Below, piece by piece: positions 1 to 64,000 of a DNA stretch of 64,000 nucleotides. The notes beneath the pieces are model-generated. The model did no database searches, had not been told where the DNA came from, and saw nothing but the letters and a program-made list of their open reading frames with translations. Every line of letters starts with the position of its first letter. Within the stretch, counting starts at the first letter, position 1. The position numbers and the translations under genes were made by a program. The DNA comes from Vallitaleaceae bacterium (lineage in GTDB: Bacteria > Bacillota > Clostridia > Lachnospirales > Vallitaleaceae). Where the stretch lies: positions 62,001 through 126,000 of the forward strand of contig JANQFZ010000026.1 in the NCBI GenBank assembly GCA_028277605.1. Direction: 5' to 3'.

Positions 1-287
1 GCTGTAACACCGATATAGCAATCCATATCTTTCATTCTCTGTGCATCCCATTTTGCCCATAACTTAATTTGCTCTTCTGTACAATTTAACAGCATCTCTC
101 TAAGCACACGCTGGTTAATAAAACTTTCAAATGGTATTCCGCCTGCTTCGTATATTTTTTTGATTAATGCTTTTACTAAAGGCTCTGTTGAAATACCTCT
201 GTAAGTAATTAGTACTTTTTCTCCTTTTTGAACTTGGCATGAGTAATTCACCAAATTATCAGCGAGCTTTATGATTCTTGAATCCAT
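1..287 (-). CDS. M29 family aminopeptidase, N-terminal part (cut by window edge)
   Basis: Translating the minus strand from the ATG at 287 gives an open frame of 95 codons to the window edge. It begins MDSRIIKLADNLVNYSCQVQ and continues with KGEKVLITYRG and LVKALIKKIYEAGGIPFES. This matches the N-terminal domain of M29 (AmpS/thermophilic) metallo-aminopeptidases, which remove N-terminal residues from peptides in the cytoplasm. The metal ligands lie in the missing C-terminal part and cannot be checked. A weak AAGGAAA site precedes the start. It is divergent from pepT. The family call rests on the N-terminal pattern alone. Confidence 0.72.
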   Translation of the reverse strand, partial: MDSRIIKLADNLVNYSCQVQKGEKVLITYRGISTEPLVKALIKKIYEAGGIPFESFINQRVLREMLLNCTEEQIKLWAKWDAQRMKDMDCYIGVT

Positions 288-968
288 AGTTTATTTTCCT
301 TTCTATGTGTCATTTTCATATTTAACTCCATTTAATCATCTATTTTTTAAATAAATTTCATTCTCAATAATTGACTCTTAAGTATGTAGATCTAGTACGG
401 ATAATTTCTAATTAAATGATTATTGCAATCCAAGCCAATCATTAGAATGTACCTATGAGAAAGACATCATATAAATAATAACGTAATTTCATAGATAAAA
501 CAAGAATATATCTTTTTATAATTTTTATAAATCTACATATCTCTATTTAAATAGTCATTTTCTTTTAAGATGAGTTATTTATTGCTATTGCAGATAACTT
601 TTAACAGGATACTTGCTATGTGTTTAATCCCCTTAGGAAGATGGAAATGTAATAGGAAATGTAAAAACTTAGAACCTCACTGGTAGGAAAAACCGAAAAA
701 TGATTCGCATATTGTAGGAATACTTTAAAAGGTATATAATAGAAATGTATGTATACTTATGGTAATGATGAGTAAATACCTTTCAACTTCACTTATTATA
801 AAAACAAGAAACGAGCAGAAGATTAATTTAATTATTTTAGGCAATATTAAACAGTGGACAAGTCAATGGAATACAAATATATAAATTCAACGTAATAATA
901 TCTATTGTAGATCTAGAACTTAACAAAGGTCTTAGAAACTTTGTTTAATAATAAAGGAGATGAATACT
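288..968. other. AT-rich divergent intergenic region
   Basis: About 680 bases between the divergent M29 aminopeptidase and pepT. Apart from the promoter at 712-740 and the ribosome site at 954-959, I see no ORF with a ribosome site, no RNA gene and no strong hairpin. Confidence 0.6.
712..740 (+). promoter_or_regulatory. Probable sigma-A promoter of pepT
   Basis: TTGTAG (712-717), a 17-base spacer and TATAAT (735-740) form a good sigma-A promoter. It would give a leader of about 220 bases before pepT. No recognisable riboswitch was seen in that leader. Confidence 0.6.
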
Positions 969-2192
969 ATGGAAAAACTAGTAGAAAGATTTTTAAACTA
1001 TGTAAAAATCGATACAGAATCTGACCCCAATTCAGATACCTGTCCAAGTACTAAAAAGCAGTTTAATCTTGCTAAGGTGCTTGTAGATGAACTCACGGAA
1101 ATGGGATTGAAGGATGTGAGCTTAGATGACAATGGTTATATAATGGCTGTATTACCATCCAACATCGAAAAAAAAGCACCTGTTATTGGATTTATAGCTC
1201 ACATGGATACAAGCCCTGATACAACAGGAAAAAATGTTAATCCTCAAATAGTGAAAAATTATGATGGTGGAGATATTGTTCTAAATAAGAATAAAAATAT
1301 CGTCTTATCTCCTAAGGACTTTCCAGAGTTAGAAATTTATGAGGGAGAAGATATCATTACTACAGATGGTACTACTCTTTTGGGTGCTGATGATAAAGCA
1401 GGTGTAGCGGAAATTATGACTGCTATGGAATATCTCACAAGTAATCCCGATATCAAACACGGAACTATTAAGGTTGGCTTTACTCCAGACGAGGAAATAG
1501 GCAGAGGAGCTGATGAATTTGATGTAGAAAAATTTGATGCTGATTTTGCCTATACTATAGATGGTGGTCAAGTTGGAGAGATAGAATATGAAAACTTTAA
1601 TGCCGCCTTAGCTAAGGTAACAATAAATGGAAGAAATGTACATCCAGGTACAGCTAAAAACAAAATGGTTAATTCCATAACCATCGCAATGCAATTAAAT
1701 TCAATGCTGCCTAAAAACGAAGTTCCTGAATATACAGAAGGATATGAGGGTTTCTTCCATTTGAATAAAATTAAAGGAAATGTAAACCAGACTAATTTAG
1801 AGTATATCATTCGAGATCACGATAAAGACAAATTTGAAGATAAGAAAAAAACCATGGAAAGAATAGCTAAGTTTATTAATGACAGTATTGAAGGTTGTAT
1901 TATAGAGCTAGATATAAAGGATCAATACTATAACATGACTGAAAAGATCGAGCCTGTTATGCATATAGTGGAAACTGCTCAAAAGGCTATCAAAGAGATA
2001 GGCATTGAACCAATCACCATGCCTATAAGAGGCGGAACAGATGGGGCTAGACTATCGTATATGGGTCTACCTTGCCCTAATATATTTGCTGGAGGACACA
2101 ATTTCCATGGAAGATATGAGTATGTTCCTATAGGCTCTATGAAAAAAGCAGTTGAAACAATTCTAAAAATAATTGAACTTTATGCCCAATAG
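969..2192 (+). CDS. pepT: Peptidase T (tripeptide aminopeptidase)
   Basis: M20-family dinuclear zinc enzyme of 407 residues that removes the N-terminal residue of tripeptides in the cytoplasm. Metal-site motifs are in order: [11 protein letters not shown] (His near residue 78), [16 protein letters not shown], the IDGG segment, and [15 protein letters not shown] near the C terminus. Length and motif spacing match E. coli PepT (408 residues). An ATG at 960 lies inside the ribosome site AAGGAGA, so the start at 969, nine bases downstream of AAGGAG, is preferred. It is monocistronic, closed by the terminator at 2198-2230. With the M29 and M42 peptidases nearby and the Opp importer further on, it points to peptide use. 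Confidence 0.95.
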
Positions 2193-2197
2193 ATTTA

Positions 2198-2230
2198 CCC
2201 CCCTCAGTCCTTGAAACTGGGGGTTTTTTT
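2198..2230 (+). terminator. Intrinsic terminator of pepT
   Basis: A C-rich arm ending CAG pairs with CTGGGGG, with one bulged T, and is followed by seven T residues six bases after the pepT stop codon. Confidence 0.85.
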
Positions 2231-2312
2231 ATGCATATTTTTAGTATACACCCGGTATCTCAAATTAATTCAGCTGATAAGAACAATATCAATTTTAAAA
2301 AACTTATTGCTG

Positions 2313-2321
2313 TGGTATAAT
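2313..2321 (+). promoter_or_regulatory. Extended -10 promoter of asnS
   Basis: TGGTATAAT gives a TG-extended -10 element. No good -35 is seen at 17 bases, which is usual for this promoter type. The leader to asnS is short (about 25 bases), so there is no room for a T-box. Confidence 0.55.
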
Positions 2322-2354
2322 ACGTAATAGATGAAAAAGGAAGGAGTTTACATT

Positions 2355-3743
2355 ATGCGTTATACCACCGTGAAACAGCTTTATCGTGAAACGAGCACTT
2401 ATGCCAACAAAGAAATTACACTTACTGGTTGGGTTAGAAGTGTTCGTGCCTCAAAGAATTTTGGATTTATTGTATTAAATGATGGCACTTTTTTTAATAC
2501 GCTCCAAGTGGTCTATAACGATACATTGGAGAACTTTAAGGCTTTATCAAAGTTAACCGTTGGTTCTTCCATTATGGTGAAAGGCACTTTAGTAGAAACC
2601 CCAGAGGCTAAACAGCCTTTTGAAATACAAGCAAGCGTTGTTACCGTTGAGAGTCAATCCACATCGGATTATCCTTTGCAAAAGAAAAGACATTCTTTTG
2701 AATTCTTAAGAACCATTGCGCACCTAAGACCAAGAACTAATACGTTTTCTGCTGTTTTTAGAGTTCGTTCTGTTTTAGCCTATGCTATTCATAAATTCTT
2801 TCAAGACAAGGGATTTGTTTATGTTCACACGCCAATTATTACTGGAAGTGATTGTGAAGGTGCAGGAGAAATGTTCAAGGTTAGCACTTTAGATTTTAAT
2901 CATATCCCTAAAGAACAAGGACAAGTAGATTTCTCACAAGATTTCTTTGGGAAAGAAGCAAATCTTACGGTTAGTGGACAGTTAAATGTAGAAACCTATG
3001 CTATGGCATTTAGAAATGTCTATACCTTTGGTCCTACTTTTAGAGCAGAAAATTCTAATACAGCTAGACATGCAGCAGAATTTTGGATGATTGAACCCGA
3101 GATAGCTTTTGCTGATTTGAACGATGATATGGATTTAGCAGAAGAAATGATTAAATATATTATTCAATATGTTAAAGAGCAAGTTCCTGAGGAAATGAAG
3201 TTTTTTAATCAATTTATTGATAAAGGCTTATTTGAAAGATTGGATAATGTTATCAACAGTGAATTTGGTAGAATTACTTATACAGAAGCCATAGAGATAC
3301 TTGAAAAGAATAAAGATAACTTTGAGTACCCTGTTCAATGGGGATGTGACTTACAAACTGAGCATGAACGCTATTTAACTGAAAAAATCTTTAAAAAACC
3401 AGTATTTGTCACAGATTATCCAAAGGACATAAAAGCTTTTTACATGAAGGTCAACGAGGATAATAAAACTGTAGCAGCTATGGATCTATTAGTTCCGGGT
3501 GTTGGTGAAATTATCGGAGGAAGCCAGAGAGAAGAACAGTATGATGTTCTCATCAACAGGATGAATGAACTAGGTCTGAATCAAGAGGATTATGCTTGGT
3601 ATCTAGACATTCGCAAATATGGTGGAACTAAGCATGCTGGTTTTGGACTTGGTTTTGAAAGAGCCATTATGTATATCACAGGAATTACTAATATTAGAGA
3701 TGTTATATCATTCCCTAGGACTGTTAAGAATTGTGACATTTAG
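2355..3743 (+). CDS. asnS: Asparaginyl-tRNA synthetase
   Basis: Class IIb synthetase of 462 residues that charges tRNA-Asn in the cytoplasm. An N-terminal OB-fold anticodon-binding domain (about residues 10-110, with [19 protein letters not shown]) is followed by the class II catalytic core. Motif 2 is seen as [21 protein letters not shown] and motif 3 as [15 protein letters not shown] near the C terminus. Asn rather than Asp specificity is inferred from length and overall pattern. The start at 2355 is chosen because AAGGAAGGAG lies eight bases upstream; an in-frame ATG at 2331 overlaps the ribosome site. It is monocistronic, ending at a strong hairpin. Confidence 0.95.
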
Positions 3744-3749
3744 TCCATT

Positions 3750-3785
3750 AGCTGTATGATTTGAATAAGTCATACAGCTTTATTT
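3750..3785 (+). terminator. Intrinsic terminator of asnS
   Basis: Perfect ten-base inverted repeat AGCTGTATGA / TCATACAGCT with a ten-base loop, followed by TTATTT. Confidence 0.85.
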
Positions 3786-3870
3786 CCACCTTAGCTCTTA
3801 GGTGTAAAAACTCAATCTGATTATCTTTTCTACCTCTTTAAAAATGGGGAAACTCAAATAATAATAATCA

Positions 3871-3899
3871 TTGTTATTTTACTGAAATTACGCTATACT
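3871..3899 (+). promoter_or_regulatory. Promoter of the zinc-ribbon membrane protein gene
   Basis: TTGTTA (3871-3876), a 17-base spacer and TATACT (3894-3899), about 57 bases upstream of the ATG at 3957. Confidence 0.6.
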
Positions 3900-3956
3900 A
3901 CTTTTAAACGAAAAATTAGAGCGTTCGTATTTTTTGACTGATGTAGGGGATTTAAC

Positions 3957-5759
3957 ATGAACTGTACTAAATGTAAACAACCTTTGGATGAAAAAGCTAC
4001 GTATTGTCCTAGTTGCGGGACAAAGACAAACCATAATAAGGGGCTAAAAAAAAGAATTTTTTTAGGATTTCTTATGGTACTAGGAGTCCTAACAACCTTT
4101 GCCGTAGCACTTGTGGTTTATTCTCATCACTCTGAATACAACCTGAGCTTTTCTATCCTAGATGACAAAGTATACTTTGAGCATCATAACTTTTCACATA
4201 TATCGAGGTATGAAAATGGTACTATTCAGTATCACATTCCGACCGAACTATTCAATACACTATTAAATAAACAAATGTCCTTGATTGACAATTCAAAAGC
4301 TATAGTACTGAATACAGCCGATAAAAAACTATATTTGAACTGTACTATGCATGGATTAAATGTACCCTTATCTTGTCCTGTAAAATTTCAAGTAAAGAAA
4401 CGCAGCATTTCATTAGATTTATCTGATTTTGATCTAGGTAATAGACATATACCGGTTATAAAACCTTTGGAGTCTCTCCTATGTAATGCGATACGCAGCT
4501 ATCCATTAGAGTTAACTTCTAAGGATTTTAATGTCCCTGATTTGTTTATAATAGAACAGGTAAGTTTAAATGATAATACTGTAATTTTGGAATTGCAGAT
4601 CCAAGAACAAAAAATGGAAAAACTGATAAAAACCATTCAAACCTCTAAAAATGGTGCTATTCTCAATATTTATAAAAGAAGTGAACAAGCATCAAATGAA
4701 AAAGCATTAGAAATCCTACAGTCAGAAAGTTTATCAGATAAGCAAACTCAGTTATTGCTTGAGGATCTGGCAAATGATCAAATTCTTTTGTATCAGCTAT
4801 TGGTTGCTTCGGATAAAGATGCTTTGGATACACTTTTTAATGATTACGAAGCGTTATTGAGCGGTTTAAGCCAACAAGATATTGAGAGCTGTCAAAATCA
4901 GCTTATAGAACAATATATTTCTATAGACTTTAAGCCAATACTAGATGCACTGGAACAAGAACTCAATAAAAATGACTATTATGTCTTTAATAATAAGCCT
5001 TATAATAGAATTGATAAAACATATATTACTCTGGATAACCTGATAGAAACGTATCAGTTAAATTTAAATATTGATAAAAATAACTTGCAGCTTTTTTATA
5101 ACCAAGGCGAAGCTGCATTCAATATTGCCTACCGTTTACCAGAAGCCACTTATATTTTAATAAGTAATGACGATTATTCAGTTCTAACGGAAGCTGCCTT
5201 TATAGAAATGAGTGAAGTTGAGGAGAATGGTAATGCTAGGTATGTATTTGAACCTCAACCAGATGTAGAGAAACCTATTATGGGTTTCTACGATGCTGAG
5301 GAAATCTTTATTCGATATATGAAGGCAGACAAAAAATACGCTTTTGTAATTGCTTCTCCTGATAATGATTATCAGCGTTATACAAGTTTTGCTATTAAGA
5401 ATTATGGTGACTGCTGGAGAATTATAGAAACAGATATACGTGACTTAAATGCTTTCAATAAAGAAAATCCAGATTTTAATATTAACACAGCAACCAAACT
5501 GCATCTAACATCACCAGAAATTCTATCCGATGAAGAAATGGCTGTTATATTAAAAGATTTAGATTATCGTGGTTTAGAATCTGAAAGTGATGTAACCATA
5601 AAATACTGTTCCTACAGCAATAATTACGTAGCTGTTAAGCTGTCCAATGATCATGAGTATTTATATAGAATGGATTATGGATATTTAGACAGTGTTTATA
5701 GAAGAGCAGATATCCCCTCTTGGTGGGATGTACCAGAGCTTATCCTGCTTCAATATTAA
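3957..5759 (+). CDS. Zinc-ribbon membrane-anchored protein, TcaA/YvbJ-like layout
   Basis: A 600-residue protein with an N-terminal zinc ribbon (CTKC and CPSC pairs, residues 3-19), a short basic linker, one membrane segment (about residues 33-53) and a large C-terminal part that should face outside. The layout recalls the TcaA/YvbJ proteins of Firmicutes, which sense or respond to cell-wall stress, but I recognise no outer domain with certainty. The first outer stretch (about 60-190) resembles lipid- or wall-associated domains only in general pattern. The start is the only ATG before the ribbon. It is monocistronic with its own promoter and no obvious terminator. Function is unknown. Confidence 0.6.
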   Translation: MNCTKCKQPLDEKATYCPSCGTKTNHNKGLKKRIFLGFLMVLGVLTTFAVALVVYSHHSEYNLSFSILDDKVYFEHHNFSHISRYENGTIQYHIPTELFNTLLNKQMSLIDNSKAIVLNTADKKLYLNCTMHGLNVPLSCPVKFQVKKRSISLDLSDFDLGNRHIPVIKPLESLLCNAIRSYPLELTSKDFNVPDLFIIEQVSLNDNTVILELQIQEQKMEKLIKTIQTSKNGAILNIYKRSEQASNEKALEILQSESLSDKQTQLLLEDLANDQILLYQLLVASDKDALDTLFNDYEALLSGLSQQDIESCQNQLIEQYISIDFKPILDALEQELNKNDYYVFNNKPYNRIDKTYITLDNLIETYQLNLNIDKNNLQLFYNQGEAAFNIAYRLPEATYILISNDDYSVLTEAAFIEMSEVEENGNARYVFEPQPDVEKPIMGFYDAEEIFIRYMKADKKYAFVIASPDNDYQRYTSFAIKNYGDCWRIIETDIRDLNAFNKENPDFNINTATKLHLTSPEILSDEEMAVILKDLDYRGLESESDVTIKYCSYSNNYVAVKLSNDHEYLYRMDYGYLDSVYRRADIPSWWDVPELILLQY

Positions 5760-5991
5760 ATATAATTTAACTAATGCTATTTATCCTTTTTTGTGTTTAC
5801 ATCACAGATTGTAAGAATTTAAGCAACAATAATTTCTTAACATAGAACTTATGACACTTAAAAAAGTATAATAACACAACATAAACTCATAATAAGAGCA
5901 AATACAATTTTTCCTATCTTATAAGTTGATGGTTTTATCAATCATTGTATTAATTATTTCAACAATCTATATTAATAAAGGATGGATCATT

Positions 5992-7029
5992 ATGTCAGTT
6001 CAATTGGATACAAACTATATGTTAGATACATTAAAAAAATACCTAACAACACCGAGTCCCAGTGGTTTCACTTACGATATTATGGAAATTGTAAAGAACG
6101 ATGCTCATCAGCTGGGCTATTCTTATGAAGTGACCAATAAGGGATGTGGCGTTATTACCATTCCCGGTCAAACAGAAGATGAAGTTATAGGGCTATCTGC
6201 CCACGTGGATACTTTAGGTGCAATCGTTCGCTCCATAAAAGGCAATGGCTATATCCGTTTTTCATGTATTGGCGGCTTTATGATGGAAAGTATTGAAGGA
6301 GAGTACTGTCAAATATTCACAAGAGATGGAAAAATCATACAAGGTACTATTCTATCCACCATGCCTTCAGTCCATGCTTACTCTAACGCTAGAGATAACC
6401 GAAGAATAGAATGTAATATGGAAATAAGGTTAGATGCAGAAGTCAAAAATAAAGAGGATGTTCAAAAACTAGGTATTGAGGTTGGTAACTTCATTGCCTT
6501 TAACCCTAGGATGCAGATGTTAGAAAATGGTTTTATAAAGTCACGTCATCTAGATGATAAGGCTGGGGTTTCAATCCTTATGACTCTATGTAAATATTTA
6601 AGCGATCACTCAATCGTTCCAAGTAAAACACTCAAGATATTGATATCCAACTACGAGGAAGTGGGTCATGGCTCTTCTTATATACCAAATTCCATTGATG
6701 AGTTTATAGCTATAGATATGGGGGTAATAGGAGATGATTTAACTTGTACCGAGCATGATGTCTCTATCTGTGTTAAAGACTCTTCAGGACCATATGATTA
6801 CACTATGGTTAATAACCTTCTACAAATTGCAAAGAATCATAAATTAAGCTATGCCTTGGATGTTTATCCTCATTATGGCTCTGACGCTTCCGCAGCATTA
6901 AGTGGTGGTAATAATATAAGAGCTGCATTGATTGGTCCAGGTGTTCATTCTTCTCATGGTTTAGAAAGAACACATGTCAACGGTATGAAAAATACTGTAG
7001 AACTTCTATACCATTATGTAACACAATAA
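5992..7029 (+). CDS. M42 family metallo-aminopeptidase
   Basis: A 345-residue cytosolic aminopeptidase of the M42 (glutamyl aminopeptidase/TET) family, in which dodecamers cleave short peptides. Dinuclear metal-site motifs are in order: SAHVDTLGA, HLDDKAGVS, NYEEVGHG, AIDMGV and HSSHGLERTH. The motif ALSGGNN matches the family glycine-rich loop. An in-frame ATG at 5926 would add a hydrophobic stretch (MMVLSIIVLIISTIY), but that has no ribosome site, while AAAGGATGG lies just before the ATG at 5992, so that start is used. It is followed by a hairpin shared with the convergent small gene. Confidence 0.9.
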   Translation: MSVQLDTNYMLDTLKKYLTTPSPSGFTYDIMEIVKNDAHQLGYSYEVTNKGCGVITIPGQTEDEVIGLSAHVDTLGAIVRSIKGNGYIRFSCIGGFMMESIEGEYCQIFTRDGKIIQGTILSTMPSVHAYSNARDNRRIECNMEIRLDAEVKNKEDVQKLGIEVGNFIAFNPRMQMLENGFIKSRHLDDKAGVSILMTLCKYLSDHSIVPSKTLKILISNYEEVGHGSSYIPNSIDEFIAIDMGVIGDDLTCTEHDVSICVKDSSGPYDYTMVNNLLQIAKNHKLSYALDVYPHYGSDASAALSGGNNIRAALIGPGVHSSHGLERTHVNGMKNTVELLYHYVTQ

Positions 7030-7040
7030 ATCAATTATAA

Positions 7041-7080
7041 AAAAGGCATATCCGCAAGTTACTTGTGGTATGTCTTTTTT
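7041..7080. terminator. Hairpin terminator between convergent genes
   Basis: AAAGGCATATCCGCAAG pairs with CTTGTGGTATGTCTTT around a TTA loop, with A residues on one side and T residues on the other. It can end the M42 transcript and probably also the convergent small gene whose stop codon lies at its edge. Confidence 0.8.
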
Positions 7081-7261
7081 ATTTGAACTCTTGTTCAAGA
7101 TATTCTTCATATTGCCTTATCCAATCTTTATCCCTTTTTCTTTTTTTAGGTTGTTTACGCTCCCTATCATATACCTTTTTATTTCTACTTTTTATTTTTT
7201 TATGATGTTTTTTTGTCCTTGACTCTTTATCTAACACTTTATTCTGTTTTTTTTGAGCCAT
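7079..7261 (-). CDS. Small lysine/arginine-rich protein, unknown
   Basis: Sixty residues, mostly Lys, Arg and His through position 46, then an acidic C-terminal helix (RQYEEYLEQEF). GGAGG lies ten bases before the ATG, and the gene sits tightly between a terminator and the next gene, so it is probably real. There is no signal peptide or membrane segment. Such charge could suit nucleic-acid or ribosome binding, but that is inference and I do not recognise a family. The gene upstream on the same strand (7299-8060) ends 38 bases away, so the two may be co-transcribed. Confidence 0.6.
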   Translation of the reverse strand: MAQKKQNKVLDKESRTKKHHKKIKSRNKKVYDRERKQPKKRKRDKDWIRQYEEYLEQEFK

Positions 7262-7298
7262 TAACTAAACGCCTCCAATAAATGTAGAAGCTCACAAC

Positions 7299-8060
7299 TT
7301 AATTATCTGTTATATTCTTCTTAGATGGATTAAGTAAGCCTTCAAAGGTATTAATTTTATGTTCTAGTTGCTCAACTCTAATCATGAGGTCCGTCAGGTT
7401 AATAGATGTATTGGTAAATTCATTTAAACCATAATATTTTAATATACCTTTTAATATGTCTTTTGCCATTTGATCTTGGAATTCTTCGTCTAGCATCCAG
7501 TCTTCTTTAGGTTTTTCTTCACTCAATCTAGCTTCTATTCTAATAGATTTCACAAGGGTATCTCTTAATTCTTGAAGTCGGCTCTCTTTAATCTCCTTAT
7601 TCATTTTTTCTCTGGATTTTGTCAACTCATCTAAGACAAATTGGCCTAATTTTTTGCTCTGTGTATCATTTACAGCGTAATAGATAACCAAGCCACCCTT
7701 AGATTCTCCCCATATGCAACCAAACGTATGATAATTAATACTAATATAAAGTGCCAGCTTATCTTTATCTAAAATAGGATTCTTCTGTAGATAATCATAA
7801 AAAGCTTTATTAGCCCTATTGCATCTAATACTGACGGGTACATGATAACTTTCTGGTGATATATCTAGTACAGCAAAGCCCAATGATTTTGCCCTTAATT
7901 TCAATTTATTAAGAATTGCTAGTTTAAAACGGTGTTCTTCACTGGTGTGCTTAGAGTTTCCACTTATTGAAACATTTAATTTCTCAATACTACCACCATC
8001 CAGCATTAATAATGGGGCATATCCTAATTTATCCTTTATTGTCATATAATAACCTACCAA
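7299..8060 (-). CDS. Degenerate N-acetylmuramoyl-L-alanine amidase-like protein
   Basis: A 253-residue protein whose first 150 residues follow the order of an Amidase_3 fold. A first strand PLLMLDGG stands where active enzymes have DPGHGG. Next come a helix EEHRFKLAILNKLKL, the segment VSIRCNRANKAF (usually L-x-x-R-x-x-x-AN), ISINYHTFG where active enzymes have SIHAN, then GGLVIYY and SKKLGQFVL. The first zinc His is absent and the second site is altered, so it is probably not an active amidase. The C-terminal third is helical and charged. There is no signal peptide. A TTG start follows AAGGAG by five bases; the ATG at 8045 is an alternative. The homology rests on pattern only. Confidence 0.5.
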   Translation of the reverse strand: MVGYYMTIKDKLGYAPLLMLDGGSIEKLNVSISGNSKHTSEEHRFKLAILNKLKLRAKSLGFAVLDISPESYHVPVSIRCNRANKAFYDYLQKNPILDKDKLALYISINYHTFGCIWGESKGGLVIYYAVNDTQSKKLGQFVLDELTKSREKMNKEIKESRLQELRDTLVKSIRIEARLSEEKPKEDWMLDEEFQDQMAKDILKGILKYYGLNEFTNTSINLTDLMIRVEQLEHKINTFEGLLNPSKKNITDN

Positions 8061-8138
8061 GTATTCTCCTTATTATTATATGACAGAGTTCTGTATACTT
8101 TACTCTTAATTCAAAATCTATGTATACTAAGTTTTACT

Positions 8139-8633
8139 TTATATGATCTTTTCAAAGCAATAAAACGGCAAAGGCTTTCTACCAAAATAAGTGCTAGCGA
8201 CATATGAGAACCCCATAGTTTTAAAGAGCTGTTTTGCTCGAGGATTTAATGAGTATGTATCACATTTTATAATTGCCACTTCTTTTTGCTTGGCTAATTC
8301 AATTGCATAGTCTATCAATGATTTTGCAATACCTTCTCCTTGGCAGTCTTTTGAAACAGCCATTCTATGAATAATGAGATGTTTACCCTTAATTTTCCAA
8401 GGAATTTTTTTATACTCTTCATCTTCGTTAGAGGTTAGACAAATCATACCCACTATATGCTCTTGTTTATCGTATACATATAGATCACCATTGGATATGT
8501 CCGCTTTAAACCGCTCTCTTGACGGATAATCCTTATCCCATTGATTATTTCCATCCTTTTTCATCACATCAACTGCTCCATCTTTAATATCCATTACACG
8601 ATCGAGATCTGTCATAACTGCTTTTCTAATCAA
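8139..8633 (-). CDS. GNAT-family N-acetyltransferase
   Basis: A 164-residue single GNAT domain that would transfer an acetyl group from acetyl-CoA to an unknown amine in the cytoplasm. The acetyl-CoA binding strand and loop are seen as HLIIHRMAVSKDCQGEGIAKSLIDYAIELA (residues about 88-117), with the Q-x-x-G-x-A loop. The C-terminal part NPRAKQLFKTMGFSYV is the usual alpha4-beta6-beta7 pattern. The start is TTG at 8633, eight bases after AAGGAGG. It appears to have its own transcript, since a terminator precedes it at 8741-8773. The substrate cannot be told from sequence. Confidence 0.85.
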   Translation of the reverse strand: MIRKAVMTDLDRVMDIKDGAVDVMKKDGNNQWDKDYPSRERFKADISNGDLYVYDKQEHIVGMICLTSNEDEEYKKIPWKIKGKHLIIHRMAVSKDCQGEGIAKSLIDYAIELAKQKEVAIIKCDTYSLNPRAKQLFKTMGFSYVASTYFGRKPLPFYCFEKII

Positions 8634-8740
8634 TTCTAAATCCTCCTTACTATTATATCAAACTCATACAATTACTTTTTTTATTATATGAACCCTAAAG
8701 ATAAATAGATTTATATAAATACTGCTAAACTAGTAGAGTT

Positions 8741-8773
8741 AAAAACTGTTCTCCATATGGAGAAACAGTTTTT
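8741..8773 (-). terminator. Intrinsic terminator of the ABC exporter operon
   Basis: AAAAACTGTTCTCC / GGAGAAACAGTTTTT forms a long stem around ATAT, ten bases past the exporter stop codon, with T residues on the minus-strand exit side. Confidence 0.85.
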
Positions 8774-8782
8774 AGTAAAGCG

Positions 8783-10561
8783 TTAGCTAATTGCTTTAAA
8801 TTGAGCCATATAGAGGTTATAATAGATTCCTTTAAATTCTAATAACTGTTCATGATTTCCTTGTTCTATAATGCCTCCTTTATCAACCACAAAGATTCTA
8901 TCTGCCTTTTGAATGGTTGATAATCGGTGTGCGATGACAAATGAAGTTCTATTCTTTAATAAAGCAGTAATCCCTTTTTGTACAAGTCTCTCTGTGTGTG
9001 TATCAATGCTGGATGTTGCTTCATCTAATATTAAAATCTTAGGTTTAGATAACAGGGTTCTGGCAAATGCAATGAGCTGCCTTTGACCTACGGACAACTT
9101 AGTGCCTCTTTCATTAACTTTAGAATCATAACCGTTTTCCAGCTTCAAAATAAACTCATGAGCGTGCACCGCTTTAGCAGCTTCTATGATTTCGTCATCG
9201 GTTGCATCCAGCTTACCATATCTTATATTGTCCTTTATGGTTCCAGAGAATAGAAAGGTATCTTGTGTCATAATACCCATTTGCTGTCTTAAGCTCTCTA
9301 TAGTTACATCTTTGATATTCATTCCATCAACTAGAATACTACCTTCATTAATGTCATAGAATCTGCTTAATAAATTAACTATGGTTGTTTTTCCAGCACC
9401 TGTCGGTCCTACTAACGCAATAGTTTCTCCTTTTTGAATCTTAAAGCTTACATTTTCAAGAACATGAGTATTAGGTACATATCCAAAAGTAACATGATTG
9501 AATTCTACATTTCCTAAAATATTTGGCATAATCATAGCCTGCTCAATATCTTTAATATCTGGCTTAGTATCTAATATTTCAAAGATACGTTCTGCACCTG
9601 CAAGATTTGTAATGAGTTGGTTATAAAAATTACTTAAGTTCACAATTGGTCTCCAAAACATACCAATATAACTTATAAATGCTACCAGTAACCCTACTGA
9701 TATCTCTCCTGTTTCTCTCATGTCCACACCTAACATAAACACAAGCGCAGTTCCAATCCCCCAAGATATTTCAACCATAGGCCAGAACAAATTGTTTAAT
9801 TTGACCGCACTAAAGAAGGATGCTTGATGCTCAGATAATAACTGCCTAAAAGTATTACTCGTCTGTTTCTCAGCTGCAAAGCTCTGTACTACCCTTATTC
9901 CAGAAAAATCTTCATGCGTGAAAGCATTTATATTTGAGTTTTTCTTTCTGACTATCTGCCATCTTTTATGAGCTCTAACTTCAACAAAATACATACCCAA
10001 TATTAATACGGGTAATAAACATAAACCTACCAACGCAAGCTTAGCATTTAAAGAGAACATAATAATCATAACCACTATAATAGTTGCAAAATCAGGAATC
10101 AATGTGATAACACTATTAGTTAGTATAACCTTTAGTGAATTTACATCACCAATGACTCTGGCTAATATCTTACCAACTGGTCGATTATCAAAAAAATTAA
10201 AAGATAACTGTTGTATATGCTGATACAGCTCCTGACGGATTTTCATAAGAATTTCATTAGATACTCTTGACATAATGATAATTCTTTTTTTTACAAGTAC
10301 ATAAGCAATTATATTATTGACCATAGCAATTGAGCCTATGATTACTAAACCTTTGTAGTCATTATTTCTAATATATTTATCAATCGCAATCATAATAAGT
10401 ATGGGATTGATAATACTGATACCTATTATAACAACCATAAAGGCTAATACGATTAAAACGTCTTTCTTGTAGTCTTTCATATAAGAGAAGAGCCTCTTAA
10501 TGGTTACCATTTTTACAACCTCTTTAGACTGTTCATCTTCTCTAAAATTATTAATCGGCAT
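8783..10561 (-). CDS. Heterodimeric ABC exporter, canonical half (BmrD/TM288-like)
   Basis: A 592-residue type IV ABC half-transporter: six membrane helices (about residues 35-330) followed by a nucleotide-binding domain. Walker A is GPTGAGKTT, the signature is LSVGQ, Walker B with catalytic Glu is ILILDEATSSID, and the switch His is in IAHRLSTI. It pairs with the upstream gene, which lacks the catalytic Glu. In such heterodimers the variant LSVGQ signature faces the partner's degenerate site, so the two proteins complement each other as expected for BmrCD, LmrCD and TM287/288. Substrates are usually drugs or lipids; none is shown here. GGAGG precedes the ATG. It is the second gene of the operon. 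Confidence 0.85.
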   Translation of the reverse strand: MPINNFREDEQSKEVVKMVTIKRLFSYMKDYKKDVLIVLAFMVVIIGISIINPILIMIAIDKYIRNNDYKGLVIIGSIAMVNNIIAYVLVKKRIIIMSRVSNEILMKIRQELYQHIQQLSFNFFDNRPVGKILARVIGDVNSLKVILTNSVITLIPDFATIIVVMIIMFSLNAKLALVGLCLLPVLILGMYFVEVRAHKRWQIVRKKNSNINAFTHEDFSGIRVVQSFAAEKQTSNTFRQLLSEHQASFFSAVKLNNLFWPMVEISWGIGTALVFMLGVDMRETGEISVGLLVAFISYIGMFWRPIVNLSNFYNQLITNLAGAERIFEILDTKPDIKDIEQAMIMPNILGNVEFNHVTFGYVPNTHVLENVSFKIQKGETIALVGPTGAGKTTIVNLLSRFYDINEGSILVDGMNIKDVTIESLRQQMGIMTQDTFLFSGTIKDNIRYGKLDATDDEIIEAAKAVHAHEFILKLENGYDSKVNERGTKLSVGQRQLIAFARTLLSKPKILILDEATSSIDTHTERLVQKGITALLKNRTSFVIAHRLSTIQKADRIFVVDKGGIIEQGNHEQLLEFKGIYYNLYMAQFKAIS

Positions 10562-10604
10562 CTAACCACCTCCGTGTTATATCTGTGTAATTAAAAGGTT
10601 TCTT

Positions 10605-12359
10605 TTATAGACTTAAAGCATTTACACCTTCTGCGAGATAACCTTCGTATTGTTCATTAAATGTTGTATAATATCGCCCCTTAAGGCTTAATAGTTCACT
10701 ATGTGTGCCTCTTTCAACTATTCTTCCGTTTTCTAGAATAATGATTTCATCTGCATTTTTTACAGCTGATATTCTATGGGCAACGATGATCTTTGATACG
10801 TGAGTCAGCTTATCAATTTTCTTTTGAATATCATGTTCTGTCTCCATATCAAGGGCTGACGTCGCATCATCTAGTATAAGAATACTTGCTTCTTTAGCAA
10901 AAGCTCGTGATATACTTATTCTCTGTTTTTGACCTCCTGAGAGACCTATTCCTCTTTCTCCAATAACTGTACTATATTTTTCACTCAGTTTATCAATAAA
11001 GTCATGAGCACAGGCACTCTTAGCAGAATGTATCATGCTATCATCACAAATAGAGTCTTTAGAACCAAATTTTATGTTCTCTTCTATCGTATCAGAGAAT
11101 AAGAAAACATCCTGCATAACAAAAGCTATTTCTTTTCTAAGGCATTTCAAATCAATGTTTTTTATCTCATGACCATCAATTGTAATTTCACCAGTTGTCA
11201 CATCATAAAACCTTAAAAGCAGATTAATAATAGAAGTTTTACCTGTTCCAGTCGCTCCCATAATTGCAAGGGTTTTACCGGGATTGAGTTTAAAGCTTAC
11301 ATTTCTTAAAACCTGAGTTTCATTTAAGGTTAAGGAAACATTCTTAAATTCAACCTCCCCCTTACAATTAACTAAATCGATTGGATGCTCTACATTTTTT
11401 ATTTCTGGTTCTTCGCTAAAGATAGTATCGATTTTTTTCAATGCTGCTCTAGCTTCAGCTATAATATTACTCAACCATCCCATCAATCGCATGGGCCATA
11501 TAACCATATAGATATAGCCTGAGAATCTAATAAGCATACCAATACTTAAGTCTTCACCAACTACAAGCGCTCCGCCAAAAGTGATGACCAATACTGGTAA
11601 AAGGTTAGTAATAAACTCAAGTATGGGAAAATACTTTGAAGTAACCTTAGCCTGCTGCATATTGAGGTCATAGTACTTCTTGTTATGACTTAAGAATTTA
11701 CTAACTTCATATTTTTCTCTTGCAAAGGCTTTAACCAATCTCACTCCTGCTATATTCTCTTGAGCCGTTGTATTAAGGACAGCATTTTGCTCGGAAATAG
11801 ACTCATAAATCTTTCCAATTTTTTTCTCTAGTTGCAAGGCTACATAGGATAATATTGGCAGGGTTATAAGTGCTAATATTGAAAGCTTAACACTGATGGT
11901 TAACATTAACACAGTTGCAACGATAAGATAAATCGCTTGTTCAATAGCTAGCATACCACCAAAACTAATACCCACCCATATGCTATCAGCATCTTCTTTA
12001 ATTCTGGCCATTAATTCTCCTGTGTTTTTTCTTTCAAAAAAACCGAAGGATAAAGACTGTATATGATCAAACATTTCTTGTCTAAGACGACAGACAATTC
12101 TAACACCAGCAGTATCAAATAATATTTCTTTTGCATAACCAAAGATCGCTCTACCTAGTGTTATGCCTAAGAGGGCAACAATAAGGCTTTGAAAGATTTC
12201 TAATTTTCCACCTTCAACAACTTCATCAATGATCCTACCTGTTACTATAGGATTAAACATATCTAATCCTATACTTATCAGCATAGATAAGGCTGAAAAA
12301 AAGTACAAATACCAGTATTTTGAAATGTACTTTAATATTCTTTTCATGACACTAATCAT
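10605..12359 (-). CDS. Heterodimeric ABC exporter, degenerate-site half (BmrC/TM287-like)
   Basis: A half-transporter of about 584 residues: six membrane helices, then an ATPase domain with Walker A GATGTGKTS, a full LSGGQ signature and Walker B ILILDDATSALD. Asp replaces the catalytic Glu, the mark of the non-hydrolysing site in heterodimeric exporters. The switch His is kept (VAHRISAV). The start at 12359 is preferred because GGAG lies eight bases upstream; an ATG at 12383 is also in frame. It is the first gene of a two-gene operon, 43 bases before its partner. The leader at 12400-12858 carries two short ORFs and alternative hairpins, which suggests control by attenuation. Confidence 0.85.
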   Translation of the reverse strand: MISVMKRILKYISKYWYLYFFSALSMLISIGLDMFNPIVTGRIIDEVVEGGKLEIFQSLIVALLGITLGRAIFGYAKEILFDTAGVRIVCRLRQEMFDHIQSLSFGFFERKNTGELMARIKEDADSIWVGISFGGMLAIEQAIYLIVATVLMLTISVKLSILALITLPILSYVALQLEKKIGKIYESISEQNAVLNTTAQENIAGVRLVKAFAREKYEVSKFLSHNKKYYDLNMQQAKVTSKYFPILEFITNLLPVLVITFGGALVVGEDLSIGMLIRFSGYIYMVIWPMRLMGWLSNIIAEARAALKKIDTIFSEEPEIKNVEHPIDLVNCKGEVEFKNVSLTLNETQVLRNVSFKLNPGKTLAIMGATGTGKTSIINLLLRFYDVTTGEITIDGHEIKNIDLKCLRKEIAFVMQDVFLFSDTIEENIKFGSKDSICDDSMIHSAKSACAHDFIDKLSEKYSTVIGERGIGLSGGQKQRISISRAFAKEASILILDDATSALDMETEHDIQKKIDKLTHVSKIIVAHRISAVKNADEIIILENGRIVERGTHSELLSLKGRYYTTFNEQYEGYLAEGVNALSL

Positions 12360-12399
12360 TCCTTTCTCTCCATATTGGAACATTTTTACCTATTATTCT

Positions 12400-12441
12400 T
12401 TAAAAATCCTTCACGCCTATTAAGGTATTCCTATTTAACAT
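12400..12441 (-). CDS. Thirteen-residue leader ORF before the ABC exporter
   Basis: ATG at 12441 opens a 13-codon frame, MLNRNTLIGVKDF, ending in TAA. A consensus AAGGAGG lies eight bases upstream, stronger than the exporter's own site. It ends 41 bases before the exporter start and lies downstream of the terminator at 12536-12567. It may be a translated leader or couple translation into the exporter. It is too short for homology; the ribosome site is the only support. Confidence 0.45.
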   Translation of the reverse strand: MLNRNTLIGVKDF

Positions 12442-12535
12442 TTTTAGTCCCTCCTTAAATAATAATTTAATATGCTTAGAAGCTAGTTAATATGCAATCC
12501 TGTGTTTCTTATCCATAAAAATATATGATTAATGC

Positions 12536-12567
12536 AAAAAAGCCATGGATTCAACCATGGCTTTTTT
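12536..12567 (-). terminator. Terminator in the exporter leader (arms 3 and 4)
   Basis: On the minus strand AAAAAAGCCATGG (12567-12555) pairs perfectly over 13 bases with CCATGGCTTTTTT (12548-12536) around TTGAAT, ending in six T residues. It lies after the 43-codon ORF and before the exporter. Its first arm can also pair with the second arm of the upstream hairpin. Confidence 0.85.
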
Positions 12568-12603
12568 GTAGACTTATACTCTCTTATGTATAATAATTAA
12601 TAA

Positions 12604-12627
12604 AGCCATGGTATATAACCCATGGCT
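12604..12627 (-). promoter_or_regulatory. Leader hairpin that can compete with the terminator (arms 1 and 2)
   Basis: On the minus strand AGCCATGG (12627-12620) pairs with CCATGGCT (12611-12604). It begins 12 bases after the stop codon of the 43-codon ORF. Arm 2 plus its following TT can pair over ten bases with arm 3 of the terminator (AAAGCCATGG), so the two folds exclude each other, as in translation-controlled attenuators. Confidence 0.6.
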
Positions 12628-12639
12628 CAATAGATATCA

Positions 12640-12771
12640 TTAATATTTCATATACCGATCCTTGAGAGGCAGGGTTATTATTTTAAATTGTTTATTACTG
12701 GTTCTATTCATAATTCCATTAAAACTACGACGCATAAATGATATCATTCCTATTCTGTTATTGCTTGTCAT
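12640..12771 (-). CDS. 43-residue leader peptide or small protein, unknown
   Basis: ATG at 12771, with AAGGAGG eight bases upstream, opens a 43-codon frame ending in TAA at 12640. The product begins MTSNNRIGMISFMRRSFNGI and ends KDRYMKY; it is basic, with no membrane segment. It has its own strong promoter (12830-12858) and is followed 12 bases later by two hairpins and then by the exporter genes. In B. subtilis the exporter bmrCD is preceded by a small ORF, bmrB, whose translation controls a terminator; the layout here is the same in kind. I infer a leader peptide, but a small protein with its own job is possible. No sequence family was recognised. Confidence 0.65.
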   Translation of the reverse strand: MTSNNRIGMISFMRRSFNGIMNRTSNKQFKIITLPLKDRYMKY

Positions 12772-12829
12772 AGTGCCTACCTCCTTTTATATATTTTCTA
12801 TATGACATATTTTATTCTAAGCTTCTATC

Positions 12830-12858
12830 ATTATGACAGTATAGTCATAATATGTCAA
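12830..12858 (-). promoter_or_regulatory. Consensus promoter with built-in palindromic operator
   Basis: On the minus strand TTGACA (12858-12853), a 17-base spacer and CATAAT (12835-12830) form a strong sigma-A promoter for the 43-codon ORF. The spacer and -10 are filled by a perfect inverted repeat, ATTATGAC / GTCATAAT (12830-12851, six-base centre). This placement fits a repressor site that would block RNA polymerase. The regulator is not identified. Confidence 0.75.
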
Positions 12859-13032
12859 TACATTTAATATTACAATTATGTTTCAAAGTAGAATGATTAT
12901 TACATAATACTTGTTAACGTAATCTTTCTACATTAGTTTCTATCCATTTCTGTTCATGTTAGCTTATACATTAATTCTAAGTTGTTATATAATTATACAA
13001 AATAGATTGATTGAATAGCTACTAAAACAATA

Positions 13033-13072
13033 AGAGACTGTATAAATTCATTCCGAATATATAACAGTCTCT
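13033..13072 (-). terminator. Intrinsic terminator of the PrsA-like gene
   Basis: AGAGACTGT / ACAGTCTCT, a nine-base stem with a long AT-rich loop, 26 bases past the stop codon. Confidence 0.7.
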
Positions 13073-13097
13073 ATGCTTTACAAGTATTTTTACTATT

Positions 13098-14339
13098 TTA
13101 TTCTTGTGTAGTTTCTCCCTCTGTCTCTTCTGCACTCTCAGTTTCTTCATCTGAGGTTGTATTAGCTTCAGGTTCTTCACTATTTTCAGTACCTGTACCC
13201 TCATTGCTTTCTTCCTGTTCGCCATTCGACTCATTATCTTGAGTATCTTCCTCTTGCACTCTAAGTATACCAATATTGGCTAGAACATTATCTTTGACTT
13301 CGATTGTATAAGATTCCTTCCAACCTTCATAAAGAGCATTAAAAGCTTCCTGCTTCTGTATATCAATGGCATAGTCTTTCATTTGTTGAATGTATTGTTT
13401 GAACTGTTCAATTTCAGTTTCTTCTGGTTGAATAATTTCTTCTACTTTTATAATATGATAGCCATATTGAGTTTTAACCAAATCACTGAGTTGACCAGGT
13501 TCTACACTAAAGGATGCCTCTTCAAACTCAGGTACCATACGGTTAGTGCCTGTTTTTGCAACCATATATTCTCCACCGCTATCCTTAGACCCTGGATCTT
13601 CCGAGTACTGCCCAACCAATTCAACAAAATCTTCACCTGCTTTAAGCTTGTCCAACACATCCTTAGCTAAAGCTTCTTTTTCTTCTAAAGCTTCCCCTTC
13701 TAAAGGCTGCTGATTCTCATCTAGTGTACTGATTAAAATATGTCTCACTCTAGCCTTCTTTAAAAATTCTTCATAGCCTTGTTCTTGAACCTTAAGATAT
13801 TCTTCACTTTTTTGAAGTTCTTGTTCTAACTTTTCTTCATCAGGTTTAAAATCCGCCATCTCTTGGTTAAATAATTCCTCTGAGAGTGCATTTGAATATA
13901 ACTGTTTTTTTACAAGCTCTGAAGTTATACCATATTGCTCAATATCATTTTGATTTAATGATTCAAAAAAACTAGATGCCGCTTCATCTACTTCAGCTTT
14001 CTTTTCCTCAGAGAGTGTTACTCCCTTATCTGCAGCGACTTTTTCTAGAATAACGAGTCGTGTCAGGTAATCTATAGCTCCTTCTTTAGCTTTATCTTCA
14101 ATAGTTACTCCTTCTTCTACTTCTATATCCCAATCCGTTACATTGTAATAGGTTTCATATAAGGATTGAATATTACGTAATACCAAAATTGCTTCACTTG
14201 CTTTGATTTCCTCATCATTAACGGTCATAATAATCGTTTCAGACGTTATAGCTTCTGCTTTAGTTTTTGAATCACAGCCTGTCATAGTTACTAGTAAGGC
14301 TATTGCTGTCATAAATGTCAAGATTGACTTTAATTTCAT
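13098..14339 (-). CDS. prsA: PrsA-like lipoprotein foldase with parvulin domain
   Basis: A 413-residue membrane-anchored lipoprotein that helps exported proteins fold at the outer face of the membrane. The signal peptide ends in a lipobox, VTMTGC. A helical SurA-like region follows, then a parvulin prolyl isomerase domain (about residues 196-305) with ARVRHILIS, VGQYSEDPGSKDSGGEY, FSVEPGQLSDLVKTQYGYHIIKV. The last 55 residues are a Glu/Ser/Thr-rich tail (NESNGEQEESNEGTGTEN), probably disordered. AAAGGAG precedes the ATG by ten bases. It is monocistronic. The large S-layer-like proteins made nearby are the sort of client such a foldase serves, though that link is inference. Confidence 0.88.
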   Translation of the reverse strand: MKLKSILTFMTAIALLVTMTGCDSKTKAEAITSETIIMTVNDEEIKASEAILVLRNIQSLYETYYNVTDWDIEVEEGVTIEDKAKEGAIDYLTRLVILEKVAADKGVTLSEEKKAEVDEAASSFFESLNQNDIEQYGITSELVKKQLYSNALSEELFNQEMADFKPDEEKLEQELQKSEEYLKVQEQGYEEFLKKARVRHILISTLDENQQPLEGEALEEKEALAKDVLDKLKAGEDFVELVGQYSEDPGSKDSGGEYMVAKTGTNRMVPEFEEASFSVEPGQLSDLVKTQYGYHIIKVEEIIQPEETEIEQFKQYIQQMKDYAIDIQKQEAFNALYEGWKESYTIEVKDNVLANIGILRVQEEDTQDNESNGEQEESNEGTGTENSEEPEANTTSDEETESAEETEGETTQE

Positions 14340-14479
14340 TTAACTACATCTCCTTTTCTTTGGTCTTTTACATTGAAAAACTATCATCGTCTTTCAAATA
14401 CCAACATCCATTTTAATAGATTTTTCATTTAAAATCAATTTATTTTTAAACTTTTTATTCAACGAAGTCTCAAAATGAA

Positions 14480-14523
14480 ATCAAGAGATTTGCATATCTT
14501 ACTCTGCAATGCAAACCTCTTGA
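14480..14523 (-). terminator. Intrinsic terminator of the universal stress protein gene
   Basis: ATCAAGAGaTTTGCAT pairs with ATGCAAAcCTCTTGAT, a 16-base stem with one mismatch, followed on the minus strand by a T-rich run. Confidence 0.75.
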
Positions 14524-14575
14524 TATGTGATATTACTATCCTTAGTTGTTTGTTTAATCATTCAAAGACTGAATA

Positions 14576-15022
14576 CTAAGAGGAATAAGCCTCTTTCTGC
14601 TCCTTGGTATTAGCCTTTTCAATGCCTTTTCTTTCAATAATCATGACTTCAACCTCATTGGCTTCGTTAGAAACATAGCTATTAATATCTTTTTTCAATA
14701 ATTTATATAATTTACTCTTCATAGTTTGTCCTAAGACCACTTTGGTTATGTCTAATTCGTTTATAAAACTAACAATTCTAGTGGCAACATCCTTATCACT
14801 TACAAAATGTACTTCTCCACCAAGCTCCTTCCCAAGTTCAAAAAGCTCTTCAAGTAATAAAACAGCATTTTCCTTTTCAAAAATACTCATAGCTTTTTCA
14901 ACATGCAGGATATGAAGCTCTGCATTCAATGAGGAAGCAATTTTGGCACCTTTCTTTATTAACCTTTTTGAATTTTGTTGTATGGTTATGCATACTAATA
15001 CTTTTTCTTTTATGTTACCCAA
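14576..15022 (-). CDS. Universal stress protein (UspA) domain protein
   Basis: A 148-residue single-domain protein of the UspA type: first strand VLVCITIQQNSKRLIKKGAKIA, second strand ELHILHVEK, and a core VLGQTMKSKLYKLL where ATP-binding members have G-x2-G-x9-G(S/T). That motif is incomplete here, so nucleotide binding is doubtful. It resembles the Usp-like sensor domain of KdpD in its helix-strand order. The start is TTG at 15022, eight bases after AGGGGG. A perfect inverted repeat of the TetR-operator kind lies 27 bases upstream of the start and probably controls it. Confidence 0.72.
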   Translation of the reverse strand: MGNIKEKVLVCITIQQNSKRLIKKGAKIASSLNAELHILHVEKAMSIFEKENAVLLLEELFELGKELGGEVHFVSDKDVATRIVSFINELDITKVVLGQTMKSKLYKLLKKDINSYVSNEANEVEVMIIERKGIEKANTKEQKEAYSS

Positions 15023-15048
15023 ATGCCAAACCCCCTAGCTATCTATAC

Positions 15049-15070
15049 ATTGAATGATCATTCATTCAAT
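15049..15070. promoter_or_regulatory. Palindromic operator upstream of the usp gene
   Basis: ATTGAATGA-TCAT-TCATTCAAT is a perfect 22-base inverted repeat. The half site TGAATGA is the one used by TetR-family fatty-acid regulators such as B. subtilis FadR, from general knowledge. The actual regulator is unknown and no TetR gene is in the window. Confidence 0.6.
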
Positions 15071-15288
15071 AGCAACAATGATTTAATAGGTTTTATGATT
15101 GCCAAATTCAACCTATCATATAAGTTCCAACTTCATTATATCATTAAAGAAATTGACATTCTACAAAATACTTAAATGTTTACAAATTGTTCATAACGAT
15201 TTCATGAATTTTTCATATATAAGCCCATAGTACTATTGTATACCTTTCCTACACCCCACCCTATAATTCTGCATAATATCTTATTAAA

Positions 15289-15573
15289 TTACACATCATT
15301 ATGACTTAGCGTTCTTGCATATTTATCTTCTTCCGTTCTCATGTATTTCATTGGAAATAACGAACATATTCTATCCATTAATTCACTATAAAAAAGCTCT
15401 TCAGAAACTTCCTCTTCAGTTGCAAGCCTTCTTTTTATCCAATGATTATAATCCTTCTCATTGCAAGCTCGAAGTTCCTTTTTTATTTCTTTAATACCCT
15501 TCGAGCCTCCTTTACTTAGTATTTTATCAATACTTCCTTCTAAGGCAAATACATCAGAATCTTTACAACTCAT
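15289..15573 (-). CDS. Hypothetical protein
   Basis: Ninety-four residues from the ATG at 15573, which follows GGGAGTGGG; an in-frame ATG at 15600 would add nine residues. The product is soluble, charged and probably helical, with Cys near residue 3 and in RACNEKDYNHWIKRR, and a C-terminal DRICSLFPMKYMRTEEDKY. No signal peptide or membrane segment. I recognise no family. It stands alone on the strand with long AT-rich flanks. Confidence 0.5.
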   Translation of the reverse strand: MSCKDSDVFALEGSIDKILSKGGSKGIKEIKKELRACNEKDYNHWIKRRLATEEEVSEELFYSELMDRICSLFPMKYMRTEEDKYARTLSHNDV

Positions 15574-16324
15574 ATTTCCCACTCCCTTTCTTCTATTCAT
15601 AGTATTTCAAAAATATCATAAACCATTCATATAGCACTAATTCATATTATGTACACTAAAATGTTTTACTAGAATATCCTATGTAGGTTAGGTATTTTTT
15701 GTTCGTTTTTTATTTTAAATAAGTAAAGGGCAAATAAATATTATGAGTTGGAATATTTTTTAATTATTTACTTACATTATTCTATTATATTAATTAACCT
15801 AAAAAAATATGATTAAAATATTAAAATATTTTAATTCTATCCTTAAAACCAGCTATTGTTACCATTTGATTTAGCCAATTCAGCCTATATCCTCATAATT
15901 AATGTTAGTTATGTTTTTACAATGTAACTTATTAAAGGATAAATAGAAGTATTAAGCTTTATTAGAAATTGGTAATTATTTAACAAGTGTAAAAGACTAA
16001 GTTTGCTTTAGAATTCATTAATACCGTTTAAAACACTCACAAATTCCCCAATTTTTAACCTCATATTTTATTTAAAATAATTAAAAACACTTCTCTTTAC
16101 AACTAAACTTCATTAAATAGTGTATGAATATTACAACAAAAGCTCCGTTTTATGTTTATATTATACACCATGTAAGGGTATCATTTCAACAATAGATTGA
16201 ATAAAAACATTTTGTCTTAATTTGTCAGTTGAATAGCTCAATTACTGTATATCCTTATTATCTATACAATAGTGATGCATTAGTTCTTGTCTAGCTAAAC
16301 TCTCATAATTATTCCTCAAAACTT
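15574..16324. other. Long AT-rich intergenic region
   Basis: About 750 very AT-rich bases. I see no ORF with a ribosome site on either strand, no clear hairpin and no RNA gene. Runs of A and T near 15770-15835 could be bent DNA, but nothing more can be said. Confidence 0.55.
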
Positions 16325-16349
16325 AAGCCACAGGTATAACCTGTGACTT
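16325..16349 (-). terminator. Hairpin after the Arg/Tyr-rich gene
   Basis: AAGTCACAGGT / ACCTGTGGCTT with a three-base loop, followed on the minus strand by AAGTTTTG. The T run is weak. Confidence 0.6.
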
Positions 16350-16360
16350 TAAAATTTGGA

Positions 16361-16924
16361 CTAATAAAAATCTGGATAATAATAATCTCCATAATAGCGA
16401 CCGCCGCCTCTATAAGAGTAAGGTCTATAACCATAATATGGATAGAATATTCGTCTTCCTCGTCGTCTTCTTCTATTCCTTCTGCCTCTTCGTCTAAAAA
16501 TTTCATTTAAAAGCATAACTTTTACTGAATTTCTCATCCACCGATCATATCTTCGTTGAGTAGTATCTACAGACTTTTCCTTTGTTTCAATTTCTTCCAT
16601 CATCATTGTATCTTCAGCCATTAGTCTTTCATACAACATATCTGTCAGCATTTCAATCGCTTCTTTGTCCGGGTACTCATCATACATGTAACTACCTTCA
16701 TACTCCATTTTATCGCATTCTTCATCTATAAGACGCTGGAGTTTTCTACATATATCTGGGTACATTTTCTTCATATAGACAATATCCATTTCTTCCATAC
16801 CTTGATAATCTTCTTCAGGGTATTGTACGGGTGCGTCTACAGAAGGATAATAGTACTTTTTGTTTTTATCATACGAAAAGTTAGGATTATAATGCTTATC
16901 ATAAGGATTTTTATATTTTTTCAA
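16361..16924 (-). CDS. Hypothetical protein with Arg-rich and Tyr/Gly-rich tail
   Basis: A 187-residue protein if it starts at TTG 16924, which has GGAGGA seven bases upstream. The longer in-frame ATG at 17086 would overlap the end of murA by 89 bases and has no comparable site. Residues about 30-105 form an acidic helical domain with DIVYMKKMYPDICRKLQRL and ECDKMEYEGSYMYDEYPDKE. The C terminus changes abruptly to RRRGRRNRRRRRGRR and then to a Tyr/Pro/Gly tail (YPYYGYRPYSYRGGGRYYG). Such tails occur in spore coat proteins, but that is analogy only. It follows murA in the same direction and ends at a hairpin. Confidence 0.62.
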   Translation of the reverse strand: MKKYKNPYDKHYNPNFSYDKNKKYYYPSVDAPVQYPEEDYQGMEEMDIVYMKKMYPDICRKLQRLIDEECDKMEYEGSYMYDEYPDKEAIEMLTDMLYERLMAEDTMMMEEIETKEKSVDTTQRRYDRWMRNSVKVMLLNEIFRRRGRRNRRRRRGRRIFYPYYGYRPYSYRGGGRYYGDYYYPDFY

Positions 16925-16997
16925 GTTAAATCCTCCAAAATCAACTTCAATATAAATATATGCTTCTGTTGTTGATTGGTTCTTAGCATTACACCCT

Positions 16998-18254
16998 TTA
17001 ATCAATTCTTCTAATCCTTGCCCCCAGCTTTGCAAACTTTTCCACAACTTTTTCATATCCTCTGTCGATATGGTAGATATCATCAATAATAGTTTTCCCC
17101 TCCGCTCTTAATCCAGCTAATAATAAAGCTATACCAGCTCTCAAATCTGTAGCACAGACATTGCTGCCTGTTAATGTTTTCACTCCTTTAACTACAGCAC
17201 TTCTTCCTTCAACCTTGATATCTGCACCCATTTTAACTAGCTCCGACACTTGCATAAACCGATTTTCAAAAATAGTTTCAATTAAGACACTTGTCCCGTC
17301 GGATACAGACATCAGCGACATATAAGGCGCCTGCATATCTGTAGGAAATCCTGGAAAAGGCAGCGTTTTAATATCTGCTGAATGAACACCAGCATCAGCT
17401 TTCACTCTGATTTTATTATCCATTACTTGAACTATGACATTGTTTTCCTCAAGTTTTGCTATTAACGGATTTAAGTGCTTTGAAATGACATTTTCAATCA
17501 TGATATCCCCATTCGTTATTGCAGCTGCAATCATGAAGGTACCTACTTCAATTCTATCAGGAATGATCTTATATTTAACGCCTTTTAGCTGCTTCACACC
17601 TATAATTCTAATGGTATCTGTTCCTGCACCATGTATTTGAGCACCCATTTGTGACAAAAAATTAGCAAGATCAACAATTTCAGGCTCTACAGCTGTGTTT
17701 TCAATAATTGTTTCGCCATCTGCTAAAACAGCAGCCATCATTAAGTTTTCTGTTGCACCCACACTTGGAAAATCAAGATAGATTTTTCCTCCAACTAATC
17801 CCTTAGATCTTGCTTCAATATAGCCATACTCCTGTCGGATCTCTACCCCTAAAGCTGAAAATCCTTTTAAATGTAAATCAATGGGTCTTGTACCAATAGC
17901 ACAGCCCCCTGGAAGAAATATTTTGGCATAGCCTTCTCTTGCTAATAGAGGGCCAAGCATAAGAATAGACGCCCTCATTTTTTTTACTAAATCATAGGTC
18001 ATATCCTTGCAATGAATAGTGTCCGTTTTGATTTTAATAACAGCGTCTTTTTGATCCCAGTTAATGTCTGCTCCAACATACTCCAGCAGTTCTTTCATAA
18101 TAACTACATCTTTTAACATTGGAATTTCCTGTACTTCACATCCCTCATCCGTTAAAAGAGAACCAACTAAAATAGGGAGAACCGAATTTTTAGAACCACT
18201 AATTCTAACTTTTCCTTTTAAACCTATAGATTTTTGAATTTCAAGTCTGCTCAA
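16998..18254 (-). CDS. murA: UDP-N-acetylglucosamine 1-carboxyvinyltransferase
   Basis: A 418-residue cytoplasmic enzyme that transfers enolpyruvate from PEP to UDP-GlcNAc, the first committed step of peptidoglycan synthesis. It has the paired inside-out barrel layout of the EPSP synthase family. The catalytic loop LPGGCAIGTRPIDLH carries the Cys (near residue 118) that fosfomycin alkylates, and GSKNSVLPIL holds the substrate-binding Lys and Asn. The start is TTG at 18254 after AAAGGA. It follows ywmB by 27 bases, the same pairing as in B. subtilis (ywmB-murAA), where the second murA copy sits near sporulation genes. Which of the two MurA types this is cannot be told. Confidence 0.95.
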   Translation of the reverse strand: MSRLEIQKSIGLKGKVRISGSKNSVLPILVGSLLTDEGCEVQEIPMLKDVVIMKELLEYVGADINWDQKDAVIKIKTDTIHCKDMTYDLVKKMRASILMLGPLLAREGYAKIFLPGGCAIGTRPIDLHLKGFSALGVEIRQEYGYIEARSKGLVGGKIYLDFPSVGATENLMMAAVLADGETIIENTAVEPEIVDLANFLSQMGAQIHGAGTDTIRIIGVKQLKGVKYKIIPDRIEVGTFMIAAAITNGDIMIENVISKHLNPLIAKLEENNVIVQVMDNKIRVKADAGVHSADIKTLPFPGFPTDMQAPYMSLMSVSDGTSVLIETIFENRFMQVSELVKMGADIKVEGRSAVVKGVKTLTGSNVCATDLRAGIALLLAGLRAEGKTIIDDIYHIDRGYEKVVEKFAKLGARIRRID

Positions 18255-18281
18255 TGCTGTCTGTCCTTTCTCTAACTATTT

Positions 18282-19037
18282 CTAGTAATCAATCGTAATA
18301 ACAGGTATTGCCCCGTATAGGTAGGTACAGTTTTCCTCTTCATTATAGGTAACTGCTAGGTCAACATTAATTTTTTTGCCATTGGTTATGACATGTTCGT
18401 CTATATAATCACTATAAGCATAAATACTATATATTTCTGATGACTGAAAGTCTTCTTTGACTTGACCATCAAGATAGTTTAGCACATGATTCATAGCCTT
18501 TCTTGCTGTACTTTTATCAATATGTCCATTCATTCTACTGGTGATAGTTAAGCTATCGTTAGGTTGGATACCTAGTTTATCAAAAATATTATCCATCTTC
18601 TTCTTATAGTAAACAATACTTTTACATTTATTATTTAACGTTATACCGACGATTAAAAAATTTTCAACTTTTAAACGACTTTTTTCAACTTCTTCTATTT
18701 TTTGACTTACCTTTATCTGAACAGTACCATCTTTAGACTGCCGTGTAAAATGAGCCGTTCTCTTATAATCGCCATCATCCATGTCGATAGCATACTCTGG
18801 CGTTAATTCTAACTGTTCTGCAACGTCGCATATAAGCCCTTTGAGTTCAGTTTCTGTCATATAGCTTTGACTGTATTTACCCCATAGACTTACATCTGCC
18901 TCAATTAGTTTAAAATCTGTATGATTGAAGGCATCAACGAACTTATCAGTACCATCTGTTGTTAAGCTTTCCAATCGGCTCACTAAGAATAAAATGCTTA
19001 TTACCATAATTATGTAGAGATAATGCTTTCTCTGCAT
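18282..19037 (-). CDS. ywmB: YwmB-like TATA-box-binding-fold protein
   Basis: A 251-residue protein with a single N-terminal membrane segment or signal peptide (YLYIIMVISILFLVS), then an outer domain with the YwmB pattern: SLWGKYSQSYMTETELKGL, YAIDMDDGDYKRTAHFTRQS, the IKVSQKIEEVEKSRLKVENF strand pair and the C-terminal YAYSDYIDEHVITNGKKIN. Its function is unknown in the family. The ATG at 19037 is used; a TTG at 19052 is in frame. Its ribosome site GGGGG lies inside the last arm of the terminator of the upstream S-layer operon, so translation and upstream termination are physically linked. It is followed by murA. Confidence 0.75.
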   Translation of the reverse strand: MQRKHYLYIIMVISILFLVSRLESLTTDGTDKFVDAFNHTDFKLIEADVSLWGKYSQSYMTETELKGLICDVAEQLELTPEYAIDMDDGDYKRTAHFTRQSKDGTVQIKVSQKIEEVEKSRLKVENFLIVGITLNNKCKSIVYYKKKMDNIFDKLGIQPNDSLTITSRMNGHIDKSTARKAMNHVLNYLDGQVKEDFQSSEIYSIYAYSDYIDEHVITNGKKINVDLAVTYNEEENCTYLYGAIPVITIDY

Positions 19038-19039
19038 AT

Positions 19040-19094
19040 AAAAAACCCCCAATCTTTTCCTTTAGTTCTATCTAAAGTATAAACATTGAGGGGT
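19040..19094 (-). terminator. Terminator that overlaps the ywmB ribosome site
   Basis: On the minus strand ACCCCTCAAT (19094-19085) pairs with ATTGGGGGT, with one bulge and a G-T pair, then T residues run to 19040. An inner stem CTTTAG / CTAAAG extends it. The T run ends three bases before the ywmB start, and the GGGGG arm is the only ribosome site for that gene. Confidence 0.7.
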
Positions 19095-19124
19095 GTAATT
19101 ATACATTTTATGGATTACCATATT

Positions 19125-19967
19125 TTAGCGTGTTGTATGTAAAGACTGCAATACTCTTGAGAGTAAGACAGCACACTGCTCTCTTGTTGCTTTTAAATCA
19201 GGCTGATATGGGCTGTAATAGCTGTCATCAGACCTGACAATACCGCTTTCAGCTAAAGCCTTAAAAGCTTCTTTACTCCAATGCTGGATATCAGGATCCT
19301 TAAAACTGCTGTTAGAGTCGTATAAAGTGAAGGTTCTATTAATTACCGTTAATACTTCTCCGATAGTTATACTCCCATCAGGGTCAAACTTTTGGAGTCC
19401 TTTACCAACCAGGATTTTTTTGTCTGCCAGTGTCATAATATAGGGTTTAGCCCAAAAGGTATCTGTAACATCCGTAAAGGTAGAATCCAAATTCTTCAAA
19501 GTATATTGTGCAGCGTTGACAACCATTGTTGCAAATTCTGCTCTTGTCACTGTATGATTTGGTCGAAAGGTTTCATCAGAATACCCATTAATAATTCCTC
19601 TATCATATAGATTTAAAATGTGGTACTTACTCATTGTATCTTCGGGTAAATCTAATAAACCATTTTGACTCGTATGCTTTAACACAATTTTCACAGGAAA
19701 TACTGCATGGTTTAATTCTATAGTTTTTTTATCCCATCCCTTTGGCACATTTCCTACCTGATAATTTATCTGCAAAACATCTTTATCAATTAGATTCCAA
19801 CCATTGATCATAATAGCTTCGGTATTTTCTTCTTTCCATTTTAAATGGATATCCGCTTTATGGTCAGTTATAAAAGACACTTCATATATGACTCTGTCTT
19901 GAGCCATGGTATCGTGGGGTAGTAATGCTAGTAGTAATAAACTCAATACTATCAGTCGCTTTATCAT
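19125..19967 (-). CDS. Secreted protein with three SLH domains
   Basis: A 280-residue exported protein: signal peptide (LIVLSLLLLALLPHDTMAQ), a short beta domain (residues about 25-110), then three S-layer homology repeats. The repeats start near YHILNLYDRGIINGYSDETF, FTDVTDTFWAKPYIMTLADK and FKDPDIQHWSKEAFKALAES. SLH trimers bind pyruvylated wall polymers, so it should sit on the cell surface. It is the last gene of a three-gene operon, 15 bases after the 1.46-kilo-residue partner, whose own SLH-like end is degenerate. It may supply wall anchoring for the two large proteins; that is inference. Confidence 0.85.
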   Translation of the reverse strand: MIKRLIVLSLLLLALLPHDTMAQDRVIYEVSFITDHKADIHLKWKEENTEAIMINGWNLIDKDVLQINYQVGNVPKGWDKKTIELNHAVFPVKIVLKHTSQNGLLDLPEDTMSKYHILNLYDRGIINGYSDETFRPNHTVTRAEFATMVVNAAQYTLKNLDSTFTDVTDTFWAKPYIMTLADKKILVGKGLQKFDPDGSITIGEVLTVINRTFTLYDSNSSFKDPDIQHWSKEAFKALAESGIVRSDDSYYSPYQPDLKATREQCAVLLSRVLQSLHTTR

Positions 19968-19982
19968 GGTATCACCTCTATT

Positions 19983-22900
19983 TTAGTTACTAACTTTATC
20001 CCATATAGAAAAGAGCTCTCCGTAGGTTAAATATTCTTTTGGTCTTAAGTTTTCAGGGTCTAGCATAAATCCTATTTCATAAGCTTTCGCTATATTGGAG
20101 CTATAACTCTGGCTTATGCCTGCATTCTTTTGTATCTGGTTTGCAACCTGAGAGCGAATAGGTACTTCGCCATTGAGAATTTCATACGTTCTTGTAAACA
20201 TTGATATAGCCTCTTCTCTTGTTAAAGGCTTATCAGCTATTTCATTATCTAATATTATTTTAGCAGTAACCATTTGCTTTTTCTGGCTGGACGCTATAGG
20301 TTTCTTAACATCAACTTCATGTTTATCTGAGAGTATAGATAATAAGATATTTGCAACCTGAGTTTCACTAACCTTATCATCCAAATCAACGGTTGTCTCT
20401 AGTCCCGCTATCGTGAACTTGTTATAAATTGATTTCATGTAGGACTGCGCCCAATGACCACTATTACTTGATATGGAACTGCCCCCATCTATAAGATATA
20501 CCCCATAGGTGCCTAACACACTGGTCTTAATGGTCATATACCCTTCATAAGCATTGTACTCGGCATCTGCTTCTTGCCACTGATTCTTATAATCCTTTTG
20601 ATACGCTATAGCTTTTTTATCATATAAGTTGTACCTTGTCGTTGTCTTAAGGTCTACAGAAAGAGCTTTATCTGTATGGTCAATCTTTTTATTGCCTTTA
20701 TTTGATCTTAAAACAATCATAACTCCTTGTGCTTTAGCAGCTGATAAATACTCCTCGCTTGGCTTTCCATTATAAGGTTCTATCATAATGTGCACAGTAG
20801 GTATTTCTCCGTAGCTATTGACTTCTTTATTAATATGAGATGCTATGGCACCATAGGGCAGTGTGAACAGCATATCCCCTGTATCAATGGTTAAATCAAC
20901 CTTAAATTCATCAAAAGCTGTGATGATACTATAGGGAATGGTCACCTTTCGTCTTTCGATTGACTTACCTTCATATCGCGCAATATCAATATAAAAGGTA
21001 TATTGGTTTTTTTGAATCAGTTCTGAGATGAGCCTTTGATCGGTATGATAATCTTCGTCTTCCATACCTCTAAATCTATATTCTAATTCCTCATCGTCTT
21101 CATCATAAATAAACTCATAGTTATCGGTTGGCAGTAAATCAAAATCTGTGTCCACATCTGTATCAAATTCACCATCCGTTGGAACTGTTGTAATCTTTAT
21201 CGTCTTAGAGTAAGTACTAGATTCCTTAACAATAGTCTGCCCATCTTCACTACCCGTTATGGTTAACCTTGTTTTCATACGAATATAATAATGCCTATTA
21301 GGCAGCAAATTATTAATCTTGACTAAATTTTTATCAAGAAATTCAACATTGGTTGGCTGAACATCATTCTCTCCACCACTATTTACCATATAAATAGGAT
21401 CTATGAACTGTGGATTATCAGCCACTTCCATAATATAGGCATAAGATTTTTTTACTTGACTGCCTTCTTCATTAGGTACATCATCAGCATGCAATAGCCA
21501 TTCTATAGATATGAAATCTGAGTCTACATTTTTATCATAACCATGTGCTCTCATGCTTTGTAAAGAAGCTAAACCAATTCCTTTGGGATATCTAGGATTG
21601 GATACATCCTTCGTATGACCAATATAAGGATTACTCCATACTGACATCGTACCAGTTTCTGGATTGTTTGCCTTTATCCAGAAATAATACTCTGAATCTG
21701 GAAATAAATCATCAATAACAACCTCATAAAAAGAACCATCAGTAGGATATTCTGGATCTAGTGGGTTACTTGGAAGCGATATAACAACGTCTTGTGCTGT
21801 CGTAAAATCTTCTTTATCCGAATATTTCAACTCGTAGGTAAAGGCTGTATTATACTTCCACGAAACCGTTATACTGGTATCGGTATAGTCCGCTATATGC
21901 AGTGCAGGTACCGTTGGTTCTGGATTAATAGGGCTGGCATCATCTTCAGTTGCCACAACAATAGCAGCTGGATAATGCGCCATTACTAAATCACCTGTAT
22001 GTACCACTCTATAAGGATATACTAAAAACAAATATAGACTGTTAGGTGAAAGTCCCTCTTCTACATAATAAAGATAATCCACATTCATATCATCTTCTAA
22101 AGGCTGTATGTCCTTCCATGCAATAGGCTGTGTTCCATCTTTGTCTCCTTGCACCAAAGCGGAATAATAATCCGAAAAGGAATACGTAGGATCGGTTAGT
22201 TTCATAGTATCTATCTCATTTTGTACTTGGGCATAAGGTATTTGATAAAACTTGTATTGTACGTCTGAAACACCGAAGGCATCAGAACCTAGATCGATTT
22301 CTCTTCTATAAACATCAAAATCAGCATACTCTACACTACAAGCACGTACATAGGCAATCAAACGATCTATTTCTGCTTCATTTTTATATATGGTAAAGCA
22401 CTCCGTTTCTGCTGTTGGCTCTGTATGTATGGTTCCATTTTCTTCGACCCAAACCTGATGTGACCAAGATGAAAGCTTATCATATTTAATGGGATCTTTT
22501 GCTATAACCTCCCACCAGTTCTCTTTCCAAGTAACTCCAACTGCATCAGTCGTTACTTCATCTTCTTTGATTTTAAGAGGCGGTTTAACAATAGATGGTG
22601 GCTCAAAAGTATCCCCATCATACCCATAATAAATACTAACAATGGTAGGCTCTGAAACACTTTCTTGTGTTCCCCAAACCTTCTTTGCTACAATTTTAAT
22701 GTAATACATTTGATTGGGTACGATTTTTTGTAGCTCAGAGTAATTGGGATCATAATAATAGTCTAAAATATGTCGAAATCCTAATATGTCCCCAGAGCTA
22801 TTGGTAATCGTATTGGACGATGAAGGATCCGTATATTTTTGATTGTCAACAATCTTAATAGCCGTTGTTAAATCTTCTAATTCTTTTGTCACGTATATAT

Positions 22901-24359
22901 CATAATACGTATTCGTATCAATGATAGAATTACCAAAGGTAGGGGAGGTTGGATCGGTGTCCTTATGTCTAAAGGAACCCCAAACAAAATGGATATGCTC
23001 ATCATCATCATCAACATGGAACGTAATATCCTGATCTAATAAATTATCAATATTACCTGTATAATAATGACCTTCAACTAAGTACTTTTCCTGTAACAAC
23101 GCTTTAATCTCATCTACCGTATAATTGTTTTTTAGGTCTTCTATGATTTTCTGATTAATTACATTCGGAACATACGGCTTGGTAGGCTGGATCTGTAAAT
23201 TAATAGGAACGTAAGGAACCTTTTCTGATTCTGGCTCAATTGGAATTTTATTACTGTCTGAAACGGCTTCATACCTAAGCAAAAGCTGATATTCAACCTC
23301 TTTATCCGGCTTAGGAACCTTATAATACTCCATGTTGGCAGCCTTGTCATCAAAGACCACAAGGTTACGTCCTTGTCCATCCAGATACTCAACTAATCTA
23401 GCTTCGACCAATTCATACTCATCCTGTCCCTGTCCCAATTTGAAATTGGCAGGTATATCCCACTCTAATCTCACATACTGTCCATCTTCATATACTTCTA
23501 GATTAATATTGGTTGAACAGGTAAAGATATGTGGATAGTTTCTATTTCTTGTAACTGGTTCACCTTCAAAGTATTCTTGAACAGGCTCAACCATGATAGA
23601 ATATATTTGTCCAGGGTAGATATTATGAGTTAAAGTATATTTTAACTTATTTCTTTTCGTTACTGGATCATAAAATTCTTCTACTTCTGGATCGGATGCT
23701 TTTAAATCTGTAATTTCTCCTTCTTTATTATTCAATAGCTCTTGCTTCGATTTATTGGAATAATCTCCAGTTGCATAGACAATACGATAAGGCATATCCG
23801 CAATATTAACACTATCCCATACTACTGAAATACTAGTATCATCTGGAACTAAATCCACATAAACATCTGTAATTGCGAAAGCTTTTTCTGTGCCACCAAC
23901 CGTAGGAGCTAGAACATAGGTAGGCTGACCATCAATAACCACCGTGTGATAATGATAGGGCTGTACAGCAATCTCATAGAGACATCCTGTATCTAATACT
24001 ACTTCTTCATGAATATCTATGGTTTTATTATTATAAGCCTCCGTTCCTTTACTAATTTTTATGGTATCTGTATTCCCTTTTGTTCTATTAAAAACGGTAA
24101 CTTCATAATAATCTGGTTCATGAACGTTCATAGGATCCGAAGCAACATCCCAAGAATCTGGATCGTTCCAGCTGACAGTCATGGTTGGTCTAAGAACAGG
24201 CTTTCCCGTCACAACATCCTGACCCAATATATAGTGAACGTCATCGACAGTAACACTTTCTACAGGAATCTGAATATTTGCATAGCTTTCATTCTTCCAA
24301 GCTGCGTTAGTGATACATAGAACTATGACTATCCATAGGGCTATTTTTTTGTTATTCAT
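19983..24359 (-). CDS. Very large exported FN3-repeat protein with degenerate SLH end
   Basis: About 1,458 residues from the ATG at 24359, which follows AAGGAG by eight bases. A signal peptide (IALWIVIVLCITNAAW) leads to a long series of beta-sandwich repeats of fibronectin type III style, for instance VPALHIADYTDTSITVSWKY with DLFPDSEYYFWIKANN, and KINNLLPNRHYYIRMKT. The last 250 residues contain a helical segment and stretches like HWAQSYMKSIYNK and PLTREEAISMFTRTYEIL, which look like worn SLH repeats. It is rich in Asp, Glu and Tyr with no catalytic motif seen. It lies between a larger relative and a true SLH protein in one operon, so a surface-layer or matrix role is inferred. Confidence 0.8.
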   Translation of the reverse strand: MNNKKIALWIVIVLCITNAAWKNESYANIQIPVESVTVDDVHYILGQDVVTGKPVLRPTMTVSWNDPDSWDVASDPMNVHEPDYYEVTVFNRTKGNTDTIKISKGTEAYNNKTIDIHEEVVLDTGCLYEIAVQPYHYHTVVIDGQPTYVLAPTVGGTEKAFAITDVYVDLVPDDTSISVVWDSVNIADMPYRIVYATGDYSNKSKQELLNNKEGEITDLKASDPEVEEFYDPVTKRNKLKYTLTHNIYPGQIYSIMVEPVQEYFEGEPVTRNRNYPHIFTCSTNINLEVYEDGQYVRLEWDIPANFKLGQGQDEYELVEARLVEYLDGQGRNLVVFDDKAANMEYYKVPKPDKEVEYQLLLRYEAVSDSNKIPIEPESEKVPYVPINLQIQPTKPYVPNVINQKIIEDLKNNYTVDEIKALLQEKYLVEGHYYTGNIDNLLDQDITFHVDDDDEHIHFVWGSFRHKDTDPTSPTFGNSIIDTNTYYDIYVTKELEDLTTAIKIVDNQKYTDPSSSNTITNSSGDILGFRHILDYYYDPNYSELQKIVPNQMYYIKIVAKKVWGTQESVSEPTIVSIYYGYDGDTFEPPSIVKPPLKIKEDEVTTDAVGVTWKENWWEVIAKDPIKYDKLSSWSHQVWVEENGTIHTEPTAETECFTIYKNEAEIDRLIAYVRACSVEYADFDVYRREIDLGSDAFGVSDVQYKFYQIPYAQVQNEIDTMKLTDPTYSFSDYYSALVQGDKDGTQPIAWKDIQPLEDDMNVDYLYYVEEGLSPNSLYLFLVYPYRVVHTGDLVMAHYPAAIVVATEDDASPINPEPTVPALHIADYTDTSITVSWKYNTAFTYELKYSDKEDFTTAQDVVISLPSNPLDPEYPTDGSFYEVVIDDLFPDSEYYFWIKANNPETGTMSVWSNPYIGHTKDVSNPRYPKGIGLASLQSMRAHGYDKNVDSDFISIEWLLHADDVPNEEGSQVKKSYAYIMEVADNPQFIDPIYMVNSGGENDVQPTNVEFLDKNLVKINNLLPNRHYYIRMKTRLTITGSEDGQTIVKESSTYSKTIKITTVPTDGEFDTDVDTDFDLLPTDNYEFIYDEDDEELEYRFRGMEDEDYHTDQRLISELIQKNQYTFYIDIARYEGKSIERRKVTIPYSIITAFDEFKVDLTIDTGDMLFTLPYGAIASHINKEVNSYGEIPTVHIMIEPYNGKPSEEYLSAAKAQGVMIVLRSNKGNKKIDHTDKALSVDLKTTTRYNLYDKKAIAYQKDYKNQWQEADAEYNAYEGYMTIKTSVLGTYGVYLIDGGSSISSNSGHWAQSYMKSIYNKFTIAGLETTVDLDDKVSETQVANILLSILSDKHEVDVKKPIASSQKKQMVTAKIILDNEIADKPLTREEAISMFTRTYEILNGEVPIRSQVANQIQKNAGISQSYSSNIAKAYEIGFMLDPENLRPKEYLTYGELFSIWDKVSN

Positions 24360-24372
24360 CCTAACCACTCCT

Positions 24373-27300
24373 TTACCAATCAATGTTATTCTCTACTCGT
24401 GTTATCAGATCTAATGCTTCTTCAACTGTCATATTCTGGGTTGGCTTTAGTAAACCATCCGAGATAGGAATAAGACCTAGGTTAGCTCCAATTAACAGTA
24501 TGGATTTATAAGACTCATGAATAGCATGATAGTCCTCAATTAATGCATAATCATGAATTCTTACAGATTCTAGCTGTATATCATATTTTTTGCCATAAGT
24601 TTTTACAAAGATATAGAGAGCTTCCTCTCTCGTTATACTATTATAGGAACCTCCATTTAATAGAGTGATACCATTTTTTGCAAGCCAACTGTTGTCATCT
24701 TGTCCTTTTTTGGCACCTAATAACCGTGCCGCAGAAGCTATAATTTGATACTTATAAGCCACTTGAGTTTCACTCTTAATTTCATCCCTGCTAAAAATAT
24801 CCAATAAATCATATTGACTAACCACATCCGTAGTTAATCCACTGTATGCTCCATCTAAATCATCAAAGCTGATGGATTTCTGAGTGAAGATATAACTGCC
24901 AGGCTGATCCAGATCCAGCAGATATCGACCATTGCTAAATGTCGTCACCACTTCTGTAAAACCATGGCTCTCTTTTTTAAAAGCTTGAGCCTGTAGGATA
25001 TCATCGTCATCTAAGGTTGTGGCTAAATATAAGGGTACCTCTAGCTTTTCAATCATACTATAATCATCTTTAATGTATCGATCCATTAAAATGGTAACTT
25101 CTCGTCTATGATCCTCTTTCACTTCATCTAGTGTCTCATTGACTATTTCTAATAATCTCTCATCGTTAATGCCATTTTCCAGCTCTTCTTCAAGCTTATC
25201 CATCAAGGTGACCTTATGGTCATTAATTTCTGCATCTAATTCAGTCAGAATTCGTTCTTCAATATAACTTTCTGTACCCGTACTGCCTACAACCTGTATT
25301 TCAAGATTAACTAAATCACTGACAGGTTTTTTACCATTAACTAATTCATGATATTGACCCTTATGCAGGGTGACTCTTATAAAATAATCCTCTAAATTAC
25401 TGTCGTAAGCTTTTATTTTTTTCACGATATCCGATATTTGCTTAGTCGTTCGTATATTGATTGTAAACGGTCTTATGCCAACCTGCGTTTCACCATTCTT
25501 TATACATAAGGTCACTTCATTATTATTTGCCTCATCTATGACTTCATGTGGTAAATAGTATGTAAGACTGTAATTCTCTTCGCCCATTAGGTCGAATTGT
25601 GTATTTGAAGCTTGTGTCAATTGTCCCTCCATATTAGCTTCTCTATACTTAACGATAAAATGCTTATCATCACCATCTAGCTGCCAGAAGGAGACATGTT
25701 TTAAAGTCTCTGCCTGCTTAAGATAAAAATCTATATATTGCTTGTATTTATTTTCTATATCATGTGTCACTTGATCAAAATCTGTTCTCGTCACCACGCT
25801 ATCCGTAAAACTAGACGTTGGATAAACCAATAATCCATCGGGTAACGATTCAGGTTCTTTTGTCTTGTCAACAACTCTTACCTTGATACTATAGCTTTTA
25901 CCTGGGTCTAAATCACTGATCCTATAATAAAGCCTAGAGTAACCATCCTTAGCCCCATCTACTTCTTCTATAAAACTCGTTGTATACTCATCATAGGTAT
26001 AATCAATGTCATCGTCTGACTTGATATAAATCTCCATAATATAGTTATTACTTATATCTGAACCTCTTGGTATAGGCGCATCAAAGCGAATAATAGATTC
26101 TGTCTTAGCATCATACGTATAGGGTTCATAAGCTACTGTTAAGTTGATGGGTGCTGCTATAGGCGAAGTGGTTATAGTATCTGCAACCCAAGTCGAAGCT
26201 TGAAGAACAACCTTGTTTTGTATTCGTACGGTTCTTACATAGTAGTAGATTACTTTATTGGTATTATTACTTGTATCCGTTAATGTTATCTTATTCGTAC
26301 CCACCTCAAAGGTCTCAGATGCTTCTAACCATTCTTGTGTCATTTCGTTATACTTAACCAGTTTAGCTGTTCCATCCTCTACATATAAACGCCATGCTTC
26401 AACAGGTTCAGTTAATAAACTCGATTCTACAATATCTTCTACTTTAGTTTCTCTTGAATCTAGAGATGTTGGCATGGAACGATTCTCAATACTAAAGATT
26501 TCAAAACCATAGGTGTCTTCTGCAAATTCTATTGCTTCTGGATAAGTCCATGTTAAAATCGTCTTTGTCGAGTTCTCTTCTGCAAATTCAACAATAACCT
26601 CCTCAGGTGCGATAGGTATTTTTTCATCTTCTCCTGGCTCAGTTGGTATAACTGGCGAAGTCATGCTGATCATATTGGATGGTTCAGAATACTTTCGACT
26701 CTCCGCAGCAGTTATCTTATCTTTAACTTCAAGCTTAGTAACTACACGAACAAAGTAGTTGGTATTGGGATCTAGATTCTCAATATCAACACTAATATCA
26801 CCTTTTTGAGACGAGAAGGTTGGAACTTCAAAAAACATAACGTCCCCCTGTCTTAAATCCCTAAGCTCAGAATCCGTAAGTTGAACCCTTTCCGAACCAT
26901 ACGTTAACTGATCATACGTTGAATGATCATCCGCATCTTTTATATCCTGCTTATCTAAATCTTTTAATTTATTTTTATCCTGAGTAATATACACACCGTA
27001 GACAATTTTTTGTAGTTCTAGATTGATAGGATACAGCATTTGATCGTTATAATTATCTATATCTATTGCCTTCCAGCTCACATCGACTGCGATAGGGTCT
27101 GTTTTTTCTTCAACTGTTTTAGGTTGATAGCCTAAATGGTCAACGATAGGTACATCAAGGCTAATCATACTTAGAGATAAACTTTCTGGTATAGATTTAT
27201 CACTAAACCCTAAACCATCATTGGAAACATATACAGAACGCATCCTTAAAAAGTTGATACCCGGAAATTCATAGTCATAAGAGGTTACGCCAGGTAAAAC

Positions 27301-29241
27301 TGTATATTGAATAGGACTAAAAGAAGATTGAATATCAGGTATATTCGACCATCCTGTACTATCTTTTATGACAACGTCACTCACAGCAAATAGATTTTCA
27401 TTCTTATTATACCCGTTCGTATAATTATTAATGGCAAATCCATCTGCAAGAGGCATTCCTGTATTCACTTCTGTAACGACTATGTCACCACTGTCCTTAG
27501 ATACCTTAAATACTTTGATGACCTTATAACTATTATCCAGTGTATCCGATGCAACATCATTCATAAGCAGTTCATAATAGATATCTCCATTATCCAGCAT
27601 ATCATCTAACATTGGATTATCCGTATCATTCCTAGGTGCCTGCCAAAATAAATCAAACTGTACTTTGGATGGTTCGTTAGACAAGGCGTTCGTAGGAGGT
27701 ACAACTGCTAAATTGGTTATACTATCAATTTTAGGCACTGGTGGTGGTATGTTTTCATCATCTACTGGAATATATTTAATCACTTGAGAGCGCAGAGGAG
27801 AACCTGCAAATTCCACACCCACCTGATAAAACTCCTGAGTACTGCCATTATTGAAAGGTACTGGAATATAGATATTGGTATCACTATAATCTGAACTATG
27901 ATAGTGCTTTAACCATATATCATCTTCTCCAAATTCTGATTTTAAGCTCTTACTGTAATAAATGGTATATTCAAGCTCATCTTCGTTGCTTCCTGAATAA
28001 GGTACGATTTCTAAATAGGCATCTTCTATACTCGCCCTTTTGATCTCATAGCTTAAATAGGTATAGCCATATTTGTTCTCTGGCTGATAATTATCAAATT
28101 CATAATTAGGACTCTCATCAAATATAACATTTACGTTATAAATTTTACTTGCATCTAAATCGTTCCATTGCATAAAATCCGTATCTTCTTGATGTAATGT
28201 ACTCTTATCCTTAACAATTTCAATGGTATATAAGCCTGTCACCATATCATACTTATACTCAACATTATCATTAACCGTACTTGATAATGGTGCATCGATA
28301 ATATTATCGTCTTGAGCGTTCAATTTCATTTTAAAATCTGTATAATCTGTGCTACCTATCTCAGATAGATCAATAACAGCACCTATTGAATTCAGTTGTG
28401 CCGCAGCTATCTCATATTGCCGAGTTATCTCATTAAATATTTTAGGCTGTTGAAAATTAATCCGTAACCCCGGTCTATTTCCTGGTTTCTCATTGACATA
28501 ATCAGCTACACTTGTTGGTATGTTCAACGAGGTGATATTCTCATTCGTTCCATCTGATTTCGGTATCCAATGCGTTGGTGTCACCTTAAATTCTGCTAAT
28601 GATCGGAGTAACTCAATTGTTTCAACTTTCCCACTGGGAACTGTAAGTTGACAAGGCACAATATGTCCTTTAGGTAATCCCTTTGATAAAAAATATAGCG
28701 TATTGGATTGTATATCCCACTTAAATCTTACATCCACATTATTGATACTAAAACTAGAACCAGGATACATAGAGCTGGCGCCTCTCTCTACCACAAACTC
28801 AACAGCACCACTGGTTACAGTCTTGGCTACTGTCTCTAGCTTAGGTACTAGAAGTTCATAATTCATTTCCGCATAGGATTTATCCACTTCACCCTGTGTT
28901 ATTGAAACAGGAGAACCAGTCGTCATGTCATCTAAGAAATACTTAACTTTAAGTTCATCTACCATATATTCAAACATGACCGTTGTTCTAATTTGATCCT
29001 TCATATAATATTCTAATTGATAGGAACCATAATCATCTAAATCCCATTTTAAAAAGATTTCGTCGTCCCCTGCCTTATTACTAACTATCTTAAGCAATTC
29101 ATCGAGTGTATCATTCTTTTCCCATTTGTACCCTATTTCAGTTTCTGCACGACTGGTCATCATAGGTGTAAAAGACGGTCCCATGATATTGAACGCTATA
29201 CAAAGTAGCATCAGCCATACTACTTTTTTGGAATGCTTCAT
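24373..29241 (-). CDS. Giant exported FN3-repeat surface protein with degenerate SLH end
   Basis: A 1,622-residue protein. The signal peptide ends near MMTSRAETE. The body is a chain of beta-sandwich domains with FN3-type signatures such as DNPMLDDMLDNGDIYYELLM, DIENLDPNTNYFVRVVTKLE, LTVAYEPYTYDAKTESIIRF and ISDLDPGKSYSIKVRVVDKT. Near residues 1,330-1,440 there is a charged helical insert (EERILTELDAEINDHKVTLM). The last 170 residues resemble two or three SLH repeats without the usual wall-binding residues. Same layout as the next gene, so the pair probably arose by duplication. GGGAGGA precedes the ATG. It is the first gene of a three-gene operon. Confidence 0.8.
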   Translation of the reverse strand: MKHSKKVVWLMLLCIAFNIMGPSFTPMMTSRAETEIGYKWEKNDTLDELLKIVSNKAGDDEIFLKWDLDDYGSYQLEYYMKDQIRTTVMFEYMVDELKVKYFLDDMTTGSPVSITQGEVDKSYAEMNYELLVPKLETVAKTVTSGAVEFVVERGASSMYPGSSFSINNVDVRFKWDIQSNTLYFLSKGLPKGHIVPCQLTVPSGKVETIELLRSLAEFKVTPTHWIPKSDGTNENITSLNIPTSVADYVNEKPGNRPGLRINFQQPKIFNEITRQYEIAAAQLNSIGAVIDLSEIGSTDYTDFKMKLNAQDDNIIDAPLSSTVNDNVEYKYDMVTGLYTIEIVKDKSTLHQEDTDFMQWNDLDASKIYNVNVIFDESPNYEFDNYQPENKYGYTYLSYEIKRASIEDAYLEIVPYSGSNEDELEYTIYYSKSLKSEFGEDDIWLKHYHSSDYSDTNIYIPVPFNNGSTQEFYQVGVEFAGSPLRSQVIKYIPVDDENIPPPVPKIDSITNLAVVPPTNALSNEPSKVQFDLFWQAPRNDTDNPMLDDMLDNGDIYYELLMNDVASDTLDNSYKVIKVFKVSKDSGDIVVTEVNTGMPLADGFAINNYTNGYNKNENLFAVSDVVIKDSTGWSNIPDIQSSFSPIQYTVLPGVTSYDYEFPGINFLRMRSVYVSNDGLGFSDKSIPESLSLSMISLDVPIVDHLGYQPKTVEEKTDPIAVDVSWKAIDIDNYNDQMLYPINLELQKIVYGVYITQDKNKLKDLDKQDIKDADDHSTYDQLTYGSERVQLTDSELRDLRQGDVMFFEVPTFSSQKGDISVDIENLDPNTNYFVRVVTKLEVKDKITAAESRKYSEPSNMISMTSPVIPTEPGEDEKIPIAPEEVIVEFAEENSTKTILTWTYPEAIEFAEDTYGFEIFSIENRSMPTSLDSRETKVEDIVESSLLTEPVEAWRLYVEDGTAKLVKYNEMTQEWLEASETFEVGTNKITLTDTSNNTNKVIYYYVRTVRIQNKVVLQASTWVADTITTSPIAAPINLTVAYEPYTYDAKTESIIRFDAPIPRGSDISNNYIMEIYIKSDDDIDYTYDEYTTSFIEEVDGAKDGYSRLYYRISDLDPGKSYSIKVRVVDKTKEPESLPDGLLVYPTSSFTDSVVTRTDFDQVTHDIENKYKQYIDFYLKQAETLKHVSFWQLDGDDKHFIVKYREANMEGQLTQASNTQFDLMGEENYSLTYYLPHEVIDEANNNEVTLCIKNGETQVGIRPFTINIRTTKQISDIVKKIKAYDSNLEDYFIRVTLHKGQYHELVNGKKPVSDLVNLEIQVVGSTGTESYIEERILTELDAEINDHKVTLMDKLEEELENGINDERLLEIVNETLDEVKEDHRREVTILMDRYIKDDYSMIEKLEVPLYLATTLDDDDILQAQAFKKESHGFTEVVTTFSNGRYLLDLDQPGSYIFTQKSISFDDLDGAYSGLTTDVVSQYDLLDIFSRDEIKSETQVAYKYQIIASAARLLGAKKGQDDNSWLAKNGITLLNGGSYNSITREEALYIFVKTYGKKYDIQLESVRIHDYALIEDYHAIHESYKSILLIGANLGLIPISDGLLKPTQNMTVEEALDLITRVENNIDW

Positions 29242-29283
29242 TACTGATTCCTCCCAACGTAGACTAAAAACATTATTTTATTT

Positions 29284-29292
29284 ATTATACCA
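29284..29292 (-). promoter_or_regulatory. Extended -10 promoter of the surface-protein operon
   Basis: On the minus strand TGGTATAAT is a TG-extended -10 element 43 bases before the first ATG of the operon. The -35 is weak (TTGTTC at 16 bases). Confidence 0.55.
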
Positions 29293-30189
29293 TTAAATGA
29301 CAATTGAACAAAGCTTCCTAGTATATTCAGTAGTGATAATCATATGATTTCGTATCTTTTGAGGCACTCATTACTATTATATAGGAACTCCTATTAATAT
29401 ATCGGTTCCTATTTTCCATATATTGATATTTTAAATATTACTGTTCCGTTACAAGTTGGTTTAATATTAATTTCTATATGTTCTAGCTAGAGGTAGTCTA
29501 TGCAAAAGGAAGGATACATTTTTATCGCCACTCATTCCTATAGCAGAAGATGAATGTAATAATTCGTTAAGAAGTTATAGTAATGATTAATTAGTATTTG
29601 TAATAATTGTTAATAAGGAGTTAACTAAATACTTTGTTGACTTCTTATTAATAAACTCTAAGCGATCCCTTTAATCAGTGAAAAAGTAAAACTATCCATA
29701 TTAATCGTAATACACAAGTATATTGTGTACTTGTTTAATATTTTCCCATTGGTGTTCCTTCCATTTTAACATACAATTATTCTTTAGACAGAATAAATAT
29801 ATCTAACACATTTACTTCTGAATACAATATAATATATTTATATTCAGCACAAAATCTTCTATATAGTAATAAATTATTACATATATTAAATACTAAAATT
29901 ATGTTTTTATTTAATTATTTGGTTGACGTTGTTATGCTTTTATAGTACAATTTTTAAAGAATGCATTCTTAATATTAAATAAAAAACAAAAATTAAGCAT
30001 AAGAACTCTTAACCATTTTATTGTCCTTAACATTATTATCAACATAATTTAGTATCTAATTCAGCTGTATGTATACTTATTACTCACTGATTTTTGTGCT
30101 TACTATCAGCAAAATCCAACATACTTTAAAAAAATATATTGCTGCTACAACTAAATATAATTAAAATAATGTAAAAGGAGTACTAAAAT
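29293..30189. other. Intergenic region, AT-rich
   Basis: About 900 bases between divergent genes. It holds the promoter at 29923-29951 and a small hairpin ACAAGTA / TACTTGT at 29714-29734 without a T run. I see no coding frame with a ribosome site on either strand. Confidence 0.55.
29923..29951 (+). promoter_or_regulatory. Promoter of the frameshifted secreted-protein gene
   Basis: TTGACG (29923-29928), a 17-base spacer and TACAAT (29946-29951). The leader to the ATG at 30190 is about 230 bases. Confidence 0.6.
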
Positions 30190-31282
30190 ATGAAAATTAA
30201 TAAAAATTTAGTTATTATAACAATTGTTGCTATATTAATGAATACCTTATCGTTAAACATATCGGCAAAAACAAACTTAGATCCTATCAATGTAAATTAT
30301 CTAGGTCATGGGGAGTTTGAAATTAATACTAGTAATAATATCACAAGAGATTCTTCGCAAACAAATTATATTAAAAAAATTATCGATACTATTTATAAGA
30401 TTGAAAATGGTAAATCTAAGTATGGTTTTGATACATTACTTAAAGTTTCTAACGGCAATCTAATGGCAGTGGGAGAACTAACATTAAATATTAATAATAT
30501 TGAAGATATATATGGCTATAATGAATTATAGCCTACCTGATTATATGGAAAATGATTTATTAAGTGCATATGAAAATAATAAAAAGCTTAATAACCAGAA
30601 TGCAAGTATTACTATTTATAGTCCTTATTTATTAAATGAGAAAAGATTAAACTATGCCAATATAGTTCAATCTTTTTCTCCATCAAATAAATTATTTTCT
30701 GAACCTCTTACTAGGGCAACTGAGAGTTCTATTTACTATACTGGTTATCTAGGATATAAATATAGAGATGATATGTATATGTATATTGGAACAAGTAATT
30801 GGACACGATTATTTACAACTGAAAACTTACTACAGCAAGTGTTAACAAAACAGATAAAGACTATTATATTGAGCGAAATTGATGATATCACTACCGAAAA
30901 CAAATACGCAAGTATGGTTTTTTCCTTATACCAATTGTATTCTTCGTGGAAAGACTTAACTGTAGTAGATGTTACTCCTGAGGATAAATTAGAAGTTAAG
31001 TTAGTGGAAAGAAAATGGCAAAAAAGCACTAGTATTTATTTTAATGGATATTATGATTTAGGTTGTCGTTCACAACAAAGCTGGATGAATTGGAAAAATA
31101 GCTTATCAATTGGTGGAGACGTTGATATAAGGGATACTGATGTGGAACATACAAAACTGGATGGATATGATAATTCAGATTATTGGGCATGGATAAACAA
31201 GGGTACCTTAGAAACATATAAACAAGAGATTACAAATTATACCTATAAAGATTATCCATATACATTTAGATCATTGTTTTAA
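30190..31282 (+). pseudogene. Secreted protein gene split by a frameshift
   Basis: The first frame (30190-30531) starts after AAAAGGAG with a signal peptide (LVIITIVAILMNTLSLNISA) and stops after 113 codons. The second (30500-31282, 260 codons) overlaps it by 32 bases, has no ribosome site, and carries on a polar, Tyr/Ser/Asn-rich product to LETYKQEITNYTYKDYPYTF. The frames meet at ATATATAT (near 30508). Adding one AT there restores a single frame of about 365 codons reading NNIEDIYMAIMNYSLPDYME. So this looks like one secreted protein gene broken by a two-base slip, or possibly a sequencing error. No family recognised. Codon use is very AT-rich. Confidence 0.65.
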
Positions 31283-31404
31283 ATAGTACTTTTTTGTAGA
31301 CATTAATCATATATATATTATGTTAAGCTTTCTTAACTAGTTAAATGAGAGGAGCGGCAATTATTAACCCTTAATAGTTAGTAGAGGTATCGTTGCCAAA
31401 TTAA

Positions 31405-31821
31405 ATGAAAAAAAATATACTTATATGTATCATTATTATTGTTTTGTTAATGATAGTTTTACGTCCAAAAAGTTTTGAAGAAGTATTTTTTGTTGAGTCT
31501 AATAATATTCAACGAATTAAATTACATATTTCTTATAATGATAATAATTATAAAGAACTATCTATAAATAATGAAAGTGAAATACAGGAAATTCTATCAC
31601 TATTTAATAACCATAAATATATTAGAATTATAAATACTAACCAAAGAAAAGCAACCCATAGTGTTAAGATAGCACTATGGGTTATAGAAAATAATAGAAT
31701 TACTACGCTACAGCTAGATGAGAAAAAAAATCATCTTATAGTTAATGAAAAAAAATATTTAATTACCAAAAAAAGTCTTTTTGAAAGAATATCTGATTAT
31801 TTAAAAATAAAATCATCCTAA
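31405..31821 (+). CDS. Small membrane-anchored hypothetical protein
   Basis: A 138-residue protein with an N-terminal membrane segment (ILICIIIIVLLMIVL) followed by an outer domain of alternating strands, including VFFVESNNIQRIKLHISY and HSVKIALWVIENNRITTLQL. It resembles small exported proteins that hold a DUF-type beta domain, but I do not recognise it. The ribosome site is poor. It follows the frameshifted gene in the same direction by 120 bases and shares its AT-rich composition, so the two may have arrived together. Confidence 0.55.
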   Translation: MKKNILICIIIIVLLMIVLRPKSFEEVFFVESNNIQRIKLHISYNDNNYKELSINNESEIQEILSLFNNHKYIRIINTNQRKATHSVKIALWVIENNRITTLQLDEKKNHLIVNEKKYLITKKSLFERISDYLKIKSS

Positions 31822-31866
31822 TATCAATACGAATATATGCTTACCCTACTAAAAAAATCATTTAGT

Positions 31867-31885
31867 ATACTATAACACATAGTAT
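31867..31885 (-). terminator. Hairpin after the opp operon
   Basis: ATACTAT / ATAGTAT with a five-base loop; on the minus strand a run of seven T residues follows about 11 bases later. A weak terminator call. Confidence 0.5.
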
Positions 31886-31900
31886 TATATAAATTCTAAA

Positions 31901-32818
31901 TTAAGACATCCATTGACTCAACTCTTCACTTGTACCAAGCACAACATGCCCCGATTCTACTTCCACTAACTGCCCTAAATCATAATCTATAGTTGATTTA
32001 TCATAATGTACTCTTTTTCTATACCTCTCGTATAAAGGATTTGGTTGTGGTATTGCAGATAATAAAGATTTCGTATAGGGATGTATAGGGTGATTGTAGA
32101 TATCACTCGCACTTCCTAATTCTACAATTTTCCCTAAGTGCATGACGCCAATTCTATCACTGATATATTTTACCATAGACAAATCATGAGCGATGAAAAT
32201 ATAGGTTAATCCTCTCTCCTCCTGTATTTTCTTCATAAGATTAACGACTTGTGCTTGAATAGATACATCTAGTGCACTGATTGCTTCATCAGCAATGATA
32301 AAATCAGGCTCCATAATTAAGGCGCGTGCAATACCTATTCTCTGACGCTGTCCTCCGCTGAACTCATGAGGATACCGATGCGCATGCTCTCTGGATAAAC
32401 CAACAACTTCTAATAATTCGTATACCTTTTCTGTTCGTTCTTCTTTCGTATCATACATCTTATGTATATCTATGCCTTGTGCAATAATATCCATGACTTT
32501 TTTCCTCGGATTTAAGGATGCCATTGGATCTTGAAATATCATCTGCATTTTTGTTCTAAGCATTTTTTCTGTTGTCTTGTCTATATGACCAGATATTTTT
32601 TTATGATTAAAGATAATTTCTCCACCAGTCGGATGATAGAGTCTTATAATACTTCTACCTGTAGTGGATTTTCCAGAACCACTTTCGCCTACAAGACCAA
32701 AGGTCTCTCCTCTATAAATATCAAAGGATATGTCATCTACAGCTTTAAGGATACCTTTTCTACCAATTTGAAAATACTGTTTTAGGTTTTTAACACTTAA
32801 AATCATGTTATCTTTCAT
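31901..32818 (-). CDS. oppF: Oligopeptide ABC importer ATPase OppF
   Basis: A 305-residue cytoplasmic ATPase that drives peptide uptake with OppD. Walker A GESGSGKST, Q-loop FQDPMASLNPRKKV, signature FSGGQRQRIGIARAL, Walker B DFIIADEAISALD and switch His in IAHDLSMV are intact. The C terminus has the Opp/Dpp extension HPIHPYTKSLLSAIPQPNP. It is somewhat short for the family (usually 305-330). AAAGGGGG precedes the ATG, and the frame overlaps the end of oppD by 11 bases, so translation is probably coupled. Last gene of the operon. Confidence 0.93.
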   Translation of the reverse strand: MKDNMILSVKNLKQYFQIGRKGILKAVDDISFDIYRGETFGLVGESGSGKSTTGRSIIRLYHPTGGEIIFNHKKISGHIDKTTEKMLRTKMQMIFQDPMASLNPRKKVMDIIAQGIDIHKMYDTKEERTEKVYELLEVVGLSREHAHRYPHEFSGGQRQRIGIARALIMEPDFIIADEAISALDVSIQAQVVNLMKKIQEERGLTYIFIAHDLSMVKYISDRIGVMHLGKIVELGSASDIYNHPIHPYTKSLLSAIPQPNPLYERYRKRVHYDKSTIDYDLGQLVEVESGHVVLGTSEELSQWMS

Positions 32819-33851
32819 GAGGTACCCCCTTTTTCATCTTCTTAATACGCTCTTTTAGCATAGCTGGCATTTCAATAGCAGGCGCATTTTCATGTAAAAG
32901 CCACGTAGCCGCATAATGCGTATCGCTAATTTTAAAAAAAGGTGGCTCTTCTTCAAAATCAATTTTTAAAGCAAACTCACTTCGTACTGCAAATGCATCT
33001 CCCTTTGGAGGTTCAAGTAAATTGGGAGGGGCTCCCGGAATAGCATAGAGTTCATTTGAAGTGTCCTCCATTTCAGGAACAGATGCTAATAATCCCCACG
33101 TGTATGGATGATAGGGTTCTAAGAATATTTCTTGAACCGTTCCATACTCAACTATTTTCCCAGCATACATAACTGCCACCCTGTCGGCTACATTGGCAAC
33201 AACACCTAGGTCATGCGTAATGAAAATAATAGATAGACCAATTTTTTGTTGTAATTCTTTAATAAGTTCAAGTATCTGAGCCTGAATGGTAACATCTAAT
33301 GCTGTTGTAGGTTCATCTGCAATTAGTATACGTGGATTACAGGCAAGCGCTATAGCTATAACAATCCGCTGCCGCATACCGCCGCTCAATTGGTGTGGGT
33401 ACTGCTTATATCTTTTTTCTGGCTCTGTAATACCTACCAGCTCTATTAATTCTATAGCTTTTGCTTTAGCTTCTTTTTTAGATAAATTTTGATGTTCAAC
33501 TAAGCTTTCTAAAATCTGATATCCGACCGTCATCGTTGGATTAAGAGATGTCATCGGATCTTGAAATATCATGGCAATCTTTTTTCCTCGAATAGCTGTT
33601 ATCTCTTGTTTTGTTAATTTTGTCAGATCCATACCATCAAAAAGTACTTCTCCATCATCAATCATACCATTTTTGGCTAATATACCCATAAGAACTTTTG
33701 TTGTCACTGATTTTCCAGAACCGCTTTCTCCTACGATAGCTAATGTTTCCCCTTTATATAAATCAAAATTCACACCTCTAATGGCACGAACCATTCCATT
33801 ATGCGTTTTGAAAGAAACATGCAGATTATTCACCTGTAGTATTTTTTCCAT
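32808..33851 (-). CDS. oppD: Oligopeptide ABC importer ATPase OppD
   Basis: A 347-residue ATPase partner of OppF. Walker A GESGSGKSV, Q-loop FQDPMTSLNPTMTV, signature LSGGMRQRIVIAIAL, Walker B ILIADEPTTALD and IFITHDLGVVA are all present. The C-terminal Opp domain includes PYHPYTWGLLASVPEM and PPKGDAFAVRSEFAL. Where many OppD proteins carry a four-Cys cluster in this part, this one has no Cys, so no iron-sulfur site is expected. The ATG at 33851 is preferred to the GTG at 33860, which overlaps the ribosome site AAGGTG. Confidence 0.93.
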   Translation of the reverse strand: MEKILQVNNLHVSFKTHNGMVRAIRGVNFDLYKGETLAIVGESGSGKSVTTKVLMGILAKNGMIDDGEVLFDGMDLTKLTKQEITAIRGKKIAMIFQDPMTSLNPTMTVGYQILESLVEHQNLSKKEAKAKAIELIELVGITEPEKRYKQYPHQLSGGMRQRIVIAIALACNPRILIADEPTTALDVTIQAQILELIKELQQKIGLSIIFITHDLGVVANVADRVAVMYAGKIVEYGTVQEIFLEPYHPYTWGLLASVPEMEDTSNELYAIPGAPPNLLEPPKGDAFAVRSEFALKIDFEEEPPFFKISDTHYAATWLLHENAPAIEMPAMLKERIKKMKKGVPHER

Positions 33852-33912
33852 TCCACTCACCTTCCAACTAAAATCATAAATCGAACAATTCTATATAGGT
33901 AATCAATACATG

Positions 33913-34926
33913 CTAATTCTGCTTCATTTTAGGATCTAGTGCATCACGAAGTCCATCCGCTAATAAATTAAAGCTAAGCATAAGGACAGCTAACACAATA
34001 ACAGGTGCTATTATCATATAGGGATATACTAATATTGATTTATATCCATCATTGATGAGTACACCAAGTGAAGCCATTGGCGGCTGAAGCCCTAAACCAA
34101 TAAACGCTAAAAATGATTCATAAAATATAGCATTTGGAATAGAAAACATACTCATAATAACAACCTGACCGAATATGTTTGGTAGTAAATCTCTAAATAT
34201 AATCTGTGATTTGGATGACCCTAATGTTTTAGATGCTAAGATAAAATCAAGTTCTTTTAACTTTAAGACTTGCGAACGCACAACACGGCTCATTCCTATC
34301 CAACCCGTTATAACTAGCGCTAATGAAATCGATATTATACCGGGATTTAAGACCATAACAAAAAGTGTAACCACAACTAAATTGGGTATACCACTTAGAA
34401 TTTCAATAAACCTCTGCATGAAAATATCCACTTTTCCACCGATATATCCCGATATTAACCCATAGCTCATACCAATCAACATATCAATAACAACAGCTAA
34501 TAAGGCTATATATAATGATACCTGTGTACCAACCCACACTCTTGTCCATATATCTCTACCTAGATTATCTGTTCCAAACCAATAATAAACAGTATCTAGA
34601 CCTTGCTGTTCATAAACGTTGACACCATCTAATTCTCCATCAAAAACACCTAATTTTTCGAGTCCAGGAACTCTTGGGGGCAAATTAATATGTTCTGTTT
34701 CAATGCTTTTATACGTATGCTTATTCATGACAGGACCAATATATGCCAGCCCAACTATGACAAGTATCAGTACTAGTCCGATAACCGCTCCTTTGTTCTG
34801 ATACAATCTCAATCGTACATCTTTCCAAAAGCTTAGCCCTTCATATACAACATCTCTTTGTAATTTCTCATCCTGAAAAATTCTCTCAAAAGCTTTAGAA
34901 CTATATTTTTTAGCTAAATTATCCAT
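33913..34926 (-). CDS. oppC: Oligopeptide ABC importer permease OppC
   Basis: A 337-residue membrane protein with one N-terminal helix (VIGLVLILVIVGLAYIG), an outer loop and five further helices, the OppC layout. The loop that contacts the ATPase is seen as LGSSKSQIIFRDLLPNIFGQ (E-A-A-like coupling motif). The DNLGRDIWTRVWVG segment before the core domain is typical of the family. The ATG at 34926 is used because AAAGGAGG lies six bases before it; the frame overlaps oppB by eight bases. Confidence 0.93.
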   Translation of the reverse strand: MDNLAKKYSSKAFERIFQDEKLQRDVVYEGLSFWKDVRLRLYQNKGAVIGLVLILVIVGLAYIGPVMNKHTYKSIETEHINLPPRVPGLEKLGVFDGELDGVNVYEQQGLDTVYYWFGTDNLGRDIWTRVWVGTQVSLYIALLAVVIDMLIGMSYGLISGYIGGKVDIFMQRFIEILSGIPNLVVVTLFVMVLNPGIISISLALVITGWIGMSRVVRSQVLKLKELDFILASKTLGSSKSQIIFRDLLPNIFGQVVIMSMFSIPNAIFYESFLAFIGLGLQPPMASLGVLINDGYKSILVYPYMIIAPVIVLAVLMLSFNLLADGLRDALDPKMKQN

Positions 34927-35863
34927 TTCTGCCCTCCTTTGCAACTCTTATTCTTGGATCGATGACGCCATACAATGTATCTATAATCAGTGCCATCAAG
35001 ATATAAAACAGACTATAAAAAAATGCTATACCAATAATGATATTAAAATCATTAACACTAATGGCAGTCACGAGCAAGTCTCCAATCCCAGGTATACCAA
35101 AAATTCTCTCAATAACAAGGGAACCTGTCATAAGACCTACAGTTAGAGGTCCTAAAACGGTTATAACTGGTATAAGAGCATTTCTAATGGAATGCTTAAA
35201 TATAACTTTTTTTGTATTTAATCCTTTAGCCTCTGCTAACAATATGTAATCTGAGCTAAGGACTTCTACGAGCTCTGTTCTCATAAATCGTGCAACCGTA
35301 GCGATGACAAACATGGATAATGCAAAGGTTGGTAGTATGCTTGATTGAACAGGGCTGTATATATCATAGGTAAATGGAAATAGCTTCAGCTTATAGCCTA
35401 AGAAATAACTGAGTCCCAGTGCAAATACATAGGATGGAACCGAGACTCCAATAACGGCAAAAATCGTGGTGAAGGTATCCCATTTTGAATTCTTATAAAC
35501 AGCTGCAATAACACCCAGTAATATTCCAATAATAGAACCTACAATTAAGGATTGTATACCTAATCTAACTGAAATAGGCAATCTATCCTTTAGTAATTTT
35601 GATACATCAACATTTTTTTGTATAGTATAAGATTGACCAAAGTCACCTTCAATAATCACATTCTTAAGATAGGTAACATATCTTACCTGTAATGGTTTAT
35701 CCAGATCGTATTTTTTATAAAGAAGCTCTTTTTGTTCTTCTGATAGTTTTTCATCATTAAATGGTGAACCTGGCATTAATTCTAGTAAAATAAATAATAA
35801 TGTTAGTATAACAAATAATGTAGCTAGTGATATCAATAATCTCTTTCCTATATATCTAATCAT
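34919..35863 (-). CDS. oppB: Oligopeptide ABC importer permease OppB
   Basis: A 314-residue permease with six membrane helices. The N-terminal IGKRLLISLATLFVILTLLF and GDFGQSYTIQKNVDVSKLL segments are diagnostic for OppB/DppB. The ATPase-contact loop is LAEAKGLNTKKVIFKHSIRNAL. It forms the channel with OppC. It lies 215 bases after oppA, separated by a hairpin, so it is probably made at a lower level than the binding protein. Confidence 0.93.
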   Translation of the reverse strand: MIRYIGKRLLISLATLFVILTLLFILLELMPGSPFNDEKLSEEQKELLYKKYDLDKPLQVRYVTYLKNVIIEGDFGQSYTIQKNVDVSKLLKDRLPISVRLGIQSLIVGSIIGILLGVIAAVYKNSKWDTFTTIFAVIGVSVPSYVFALGLSYFLGYKLKLFPFTYDIYSPVQSSILPTFALSMFVIATVARFMRTELVEVLSSDYILLAEAKGLNTKKVIFKHSIRNALIPVITVLGPLTVGLMTGSLVIERIFGIPGIGDLLVTAISVNDFNIIIGIAFFYSLFYILMALIIDTLYGVIDPRIRVAKEGRNG

Positions 35864-35899
35864 AGCATCAACCCCATTTATCTTTGTCTATGCCTATTC

Positions 35900-35953
35900 T
35901 AAAAAACAAAATATATACCTATTTCCTAAGTTTGTGCATGAGAAATAGGTATA
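35900..35953 (-). terminator. Attenuating hairpin between oppA and oppB
   Basis: TATACCTATTTC / GAAATAGGTATA, a perfect 12-base stem, followed on the minus strand by ATTTTGTTTTTT. It sits inside the operon, after the binding-protein gene, the usual place for a hairpin that raises oppA message over the rest. Confidence 0.75.
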
Positions 35954-36078
35954 TTTTATTCAATTCATATTGATTCTTTCGTGCATTAGGTCAAATTTTA
36001 TACTTAACCTTCAAAGCCTGTAATTACTAACCCTTCAACCTATAAAACAAGCAATCTATCCAACTGGATGACTATTCA

Positions 36079-37695
36079 CTAATCACTTATTTTAACATTT
36101 TTATAAATAAATGGTACGCCAACCGTATGCGTTTCTATACCACTTACTTTTTCGTTGATTAAGAAAGCAAATCCTCTTTGATACAATGGCACACAAGCAG
36201 CATCTTCTTCTAACATAACTCTTTCTGCTTCAATCATTGCAGCCCAGCGACCATTTGGATCGGATGATAACGAACCACGTGAAGAATCATTAACAAGCTG
36301 ATCGAAAACTGAACTAGAGTAGTTAGGATAGTTGTTGATACCACCGGTTACAAATAATTCTAAATAAGTTAAAGGATCCGCATAGTCAGGTCCCCAACGG
36401 GTAATACCTAAATCATAGTCTCCATCACGCATTAAGTCTATACGATTTTTCTTTGGCTGTGCTTTAAGATTAACCGTTAAGCCCGGCAGATTATTTTCTA
36501 ATTCCGCTTGAACAAACTCAGCTATTTTCTTAACAGCTTCAAAATCATCAAATAATAGCTCAACTTCATAGGTTTCCTCCCCTAGTTCCGCTTTTGCTTT
36601 ATTCCAATAATCTAAAGCTTTATCTTTATCATACTCACAATATGTCCCTGTAGATTGACGAAAATCCTTTCCATCTGGTCCTGTTGCCAATTCAATAGGA
36701 ACAATAAAATCTGCTACACGAGAACCATCATTTAAAATCTTAGTTGCAATATGTTCTTTATTCACAGCATGGCTTAGTGCTTTACGTGCATTAGCATTAG
36801 AGAATAATTCGACATCAAAATTTGGAGATAAATACCATAGATAACCAGCAGGAATCTGTGTATACCCTGAATCTGACTTATATCTTTCAACTAACTCAGC
36901 TGTTAATTGAACAACATCTAACTCGTTATTTTCATACTTTAATACGGCTGTCTGATGATCTTTAATAACTCTAAACTCTAATCCTTGGATATTGACAGCA
37001 TCTTTATCATAGTAATCAGGATTCTTTTCTAGCTTAAATCCATAGCCTTTTTTCCATTCTGTCATAATATAGGGACCATTTGCCAAAAGATTGTTTGGTT
37101 CTAAGGCATATTGATCTCCTTGCTCTTCTACGAAAGCTTCATTCAGAGGAAAGAAAGTAGGAAAAGCTGTTAAGGATAAGAAATATGGTGTTGGTCTTTC
37201 TAACTCAACAACTAAGGTATTATCACCTTCGGCCTTCACGCCTAGCTCCTCTTTTGCAATTTCACCAGTTACAATTTTAGCTGCATTTTTAATTCCTGCT
37301 ACATCAGCAATAAAATTATATTCACTTGCTGTATCTGGATTAACTAAGCGTCTCCAGCTATAAACAAAATCTTTAGCTGTAACAGCATCTCCATTGGACC
37401 ATTTGGCATCTTCTCTTAGTGTAAATGTATACACTAAATTATCGTCACTAACGGAATAGCTTTTCGCAATAGCTTCTATTAAATTACCGTCTTTATCCAT
37501 GCTGTATAGTCCTTCTGTTGTCCCAGCAATCGTGTCAAATGACAATCCATCTGTGGCGACATGCTGATCCATTGAAGCTAATTCAACATCTTTAGCTACT
37601 CTTAGGAATTTTCCTGTTGGTTTTTTTTGACTACATCCTGCAAAAATACTTGATGCCATAACGAGCATTAATACAAGAGCTGCTATTTTCTTCAA
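36079..37695 (-). CDS. oppA: Oligopeptide-binding lipoprotein OppA
   Basis: A 538-residue extracytoplasmic substrate-binding protein of the SBP_bac_5 family. The signal peptide ends in the lipobox IFAGC, giving a lipid anchor. Family stretches include YTFTLREDAKWSNGDAVTAKDFVYSWRRLV and NARKALSHAVNKEHIATKIL, and GDYDLGITRWGPDYADPLTYLELF near the C terminus. It captures peptides and hands them to OppBC. The start is TTG at 37695, eight bases after GGGAGG. First gene of the operon, with a perfect consensus promoter. Confidence 0.95.
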   Translation of the reverse strand: MKKIAALVLMLVMASSIFAGCSQKKPTGKFLRVAKDVELASMDQHVATDGLSFDTIAGTTEGLYSMDKDGNLIEAIAKSYSVSDDNLVYTFTLREDAKWSNGDAVTAKDFVYSWRRLVNPDTASEYNFIADVAGIKNAAKIVTGEIAKEELGVKAEGDNTLVVELERPTPYFLSLTAFPTFFPLNEAFVEEQGDQYALEPNNLLANGPYIMTEWKKGYGFKLEKNPDYYDKDAVNIQGLEFRVIKDHQTAVLKYENNELDVVQLTAELVERYKSDSGYTQIPAGYLWYLSPNFDVELFSNANARKALSHAVNKEHIATKILNDGSRVADFIVPIELATGPDGKDFRQSTGTYCEYDKDKALDYWNKAKAELGEETYEVELLFDDFEAVKKIAEFVQAELENNLPGLTVNLKAQPKKNRIDLMRDGDYDLGITRWGPDYADPLTYLELFVTGGINNYPNYSSSVFDQLVNDSSRGSLSSDPNGRWAAMIEAERVMLEEDAACVPLYQRGFAFLINEKVSGIETHTVGVPFIYKNVKISD

Positions 37696-38297
37696 TATTG
37701 AGTCCTCCCTTTTTTAGATGATGCATCAATTTTTACATTCTATTAGTTCTTTAATTTAACTTATTTATATTTTAATGCTGTAAAGCATATAATTGCAATT
37801 ATAGAATCAAAAAAAATATTGACTAAAAAAATCAAGTATGACTTTTATGGATAAGTCTTATGTTTTCTTATAGATCCTATATGCTAATCTGCTATTAGAA
37901 AGTAAAAATTGGTATAAGAACCATCTAATCCTATATCTTTAATAGAGTTAATTATACTATTTATTAATGAATATGTCAAACTCAATTGTCAGTCTTTTGT
38001 AGGATGATTATTGCTTAATTTTTTAGTGATACATCACACTTGCTATATGCCTATATTCTTTGATAGTATTAGTATATATGAAAGTTAGTAATTGTATTAT
38101 TTCATATTTCTCTATCAATATATTAGAATTCTATGTTTATGGTGACATTTTTCACAACTAAAGTATGATTAATTGTTCTTATAAAGAAACTCACAAATAT
38201 TCGCCAAAATCTATTAGAAAATTTCTTAAACTAGGATTGTTTATTGATTAAATTAAGATAGTATAATTAAAATATTAGTTACTATTTCAACCAAACA
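37696..38297. other. Intergenic region with opp leader
   Basis: About 600 bases. It holds the opp promoter (37951-37979) and a leader of about 250 bases rich in A and T. Upstream of the promoter I see nothing. No known riboswitch fold was recognised in the leader. Confidence 0.55.
37951..37979 (-). promoter_or_regulatory. Perfect consensus promoter of the opp operon
   Basis: On the minus strand TTGACA (37979-37974), a 17-base spacer and TATAAT (37956-37951) match the sigma-A consensus exactly. Confidence 0.85.
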
Positions 38298-38338
38298 AAC
38301 CGCTAGACTTAGCTTATTAAAAGCTCTATCTAGCGGTT
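38298..38338 (-). terminator. Intrinsic terminator of the ATP synthase operon
   Basis: AACCGCTAGA / TCTAGCGGTT, a perfect ten-base stem with an inner AGCTT / AAGCT pairing, then TGTTTG, 15 bases past atpC. Confidence 0.8.
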
Positions 38339-38352
38339 ATAATTATTAGTTA

Positions 38353-38769
38353 TTATTTTTCTCCTTGGTAATGAGAGACCTCTAATCGTGTTAAAGCCCT
38401 TAATAAAGCCGCTTTAGCTCTTATAGTATCTATATCTGGCGAGTCTTTTTCTAATAATGCTTCAGCACGAGCTTTGGCTTCACTAGCTCTTTCTACATCA
38501 ATTTCATTTGCCCACTCTGCAGCATCTGCCAAAATAGTAACCTGCTCTGGCGTTATCTCTGCAAAGCCTTCATGAAGTGCGGCTTTCTTCTCACTACCAT
38601 TATACTTAATTGTCATTAAGCCACTGACTAATGGTGTGGTTAAGGCAATGTGATTCTTTTTAACGCCTATTTCACCCTCAGACGTTTTAAATGTAACCAT
38701 TGTCACATCATCTTCATAAAAAATTCTTTCTGGTGTTATCACCTGCAATTGATATTGGTTATCTGACAT
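38353..38769 (-). CDS. atpC: ATP synthase epsilon subunit
   Basis: A 138-residue F1 central-stalk subunit. The N-terminal beta sandwich (YQLQVITPERIFYEDDVTMV, EGEIGVKKNHIALTTPLVSG) is followed by a two-helix C-terminal domain (VERASEAKARAEALLEKDSP, RAKAALLRALTRLEVSHY) that can inhibit ATP hydrolysis. The ATG at 38769 is chosen because GGGAG sits six bases before it; the ATG at 38775 directly abuts that site. Last gene of the operon. Confidence 0.95.
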   Translation of the reverse strand: MSDNQYQLQVITPERIFYEDDVTMVTFKTSEGEIGVKKNHIALTTPLVSGLMTIKYNGSEKKAALHEGFAEITPEQVTILADAAEWANEIDVERASEAKARAEALLEKDSPDIDTIRAKAALLRALTRLEVSHYQGEK

Positions 38770-38782
38770 AAGCATCTCCCAA

Positions 38783-41042
<2,260 letters not shown>

Positions 41043-42569
41043 TTATGACACCTCTTTAACCGTTTTTTTGAAGTCAGCTTTGCATTCCTCTATGATTTGC
41101 TGTAATTTGGCTCTTAAATCATCGCCAATGACTTTCTCGACCATAATCTGTTCAATTATTTCAGGGTATTTGGTATCAATATAGTCCATAAGCTGTCGTT
41201 CAAAGCTCATAATCTCTGATACCTTAATATCCATGAGATACTTTCCTGTAACAGCGAATAATATAATAATCTGATGAGCAACGGACATCGGTTTGTATTG
41301 AGGCTGTTTTAAAACCTCCATAATTCTTTCACCCTGCGCCAATCGCTCTCTTGTATCCTTGTCTAATTCTGAACCGAATTGGGCAAAAGCAGCAAGCTCT
41401 CTATATTGAGCTAATTCAACACGAATAGGAGCTGCTATTTTTTTCATAGCTTTAATCTGAGCAGCACCACCAACTCTAGATACAGATAAACCAGGATTGA
41501 TAGCAGGACGTACACCTGCATTAAACAATTCTGTTTCAAGGAAAATCTGTCCGTCCGTTATGGAAATAACGTTGGTTGGAATATACGCAGATAGATCGCC
41601 TGCCTGTGTTTCTATGATCGGTAAGGCTGTTAGAGATCCTCCGCCTCTTTCATCTGATAATTTAGCTGCTCTTTCTAATAATCTTGAATGGAGATAAAAA
41701 ACGTCTCCAGGATAAGCTTCACGACCAGGTGGTCTCCTTAGTAATAAGGACATAGCACGATAGGCTACTGCATGCTTCGACAGATCGTCATAGATAATTA
41801 AGACTTCTTTGCCATTTTCCATCCATTCCTCACCAATAGAGCAACCAGCATAAGGTGCAATAAATTGAAGAGGGGATAGCTCAGCTGCTGTTGCTGCAAC
41901 TATAGTTGTATAATCCATAGCACCATACTCTTCAAGAGTTTTAACAATCTGTGCTACTGTTGAAGCCTTCTGACCAATAGCAACATAGATACAGATGATA
42001 TTCTGTCCTTTTTGATTTATAATCGTATCAAGAGCAATGGCTGTCTTGCCAGTTTGTCTATCACCGATAATTAATTCACGCTGACCTCTTCCGATAGGGA
42101 CAATGGAATCTATTGCTTTTAATCCAGTCTGCAATGGTGTGTCCACAGATTTTCTTTCAATAACCCCTGGCGCAATCCTTTCAACAGGTCTTGATTTTGT
42201 TGTATGAATAGGCCCTTTCCCATCCAAAGGCTGACCTAGTGCATTGACAACACGTCCCAACATAGCATCCCCAACGGGTACTTCTGCCACTCTACCGGTG
42301 GACTTAACGATATCGCCTTCTTTAATGTGGGCATCTGAACCTAACAAAACAGCACCAACATTATCTTCTTCTAAATTTAATACCATACCATAAACATCAC
42401 CTGGAAACTCTAATAGCTCACCTGCCATAGCCTTTTCCAGACCGTGAATACGTACAATACCATCACCAACCTGCATAACCGTACCAACATCGGCAACTTG
42501 TAGCTCCACTTTGTATTTCTTGATCTGATCTTTTATAATTGAACTAATTTCTTCAGGTCTAAGGTTCAT
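41043..42569 (-). CDS. atpA: ATP synthase alpha subunit
   Basis: A 508-residue non-catalytic nucleotide-binding subunit of F1. P-loop [14 protein letters not shown] and Walker [18 protein letters not shown] are present, with the alpha-type Gln in place of the catalytic Glu. The C-terminal helical domain contains [19 protein letters not shown]. It forms the hexamer with AtpD and contacts delta at the top. Confidence 0.97.
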
Positions 42570-42606
42570 ACGTTACATACACCGCCTTTCTTATGTAACT
42601 TAGACT

Positions 42607-43152
42607 TTATACGAGTTGTATTGCTTCTAAATGCTTGGCTAATCTCTTAACCTTACCTTGTATGCTGTTATCCATAATACGATCACCAATTCGAATAATT
42701 AAACCGCCAATAATATCAGGGTTTACTTCTTCTTTGACCTCTACCGTTTGATTCTGTATATCTTCTAGCTTTTGCTTTATTTCATCCTTTTGCATTTTGC
42801 TCAAGGCTATAGCAGAGGTGACATAGGCTGTCACGATCTTTTTATATGCTTTTGCTTGTTCTAGAAAATAATCTAAAACCTGAAGACTATAAGCCTCACG
42901 ATTCTTTTTTATTAAGAGGACAAGAAGTCCAACAATCTCTCTTAGGACTCTATCCGTTAACACTTCTTCTATTAAAGCAATCTTATCATCTTGAAGAACT
43001 TTTGGATGATTGAGTACATCCATTAAATCCGTGTTCTCTATAAGGATCTGCCTTAAGTGTATTATCTCTTCCTCATATTTCAGAACGCTATCTTGCTCAA
43101 CCGCAAGCTGATACAAGGCCGAACCATATTTTTTAGGTATTAATGAAGCCAT
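42607..43152 (-). CDS. atpH: ATP synthase delta subunit
   Basis: A 181-residue peripheral-stalk subunit (OSCP type) that ties F1 to the b subunits. The N-terminal six-helix bundle begins IPKKYGSALYQLAVEQDSVL, and the C-terminal signature NPDIIGGLIIRIGDRIMDNSIQGKVKRL is near complete. It overlaps the end of atpF by 13 bases, and GGGGG lies seven bases before the ATG. Confidence 0.95.
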   Translation of the reverse strand: MASLIPKKYGSALYQLAVEQDSVLKYEEEIIHLRQILIENTDLMDVLNHPKVLQDDKIALIEEVLTDRVLREIVGLLVLLIKKNREAYSLQVLDYFLEQAKAYKKIVTAYVTSAIALSKMQKDEIKQKLEDIQNQTVEVKEEVNPDIIGGLIIRIGDRIMDNSIQGKVKRLAKHLEAIQLV

Positions 43153-43655
43153 GTTGTATCCCCCATCTCTTTGATGGATTCATCAAGAAGTTGATGCCTA
43201 ACACGTTCGCTCATGGAAGACTCAACAAATTTTGAGGCCATTAAAGTAGCAATTCCAACAATTTCCTTTTTGATATCGTCTTTAGCCTTTAACTGTTCTC
43301 TCTCAATATCTAATTGAGCTCTTGTTAACAAACGATCGGCTTCTTCTTTAGCTTTAGCAATTGTAGCTTTTTCTTTATTAAGTGCTTTTTTATGGGCTTC
43401 TCTAATGATCTCATCCGCTTCTTGATTGATATTTGCAAGCTTCTCTTCATACTCAGTTCGGAGCTTCAGTGCAGCCTCTTTTTGATTTGCCGCCTCACTA
43501 AGATCATTTGAGATTCTTTCTGTCCTCTCAGCTAATAACTTTCTAATCGGATTAAAAAGTAACCGATATAATATATAGATAACCAGTAGAACACTAATAA
43601 TATGCAATGCTGTTTGTGCTAGTAATTGAGCATCAAAACCAATAATTCTAGGCAA
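43140..43655 (-). CDS. atpF: ATP synthase b subunit
   Basis: A 171-residue peripheral stalk. One N-terminal membrane helix (TALHIISVLLVIYILYRLLF) leads into a long charged coiled coil (KALNKEKATIAKAKEEADRL) and the C-terminal delta-binding part. The start is TTG at 43655, seven bases after GGAGG. One b gene is seen, so the stalk should be a homodimer. Confidence 0.95.
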   Translation of the reverse strand: MPRIIGFDAQLLAQTALHIISVLLVIYILYRLLFNPIRKLLAERTERISNDLSEAANQKEAALKLRTEYEEKLANINQEADEIIREAHKKALNKEKATIAKAKEEADRLLTRAQLDIEREQLKAKDDIKKEIVGIATLMASKFVESSMSERVRHQLLDESIKEMGDTTWLH

Positions 43656-43699
43656 GCTTCTGCCTCCTTTCGAGTACAGACGTACTTGATAAAGTCTTG

Positions 43700-44017
<318 letters not shown>

Positions 44018-44021
44018 TCAC

Positions 44022-44579
<558 letters not shown>

Positions 44580-44606
44580 TCACTTCTTACATTTTTGGTG
44601 TCCATA

Positions 44607-45329
44607 TTACTCCATTGCACTAGATACAAATGTCATACTTAACATGACAAAAATAAAGGCTTGGAGAACCCCTGCAAAAATATCAAAATAGATATGTAAA
44701 GCAGCTGGTATCCCTACTAGTGCAAACCAAGGCAGGTTATAGTACAATCCCATGATAATGGTTCCGCCCAATATATTTCCAAAAAGACGAAAGCTTAATG
44801 AAACAGGATTGGCAAGTTCCCCTATAACATTTAATGGTGTTAACGGCCACATAGGTTCAGTAAGTCCTTTTGCCCAGTTTTTAACACCCTTTGCTTTAAT
44901 TCCATACCCCTGCGTCATGAAAAATGTAATTAAAGCCAATGCTAATGTTACAGCTACATCTGCTGTTGGCGGCCGCATGAATTGAATGTAGCCAGCACTT
45001 TCAACATATTTGGGACCTGGTAAAAGTCCCGATAGGTTACAAAGGAGTATGTAAATAAACATACCGCCGTAAAACGGGCCAAAATTTCTATGTTTCTCAC
45101 CCATTGTACTAACAGTAAAATTATCAAGCATTTCTACAATGGTCTCAACAACATTTTGCAGTCCTGTTGGAACTGCTTGCAGCGTTCGACGTTGCAAGAT
45201 AATTCTGATAATTACTGCTGCAAGAACGAGAATCCCCATGATAATCCACGAGTTGACCATGGACTCTGTTATCCATAATTCAAATCCGAAAAGATTAACC
45301 GTTGTAACCACATGATTTGAAAAGTCCAT
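44607..45329 (-). CDS. atpB: ATP synthase a subunit
   Basis: A 240-residue stator membrane subunit with the ion half-channels. The essential Arg sits in PVSLSFRLFGNILGGTIIMG (helix 5), and the C-terminal helix reads FAGVLQAFIFVMLSMTFVSSA. N-terminal pieces include WIIMGILVLAAVIIRIILQR. It must face both c-subunit kinds encoded directly downstream. AAAGGAG precedes the ATG. Confidence 0.95.
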   Translation of the reverse strand: MDFSNHVVTTVNLFGFELWITESMVNSWIIMGILVLAAVIIRIILQRRTLQAVPTGLQNVVETIVEMLDNFTVSTMGEKHRNFGPFYGGMFIYILLCNLSGLLPGPKYVESAGYIQFMRPPTADVAVTLALALITFFMTQGYGIKAKGVKNWAKGLTEPMWPLTPLNVIGELANPVSLSFRLFGNILGGTIIMGLYYNLPWFALVGIPAALHIYFDIFAGVLQAFIFVMLSMTFVSSAME

Positions 45330-45410
45330 TCACTAAACTCCTTTCTAAAAAGGGTATATCTCTAAAAATATATAAATAGGCTCCGCTTTTATAAACGGAT
45401 TCCTAATATA

Positions 45411-45842
45411 TTAAAAATCGGTTGATTCTTCTTCCTCTTCCCATTCCTCAAACGCTACTGATCCATCTTTTGGTGTTGGTTTTTGATTCTTAGCGTACCA
45501 ATAAGCAGCCACCTTCATAGAAAGTAGCCCTAGGATAACACCAACTATATGAATACCTGGTTCTAAAACACCAACCACAAGGACAATTCCCGTGAGCAAA
45601 TAACGAATTAAATACTGCACATTGGCGTATATTTTAGCTTTGTTAGGTTCTTTGGTAACGGCAGTACTAAAGCTGTTTTCCATCAATTTAAGCTTTAAAA
45701 TAGAAAAGACAGTACCAAAGAGAATCCCTTTACCGTATGCCCAGACATCGGGCATAATGATAATTCCAAGTAAGAATACGATACAAGAAAAAATAAGCAT
45801 ACGTATAGTAAGCGCTTTTAATAATGCCGTCTTCTCACTCAT
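45411..45842 (-). CDS. atpI: AtpI-like ATP synthase assembly protein
   Basis: A 143-residue protein with four predicted membrane helices, first at MLIFSCIVFLLGIIIMP, and an acidic tail (EEWEEEEESTDF). It sits where atpI is found in Firmicutes, before atpB, and its start overlaps the stop of the upstream gene as ATGA. AtpI helps c-ring assembly in other bacteria and in A. woodii is needed for the Na+ rotor, from general knowledge. The sequence itself is poorly conserved, so position is the main evidence. Confidence 0.8.
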   Translation of the reverse strand: MSEKTALLKALTIRMLIFSCIVFLLGIIIMPDVWAYGKGILFGTVFSILKLKLMENSFSTAVTKEPNKAKIYANVQYLIRYLLTGIVLVVGVLEPGIHIVGVILGLLSMKVAAYWYAKNQKPTPKDGSVAFEEWEEEEESTDF

Positions 45843-46078
45843 TTGGGTCCTTCTTTCTTGTCTGGTTTCTTAACTTTTTTAAGCCCTATAACAAAGAGGT
45901 TTCTAAAAGCTGATAATGTGCCAAGTATCGTAAAAATTACTAAAAAAACAATCCTTGTATTCAGTAATCGGTCAAGAAAGCTCCCAAGTAGTATGCATCC
46001 TATAATGGGAATAGCCATCATAAAGCCGATCTGGGTAATTAAGGATAGATATTTCATGACTTCATGTTTTTTTTTCAT
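45839..46078 (-). CDS. AtpZ/AtpQ-like small membrane protein
   Basis: Seventy-nine residues with two membrane helices (ITQIGFMMAIPIIGCILLGS and IVFLVIFTILGTLSAFRNLF) and a basic tail. This is the pattern of the small AtpZ (F0F1-ATPase subunit, putative Mg/Ca transport) family that opens many atp operons. The ATG at 46078 follows AGAGG by six bases; a TTG at 46084 is in frame. First gene of the operon, behind the promoter at 46110-46138. Confidence 0.8.
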   Translation of the reverse strand: MKKKHEVMKYLSLITQIGFMMAIPIIGCILLGSFLDRLLNTRIVFLVIFTILGTLSAFRNLFVIGLKKVKKPDKKEGPK

Positions 46079-46109
46079 AATCAACCTCTTTGGTCATTAT
46101 ACTCATATT

Positions 46110-46138
46110 ATTATACAATTTAATAATGCCCATGTCTA
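46110..46138 (-). promoter_or_regulatory. Promoter of the ATP synthase operon
   Basis: On the minus strand TAGACA (46138-46133), a 17-base spacer and TATAAT (46115-46110), 32 bases before the first start codon of the operon. Confidence 0.75.
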
Positions 46139-46217
46139 CTATTATTCATTTTTTGCGCTTTTATATACGACAAATATTTTAGATAAAAAACCCTTTTGAT
46201 AGTTTAAAAAACTAAAA

Positions 46218-47363
46218 CTATTTAAAAGTGGTTGGTTTGTCTGTAGTTAAGCCAAAGGTATAGCGAATACTCTCACTGATACGTCTAGACGCTTCTCCAT
46301 CTCCAAAGGGATTAACAGCATTGGACATACTGTCATAAATCGCTTGATTGGTTAAAAGCTCTGATGCACACTGAACAATCTCTTTCTCATTAGTTCCAGC
46401 CAGTTTTAATGTACCTGCTTCTACACCCTCAGGTCTTTCAGTTACATTCCTAAGAACAATAACTGGCTTTCCTAATGATGGAACTTCTTCTTGAAGTCCT
46501 CCAGAATCTGTCATAACAAGATAGGATCGACTCAATAGGTTATGCATATCTTTCATGTTCAATGGCTCCAGCAAATGTATTCTCTCATGTCCAGATAAAA
46601 TATCATGAGCTGTTTTACGAACGGCTGGATTTAAATGTACGGCATACACTACTTCAACATTTTCATAGGTTTCAACAAGATATTTAACCGCTCTGCATAT
46701 ATTCTCGAGAGGCTGTCCAAGGTTTTCTCTTCTATGTGCAGTCATAGCAATGACTCTTTTAGTATTATAATCAATATGATTCAGTGCATCTATAGAAAAA
46801 TGATAGTTTTCTTGTACTGTTGTTTTTAGGGCATCTATTGCCGTATTTCCTGTAATAAAAATGGATGAATCTGAGACATTTTCCTTTAAGAGATGATCCT
46901 TGGCGAGCGTGGTTGGCGCAAAATGCATATCTGCTAAAACGCCAGTTAACATACGATTAATTTCTTCTGGAAAGGGTTGAAGTTTATCATAAGTTCTTAA
47001 TCCTGCCTCCACATGCCCTACCTTAACTTGATGATAAAAAGCAGCTAACGCACCAGCAAACGTTGTTGTTGTATCCCCGTGAACCAGTATTAAATGAGGC
47101 TTTGCCTGCTCAATCACTGATTCTAAGCCTTTAATGGCTCTAACCGTAATATCCGTCAAAGTCTGCCTATCTTTCATAATATCTAAATCATAATCGGGTT
47201 GAATATCAAATATTTCTAATACTTGATCTAACATTTCTCTATGTTGAGCAGTAACACATACCATACTCTCTATATCCGAACAACCCTCCAAAACTTTAAT
47301 AACCGGAGCCATCTTGATCGCCTCAGGTCTAGTACCAAAAACACTCATTACCTTTATCTTCAT
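46218..47363 (-). CDS. wecB: UDP-N-acetylglucosamine 2-epimerase (non-hydrolysing)
   Basis: A 381-residue enzyme that interconverts UDP-GlcNAc and UDP-ManNAc in the cytoplasm, supplying ManNAc for wall teichoic acid linkage or surface glycans. Family motifs are FGTRPEAIKMAPVI, HGDTTTTFAGALAAFY, HVEAGLRTYDK, PFPEEINRML, TAHRRENLG and DSGGLQEEVPSLGKPV, all intact. It lies downstream of tagO (same strand, with the ACT gene inserted on the other strand), and the two enzymes act in the same pathway. The B. subtilis name is mnaA. Confidence 0.93.
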   Translation of the reverse strand: MKIKVMSVFGTRPEAIKMAPVIKVLEGCSDIESMVCVTAQHREMLDQVLEIFDIQPDYDLDIMKDRQTLTDITVRAIKGLESVIEQAKPHLILVHGDTTTTFAGALAAFYHQVKVGHVEAGLRTYDKLQPFPEEINRMLTGVLADMHFAPTTLAKDHLLKENVSDSSIFITGNTAIDALKTTVQENYHFSIDALNHIDYNTKRVIAMTAHRRENLGQPLENICRAVKYLVETYENVEVVYAVHLNPAVRKTAHDILSGHERIHLLEPLNMKDMHNLLSRSYLVMTDSGGLQEEVPSLGKPVIVLRNVTERPEGVEAGTLKLAGTNEKEIVQCASELLTNQAIYDSMSNAVNPFGDGEASRRISESIRYTFGLTTDKPTTFK

Positions 47364-47486
47364 CTGTCTCTATCCTTTCTAACATAATCCTATGGATCGT
47401 AAATCATTACCTTCTACATACATTGCCATTAAAGAACATTCCACAATTCATTATAAATCATAACATTAAGTTTTGCATAGCTATTA

Positions 47487-47515
47487 TTGAAAAACACCCC
47501 AACATTGTGTATAAT
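47487..47515 (+). promoter_or_regulatory. Promoter of the ACT-domain gene
   Basis: TTGAAA (47487-47492), a 17-base spacer and TATAAT (47510-47515). Transcription would begin about 40 bases before the ATG at 47564. Confidence 0.75.
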
Positions 47516-47563
47516 CTAATAAACCGTTCAATTCAATTCTTATTTATTCCAAGGAGTGATACT

Positions 47564-48034
47564 ATGGATAGAATTATTACAGAATTAAATATATCGGATA
47601 ACATCACATTGATAACCTTAAACAATATTCCCATAGACCACAAAATTATTGCAAGAATACTTACTGCTCTTGCACAATCAGAACTTAATGTGGATATGAT
47701 CAGTCAGACTTCGCCTTTGAAAGGTAAAATTAATATATCCTTTACCATATCCGATAATGACTTATTCACAGCGATATCCACACTAAAAGAGTTTAAAAAA
47801 CAAATTACAGATCTAAGGATTGAAGTTAATTCTAATAATGCAAAAATCTCCCTATATGGAGAACAAATGAAAAGTATGCCTGGTGTGGCAGCTAAAACAA
47901 TGGAATTACTATCAGAAAATGATGTAGATATAAAAATGATCACAACATCAGAAGTGGATATATCCTATCTTATCTATGCTTCTGATCTTTCAGAAGCTTT
48001 AGATGCATTAAAAGAAATTGTTGTATCTAAATAA
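47564..48034 (+). CDS. Stand-alone tandem ACT-domain protein
   Basis: A 156-residue cytoplasmic protein made of two ACT domains with the arrangement of the regulatory end of aspartate kinase: LITLNNIPIDHKIIARILTALAQSELNVDMIS, then KISLYGEQMKSMPGVAAKTMELLSENDVDIKMITTSEVDISYLI. No kinase part is present. It may bind an amino acid (lysine or threonine type) and act as a sensor or as a trans-acting subunit; that is inference. AAGGAG lies eight bases before the ATG; a TTG at 47423 lies upstream of the promoter and is rejected. It sits alone, opposite in direction to its neighbours. Confidence 0.8.
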   Translation: MDRIITELNISDNITLITLNNIPIDHKIIARILTALAQSELNVDMISQTSPLKGKINISFTISDNDLFTAISTLKEFKKQITDLRIEVNSNNAKISLYGEQMKSMPGVAAKTMELLSENDVDIKMITTSEVDISYLIYASDLSEALDALKEIVVSK

Positions 48035-48070
48035 AAGTTAAGTGTCTGTTAATCCAGACGCTTAACTTTT
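48033..48070. terminator. Two-way terminator between the ACT gene and tagO
   Basis: AAAAGTTAAGTGTCTG / CAGACGCTTAACTTTT with a six-base loop, A residues on one side and T on the other. It serves both convergent genes and overlaps the last codons of tagO. Confidence 0.85.
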
Positions 48071-49122
48071 TTCTGTCTTTTATGATAAATATAATCAAAT
48101 ATCCATATAACGAACATCACAGCTATAATTAACATAGCCAAAACAATATCATTCATAGCTACAAGAATCCCAGCAATTCCCAATCCACTGCTAATACCAT
48201 AAAGCGTTAATACCGCCTTCTTTTGGCTTAGACCCCTATCTAAGAGCTTATGGTGAAGATGTCCTCTATCCGCCTGAGATACAGGTTTCCCATTCACTAA
48301 ACGTCTCAGAATTGCAAAAGATGTATCAAAAATAGGAAGTCCTAGTACTAATGCCATACCAATTAAAGTTAGTAATGTATAGCTTTTTAACATACCATGA
48401 ATAGATATGACTGAAAGTGTAAACCCTAAAAAAGTAGAGCCTGTATCCCCCATAAATATGGTAGCTGGGCTAAAATTATGTGGCAAAAACCCTAAGCAAG
48501 AGCCAGCCAAAGCAGCTGTTAAAATAACCGCTGCACTATCTCCTGAAATAATAGCAAGAAACATCAAGCACAAAGAAGCAATGGAGGAAACTCCTGCCGC
48601 TAATCCATCCAATCCATCAATTAAGTTAACTGCATTGGTCAGTCCTACAATCCATAGTACGGTAACAATATTACTAAAAACACCAAAGTCAATTCTCATG
48701 TTCTCAACAAATGGAATTGTAATAAACTGTATGGTGGAACCTGTCTGAACAACTAATAAAGCTGCTAAAACCTGAAATAATAGCTTGGTTTTCGGATTTA
48801 GATCGTAAATATCATCCAGCATACCGACAACGGTAATTAGGATTCCTCCAACTATAATCCCTGCCAAAGCTTTTGTTTCCAAATTGGTAATACTCGATGA
48901 AAACAATACTATAGTAATAAAAAAACCTAATACTATAGCTGTTCCACCTGCCAAAGGCATGGGTTTAGTGTGTACACCTCTATCTTTTGGATAATCTACC
49001 GCGCCAAGCTTAAAGGCTATCTTTTTACTATGAGGGGTAAACAGCCAAGTAATAGCAAAAGCTAAAATAAACGCAAAAATATAAATTAGATTCACATTTA
49101 TCCCCATTAGAAAATCAGCCAT
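48049..49122 (-). CDS. tagO: Undecaprenyl-phosphate GlcNAc-1-phosphate transferase
   Basis: A 357-residue membrane enzyme of the MraY/WecA family that loads GlcNAc-1-phosphate onto undecaprenyl phosphate, the first step of wall teichoic acid or other surface glycan synthesis. About ten membrane helices. Catalytic motifs are intact: MLDDIYDLNP (DDxx), NAVNLIDGLDGLAAG, FMGDTGSTFLGF and the cytoplasmic HLHH loop (RGHLHHKLLD), which marks WecA/TagO rather than MraY. AGGAGG lies eight bases before the ATG. It precedes wecB and follows comEB. Confidence 0.93.
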   Translation of the reverse strand: MADFLMGINVNLIYIFAFILAFAITWLFTPHSKKIAFKLGAVDYPKDRGVHTKPMPLAGGTAIVLGFFITIVLFSSSITNLETKALAGIIVGGILITVVGMLDDIYDLNPKTKLLFQVLAALLVVQTGSTIQFITIPFVENMRIDFGVFSNIVTVLWIVGLTNAVNLIDGLDGLAAGVSSIASLCLMFLAIISGDSAAVILTAALAGSCLGFLPHNFSPATIFMGDTGSTFLGFTLSVISIHGMLKSYTLLTLIGMALVLGLPIFDTSFAILRRLVNGKPVSQADRGHLHHKLLDRGLSQKKAVLTLYGISSGLGIAGILVAMNDIVLAMLIIAVMFVIWIFDYIYHKRQKKVKRLD

Positions 49123-49273
49123 CCTATCATCCTCCTAATGGATGTACCTAAAAAATAAAACTATCTATAATGGTATTTTCTTCAGTTTAGTTGAAATTAA
49201 TCAAGTACATTCTATATATTTATGTAATAAATGTCAAGCTCATGCTTAGGGTTGTCATTGACATGTAAATTAT

Positions 49274-49738
49274 TTACAAAATATTCATATTTTGTTTGGT
49301 TTGATACCTGACAACCTCTAATTGAGCTTCATTAAGCAGCTCCATAGATAGCTTATCAGGATAATCACCTCTAAAGACAACTCTTTTAATCCCAGCATTA
49401 ATAATCATCTTAGTGCAGATAACACACGGCTGATCGGTTACATAAATAGTACCTCCATCAATTGAAATTCCATGCTTAGCCGCCTGAACGATAGCATTCT
49501 GCTCAGCATGAGAGCCTCTGCATAGCTCATGCCTCTGGCCAGAAGGTACATTTAATTTATCTCTAAGGCAGCCTACCTCTGAACAGTGTCTGCAATTGGT
49601 CGGGGCACCATTATACCCAGTCGCTAGTATTCTTTTATCTTTAACAATAACCGCTCCTACTTTTCTTCTTAAACAGGTTGAACGTTCTTTAATGAGTTCA
49701 ACAATTTCCATAAAATATTCATCCCATGATGGTCTCAT
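49274..49738 (-). CDS. comEB: dCMP deaminase (ComEB-like)
   Basis: A 154-residue zinc deaminase converting dCMP to dUMP for thymidylate supply. Zinc motifs are GSHAEQNAI and [12 protein letters not shown]. The extra Cys/His pattern [13 protein letters not shown] and [10 protein letters not shown] is the usual second site. The start overlaps the stop of rpiB as ATGA, so the two are translationally coupled. The name follows the B. subtilis homologue. Confidence 0.93.
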
Positions 49739-50172
49739 TCTATTCCCTCTTCAATTTTATTAATTCTTCTAATGTGTCTCTCATCATTAGAAAAAGGTGT
49801 ATTTAGAAATGTGTCTACAATTTTAACGGCTAAGCCTGATCCGATAATACGTCCTCCAAAAACAAGGACATTAGCATTATTATGCTCTCTTGTTGCCTGT
49901 GCAGAAAAACAGTCATGACATAGAGCTGCTCGAATGCCTTTTACTTTATTAGCAGAAATAGAGATGCCTATCCCTGTACCACATATTAAAATTCCATACT
50001 GACTATTTCCACCTGCAACCTCTTTCGCTACTTGTTTTGCAAAATCTGGATAATCGCAGGACTCTTTACTGTAACACCCCATGTCTTTAAAAGCTATGTT
50101 TTTCTCTTCTAAATACTTTATAACCTCTTGTTTAAGTTCATATCCCCCATGATCACTTCCTAAAGCTATCAT
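49735..50172 (-). CDS. rpiB: Ribose-5-phosphate isomerase B
   Basis: A 145-residue isomerase of ribose 5-phosphate and ribulose 5-phosphate. Motifs are [45 protein letters not shown] (catalytic Cys near the GTGIG loop) and [14 protein letters not shown]. The ATG at 50172, seven bases after GGAGGG, is preferred to the upstream in-frame start. It shares ATGA with the end of ywlE. A sugar-phosphate isomerase of the LacAB type is an alternative, but RpiB fits the synteny. Confidence 0.92.
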
Positions 50173-50630
50173 TCTTCTTCCCTCCATGTTTGTTTTAATT
50201 TTGTGTTTAACTTTTCAATAGATGTATAGATGAGTGCTGCACATTGGTTATAGATCTCCTGACTCTGTCCATAGGGATCCTGTATATCTCCAATGATATC
50301 AACAAATTCATTTAAAGTAAATATTCTATTGGTGTACATGGGATATTTCATAAGCAAATAGTCTTTATGCTGATTGGTCATAGTTAAAATAAGTGTATCC
50401 CCTTCAAAATCCTGAGCTTCAATTAACTTAGACGTATGATCGGGTAAAGTTAAATCATAGGTTTCCAATGCTGTTAGTGCCTTTTCGTTCATGGGTGATG
50501 GAAAGGAAACCAAAAGCCCTCTTGAATGAATTTCTATCGTGTTCTCTAATGTAATAAGTGATTTTGCTACCGCTTCCGCCATAGGACTCCTGCATGTATT
50601 TCCAGTACAAACAAAAATAAGTTTTTTCAT
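50169..50630 (-). CDS. ywlE: Low-molecular-weight phosphatase, protein-arginine type (YwlE-like)
   Basis: A 153-residue phosphatase. The active-site loop VCTGNTCRSPMAEA carries the nucleophilic Cys and Arg, and the Thr inside it is the residue that makes YwlE choose phosphoarginine over phosphotyrosine. The general acid Asp is in DIQDPYGQS. In B. subtilis it reverses McsB arginine phosphorylation. The ATG at 50630 is used (GGAGG five bases upstream). The position between sua5 and rpiB is the same as in B. subtilis. Confidence 0.9.
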   Translation of the reverse strand: MKKLIFVCTGNTCRSPMAEAVAKSLITLENTIEIHSRGLLVSFPSPMNEKALTALETYDLTLPDHTSKLIEAQDFEGDTLILTMTNQHKDYLLMKYPMYTNRIFTLNEFVDIIGDIQDPYGQSQEIYNQCAALIYTSIEKLNTKLKQTWREEE

Positions 50631-50687
50631 AACAACCTCCATCCTTTACCCTAGTATTAGGTTCATCAATAACTAAGTGAGGAGTAA

Positions 50688-51740
50688 TTAAAGCTCAATA
50701 ACTCTATGCCCTGCTGCTTTTATCAGCCTATTCATAACAGCTCTTCCCATATGTTCTTCATGAAAGGCTTCAGAGTAGATATAAGTCACGTTACTTTCAT
50801 CAAAAGTTCTCAAACACTTAAACAAATTTGCTGCAATCTCTTCGGTGTTATTTTTATCCCCAAGTGTTAGGACATGATTGGTATGGTATTGGTCTTTATT
50901 CTGATCAGATACAATCACACCTGATTCATAACCCAACTCATTATTTTGCTTAATTAAAGTGTTAATCTTACGTATAACATCCTTATCACGCCCTTTAATA
51001 ATCGTTAATTCAGCTTTAGGCGCATAATGCTTATATTTCATACCTGGAGACTTTGGCAGTGTATGATTAACATCATCTTGATATAAGCTTTTATCAATAG
51101 CTACTTGTCCTATTGTGTTTTGGAGCATTTCATAAGTTACATAACCCGGTCTTAATATGGTAGGTATCTCAGATGTCATATCTAATACAGTAGATTCTAT
51201 TCCAATGGGAACAGAACCCCCATCCATGATCATATCTACTTTTCCATTTAAGTCCTCTATCACATGCTTACCTATGGTTGGACTTGGTCTTCCTGATATA
51301 TTAGCACTTGGGGCAGCTATAGGAACTCCTGCTTCCTGTATAAGTTTTCTAGCAATCCTATTAGCTGGCAGGCGGATAGCAACGGTACTTAACCCACCTG
51401 TTATGGTAAAAGGAATAACTGCCTTTTTTTTGAATATAAGCGTTAATGGACCAGGCCAAAAGGCTTTAATAAGCTGTTTTGCTTTATCACTTATTTCATT
51501 TGCATAGGTTTCGACCTCAACGGCTTCACCTATATGAACAATGAGCGGATTATCGGAAGGTCTTCCCTTGGCGGCAAAAATTTTCTTAACCGATATTTCA
51601 TTTAATGCATTTGCACCTATTCCATACACAGTTTCTGTTGGAAAAGCTACTAGTCCTCCTGTTCTAAGTATAAGACCAGCTTTCTTAAAAACGGCTTGAT
51701 TCAGTTTATCCTCACTAATTTTAACAATCTCTGTGTTCAT
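50688..51740 (-). CDS. ywlC: Threonylcarbamoyl-AMP synthase (Sua5/YwlC)
   Basis: A 350-residue enzyme that makes threonylcarbamoyl-AMP from threonine, bicarbonate and ATP for the t6A modification of tRNA. The YrdC-like domain holds VAFPTETVYGIGANALN, KGRPSDNPLIVHI, PGPLTLIFKKK, VAIRLPANRIARKLI and PIAAPSANISGRPSPT. A linker and a Sua5 C-terminal domain follow (SPGMKYKHYAPKAELTIIKG). The ATG at 51740 after GAGGAA replaces a TTG-led extension. First gene of the run to wecB. Confidence 0.93.
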   Translation of the reverse strand: MNTEIVKISEDKLNQAVFKKAGLILRTGGLVAFPTETVYGIGANALNEISVKKIFAAKGRPSDNPLIVHIGEAVEVETYANEISDKAKQLIKAFWPGPLTLIFKKKAVIPFTITGGLSTVAIRLPANRIARKLIQEAGVPIAAPSANISGRPSPTIGKHVIEDLNGKVDMIMDGGSVPIGIESTVLDMTSEIPTILRPGYVTYEMLQNTIGQVAIDKSLYQDDVNHTLPKSPGMKYKHYAPKAELTIIKGRDKDVIRKINTLIKQNNELGYESGVIVSDQNKDQYHTNHVLTLGDKNNTEEIAANLFKCLRTFDESNVTYIYSEAFHEEHMGRAVMNRLIKAAGHRVIEL

Positions 51741-51780
51741 AATAAATTCCTCTATCTGTCTTTTGTTTAGCATCCATAAT

Positions 51781-51786
51781 ATTATA
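51781..51786 (-). promoter_or_regulatory. -10 element of the ywlC promoter
   Basis: On the minus strand TATAAT about 40 bases before the start codon. The -35 match is poor. Confidence 0.45.
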
Positions 51787-51827
51787 ACACACTTTATTCA
51801 GTTTTAAAGATTAAGGTACTTTGAGTT

Positions 51828-51857
51828 TTGACAGAATTTAAAATAGACTTTTATAAT
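51828..51857 (+). promoter_or_regulatory. Promoter of the spermidine operon
   Basis: TTGACA (51828-51833), an 18-base spacer and TATAAT (51852-51857). The leader to the TTG start at 52000 is about 135 bases. Confidence 0.7.
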
Positions 51858-51999
51858 CTGGGTATACTAACGGTTAGTGAATATAATTATGAGTGGAAAA
51901 AAATACTGTAATTTTTAGATAAAATTTAACTTGACATTGCGTTCTAAAGTTGATAAATTTTATTCTGATATCTTGTATTTTAAGGAAGGAGATAGGCTA

Positions 52000-52818
52000 T
52001 TGGCAAAAAAGTATAAGCTTTATGGATTTAACAATTTAACTAAAACACTGAGCTTTAATATTTATGACATCTGCTATGCAAAATCCAATGAAGACAAAGC
52101 AAAATATATTGATTATATTGATGAGCACTATAATTCAGAACGATTAACAAAAATTCTCTCTGATGTAACTCATATTATAGGTGCTAATATACTGAATGTA
52201 GCCAAGCAGGATTACGATCCTAAGGGGGCAAGTGTAACACTTCTTATATCCGAAGAACAAATTCCAATCTATGCGGTAGATACCTCTTGTAATCGAGGTA
52301 TAATTGTTCCTAACTCTGTTGTTGGACATCTGGATAAAAGTCATGTTACGGTTCATACTTATCCAGAAAGCCACCCCTTTGATGGAATCAGTACCTTTAG
52401 AGTAGACATTGATGTTTCTACTTGTGGCGAAATATCTCCATTAAAAGCCTTAAATTATTTAATTGAAAGCTTTGAGTCGGATATTATTAATGTGGATTAT
52501 AGAGTACGAGGATTTACAAGAGATACCAACGGACATAAGCACTTTATTGATCACAAAATCAAATCCATTCAGAGCTATATCTCAGAACAAAATAAAAACC
52601 GCTACATCATGAAGGATGTTAATCTATTTAAAGAAAAGATATTTCATACCAAAATGCTACTAAAGGATTTTACTTTAGATAATTATCTATTCGCTATTGC
52701 TGAACAAGATTTATTAGAAGAAGAAAAAGCAAGAATTACACAGTGCCTTAAAAGTGAAATGTATGAAATATTTTATGGCAAAAATCTTATTAATCCAAAA
52801 GGAGTCCTACATGAATAA
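52000..52818 (+). CDS. speD: S-adenosylmethionine decarboxylase, E. coli SpeD type
   Basis: A 272-residue pyruvoyl enzyme that makes decarboxylated AdoMet, the aminopropyl donor for spermidine. The proenzyme cuts itself at Lys113-Ser114 in [16 protein letters not shown], Ser114 becoming the pyruvoyl group. Other family stretches are [50 protein letters not shown] and [11 protein letters not shown]. It is clearly of the long class known from E. coli (264 residues), not the short SpeH of Bacillus. The start is TTG at 52000 after AAGGAAGGAG, which aligns with the E. coli start. First gene of speD-speA-speE-speB. Confidence 0.95.
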
Positions 52819-54256
52819 CCAACATAGAACCCCTCTTTTTACAGCCCTAAAAAGCTATCATGCTAAGCAAGTTATCCCCTTCGATGTTCCAGGGCATAAA
52901 AGAGGGCTAGGCGCTCCAGAGTTAAAAGACTTTTTGGGTGCAATACCTTTAGAACTTGATGTCAATTCAATGAAACCCTTAGATAACATCGCCAACCCAA
53001 TGGGCGTTATCAGAGAAGCAGAGCTTTTGATGGCTGAAGCGTTTGGAGCTGACTATGCTTTTTTTCTTGTTAATGGTACAACTCAAGGGGTTCAAGCTAT
53101 GATTATGAGCTTTTGCGGGCCAGAAGATAAAATTATTATGCCTAGAAATGTTCATAAGTCAGCTATGAAAGCACTTATATTATGTGGTGCTGTACCCGTC
53201 TATGTACAACCCGAAGTCGATGTAGGTCTAGGGATTGCTAATGGTGTTACCTTTGAAACATTTAAAGAAACAGTCGAAGCTAACCGAGATGCTAAAGCAG
53301 TTTTTTTAATCAACCCAACCTATTATGGTACGACCTCTGATCTAAAAAAAATGATTGACCTAGCTCATGCTAATCAAATGGTAGTTATCGTAGATGAAGC
53401 ACATGGGGCTCATTTTGCCTTTCATGATGAACTTCCACAGTCATCGATGAGTTTAGGCAGTGATATGGCATGTGTAAGTTTACATAAAACAGGCGGTTCT
53501 TTAACCCAAAGCTCTGCACTGCTGGTCAATGAAACTCTGATTCATAGAGAAAAGGTAAAGACTATACTTAACTTAACGCAAACAACTAGTGCCTCTTATT
53601 TATTAATGAGCAGCTTAGACATTGCCAGAAAAAGACTAGCAACCGAAGGAACACCACTATTGACAAAAGTACTAGAACTGGCTCGATATGCAAGAACTGA
53701 AATTAACCAAATCGGTGGATACTATGCTTTTGGAAAAGAAAAAATAAATGGAGCCGGTGTCTATGATTATGATGAAACAAAACTAGGTATTAAAGTCTCT
53801 GATTTAGGATTATCAGGTCTACATGTCTATGATATTTTAAGAGATCATTATAACATTCAAGTAGAGTTTGGTGATACACACAACCTATTAGCTATTATCA
53901 GCTTGGGAGACACAATACAACATATTGAACAGCTGATCAATGCATTGAGAGATATCAAGCAAAAATACCAAACGAATAAAAAAATACAATCAAGGCTCGA
54001 CTTAACTAATCCAGAAGTCATCCTTTCTCCAAGAGAAGCTTTTTATTCAAAAAAAATAATACTACCACTTAAGGATTCCATAGATAAAATCAGCGGAGAA
54101 CATATTATGTCTTATCCTCCTGGTATACCAGTTGTATCACCCGGTGAAAGAATAGATAAGCATATGATTGACTATATAACATTCTTAAAAAAAGAAAAAA
54201 GTATGTTAACGGGAACTCAAGATCCCGAAATTAATAGCATACTTGTTTTAGAATAA
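52811..54256 (+). CDS. speA: Arginine decarboxylase (Orn/Lys/Arg decarboxylase family)
   Basis: A 481-residue PLP enzyme of the short Firmicute form of fold-type I decarboxylases. The PLP Lys lies in [13 protein letters not shown], and [11 protein letters not shown] holds the PLP-binding Asp. The N terminus reads [20 protein letters not shown]. Arginine as substrate is inferred because agmatinase is encoded in the same operon; lysine or ornithine is possible from sequence alone. The ATG at 52811, after AAAGGAG, overlaps the end of speD. Confidence 0.9.
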
Positions 54257-54293
54257 TTAACTTAAGATAAAACTATGTAGAGGAGGACTAACC

Positions 54294-55148
54294 ATGGAAC
54301 TATGGTTTACGGAAAAACATACAGAACAAGTACATTTTTCTATTAAAGTTAAGGAGCATTTATATAGTGTTAAAAGTCCTTATCAGCAAATTGATTTTTT
54401 CAAGTCTGATGAATTTGGCACTTTCTTTACGTTAGATGGTCTTATTATGGTAACGGAAAAGGACGAATTTATCTATCATGATATGATTGTACATGTGCCG
54501 ATGGCTGTTAATCCTTCCATTCAAAACGTACTAGTGATTGGTGCTGGAGATGGCGGAACCGTTCGTGAGCTTACAAGGTATCGTAATATTAAATCCATTG
54601 AAATGGTTGAAATTGATGAAATGGTTGTTAGAGCATGCCAAAAGTATCTACCCTTGACAGCTTCCCATTTGACTGATCATCGAGTTCAACTTTTCTTTAA
54701 AGATGGAATAAATTTTATAAAAAATAAAAAAGATGCCTATAATTTGATTATTGTAGACTCCACGGATCCTATTGGACCTGGAGAAGGACTCTTTACTTAT
54801 GACTTTTATCAGAATTGCTTTAACGCGTTAACCAAAGATGGAATTTTAATCAATCAGCATGAAAGTCCTTATTATGAAAGAGATGCAAAACAAATGAAAC
54901 GGGCACATAAGAAAATTAAAGAACTCTTTCCGATTAGTGAGGTATACCAACTTCATATACCTACTTATCCTTCTGGACACTGGTTATTTGGCTTTGCATC
55001 CAAAAAATACCATCCTATTCTAGATCTGCAAAAAGAAAAATGGGAACAATTGAATTTAAAAACTAACTATTATAATACGGATTTACATGTCGGTTGTTTT
55101 GCTTTACCAACGTATATTAAGGAGATGTTAGCTCATGTGGATGAATAA
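54294..55148 (+). CDS. speE: Spermidine synthase
   Basis: A 284-residue aminopropyltransferase that joins putrescine and decarboxylated AdoMet to give spermidine. Motifs are YHDMIVHVP, VLVIGAGDGGTVRELTRYR (nucleoside binding), VEIDEMVVRACQKYLP, IIVDSTDPIGPGEGLFTYDFY with the catalytic Asp, and HLTDHRVQLFFKDG. GAGGAGG lies before the ATG. It overlaps the start of speB by 14 bases. Confidence 0.95.
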   Translation: MELWFTEKHTEQVHFSIKVKEHLYSVKSPYQQIDFFKSDEFGTFFTLDGLIMVTEKDEFIYHDMIVHVPMAVNPSIQNVLVIGAGDGGTVRELTRYRNIKSIEMVEIDEMVVRACQKYLPLTASHLTDHRVQLFFKDGINFIKNKKDAYNLIIVDSTDPIGPGEGLFTYDFYQNCFNALTKDGILINQHESPYYERDAKQMKRAHKKIKELFPISEVYQLHIPTYPSGHWLFGFASKKYHPILDLQKEKWEQLNLKTNYYNTDLHVGCFALPTYIKEMLAHVDE

Positions 55149-55983
55149 AAATGAACATACTTTTATTGGTTTTGACAGCTCTTTTGATGAAGCAGATATT
55201 GTTGTATTTGGAGCCCCATTTGATGGAACAACCTCATTTCGCCCGGGCACAAGATTTGCACCTAATGTTATGCGAATGGAATCTGATGGACTTGAAACCT
55301 ACAGCCCTTACCTAGATAAAGATCTAGAAGAGATTAAAGTTTTTGATGCTGGGGATTTAACCCTGCCTTTTGGCGACACCAATCAGGTTCTTAAAACCAT
55401 AGAAACCTTCACCAAAGATCTCTTACTGGAAGATAAATTACCCATTATGATAGGTGGTGAGCACTTAATATCATATGCTGCTATTAAAGCAGTTTACGAG
55501 CAGTATCCTGACCTCCGTATCTTACACTTTGATGCTCATACAGATTTAAGAGAATCCTATATGGGCGTTAAACTATCTCATGCTTGTGTAATGAAAAGAG
55601 TTTGGGATTTGGTTGGAGATGGACGGATTTATCAATTTGGTATACGTTCTGGGGAAAAATCAGAATTTGAATGGGCTAAACAGCACACTTATTTACATAA
55701 GTTTAACTGCCATTCTTTGAAGGAGTACCTAACCTCCTTAGATCAATATCCTCTTTATGTTACGATTGATTTAGATATTTTAGATCCTTCTATTTTCCCC
55801 GGAACTGGCACACCAGAAGCAGGGGGAATCAGCTTCCAAGAAATGCTATCCGTCATTGAAGAGTTACAACCGCTTACTATTGTTGGAGCAGATTTGGTTG
55901 AGTTATGTCCACACTATGATTCAAGCGGTGTTTCTACGGCTGTCGCTTGTAAAACATTACGAGAGCTTGTGTTGGCATTATAA
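55135..55983 (+). CDS. speB: Agmatinase
   Basis: A 282-residue Mn-dependent ureohydrolase that turns agmatine into putrescine and urea. The metal ligands are in GGEHLISYAAIKA, HFDAHTDLRESY, and TIDLDILDPSIFPGTGTPEAGG; FRPGTRFAP is an agmatinase-type loop. It shows that putrescine comes from arginine here. The start at 55135 has GGAG ten bases upstream; the ATG at 55141 is an alternative. It converges on the amidase gene with a six-base overlap. Confidence 0.93.
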   Translation: MWMNKNEHTFIGFDSSFDEADIVVFGAPFDGTTSFRPGTRFAPNVMRMESDGLETYSPYLDKDLEEIKVFDAGDLTLPFGDTNQVLKTIETFTKDLLLEDKLPIMIGGEHLISYAAIKAVYEQYPDLRILHFDAHTDLRESYMGVKLSHACVMKRVWDLVGDGRIYQFGIRSGEKSEFEWAKQHTYLHKFNCHSLKEYLTSLDQYPLYVTIDLDILDPSIFPGTGTPEAGGISFQEMLSVIEELQPLTIVGADLVELCPHYDSSGVSTAVACKTLRELVLAL

Positions 55984-56694
55984 GCTGCTGTTTTCTTGTA
56001 AAGACAAATAACGACAAATACCAATATAGATAGCCCAAGCAACTTTATCTTGATACGCATCGGTTGACAATAGCTCTGCTTCCTTATAATTAGATAAAAA
56101 TCCGCATTCTACTATAACGGCTGGAATATTTGTTCTCTTTAATATATATAAGGAATCACTTTGCTTGATCTGTCTATCATTGGTTTCGTCAACGAAATAC
56201 TTAAACTGCTTTTGAATGATACCAGCTAGTTCTTTCCCTTGCTCAGAATCCTTAAAATAAAAAACCTGCGCCCCTTTATACTTTTCTTTTTGAAAACTGT
56301 TTGCATGGATACTTACAATAATATCCGCATCACTATTATTAATAATCTTTTTTCTATTGTTCAGATCTTCTCTTTTTTTATTCTTTGAGTTAGGATCATA
56401 TAAGCCTATATCCTCTTCTCTTATCATAATGACTTGTGCACCTGCATAGGTTAAATAGTTTTTTAACTTCTTTGAAATACATAAATTAATATCCTTTTCA
56501 TAAACACCATTCACCGCAACTTTCCCTGGATCGATACCGCCATGCCCTGGATCAATAACTACCGTGCACATATCAAAGTTCGATACTGAAAAAGCTGGAA
56601 CCGATTCATCAGGATTTAAAAATAAGCCAGTAATAATCATGATAAGAATTATTACAATATAGGTAATCGTTCTTTTTTTAATAACTATAATCAT
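55978..56694 (-). CDS. cwlD: N-acetylmuramoyl-L-alanine amidase, CwlD-like
   Basis: A 238-residue exported amidase with an N-terminal membrane anchor (ITYIVIILIMIITGLFL) and one Amidase_3 domain. The zinc ligands and catalytic Glu are all there: VIDPGHGGIDPG, EKDINLCIS, IIVSIHANSFQ and VIVECGFLSNYKEA. Its size and single-domain form match CwlD, which removes side peptides while muramic lactam is made in spore cortex. Other Amidase_3 roles are possible. It overlaps the convergent speB by six bases. Confidence 0.88.
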   Translation of the reverse strand: MIIVIKKRTITYIVIILIMIITGLFLNPDESVPAFSVSNFDMCTVVIDPGHGGIDPGKVAVNGVYEKDINLCISKKLKNYLTYAGAQVIMIREEDIGLYDPNSKNKKREDLNNRKKIINNSDADIIVSIHANSFQKEKYKGAQVFYFKDSEQGKELAGIIQKQFKYFVDETNDRQIKQSDSLYILKRTNIPAVIVECGFLSNYKEAELLSTDAYQDKVAWAIYIGICRYLSLQENSSL

Positions 56695-56796
56695 GGGTTC
56701 ACCATAATTAACGTTTTTATTAATGTATTAAATATTTGATGAATTTATTCATAACTTTAGCACATATTGAAGAGTCACAAATTTTATTTTTCTTTT

Positions 56797-58488
56797 TTAG
56801 TTTAGATATCTTTGAAAAACAGGCCAAATCTCATCCTTCTCAAGTCCGATCTTCCAGCCAGACACCCCTGCTAAATCATAATCAACCATCAATTGCAGCC
56901 GTTGCTCCATAGAGCGTTCTTCTTCAGCCCAAAGCTTGTAGGTGACATTCTCTTTAGTATAACTGCCATAATATTGACCAACCGTTTCATCCCATATGAT
57001 TTCGGCATTATTTTCTTTTAGAATAGCCAGTCCTTTACTCATGCTATAGGCTTTAGAGGATACCTTTATTTCACTCCCCTTTTTTTCTTCCTTCCATAAG
57101 CGGGTATAGAATGGCACTCCTAATATAACCTTCTCCTTAGGCACTTCTTTCAGTGTATCAATAATGCCCTGCTCAACAAAGCCCATAGAAGCTACCGATC
57201 CACTAACTGGAGACGTTGACCAATGTTCATCATAAGCCATAATGATTAGATAATCTATTACTTTGCCCAGTTCAGCTCTATTGTAATGCTTTGTCCATTC
57301 TGTAGGAACATACATATCAACAGATACTGTAATATTCTTAGCTTTTAAATAAGGTGTTATTTCCCTAACAAACTGAACAAAATAAGCCCCATCTTCCTTA
57401 GCAACATTTTCAAAATCTATATTTAGCCCATCAATATTATAAGTCGTCACTAATTCCATTATTCTATGAATGACTTTATCTCGAAGGCTTGTCCTACTTA
57501 AAACCTCATGGGTTAATCCTGAATTAAAAGAATTACTAAACAAAGCCCACACCTCATAGCCCTGTTGATGCGCCCATGTCACATAATCTTTGTCTGCAAT
57601 ATCCCTTATCTCTCCCTCTTCATTCTTAAGTTCAAACCAAGTCGGAGATAGTACATCTAGAGAATAGGATGGATTTATGATATTTTCAACATTTTTATTA
57701 GCTGCTTTTACGGTTACTTGATGCCATACCATATTAATTTTTTTATTGGCTTCAAGTGTATGTAATGGATTTTTATCCTCAAGCTGAGTAGTCTTGGGAT
57801 AATGCATAGTCACATGAATGATATCTTTTTCTCTTATATACCCTAACATTCCAGATTCAGATCGCACTTTATACCAACCTTGCGATTCCTCATACAATCT
57901 GACCGTATGATGCTTTTCCACCTTTTCAACAATTTTACTTTTTTCATCCTTATCCATTCTTATGTAAGTAGATCGTCTTGCAATATCTCCTGTTTTGTAC
58001 ACCCTATCTGTAAAATCTATGACAACAAGGTTATTACCTGGGAAATATCGCGCTATCATGGGTGTTAAACCTTCAACAATACTTATTGGTATATACAGTG
58101 TTTCATCAAGCAATAGGGGATTATCTATTTCATAGGTTTGCTGGTTAATAGAATAGACCCTAGAATCTGGCTTCATACGAATTACCTGAGATTCATCAGT
58201 ATAGGATAAAACTCCTTCTTCTTCGTCCCAAAAATAATATGGTTCGATATAACTGGTAACTAAGTCAATGGGTAAATATAAATTGTCTTCTACAAAAACT
58301 GGTTCATAATCAAGTATAATGGATTGATCCTCAACCATAACCACCATACTCTGCTCTTCTTTCAAATCAAAGATTTCACTTCTAGTTGCATAGTAAAAAT
58401 TAGGCAAAAACCTTTGAATCATAATATAAAATATGACTGCTGCCAATGCTATCAATATTACTATCCATAATTTCTTCATCCTTTTCAA
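56797..58488 (-). CDS. GH18 glycosidase with stalk-type and SH3 domains
   Basis: A 563-residue exported or anchored hydrolase. Order: membrane segment (LWIVILIALAAVIFYIMI), a copper-amine-oxidase-N-like stalk domain in which strands such as DNLYLPIDLVTSYIEPYYFW recur (residues about 50-170), a bacterial SH3 domain (TVRLYEESQGWYKVRSESGM, about 180-230), then a GH18 barrel with catalytic DGLNIDFEN and MAYDEHW. Related proteins act on spore or cell-wall glycan (YaaH, YdhD types), and this one lies beside cwlD, so a cortex or wall role is likely. The start is TTG at 58488 after GGGGTG; ATG 58479 is an alternative. Confidence 0.85.
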   Translation of the reverse strand: MKRMKKLWIVILIALAAVIFYIMIQRFLPNFYYATRSEIFDLKEEQSMVVMVEDQSIILDYEPVFVEDNLYLPIDLVTSYIEPYYFWDEEEGVLSYTDESQVIRMKPDSRVYSINQQTYEIDNPLLLDETLYIPISIVEGLTPMIARYFPGNNLVVIDFTDRVYKTGDIARRSTYIRMDKDEKSKIVEKVEKHHTVRLYEESQGWYKVRSESGMLGYIREKDIIHVTMHYPKTTQLEDKNPLHTLEANKKINMVWHQVTVKAANKNVENIINPSYSLDVLSPTWFELKNEEGEIRDIADKDYVTWAHQQGYEVWALFSNSFNSGLTHEVLSRTSLRDKVIHRIMELVTTYNIDGLNIDFENVAKEDGAYFVQFVREITPYLKAKNITVSVDMYVPTEWTKHYNRAELGKVIDYLIIMAYDEHWSTSPVSGSVASMGFVEQGIIDTLKEVPKEKVILGVPFYTRLWKEEKKGSEIKVSSKAYSMSKGLAILKENNAEIIWDETVGQYYGSYTKENVTYKLWAEEERSMEQRLQLMVDYDLAGVSGWKIGLEKDEIWPVFQRYLN

Positions 58489-58564
58489 CCATTGTCACCC
58501 CACTTTTTGTACTATTATATCATAAATTGTAGCTCAAAACCGAATCATCTTTTGGAAATAAAAT

Positions 58565-58590
58565 CCCTACCTTACAATTATAAGATAGGG
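58565..58590 (-). terminator. Terminator of the Tad cluster
   Basis: CCCTAcCTTA / TAAGaTAGGG, a nine-pair stem with one mismatch, followed on the minus strand by ATTTTATTT. Confidence 0.7.
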
Positions 58591-58604
58591 TGTATTTATA
58601 GCGT

Positions 58605-59429
58605 TTAGTCAGCAAAATTAAACGACTGAAGCAGTACCTTGAATAATTCATTCTCCTTCATGGATGATACATTGATTGCATTCTCTAATGAAGGTATAGT
58701 AATACTCGGTAAAGTATCTGAAAGATAGTCTATTGAAAAGTTACTTCTTAAACTGAACGTCTTATGATTCACTATGAAATCTACCTGTGCAGCATCTCCT
58801 ACTGCTGTTATGTAAAATTGGGTTAATGTCTCTAATGGTAATATCCATAAACTTTTATGAACAGGTACAATGGAATTTATCCATTCTTTTAATATTTTCC
58901 CTTCGTCCTCAATAGAGTACTTATTTGTCCTTACTAGTATTTCTGAATTATTTCTTACCTTTATTGGTACAGCACTTGGTTTTTCTTGTCGTATTAATCT
59001 AGATTCTAAAGTATCAAGAACACTTTTATAGATATTGTCCTGATTGTAAGATGGACATACAAAGTATAAAAGCTTATGATACGGTGTTTCCAAAATAATT
59101 ACATCTTTATTCGTATACAGCGTCCCTAATGCCATACGACATCCTTCCATACCGTAATCCATATAGAAACTTGTTCTAGATTGCATTTGCTTGTGATTAA
59201 CTGTGCCTTCAATTCCAAATTCTAGTTCTGTTAAGCTCTTATCCATAACTTCTTGGTTTTCCATATATAATGTCCCACTAAAATGATAATTCTTCTGAAG
59301 TATATCCGATACAGCTTTTTTTACACTTTCTTCTTTATTAGAATATGGGATACAAGCTAAAAATAACAAAAATATAAAAATCATAACAAATAGACTTAAA
59401 AATACGAAATGATATTTTTTATGCTTCAG
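58605..59429 (-). CDS. Putative lipoprotein of the Tad cluster, CTG start proposed
   Basis: The frame opens at GTG 59489 with no ribosome site. A perfect AGGAGG lies at codons 17-19 of that frame, and seven bases after it comes CTG at 59429. From there the product begins LKHKKYHFVFLSLFVMIFIF and reaches a lipobox-like LLFLAC at residue 26, a normal lipoprotein signal peptide. The 248-residue mature part is unrecognised, with mixed strands and helices (YHFSGTLYMENQEV, CRMALGTLYTNKDVIILETP). The position after the FHA gene at the end of the Tad cluster suggests a pilus-related role. CTG initiation is unusual and needs proof. Confidence 0.6.
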   Translation of the reverse strand: MKHKKYHFVFLSLFVMIFIFLLFLACIPYSNKEESVKKAVSDILQKNYHFSGTLYMENQEVMDKSLTELEFGIEGTVNHKQMQSRTSFYMDYGMEGCRMALGTLYTNKDVIILETPYHKLLYFVCPSYNQDNIYKSVLDTLESRLIRQEKPSAVPIKVRNNSEILVRTNKYSIEDEGKILKEWINSIVPVHKSLWILPLETLTQFYITAVGDAAQVDFIVNHKTFSLRSNFSIDYLSDTLPSITIPSLENAINVSSMKENELFKVLLQSFNFAD

Positions 59430-59493
59430 TTCTTTTCCTCCTAATACTAAGAGATTGCTTAACTTATCTATTGAAAGCCTGCTAATCACCTTT

Positions 59494-60870
59494 TTAGTTA
59501 AGTTTAAAAATGTAATCCTCGTTAGAGAATGTAATAAGACTATTATGTTTTAACTCATACATTTCATTGCTTTTGATACATTTACCATCTAGGTAAGTAC
59601 CGTTCTTTGAGTTTAAATCCATAATATAATAAGACTGATCTTTTTGAATTATCTTACTGTGAATTCTGCTTACTGATATATTTTTAATAACATAATCCAC
59701 CTCTGTATCAAGCTTTCCAACAATAAATGGTGTTTTATGAATCTTTATCTGCCTTTCGCTTATTTTATGAATCAAGCAAGCTTCTTTTTTCTCTTGCATA
59801 GAAAACGTGTTTAAAAAGGTCGTCTCATGTGTTGGACTAGCTTTATTGGTTTGTTCGTAATAGAGAAGCGGCTGAAACTTTTCAATCGGTGGATCATTTT
59901 CCTTTTCCTTAGTATTCACTTGAATACTATGATTTTTATTCTCATGATTGATATCTTGCTTTTCAACACTTTGCTTGTTCATCTTCTGTTTTATTTTTTT
60001 TATAACTGCCCATTGCTTTTTGCAAAGCAATACATCAAGACATATAAGAACCACGACTGCTGTTAAGATATGTTTCAGACTCATCTGATTGGAATAAGCA
60101 TCATTTAAAAATCCTCCCCACAGCATAAGCAGAAAAAGAACTCCTACAATACCTTGAATCATAAGAATTATTCCTATGCTCTTTATAGAAGAGTTCCCAT
60201 TCATTCTATTCTTTTTTACTTTAACTTCTTTTTTCTCTTGAACCTGTGGCAATGAGGCGGCTTCATCTAAAAAGTGCTTTTGTTCTGATAACTTCCTTTC
60301 CTCTTTACACAACTTTGTGCTTGCATATAAAAGCGTTTCTATATCTCCATAATGATAGGATGTTTGCTTGGTTAAGTTATATAGATTATACATAAGCATA
60401 ATAGCGTTCATATCTTCTTTATCTACCTTATCAAATAGGTATAATATGATATCATTGGTTTGCTTCATGATATCACTTACCTTTTCTTTTAAAGGTATGT
60501 ACATAAAATATGGCTGAAAGCTGGCAGCATCCATATAAATATATTTTGGATCAAGAACAATACTGTGTTCACTTAGCAGGTAAGCTTCACACTGTTTATT
60601 GATATTCATAATTCCTAAAATAAGTGTTTTTAACTCTTCATAGTCTAGAGCTTTTCTCTCTAATACATGAGTCAATTTCTGCTTGGATGTGATATCATAG
60701 TAAAATCTGAATTGATTATTATGAACTTCTGCCATGACAGTTAGTAAATTTGGGATATCATTTTGACAAACCATATTGAGCTGATAGTTCTTTATGTCAT
60801 TGATTTCATTAAGAATTGCAAAACTCTTCGATGCTTTTCTTTCATATGTTATATTAAGCCTTTCTACCAT
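59494..60870 (-). CDS. DUF6382-like and FHA-domain protein of the Tad cluster
   Basis: A 458-residue protein: an N-terminal soluble domain (about 1-170, with FRFYYDITSKQKLTHVLE and YIYMDAASFQPYFMYIPL, the DUF6382 pattern), two membrane helices (about 233-252 and 262-280), a polar linker and a C-terminal FHA domain (about 375-458) with VSRIHSKI and DLNSKNGTYLDG. FHA domains bind phosphothreonine, so a Ser/Thr kinase may signal to the pilus machine; no kinase gene is in the window. It lies 18 bases after the pilin gene. Such proteins commonly sit in clostridial Tad clusters. Confidence 0.85.
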   Translation of the reverse strand: MVERLNITYERKASKSFAILNEINDIKNYQLNMVCQNDIPNLLTVMAEVHNNQFRFYYDITSKQKLTHVLERKALDYEELKTLILGIMNINKQCEAYLLSEHSIVLDPKYIYMDAASFQPYFMYIPLKEKVSDIMKQTNDIILYLFDKVDKEDMNAIMLMYNLYNLTKQTSYHYGDIETLLYASTKLCKEERKLSEQKHFLDEAASLPQVQEKKEVKVKKNRMNGNSSIKSIGIILMIQGIVGVLFLLMLWGGFLNDAYSNQMSLKHILTAVVVLICLDVLLCKKQWAVIKKIKQKMNKQSVEKQDINHENKNHSIQVNTKEKENDPPIEKFQPLLYYEQTNKASPTHETTFLNTFSMQEKKEACLIHKISERQIKIHKTPFIVGKLDTEVDYVIKNISVSRIHSKIIQKDQSYYIMDLNSKNGTYLDGKCIKSNEMYELKHNSLITFSNEDYIFKLN

Positions 60871-60888
60871 TTAGACCACATCCTTATT

Positions 60889-61062
60889 TTAGGGTGTTAC
60901 GGAATTAGCATCTTGAATGATTTTATCAATAAGATTTCTAACCAGCTCACCAATTTTATCTCCAAATATAGCTACCAAACCAATCAATATGACTAAAATC
61001 AATACAAGTTCAACAATTCCTATGCCGCTTTCATCTTTTATGAAGTCTTTTATAGCCTTCAC
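60889..61062 (-). CDS. Flp-type pilin
   Basis: A 57-residue pilin, missed by length cut-offs. GTG at 61062 follows GGAGG by seven bases. After a short charged leader (KAIKDFIKDES) comes GIGIVELVLILVILIGLVAI, the hydrophobic pilin helix with Glu at position 5 after the probable cleavage site (G-IGIVE), then a short charged tail DKIGELVRNLIDKIIQDANS. This is the Flp/Fap pattern of the Tad pilus. It is the only major pilin seen here. It has its own promoter (61189-61217), so it can be made in excess. Confidence 0.88.
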   Translation of the reverse strand: MKAIKDFIKDESGIGIVELVLILVILIGLVAIFGDKIGELVRNLIDKIIQDANSVTP

Positions 61063-61188
61063 TTCATCCCCTCCGTATTTATTATCCTTTAACCAAACCC
61101 CTTATATTAGGTTAAAGCTTAGTTCAGTATATGATTTTGATCCATTTTTGCTATTAATGAATGCTCTATTCCATTCACGATTTAAAAC

Positions 61189-61217
61189 CTTATAATATAC
61201 TCTATGAAAATGGACAA
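61189..61217 (-). promoter_or_regulatory. Promoter of the Flp pilin gene
   Basis: On the minus strand TTGTCC (61217-61212), a 17-base spacer and TATAAG (61194-61189), about 127 bases before the pilin start. Confidence 0.55.
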
Positions 61218-61246
61218 CTGGTTATTATGATTATTTGTTCTTACAC

Positions 61247-62740
61247 TTAAACCCTTAAGAGAAACATAGCTGGCATTATAACTATCAGGAGTATAATCAC
61301 TAACATGATTCCCATAGGCAATAATAGTTTAGTGCTTGCACGTTCACCAAGTTTAATTGCAAGTGATTTTCTTATTGTCCACGCTTCCTTGGATTGTTCA
61401 TATAATGCTTTTATCACAGTTTCATTTCCCTTTTTTAAATTTTGGATCAGCAAAGTGCTAAATCTTAACATCTCAGGTATGCCACATCGTTTGCCAAAAG
61501 CTTCATAGGCTTTTATTTCAGGTATTCCATTATTTATCTCTTGCAAGGTTATTTTCATTTGTTCATAGATAGTTTTCTCTTTTATTTTAGATTGGCTTAG
61601 GGCTTTATTATAGTCCTCAACAATTTTAGTCCATGCTCTTGAGATGGTCATGCCTGCATAGATTAATAAATTCAGTTTATAGATAAGTTCAGGAAGTTCT
61701 TTACGCATATCATTATTTCTGCTTTGTATTTTTTGTGTGATTTCATAATCTTTTCCAATAAAGACTAAGACACCACCTATCAATCCTAGTATCAAAATTT
61801 TTATTGCTAGATGTTGAGATTCTCTTTTACTCCAATGTATATCTACTTCATTTATTTTATTAGGTAACACAACTTCTTCTGAATCGTCTTGACCCTCTAA
61901 GGGGTTTTTTAGTAACGCATCCAACTCTAACTCTGCCTGTAACAATTTCTCTTCAGGTGAAAGATTAAGAGGCACAAGGGTTATACTTATTTCTTTTGCT
62001 TTATTTAATCCCAAATAGCTTAAAGTTGCTGTGCAATTAACTTTTTCTTTCCTATTTTGAGTAAGCTCACACAATAGCTCTCCCTGCTGATTGATAAAAC
62101 TGGGATTATCTATATGCCACTCAATACATATATCAGTATTTGGATAAATGGTCACTAGATTTAAGGAATGACAAACATGCATCAGATCCTCGTTATCTCC
62201 CTTTATGATATGAGGCAAATACTCGGCTGCTTCTTCTAATAAGTGTTGAGCAGTTTCTGAATCAGGTAGCTGCTTGGGTATACGTATAGAATAAGGTTTT
62301 GTTCTTATAGTATCATCAAGTCTTAAGTGGGCTTCAACACCAACGTATCGATCCCTTTGATGATAATAGGGTCTTTGGATGGTGTTGAATCGATTACCTC
62401 CTTCATGACTAAAGCTGATTAATAATGCTAAAAGTGAGGCTGCTGTTATTACAACAAGTATATAGCTTATCTTATCTGCCCAATGCAAACGAAGCCTTAA
62501 TTCTAGTTCTTTTTCAGGATAGAGTAAAAGCAGTTTTTTTCGTAAGTATCCATCCATTTTTAGCTGATACTCATAATGCAGAACCTTTTCCATTAGAAAA
62601 AGCGAAGCAGGAAGAATTAGAAATAATTTATACTTTTTGGATCCAACAGCTTCTAATTCTTTATGATACATATGTCTAGATGCCGAATACAATACAATCA
62701 TACAAATCACTATGATAAAGCTCAGAATAAAAACCAACAT
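61247..62740 (-). CDS. tadC: TadC-like pilus assembly protein with inserted Ig-like domain
   Basis: A 497-residue inner-membrane platform protein. The C-terminal part (about 310-497) is a T2SSF domain (RKELPELIYKLNLLIYAGMT, RASTKLLLPMGIMLVIILLI). The N-terminal part has membrane helices near 1-18, 40-58 and 91-110, and then about 200 soluble residues not found in ordinary TadC. Within these, IRIPKQLPDSETAQHLLEEA and NLVTIYPNTDICIEWHIDNP with TATLSYLGLNKAKEISITLV have the pattern of a worn bacterial Ig domain. Family TadC proteins are about 300 residues, so this is an enlarged form. It starts three bases after tadB. Confidence 0.82.
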   Translation of the reverse strand: MLVFILSFIIVICMIVLYSASRHMYHKELEAVGSKKYKLFLILPASLFLMEKVLHYEYQLKMDGYLRKKLLLLYPEKELELRLRLHWADKISYILVVITAASLLALLISFSHEGGNRFNTIQRPYYHQRDRYVGVEAHLRLDDTIRTKPYSIRIPKQLPDSETAQHLLEEAAEYLPHIIKGDNEDLMHVCHSLNLVTIYPNTDICIEWHIDNPSFINQQGELLCELTQNRKEKVNCTATLSYLGLNKAKEISITLVPLNLSPEEKLLQAELELDALLKNPLEGQDDSEEVVLPNKINEVDIHWSKRESQHLAIKILILGLIGGVLVFIGKDYEITQKIQSRNNDMRKELPELIYKLNLLIYAGMTISRAWTKIVEDYNKALSQSKIKEKTIYEQMKITLQEINNGIPEIKAYEAFGKRCGIPEMLRFSTLLIQNLKKGNETVIKALYEQSKEAWTIRKSLAIKLGERASTKLLLPMGIMLVIILLIVIMPAMFLLRV

Positions 62741-62743
62741 CTT

Positions 62744-63505
62744 CTATACCTCAATATCCATGATTTTATTAGCAAGTTTTACACTAATCATATAAAACAC
62801 GAAAGAAACGGTCATGATTATTCTTCCTATTCCTGTTTGATAGAGAACACTTAAATAGTCTGGTGATACAAATTGCAGATAGAGTAGTATAAGCGGAATA
62901 AACAGGCTTAGTAATAGCTGTTCTAGTTTCTTTTGGGTCATGGTCAGCTGTATGTCACGCACAATTTCTAGTTTTTCATTCATTATTTGAGAAGTATATT
63001 TGATGATTTTTACACTATCTCCTCCAGTTCTCTTGGTTGTAATGAAGACATTAACAAAATTTTTTATGTCTTCAATATCTGCTCTATAGGCAAACTCTGC
63101 TAAAGCTTGTTCTATGGTTACGTTAACCTCAAGCTTTCTAATAATTAGATTAAACTCTTTTATGATGGATGTATCCTCTGGATATATCATTTTTAGTTCA
63201 ATGATCGCATCTCTAAACGCTGTCTCTATCGATTTCCCAGCCTCAAGTGAGGTTGAAAGAGCATAGATAGCATCCTTAAACTCATACTTGAGTTCTTCTT
63301 TTCTCTTATTAACCAAATCTTTTCTTTTATAAAACGGATAATAAAGTCCTGCTAAAGACACAATTAAAGCAATTCCCATATGATTATAGAATAAGATAGC
63401 AAGAATAAACATTGTCGATATTCCAATACTCGCATAACGTATTATTTCCTGTATGGATAATGTATAACAATTGTAATCGTATTCAATCTTATTATTAACC
63501 CTCAT
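62744..63505 (-). CDS. tadB: TadB-like pilus assembly protein
   Basis: A 253-residue membrane platform protein with a T2SSF domain: two N-terminal helices (IGISTMFILAILFY, IALIVSLAGLYYPFY), a cytoplasmic helical domain with FKDAIYALSTSLEAGKSIETAF and ITTKRTGGDSVKIIKYTS, and two C-terminal helices. It works with TadC and the TadA/CpaF motor to add pilins. It overlaps the end of the motor gene by 11 bases. Confidence 0.9.
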   Translation of the reverse strand: MRVNNKIEYDYNCYTLSIQEIIRYASIGISTMFILAILFYNHMGIALIVSLAGLYYPFYKRKDLVNKRKEELKYEFKDAIYALSTSLEAGKSIETAFRDAIIELKMIYPEDTSIIKEFNLIIRKLEVNVTIEQALAEFAYRADIEDIKNFVNVFITTKRTGGDSVKIIKYTSQIMNEKLEIVRDIQLTMTQKKLEQLLLSLFIPLILLYLQFVSPDYLSVLYQTGIGRIIMTVSFVFYMISVKLANKIMDIEV

Positions 63506-64000
63506 GGCTTATCCCCTTAATACCTGCCATTAACAATTTTTGCTGATGGTGAAGGTCATTGGTCTTTAAAAGCACCCCTTCCTTAAGTAAAAAAAGCGGA
63601 TTGAGTTGTATTTCGCCGTCCTCATACTGATCTATCTCAACAATCTCTATCACTTTTCTTGCTCCATTCCTTGTTCGACCTAGAAAAATCATGACATCTA
63701 TTGCAGAAGCAATCTGCTGGCGTATAGCTTCAACTGGCATCAATAAGCCTGTTAAAATCATAGTTTCTAATCTGCAAAGCATATCCTTCGTTGAGTTTGC
63801 ATGACCAGTTGAAAGCGAACCATCATGACCTGTATTCATCGCTTGAAGCATATCTAACGCCTCAGGTCCCCGCACCTCACCAACAATTATTCTATCTGGC
63901 CTCATTCTTAATGAGGTCTTAATGAGTTCCCGAATGGTAATCTCTTCAGCACCATGTATGGTCGAATTTCTTGTCTCTAATTGAACCAAGTTGTTAACCC
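63495..64000 (-). CDS. tadA: CpaF/TadA pilus motor ATPase, C-terminal part (cut by window edge)
   Basis: The open frame runs past the right edge. The visible end reads VNNLVQLETRNSTIHG, LRMRPDRIIVGEVRGPEALD (Walker B and Asp-box region) and MNTGHDGSLSTGHANSTKDM (His box), the C-terminal ATPase core of CpaF/TadA motors. Codons 63990-64000 continue the family sequence upstream of the TTG at 63989, so that TTG is not the start. The Walker A lies outside the window. It powers Flp pilus assembly with TadB and TadC. Confidence 0.93.
   Translation of the reverse strand, partial: VNNLVQLETRNSTIHGAEEITIRELIKTSLRMRPDRIIVGEVRGPEALDMLQAMNTGHDGSLSTGHANSTKDMLCRLETMILTGLLMPVEAIRQQIASAIDVMIFLGRTRNGARKVIEIVEIDQYEDGEIQLNPLFLLKEGVLLKTNDLHHQQKLLMAGIKGISHEG

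Follow-up and report, generated by a model that had tools for sequence, protein, structure and literature searches.

The window, a stretch of 64,000 nucleotides from a Vallitaleaceae bacterium, encodes two ABC exporter subunits on its minus strand. Both the first subunit, P0002 (positions 10605–12347), and the second, P0003 (8783–10561), combine an ABC_membrane and an ABC_tran domain (PF00664 and PF00005), and their Walker B motifs read LDDATSALD and LDEATSS, respectively. Such an LDD/LDE contrast is typical of heterodimeric exporters in which one site is degenerate. P0002 matched YheI (1.7e-90) and TM_0288 (2.7e-93), while P0003 matched YheH (7.8e-109) and TM_0288 (1.8e-120). Judged by its sequence, the exporter is of the heterodimeric class and is no closer to BmrCD (YheI/YheH) than to TM287/288. 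Translation of P0002 probably starts at the ATG at 12347 rather than at 12383, since relatives align at the former position. Of the 58 other genomes searched, about 24 contained likely orthologues of the exporter (46–66% identity), and likely orthologues at 44–56% identity were found in numerous named Lachnospiraceae and in a small number of other Clostridia. This distribution places the genome close to the Lachnospiraceae.

Upstream of these genes, the sequence bears out the order given in a preliminary description of this DNA, namely a strong promoter, an ORF of 43 codons, a hairpin (T1), a terminator (T2) and the exporter, all on the minus strand. The promoter (12830–12858), of the sigma-A type by its sequence, reads TTGACA-17-CATAAT with a TG ahead of the -10 element and matches the consensus at 11 of 12 positions; TTGACA-type promoters also stand ahead of most of the leaders examined in relatives. 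The promoter is followed by arm A (AGGAGGTAGG, 12776–12785), the Shine-Dalgarno (SD) sequence of the leader ORF, which extends from the ATG at 12771 to the TAA at 12640 (12640–12771) and whose 3′ end contains arm B (ATAACCCTGCCTC, 12666–12678). Hairpin T1 (12603–12628, 9 bp) starts 11 nt past the stop codon. Its 5′ side and loop constitute arm C (GAGCCATGGGTTAT, 12615–12628) and its 3′ side arm D (CCATGGCTTT, 12602–12611). Terminator T2, formed by arms E and F (12536–12567), starts 72 nt past the stop; the six T residues described earlier were confirmed, but its stem comprises 14 bp and not 13. The U tract of T1 is weak in the window, and a good T run follows T1 in most relatives. Arms A and B were assigned from the sequence and from covariation, arm C from the own-partner test and the fold states, arm D from the sequence, and the ORF from the conservation of its frame, its peptide being without conservation.

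Arm B can be divided into an anti-SD segment, CCTGCCTC, complementary to the SD sequence GAGGTAGG of arm A, and the segment ATAACCC, complementary to GGGTTAT in the 5′ arm and loop of T1. Arm B is thus complementary to both A and C, and the two pairings, A:B and B:C, overlap on B. Arm C has in turn two predicted partners, B in the ON state and D in the OFF state. Folding of the 131-nt leader region yielded −41.8 kcal/mol (z = −6.2 relative to shuffled sequences, none of 200 being as good). On both strands of the 64-kb window, the combination of a strong SD, an ORF of 15–60 codons and a terminator within 140 nt occurs at this one place only.

The same order recurs upstream of the orthologues, which were sampled nearly throughout from the Lachnospiraceae: an SD, an ORF of 20–50 codons (median 30), and one or two U-tailed hairpins. 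Arm B pairs with arm A in all 53 leaders compared at orthologous loci, and B:C is found in most of them. The SD/anti-SD pairs include GAGGTAGG with CCTACCTC or CCTGCCTC, GAGGTAAA with TTTACCTC, GAGGCAGA with TCTGCCTC, and GAGGTAGT with ACTACCTC; a diverged version of the leader (L014) has GGGGGTAGG with CCCTACCT. Arm B faces the 5′ arm of T1 through TATACCC with GGGTATA in L009 and, with one mismatch in each case, through ATTCAGtCTGC with GCAGtCTGAAT in L069 and CATAGCCTGC with GCAGTCTATG in L048, whereas L018, L024, L042, and L057 show a weak B:C pairing or none. Carriers of the leader include Anaerocolumna aminovalerica (L047) and Lacrimispora algidixylanolytica (L045). The leader is present further upstream in L008 and L012, and a clear leader was not found within 950 nt in L017, L020–L022, L063, and L073.

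The anti-SD is located at a median of 20 nt upstream of the end of the stop codon, and the distance from the SD to B ranges from 54 to 129 nt. All three codon frames are used to read the anti-SD (36, 10, and 7 of the 53 leaders), which indicates that it is conserved as RNA and not as peptide. All 43 non-redundant leaders keep frame 0 open between the start codon and the anti-SD, as against 2 of 43 for frame +1 and 4 of 43 for frame +2. An anti-SD placed in any frame, together with an open frame 0, argues for RNA-level selection inside a translated ORF.

To determine how specifically the arms match each other, each arm was paired with its own partner or with foreign partners from other leaders. 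Own A:B partners reached a mean of −13.8 kcal/mol versus −10.9 kcal/mol for foreign ones (z = −9.6, 43 non-redundant leaders), and own B:C partners −11.3 versus −7.3 kcal/mol (z = −10.6, 41 leaders), with none of 20,000 permutations attaining the own-partner score in either case. A:B still gave z = −9.0 once the invariant GAG/CTC core was left out, and in the control pairing B:D own partners were no better than foreign ones (z = +2.2). Since permutations leave phylogeny unmodelled, the divergent subsets matter here: z was −5.4 for A:B and −7.7 for B:C in the 20 most divergent leaders, −3.4 and −5.5 in the 11 most divergent, and power was lost at 4. At one position of A:B, the pairs T:A (24 leaders), T:G (10), C:G (8), and A:T (1) occur, so that 43 of 43 are paired when 36.6 would be expected; at a second, G:C (20) and A:T (17) are found along with T:G, and 40 of 43 are paired (29.9 expected). 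The 5′ arm or loop of T1 supplies the best partner of B within the next 200 nt in 35 of the 51 leaders examined, compared with an expected 7.3. Compared with codon shuffles, which are conservative because codons forming the anti-SD are retained, the A:B complement was significant (p < 0.05) in 43 of 53 leaders. By these comparisons, the wiring of the arms through A:B and B:C is well supported, and A and B are the conserved core of the leader. These two decisive arms, the SD and the 3′ end of the ORF, had been missed in the preliminary description, which recognized four of the six arms (those of T1 and T2).

A pattern combining the SD with its matching anti-SD gave 19 matches in 295 genomes of the order versus 2 for the reversed pattern, and the examined matches with a start codon after the SD all precede this type of exporter. 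Searches with two other SD classes returned exporter leaders or chance matches. Candidates for a leader ahead of other genes, sought with patterns in 295 and 146 genomes, proved to be this exporter again or chance matches, the latter lying in long ORFs (L130, L152, L153) or in repeats (G046). The leader was absent from the paralogous ABC exporter loci tested, and a small ORF with a terminator was not found before the other ABC loci or operons of the same genome. Rfam 15 gave no match at gathering score across the window; sub-threshold hits at the leader (SpF25, RsaF, and miRNA families) were set aside as stem-loop look-alikes, some of them on the opposite strand. In open-licence papers and Rfam, we found no description of an SD acting as an anti-antiterminator arm with the end of the ORF as its partner.

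The leader peptide, P0001, had no Pfam or NCBIfam match, and outside its own locus a homology search gave no clear relative. No run of codons for one amino acid is common to the leader set, in which Asn is the commonest residue (12.5%). A peptide-specific stall motif was discarded because the leader peptides are not conserved.

The effect of ribosome position was analyzed by folding the transcript of the window at the decision point, with C made and D not yet. This approach replaced thermodynamic folding of the full leader, since the complete leader folds without a switch, T2 being formed in every state. At the decision point, A:B reached 0.90 and B:C 0.10 without a ribosome. With a ribosome on codons 1–3, B:C attained 0.99, while a ribosome on codons 32–38, over B, reduced it to 0.00; a mid-ORF ribosome gave a mixture of A:B and B:C. 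The value of B:C without a ribosome varies with the transcript start in the window, from 0.10 to 0.80 with a shorter 5′ end. When a ribosome was placed on codon 1, B:C exceeded 0.5 in 34 of 41 leaders; when it was placed on the anti-SD, no leader exceeded this value. Without a ribosome, A:B exceeded 0.5 in 32 of the 41 and B:C in 14, the window being one of these 14 at its shorter 5′ end (0.80). At equilibrium, complete T1 forms in every ribosome state, as does T2 at full length (0.88–0.96). The completed terminators thus win in every state, and switching would have to be kinetic. When E is made and F is not, D:E is favored (0.91) even without a ribosome, and control of T2 in the window would therefore need T1 to be formed first.

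Based on these pairings and fold states, we propose that the leader acts as a ribosome-mediated transcription attenuator, with overlapping alternative helices, that senses early-arrested ribosomes, and we assign this reading a probability of roughly 0.7. First, in the absence of a ribosome on the leader, A:B would form and occupy B, and the terminators would form (OFF). Secondly, a ribosome that translates the whole ORF would cover B, and the terminators would form again (OFF); after its departure, A:B would close the ORF's own SD. Thirdly, a ribosome on the SD that is halted within the first few codons, or is waiting there in a queue, would hide A and expose B, which could then pair with C ahead of the synthesis of D, so that T1 would fail. 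With T1 lost, D would go to E and the polymerase would enter the exporter genes (ON). The stretch between the SD and B would act as a spacer, and the stage of arrest being sensed would be at, or shortly past, initiation, and not at the end of the ORF. Such a gate, which would open solely when a ribosome has begun translation without moving on, should suit inhibitors of initiation or early elongation and should need no particular peptide sequence. We infer this ribosome logic from folding and consider it well motivated.

Judged by the sequence comparisons, the attenuator is real and conserved, and it is probably undescribed. We further consider it fairly likely that it represents an undescribed attenuator family of the Lachnospiraceae and their near relatives, which would gate a drug exporter by two-sided ribosome logic. 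In such a family, the SD would be the first arm and the 3′ end of the ORF the second, any peptide would serve, and any inhibitor freezing early ribosomes would be sensed. The Lachnospiraceae are dominant gut anaerobes and, to our knowledge, little is known about how their drug efflux is switched on. If our reading is right, they would possess a conserved sensor of early ribosome arrest that does not depend on the peptide, which would account for which antibiotics induce the exporter. A leader ORF could then be strongly selected while its peptide drifts freely, and the use of the SD as a switch arm would offer a compact design principle to look for in other systems.

The preliminary description had proposed a different course for the same leader: a ribosome stalled at the ORF's end would cover C, its first arm, leaving D free to pair with E, and T2 would be undone. 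The 10-base pairing between its second and third arms is present, arm D (CCATGGCTTT, 12602–12611) and arm E (AAAGCCATGG, 12564–12555) forming 10 perfect base pairs, and across 16 leaders with two hairpins own D:E partners beat foreign ones, a score matched by 14 of 20,000 permutations. The position of T1 in the window, just 11 nt beyond the stop, also favors this model. However, although conservation of the arms in relatives was checked and is present, D:E is conserved in the CCATGG clade only, and some relatives have a single hairpin. The usual toeprint distance is 16 nt from the first base of the P site. For a ribosome whose P site holds the last codon, this distance would place the edge near 12630, still two bases from T1 (12628), and a ribosome at the stop codon would consequently not reach the arm it was supposed to cover. 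The same 16 nt have been applied to vmlR (PMC9226507). Moreover, T1 is located 6–84 nt past the stop in relatives and 44–84 nt past it in about half of them, which indicates that covering from the end of the ORF is not a general mechanism. The model also leaves the conserved A:B and B:C pairings unexplained, and we regard it as unlikely. In our attenuator model, ribosomes that have come close to the ORF end would in general sit over B, which corresponds to the OFF state. What stands of the earlier proposal is a translation-controlled attenuator before a heterodimeric-type exporter; the stall at the end of the ORF does not.

Another explanation would be that the helix between SD and anti-SD mainly limits translation of the ORF itself, ahead of ordinary tandem terminators and without any drug switch. 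In favor of such a self-shut-off, the A:B pairing is strong and universal, and T1 and T2 are good terminators in many relatives. It nevertheless provides no reason for the covariation of B:C (z = −10.6), nor for the confinement of the leader to this exporter, and appears quite unlikely.

Main control of the exporter by a repressor is very unlikely. Its putative site would be the promoter palindrome ATTATGAC-N6-GTCATAAT over the -10 element, a perfect 8+8 inverted repeat (12830–12851) with no other copy in the genome within one mismatch, and other ABC pairs in this genome sit behind regulator-like genes (MarR-like by inspection). Yet chance repeats are expected (0.97 at three mismatches or fewer in the window), no such palindrome was noticed in the promoters of relatives, and a repressor would supplement the conserved leader, not replace it. 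Finally, it is scarcely credible that a small protein made from the leader ORF is what functions here, with the RNA features being incidental. Although frame 0 is open in 43 of 43 leaders and the SD is strong, relatives show no conservation of the peptide, P0001 is without a clear relative or family match, and the sole conserved stretch is read in three frames.

The early-arrest attenuator proposed here shares several traits with known leaders. As in the window, the bmrB leader of bmrCD in Bacillus subtilis carries a short ORF that is translated and lies upstream of a multidrug ABC exporter of the heterodimeric class (PMC4191407). Anti-antiterminator, antiterminator, and terminator helices were predicted for it, with a strong terminator and a less stable antiterminator (PMC4191407), and the same three helix types, a strong terminator and a weaker antiterminator are predicted here. 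Kinetic switching has been proposed for bmrB, where the antiterminator is likewise the less stable form (PMC4191407). The likeness to bmrB put forward earlier thus holds for the leader ORF and the class of exporter. It does not extend to the terminator, located inside the coding sequence in bmrB (PMC4191407) whereas both terminators follow the stop here, nor to the exporter, which is not closest to BmrCD. In contrast to bmrB, the anti-antiterminator here would be the SD paired with the 3′ end of the ORF.

In vmlR from B. subtilis (PMC9226507) and cplR from Clostridioides difficile (PMC10201436), a ribosome stalled at the start of the uORF blocks an upstream hairpin, which in vmlR is the anti-antiterminator (PMC9226507), and leads to the antiterminator. 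Lincomycin induces both, and retapamulin also induces cplR (PMC9226507, PMC10201436). Our proposal resembles them in that a start-stalled ribosome would let the antiterminator form, but their uORFs have three codons compared with 20–50 here, and their target is an ABC-F factor instead of an exporter. In addition, a bulge of the anti-antiterminator contains the vmlR uORF, whose SD is single-stranded (PMC9226507), whereas here the SD itself would be an anti-antiterminator arm. Rli53/lmo0919 and Rli59/lmo1652 from Listeria have, as here, a small ORF in an antibiotic-responsive terminator/antiterminator leader, and Rli59 precedes an ABC transporter, like the leader studied here; the Rli53 ORF has three residues, in contrast to the 20–50 codons of these leader ORFs (PMC8079631). 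Overlapping anti-antiterminator, antiterminator, and terminator helices are common to vmlR, Rli53, and cplR, and here A:B, B:C, and C:D share strands in the same manner.

By analogy, the leader most likely works like the bmrB, vmlR, cplR, and Rli53 attenuators while standing outside the bmrB and vmlR types, from which the position of the terminators, the identity of the exporter, and the length of the ORF separate it. In the trp operon leader of Escherichia coli, the position of the ribosome decides between helices 1:2 and 3:4 on the one hand and 2:3 on the other. The logic of alternative helices is alike in both leaders, but the one described here has no regulatory codon run, its first arm is the SD, and its second arm lies inside the end of the ORF.

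The promoter of the leader, the predicted ribosome-mediated attenuator on the minus strand, carries a perfect 8+8 inverted repeat (ATTATGAC-N6-GTCATAAT, window 12830-12851) spanning the promoter spacer and the -10 element. A search of the genome under study revealed no further copies at ≤1 mismatch. This repeat could possibly act as a repressor operator, although repeats of that size can also arise by chance.

Regarding the exporter itself, ATG 12347 (MKRILKY), rather than the upstream ATG 12383, is probably the start codon; relatives align there. Between the terminator T2 (12567-12536) and the exporter sits a second mini-ORF, MLNRNTLIGVKDF (12441-12400), preceded by the SD sequence AAGGAGG; a short ORF resembling it was found at one compared locus, L019, and no general conservation was observed among relatives. 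In genus g8 (L008, L010, and L012), the leader precedes the exporter by about 640-740 nt, and an ORF of about 72 codons (MKQ.IQSYCKTEG...) occupies the interval. In the window, a gene that looks universal-stress-protein-like on inspection of its sequence (14576-15022) lies upstream of the exporter, as does, judged by eye, such a gene in some relatives (L014, L015, and L044).

Elsewhere in the genome under study, genes of about 142 codons encoding proteins that appear MarR-like by eye precede other ABC exporter genes (L142 and L143, contigs C25 and C6), which are not accompanied there by a leader attenuator. On contig C47 (L147), a short peptide with a double-glycine leader, MKELNNEQLMKINGGLSFWKKLKLAISVIF, is encoded ahead of what looks like a gene for a peptidase-domain ABC exporter; this may be a bacteriocin locus.
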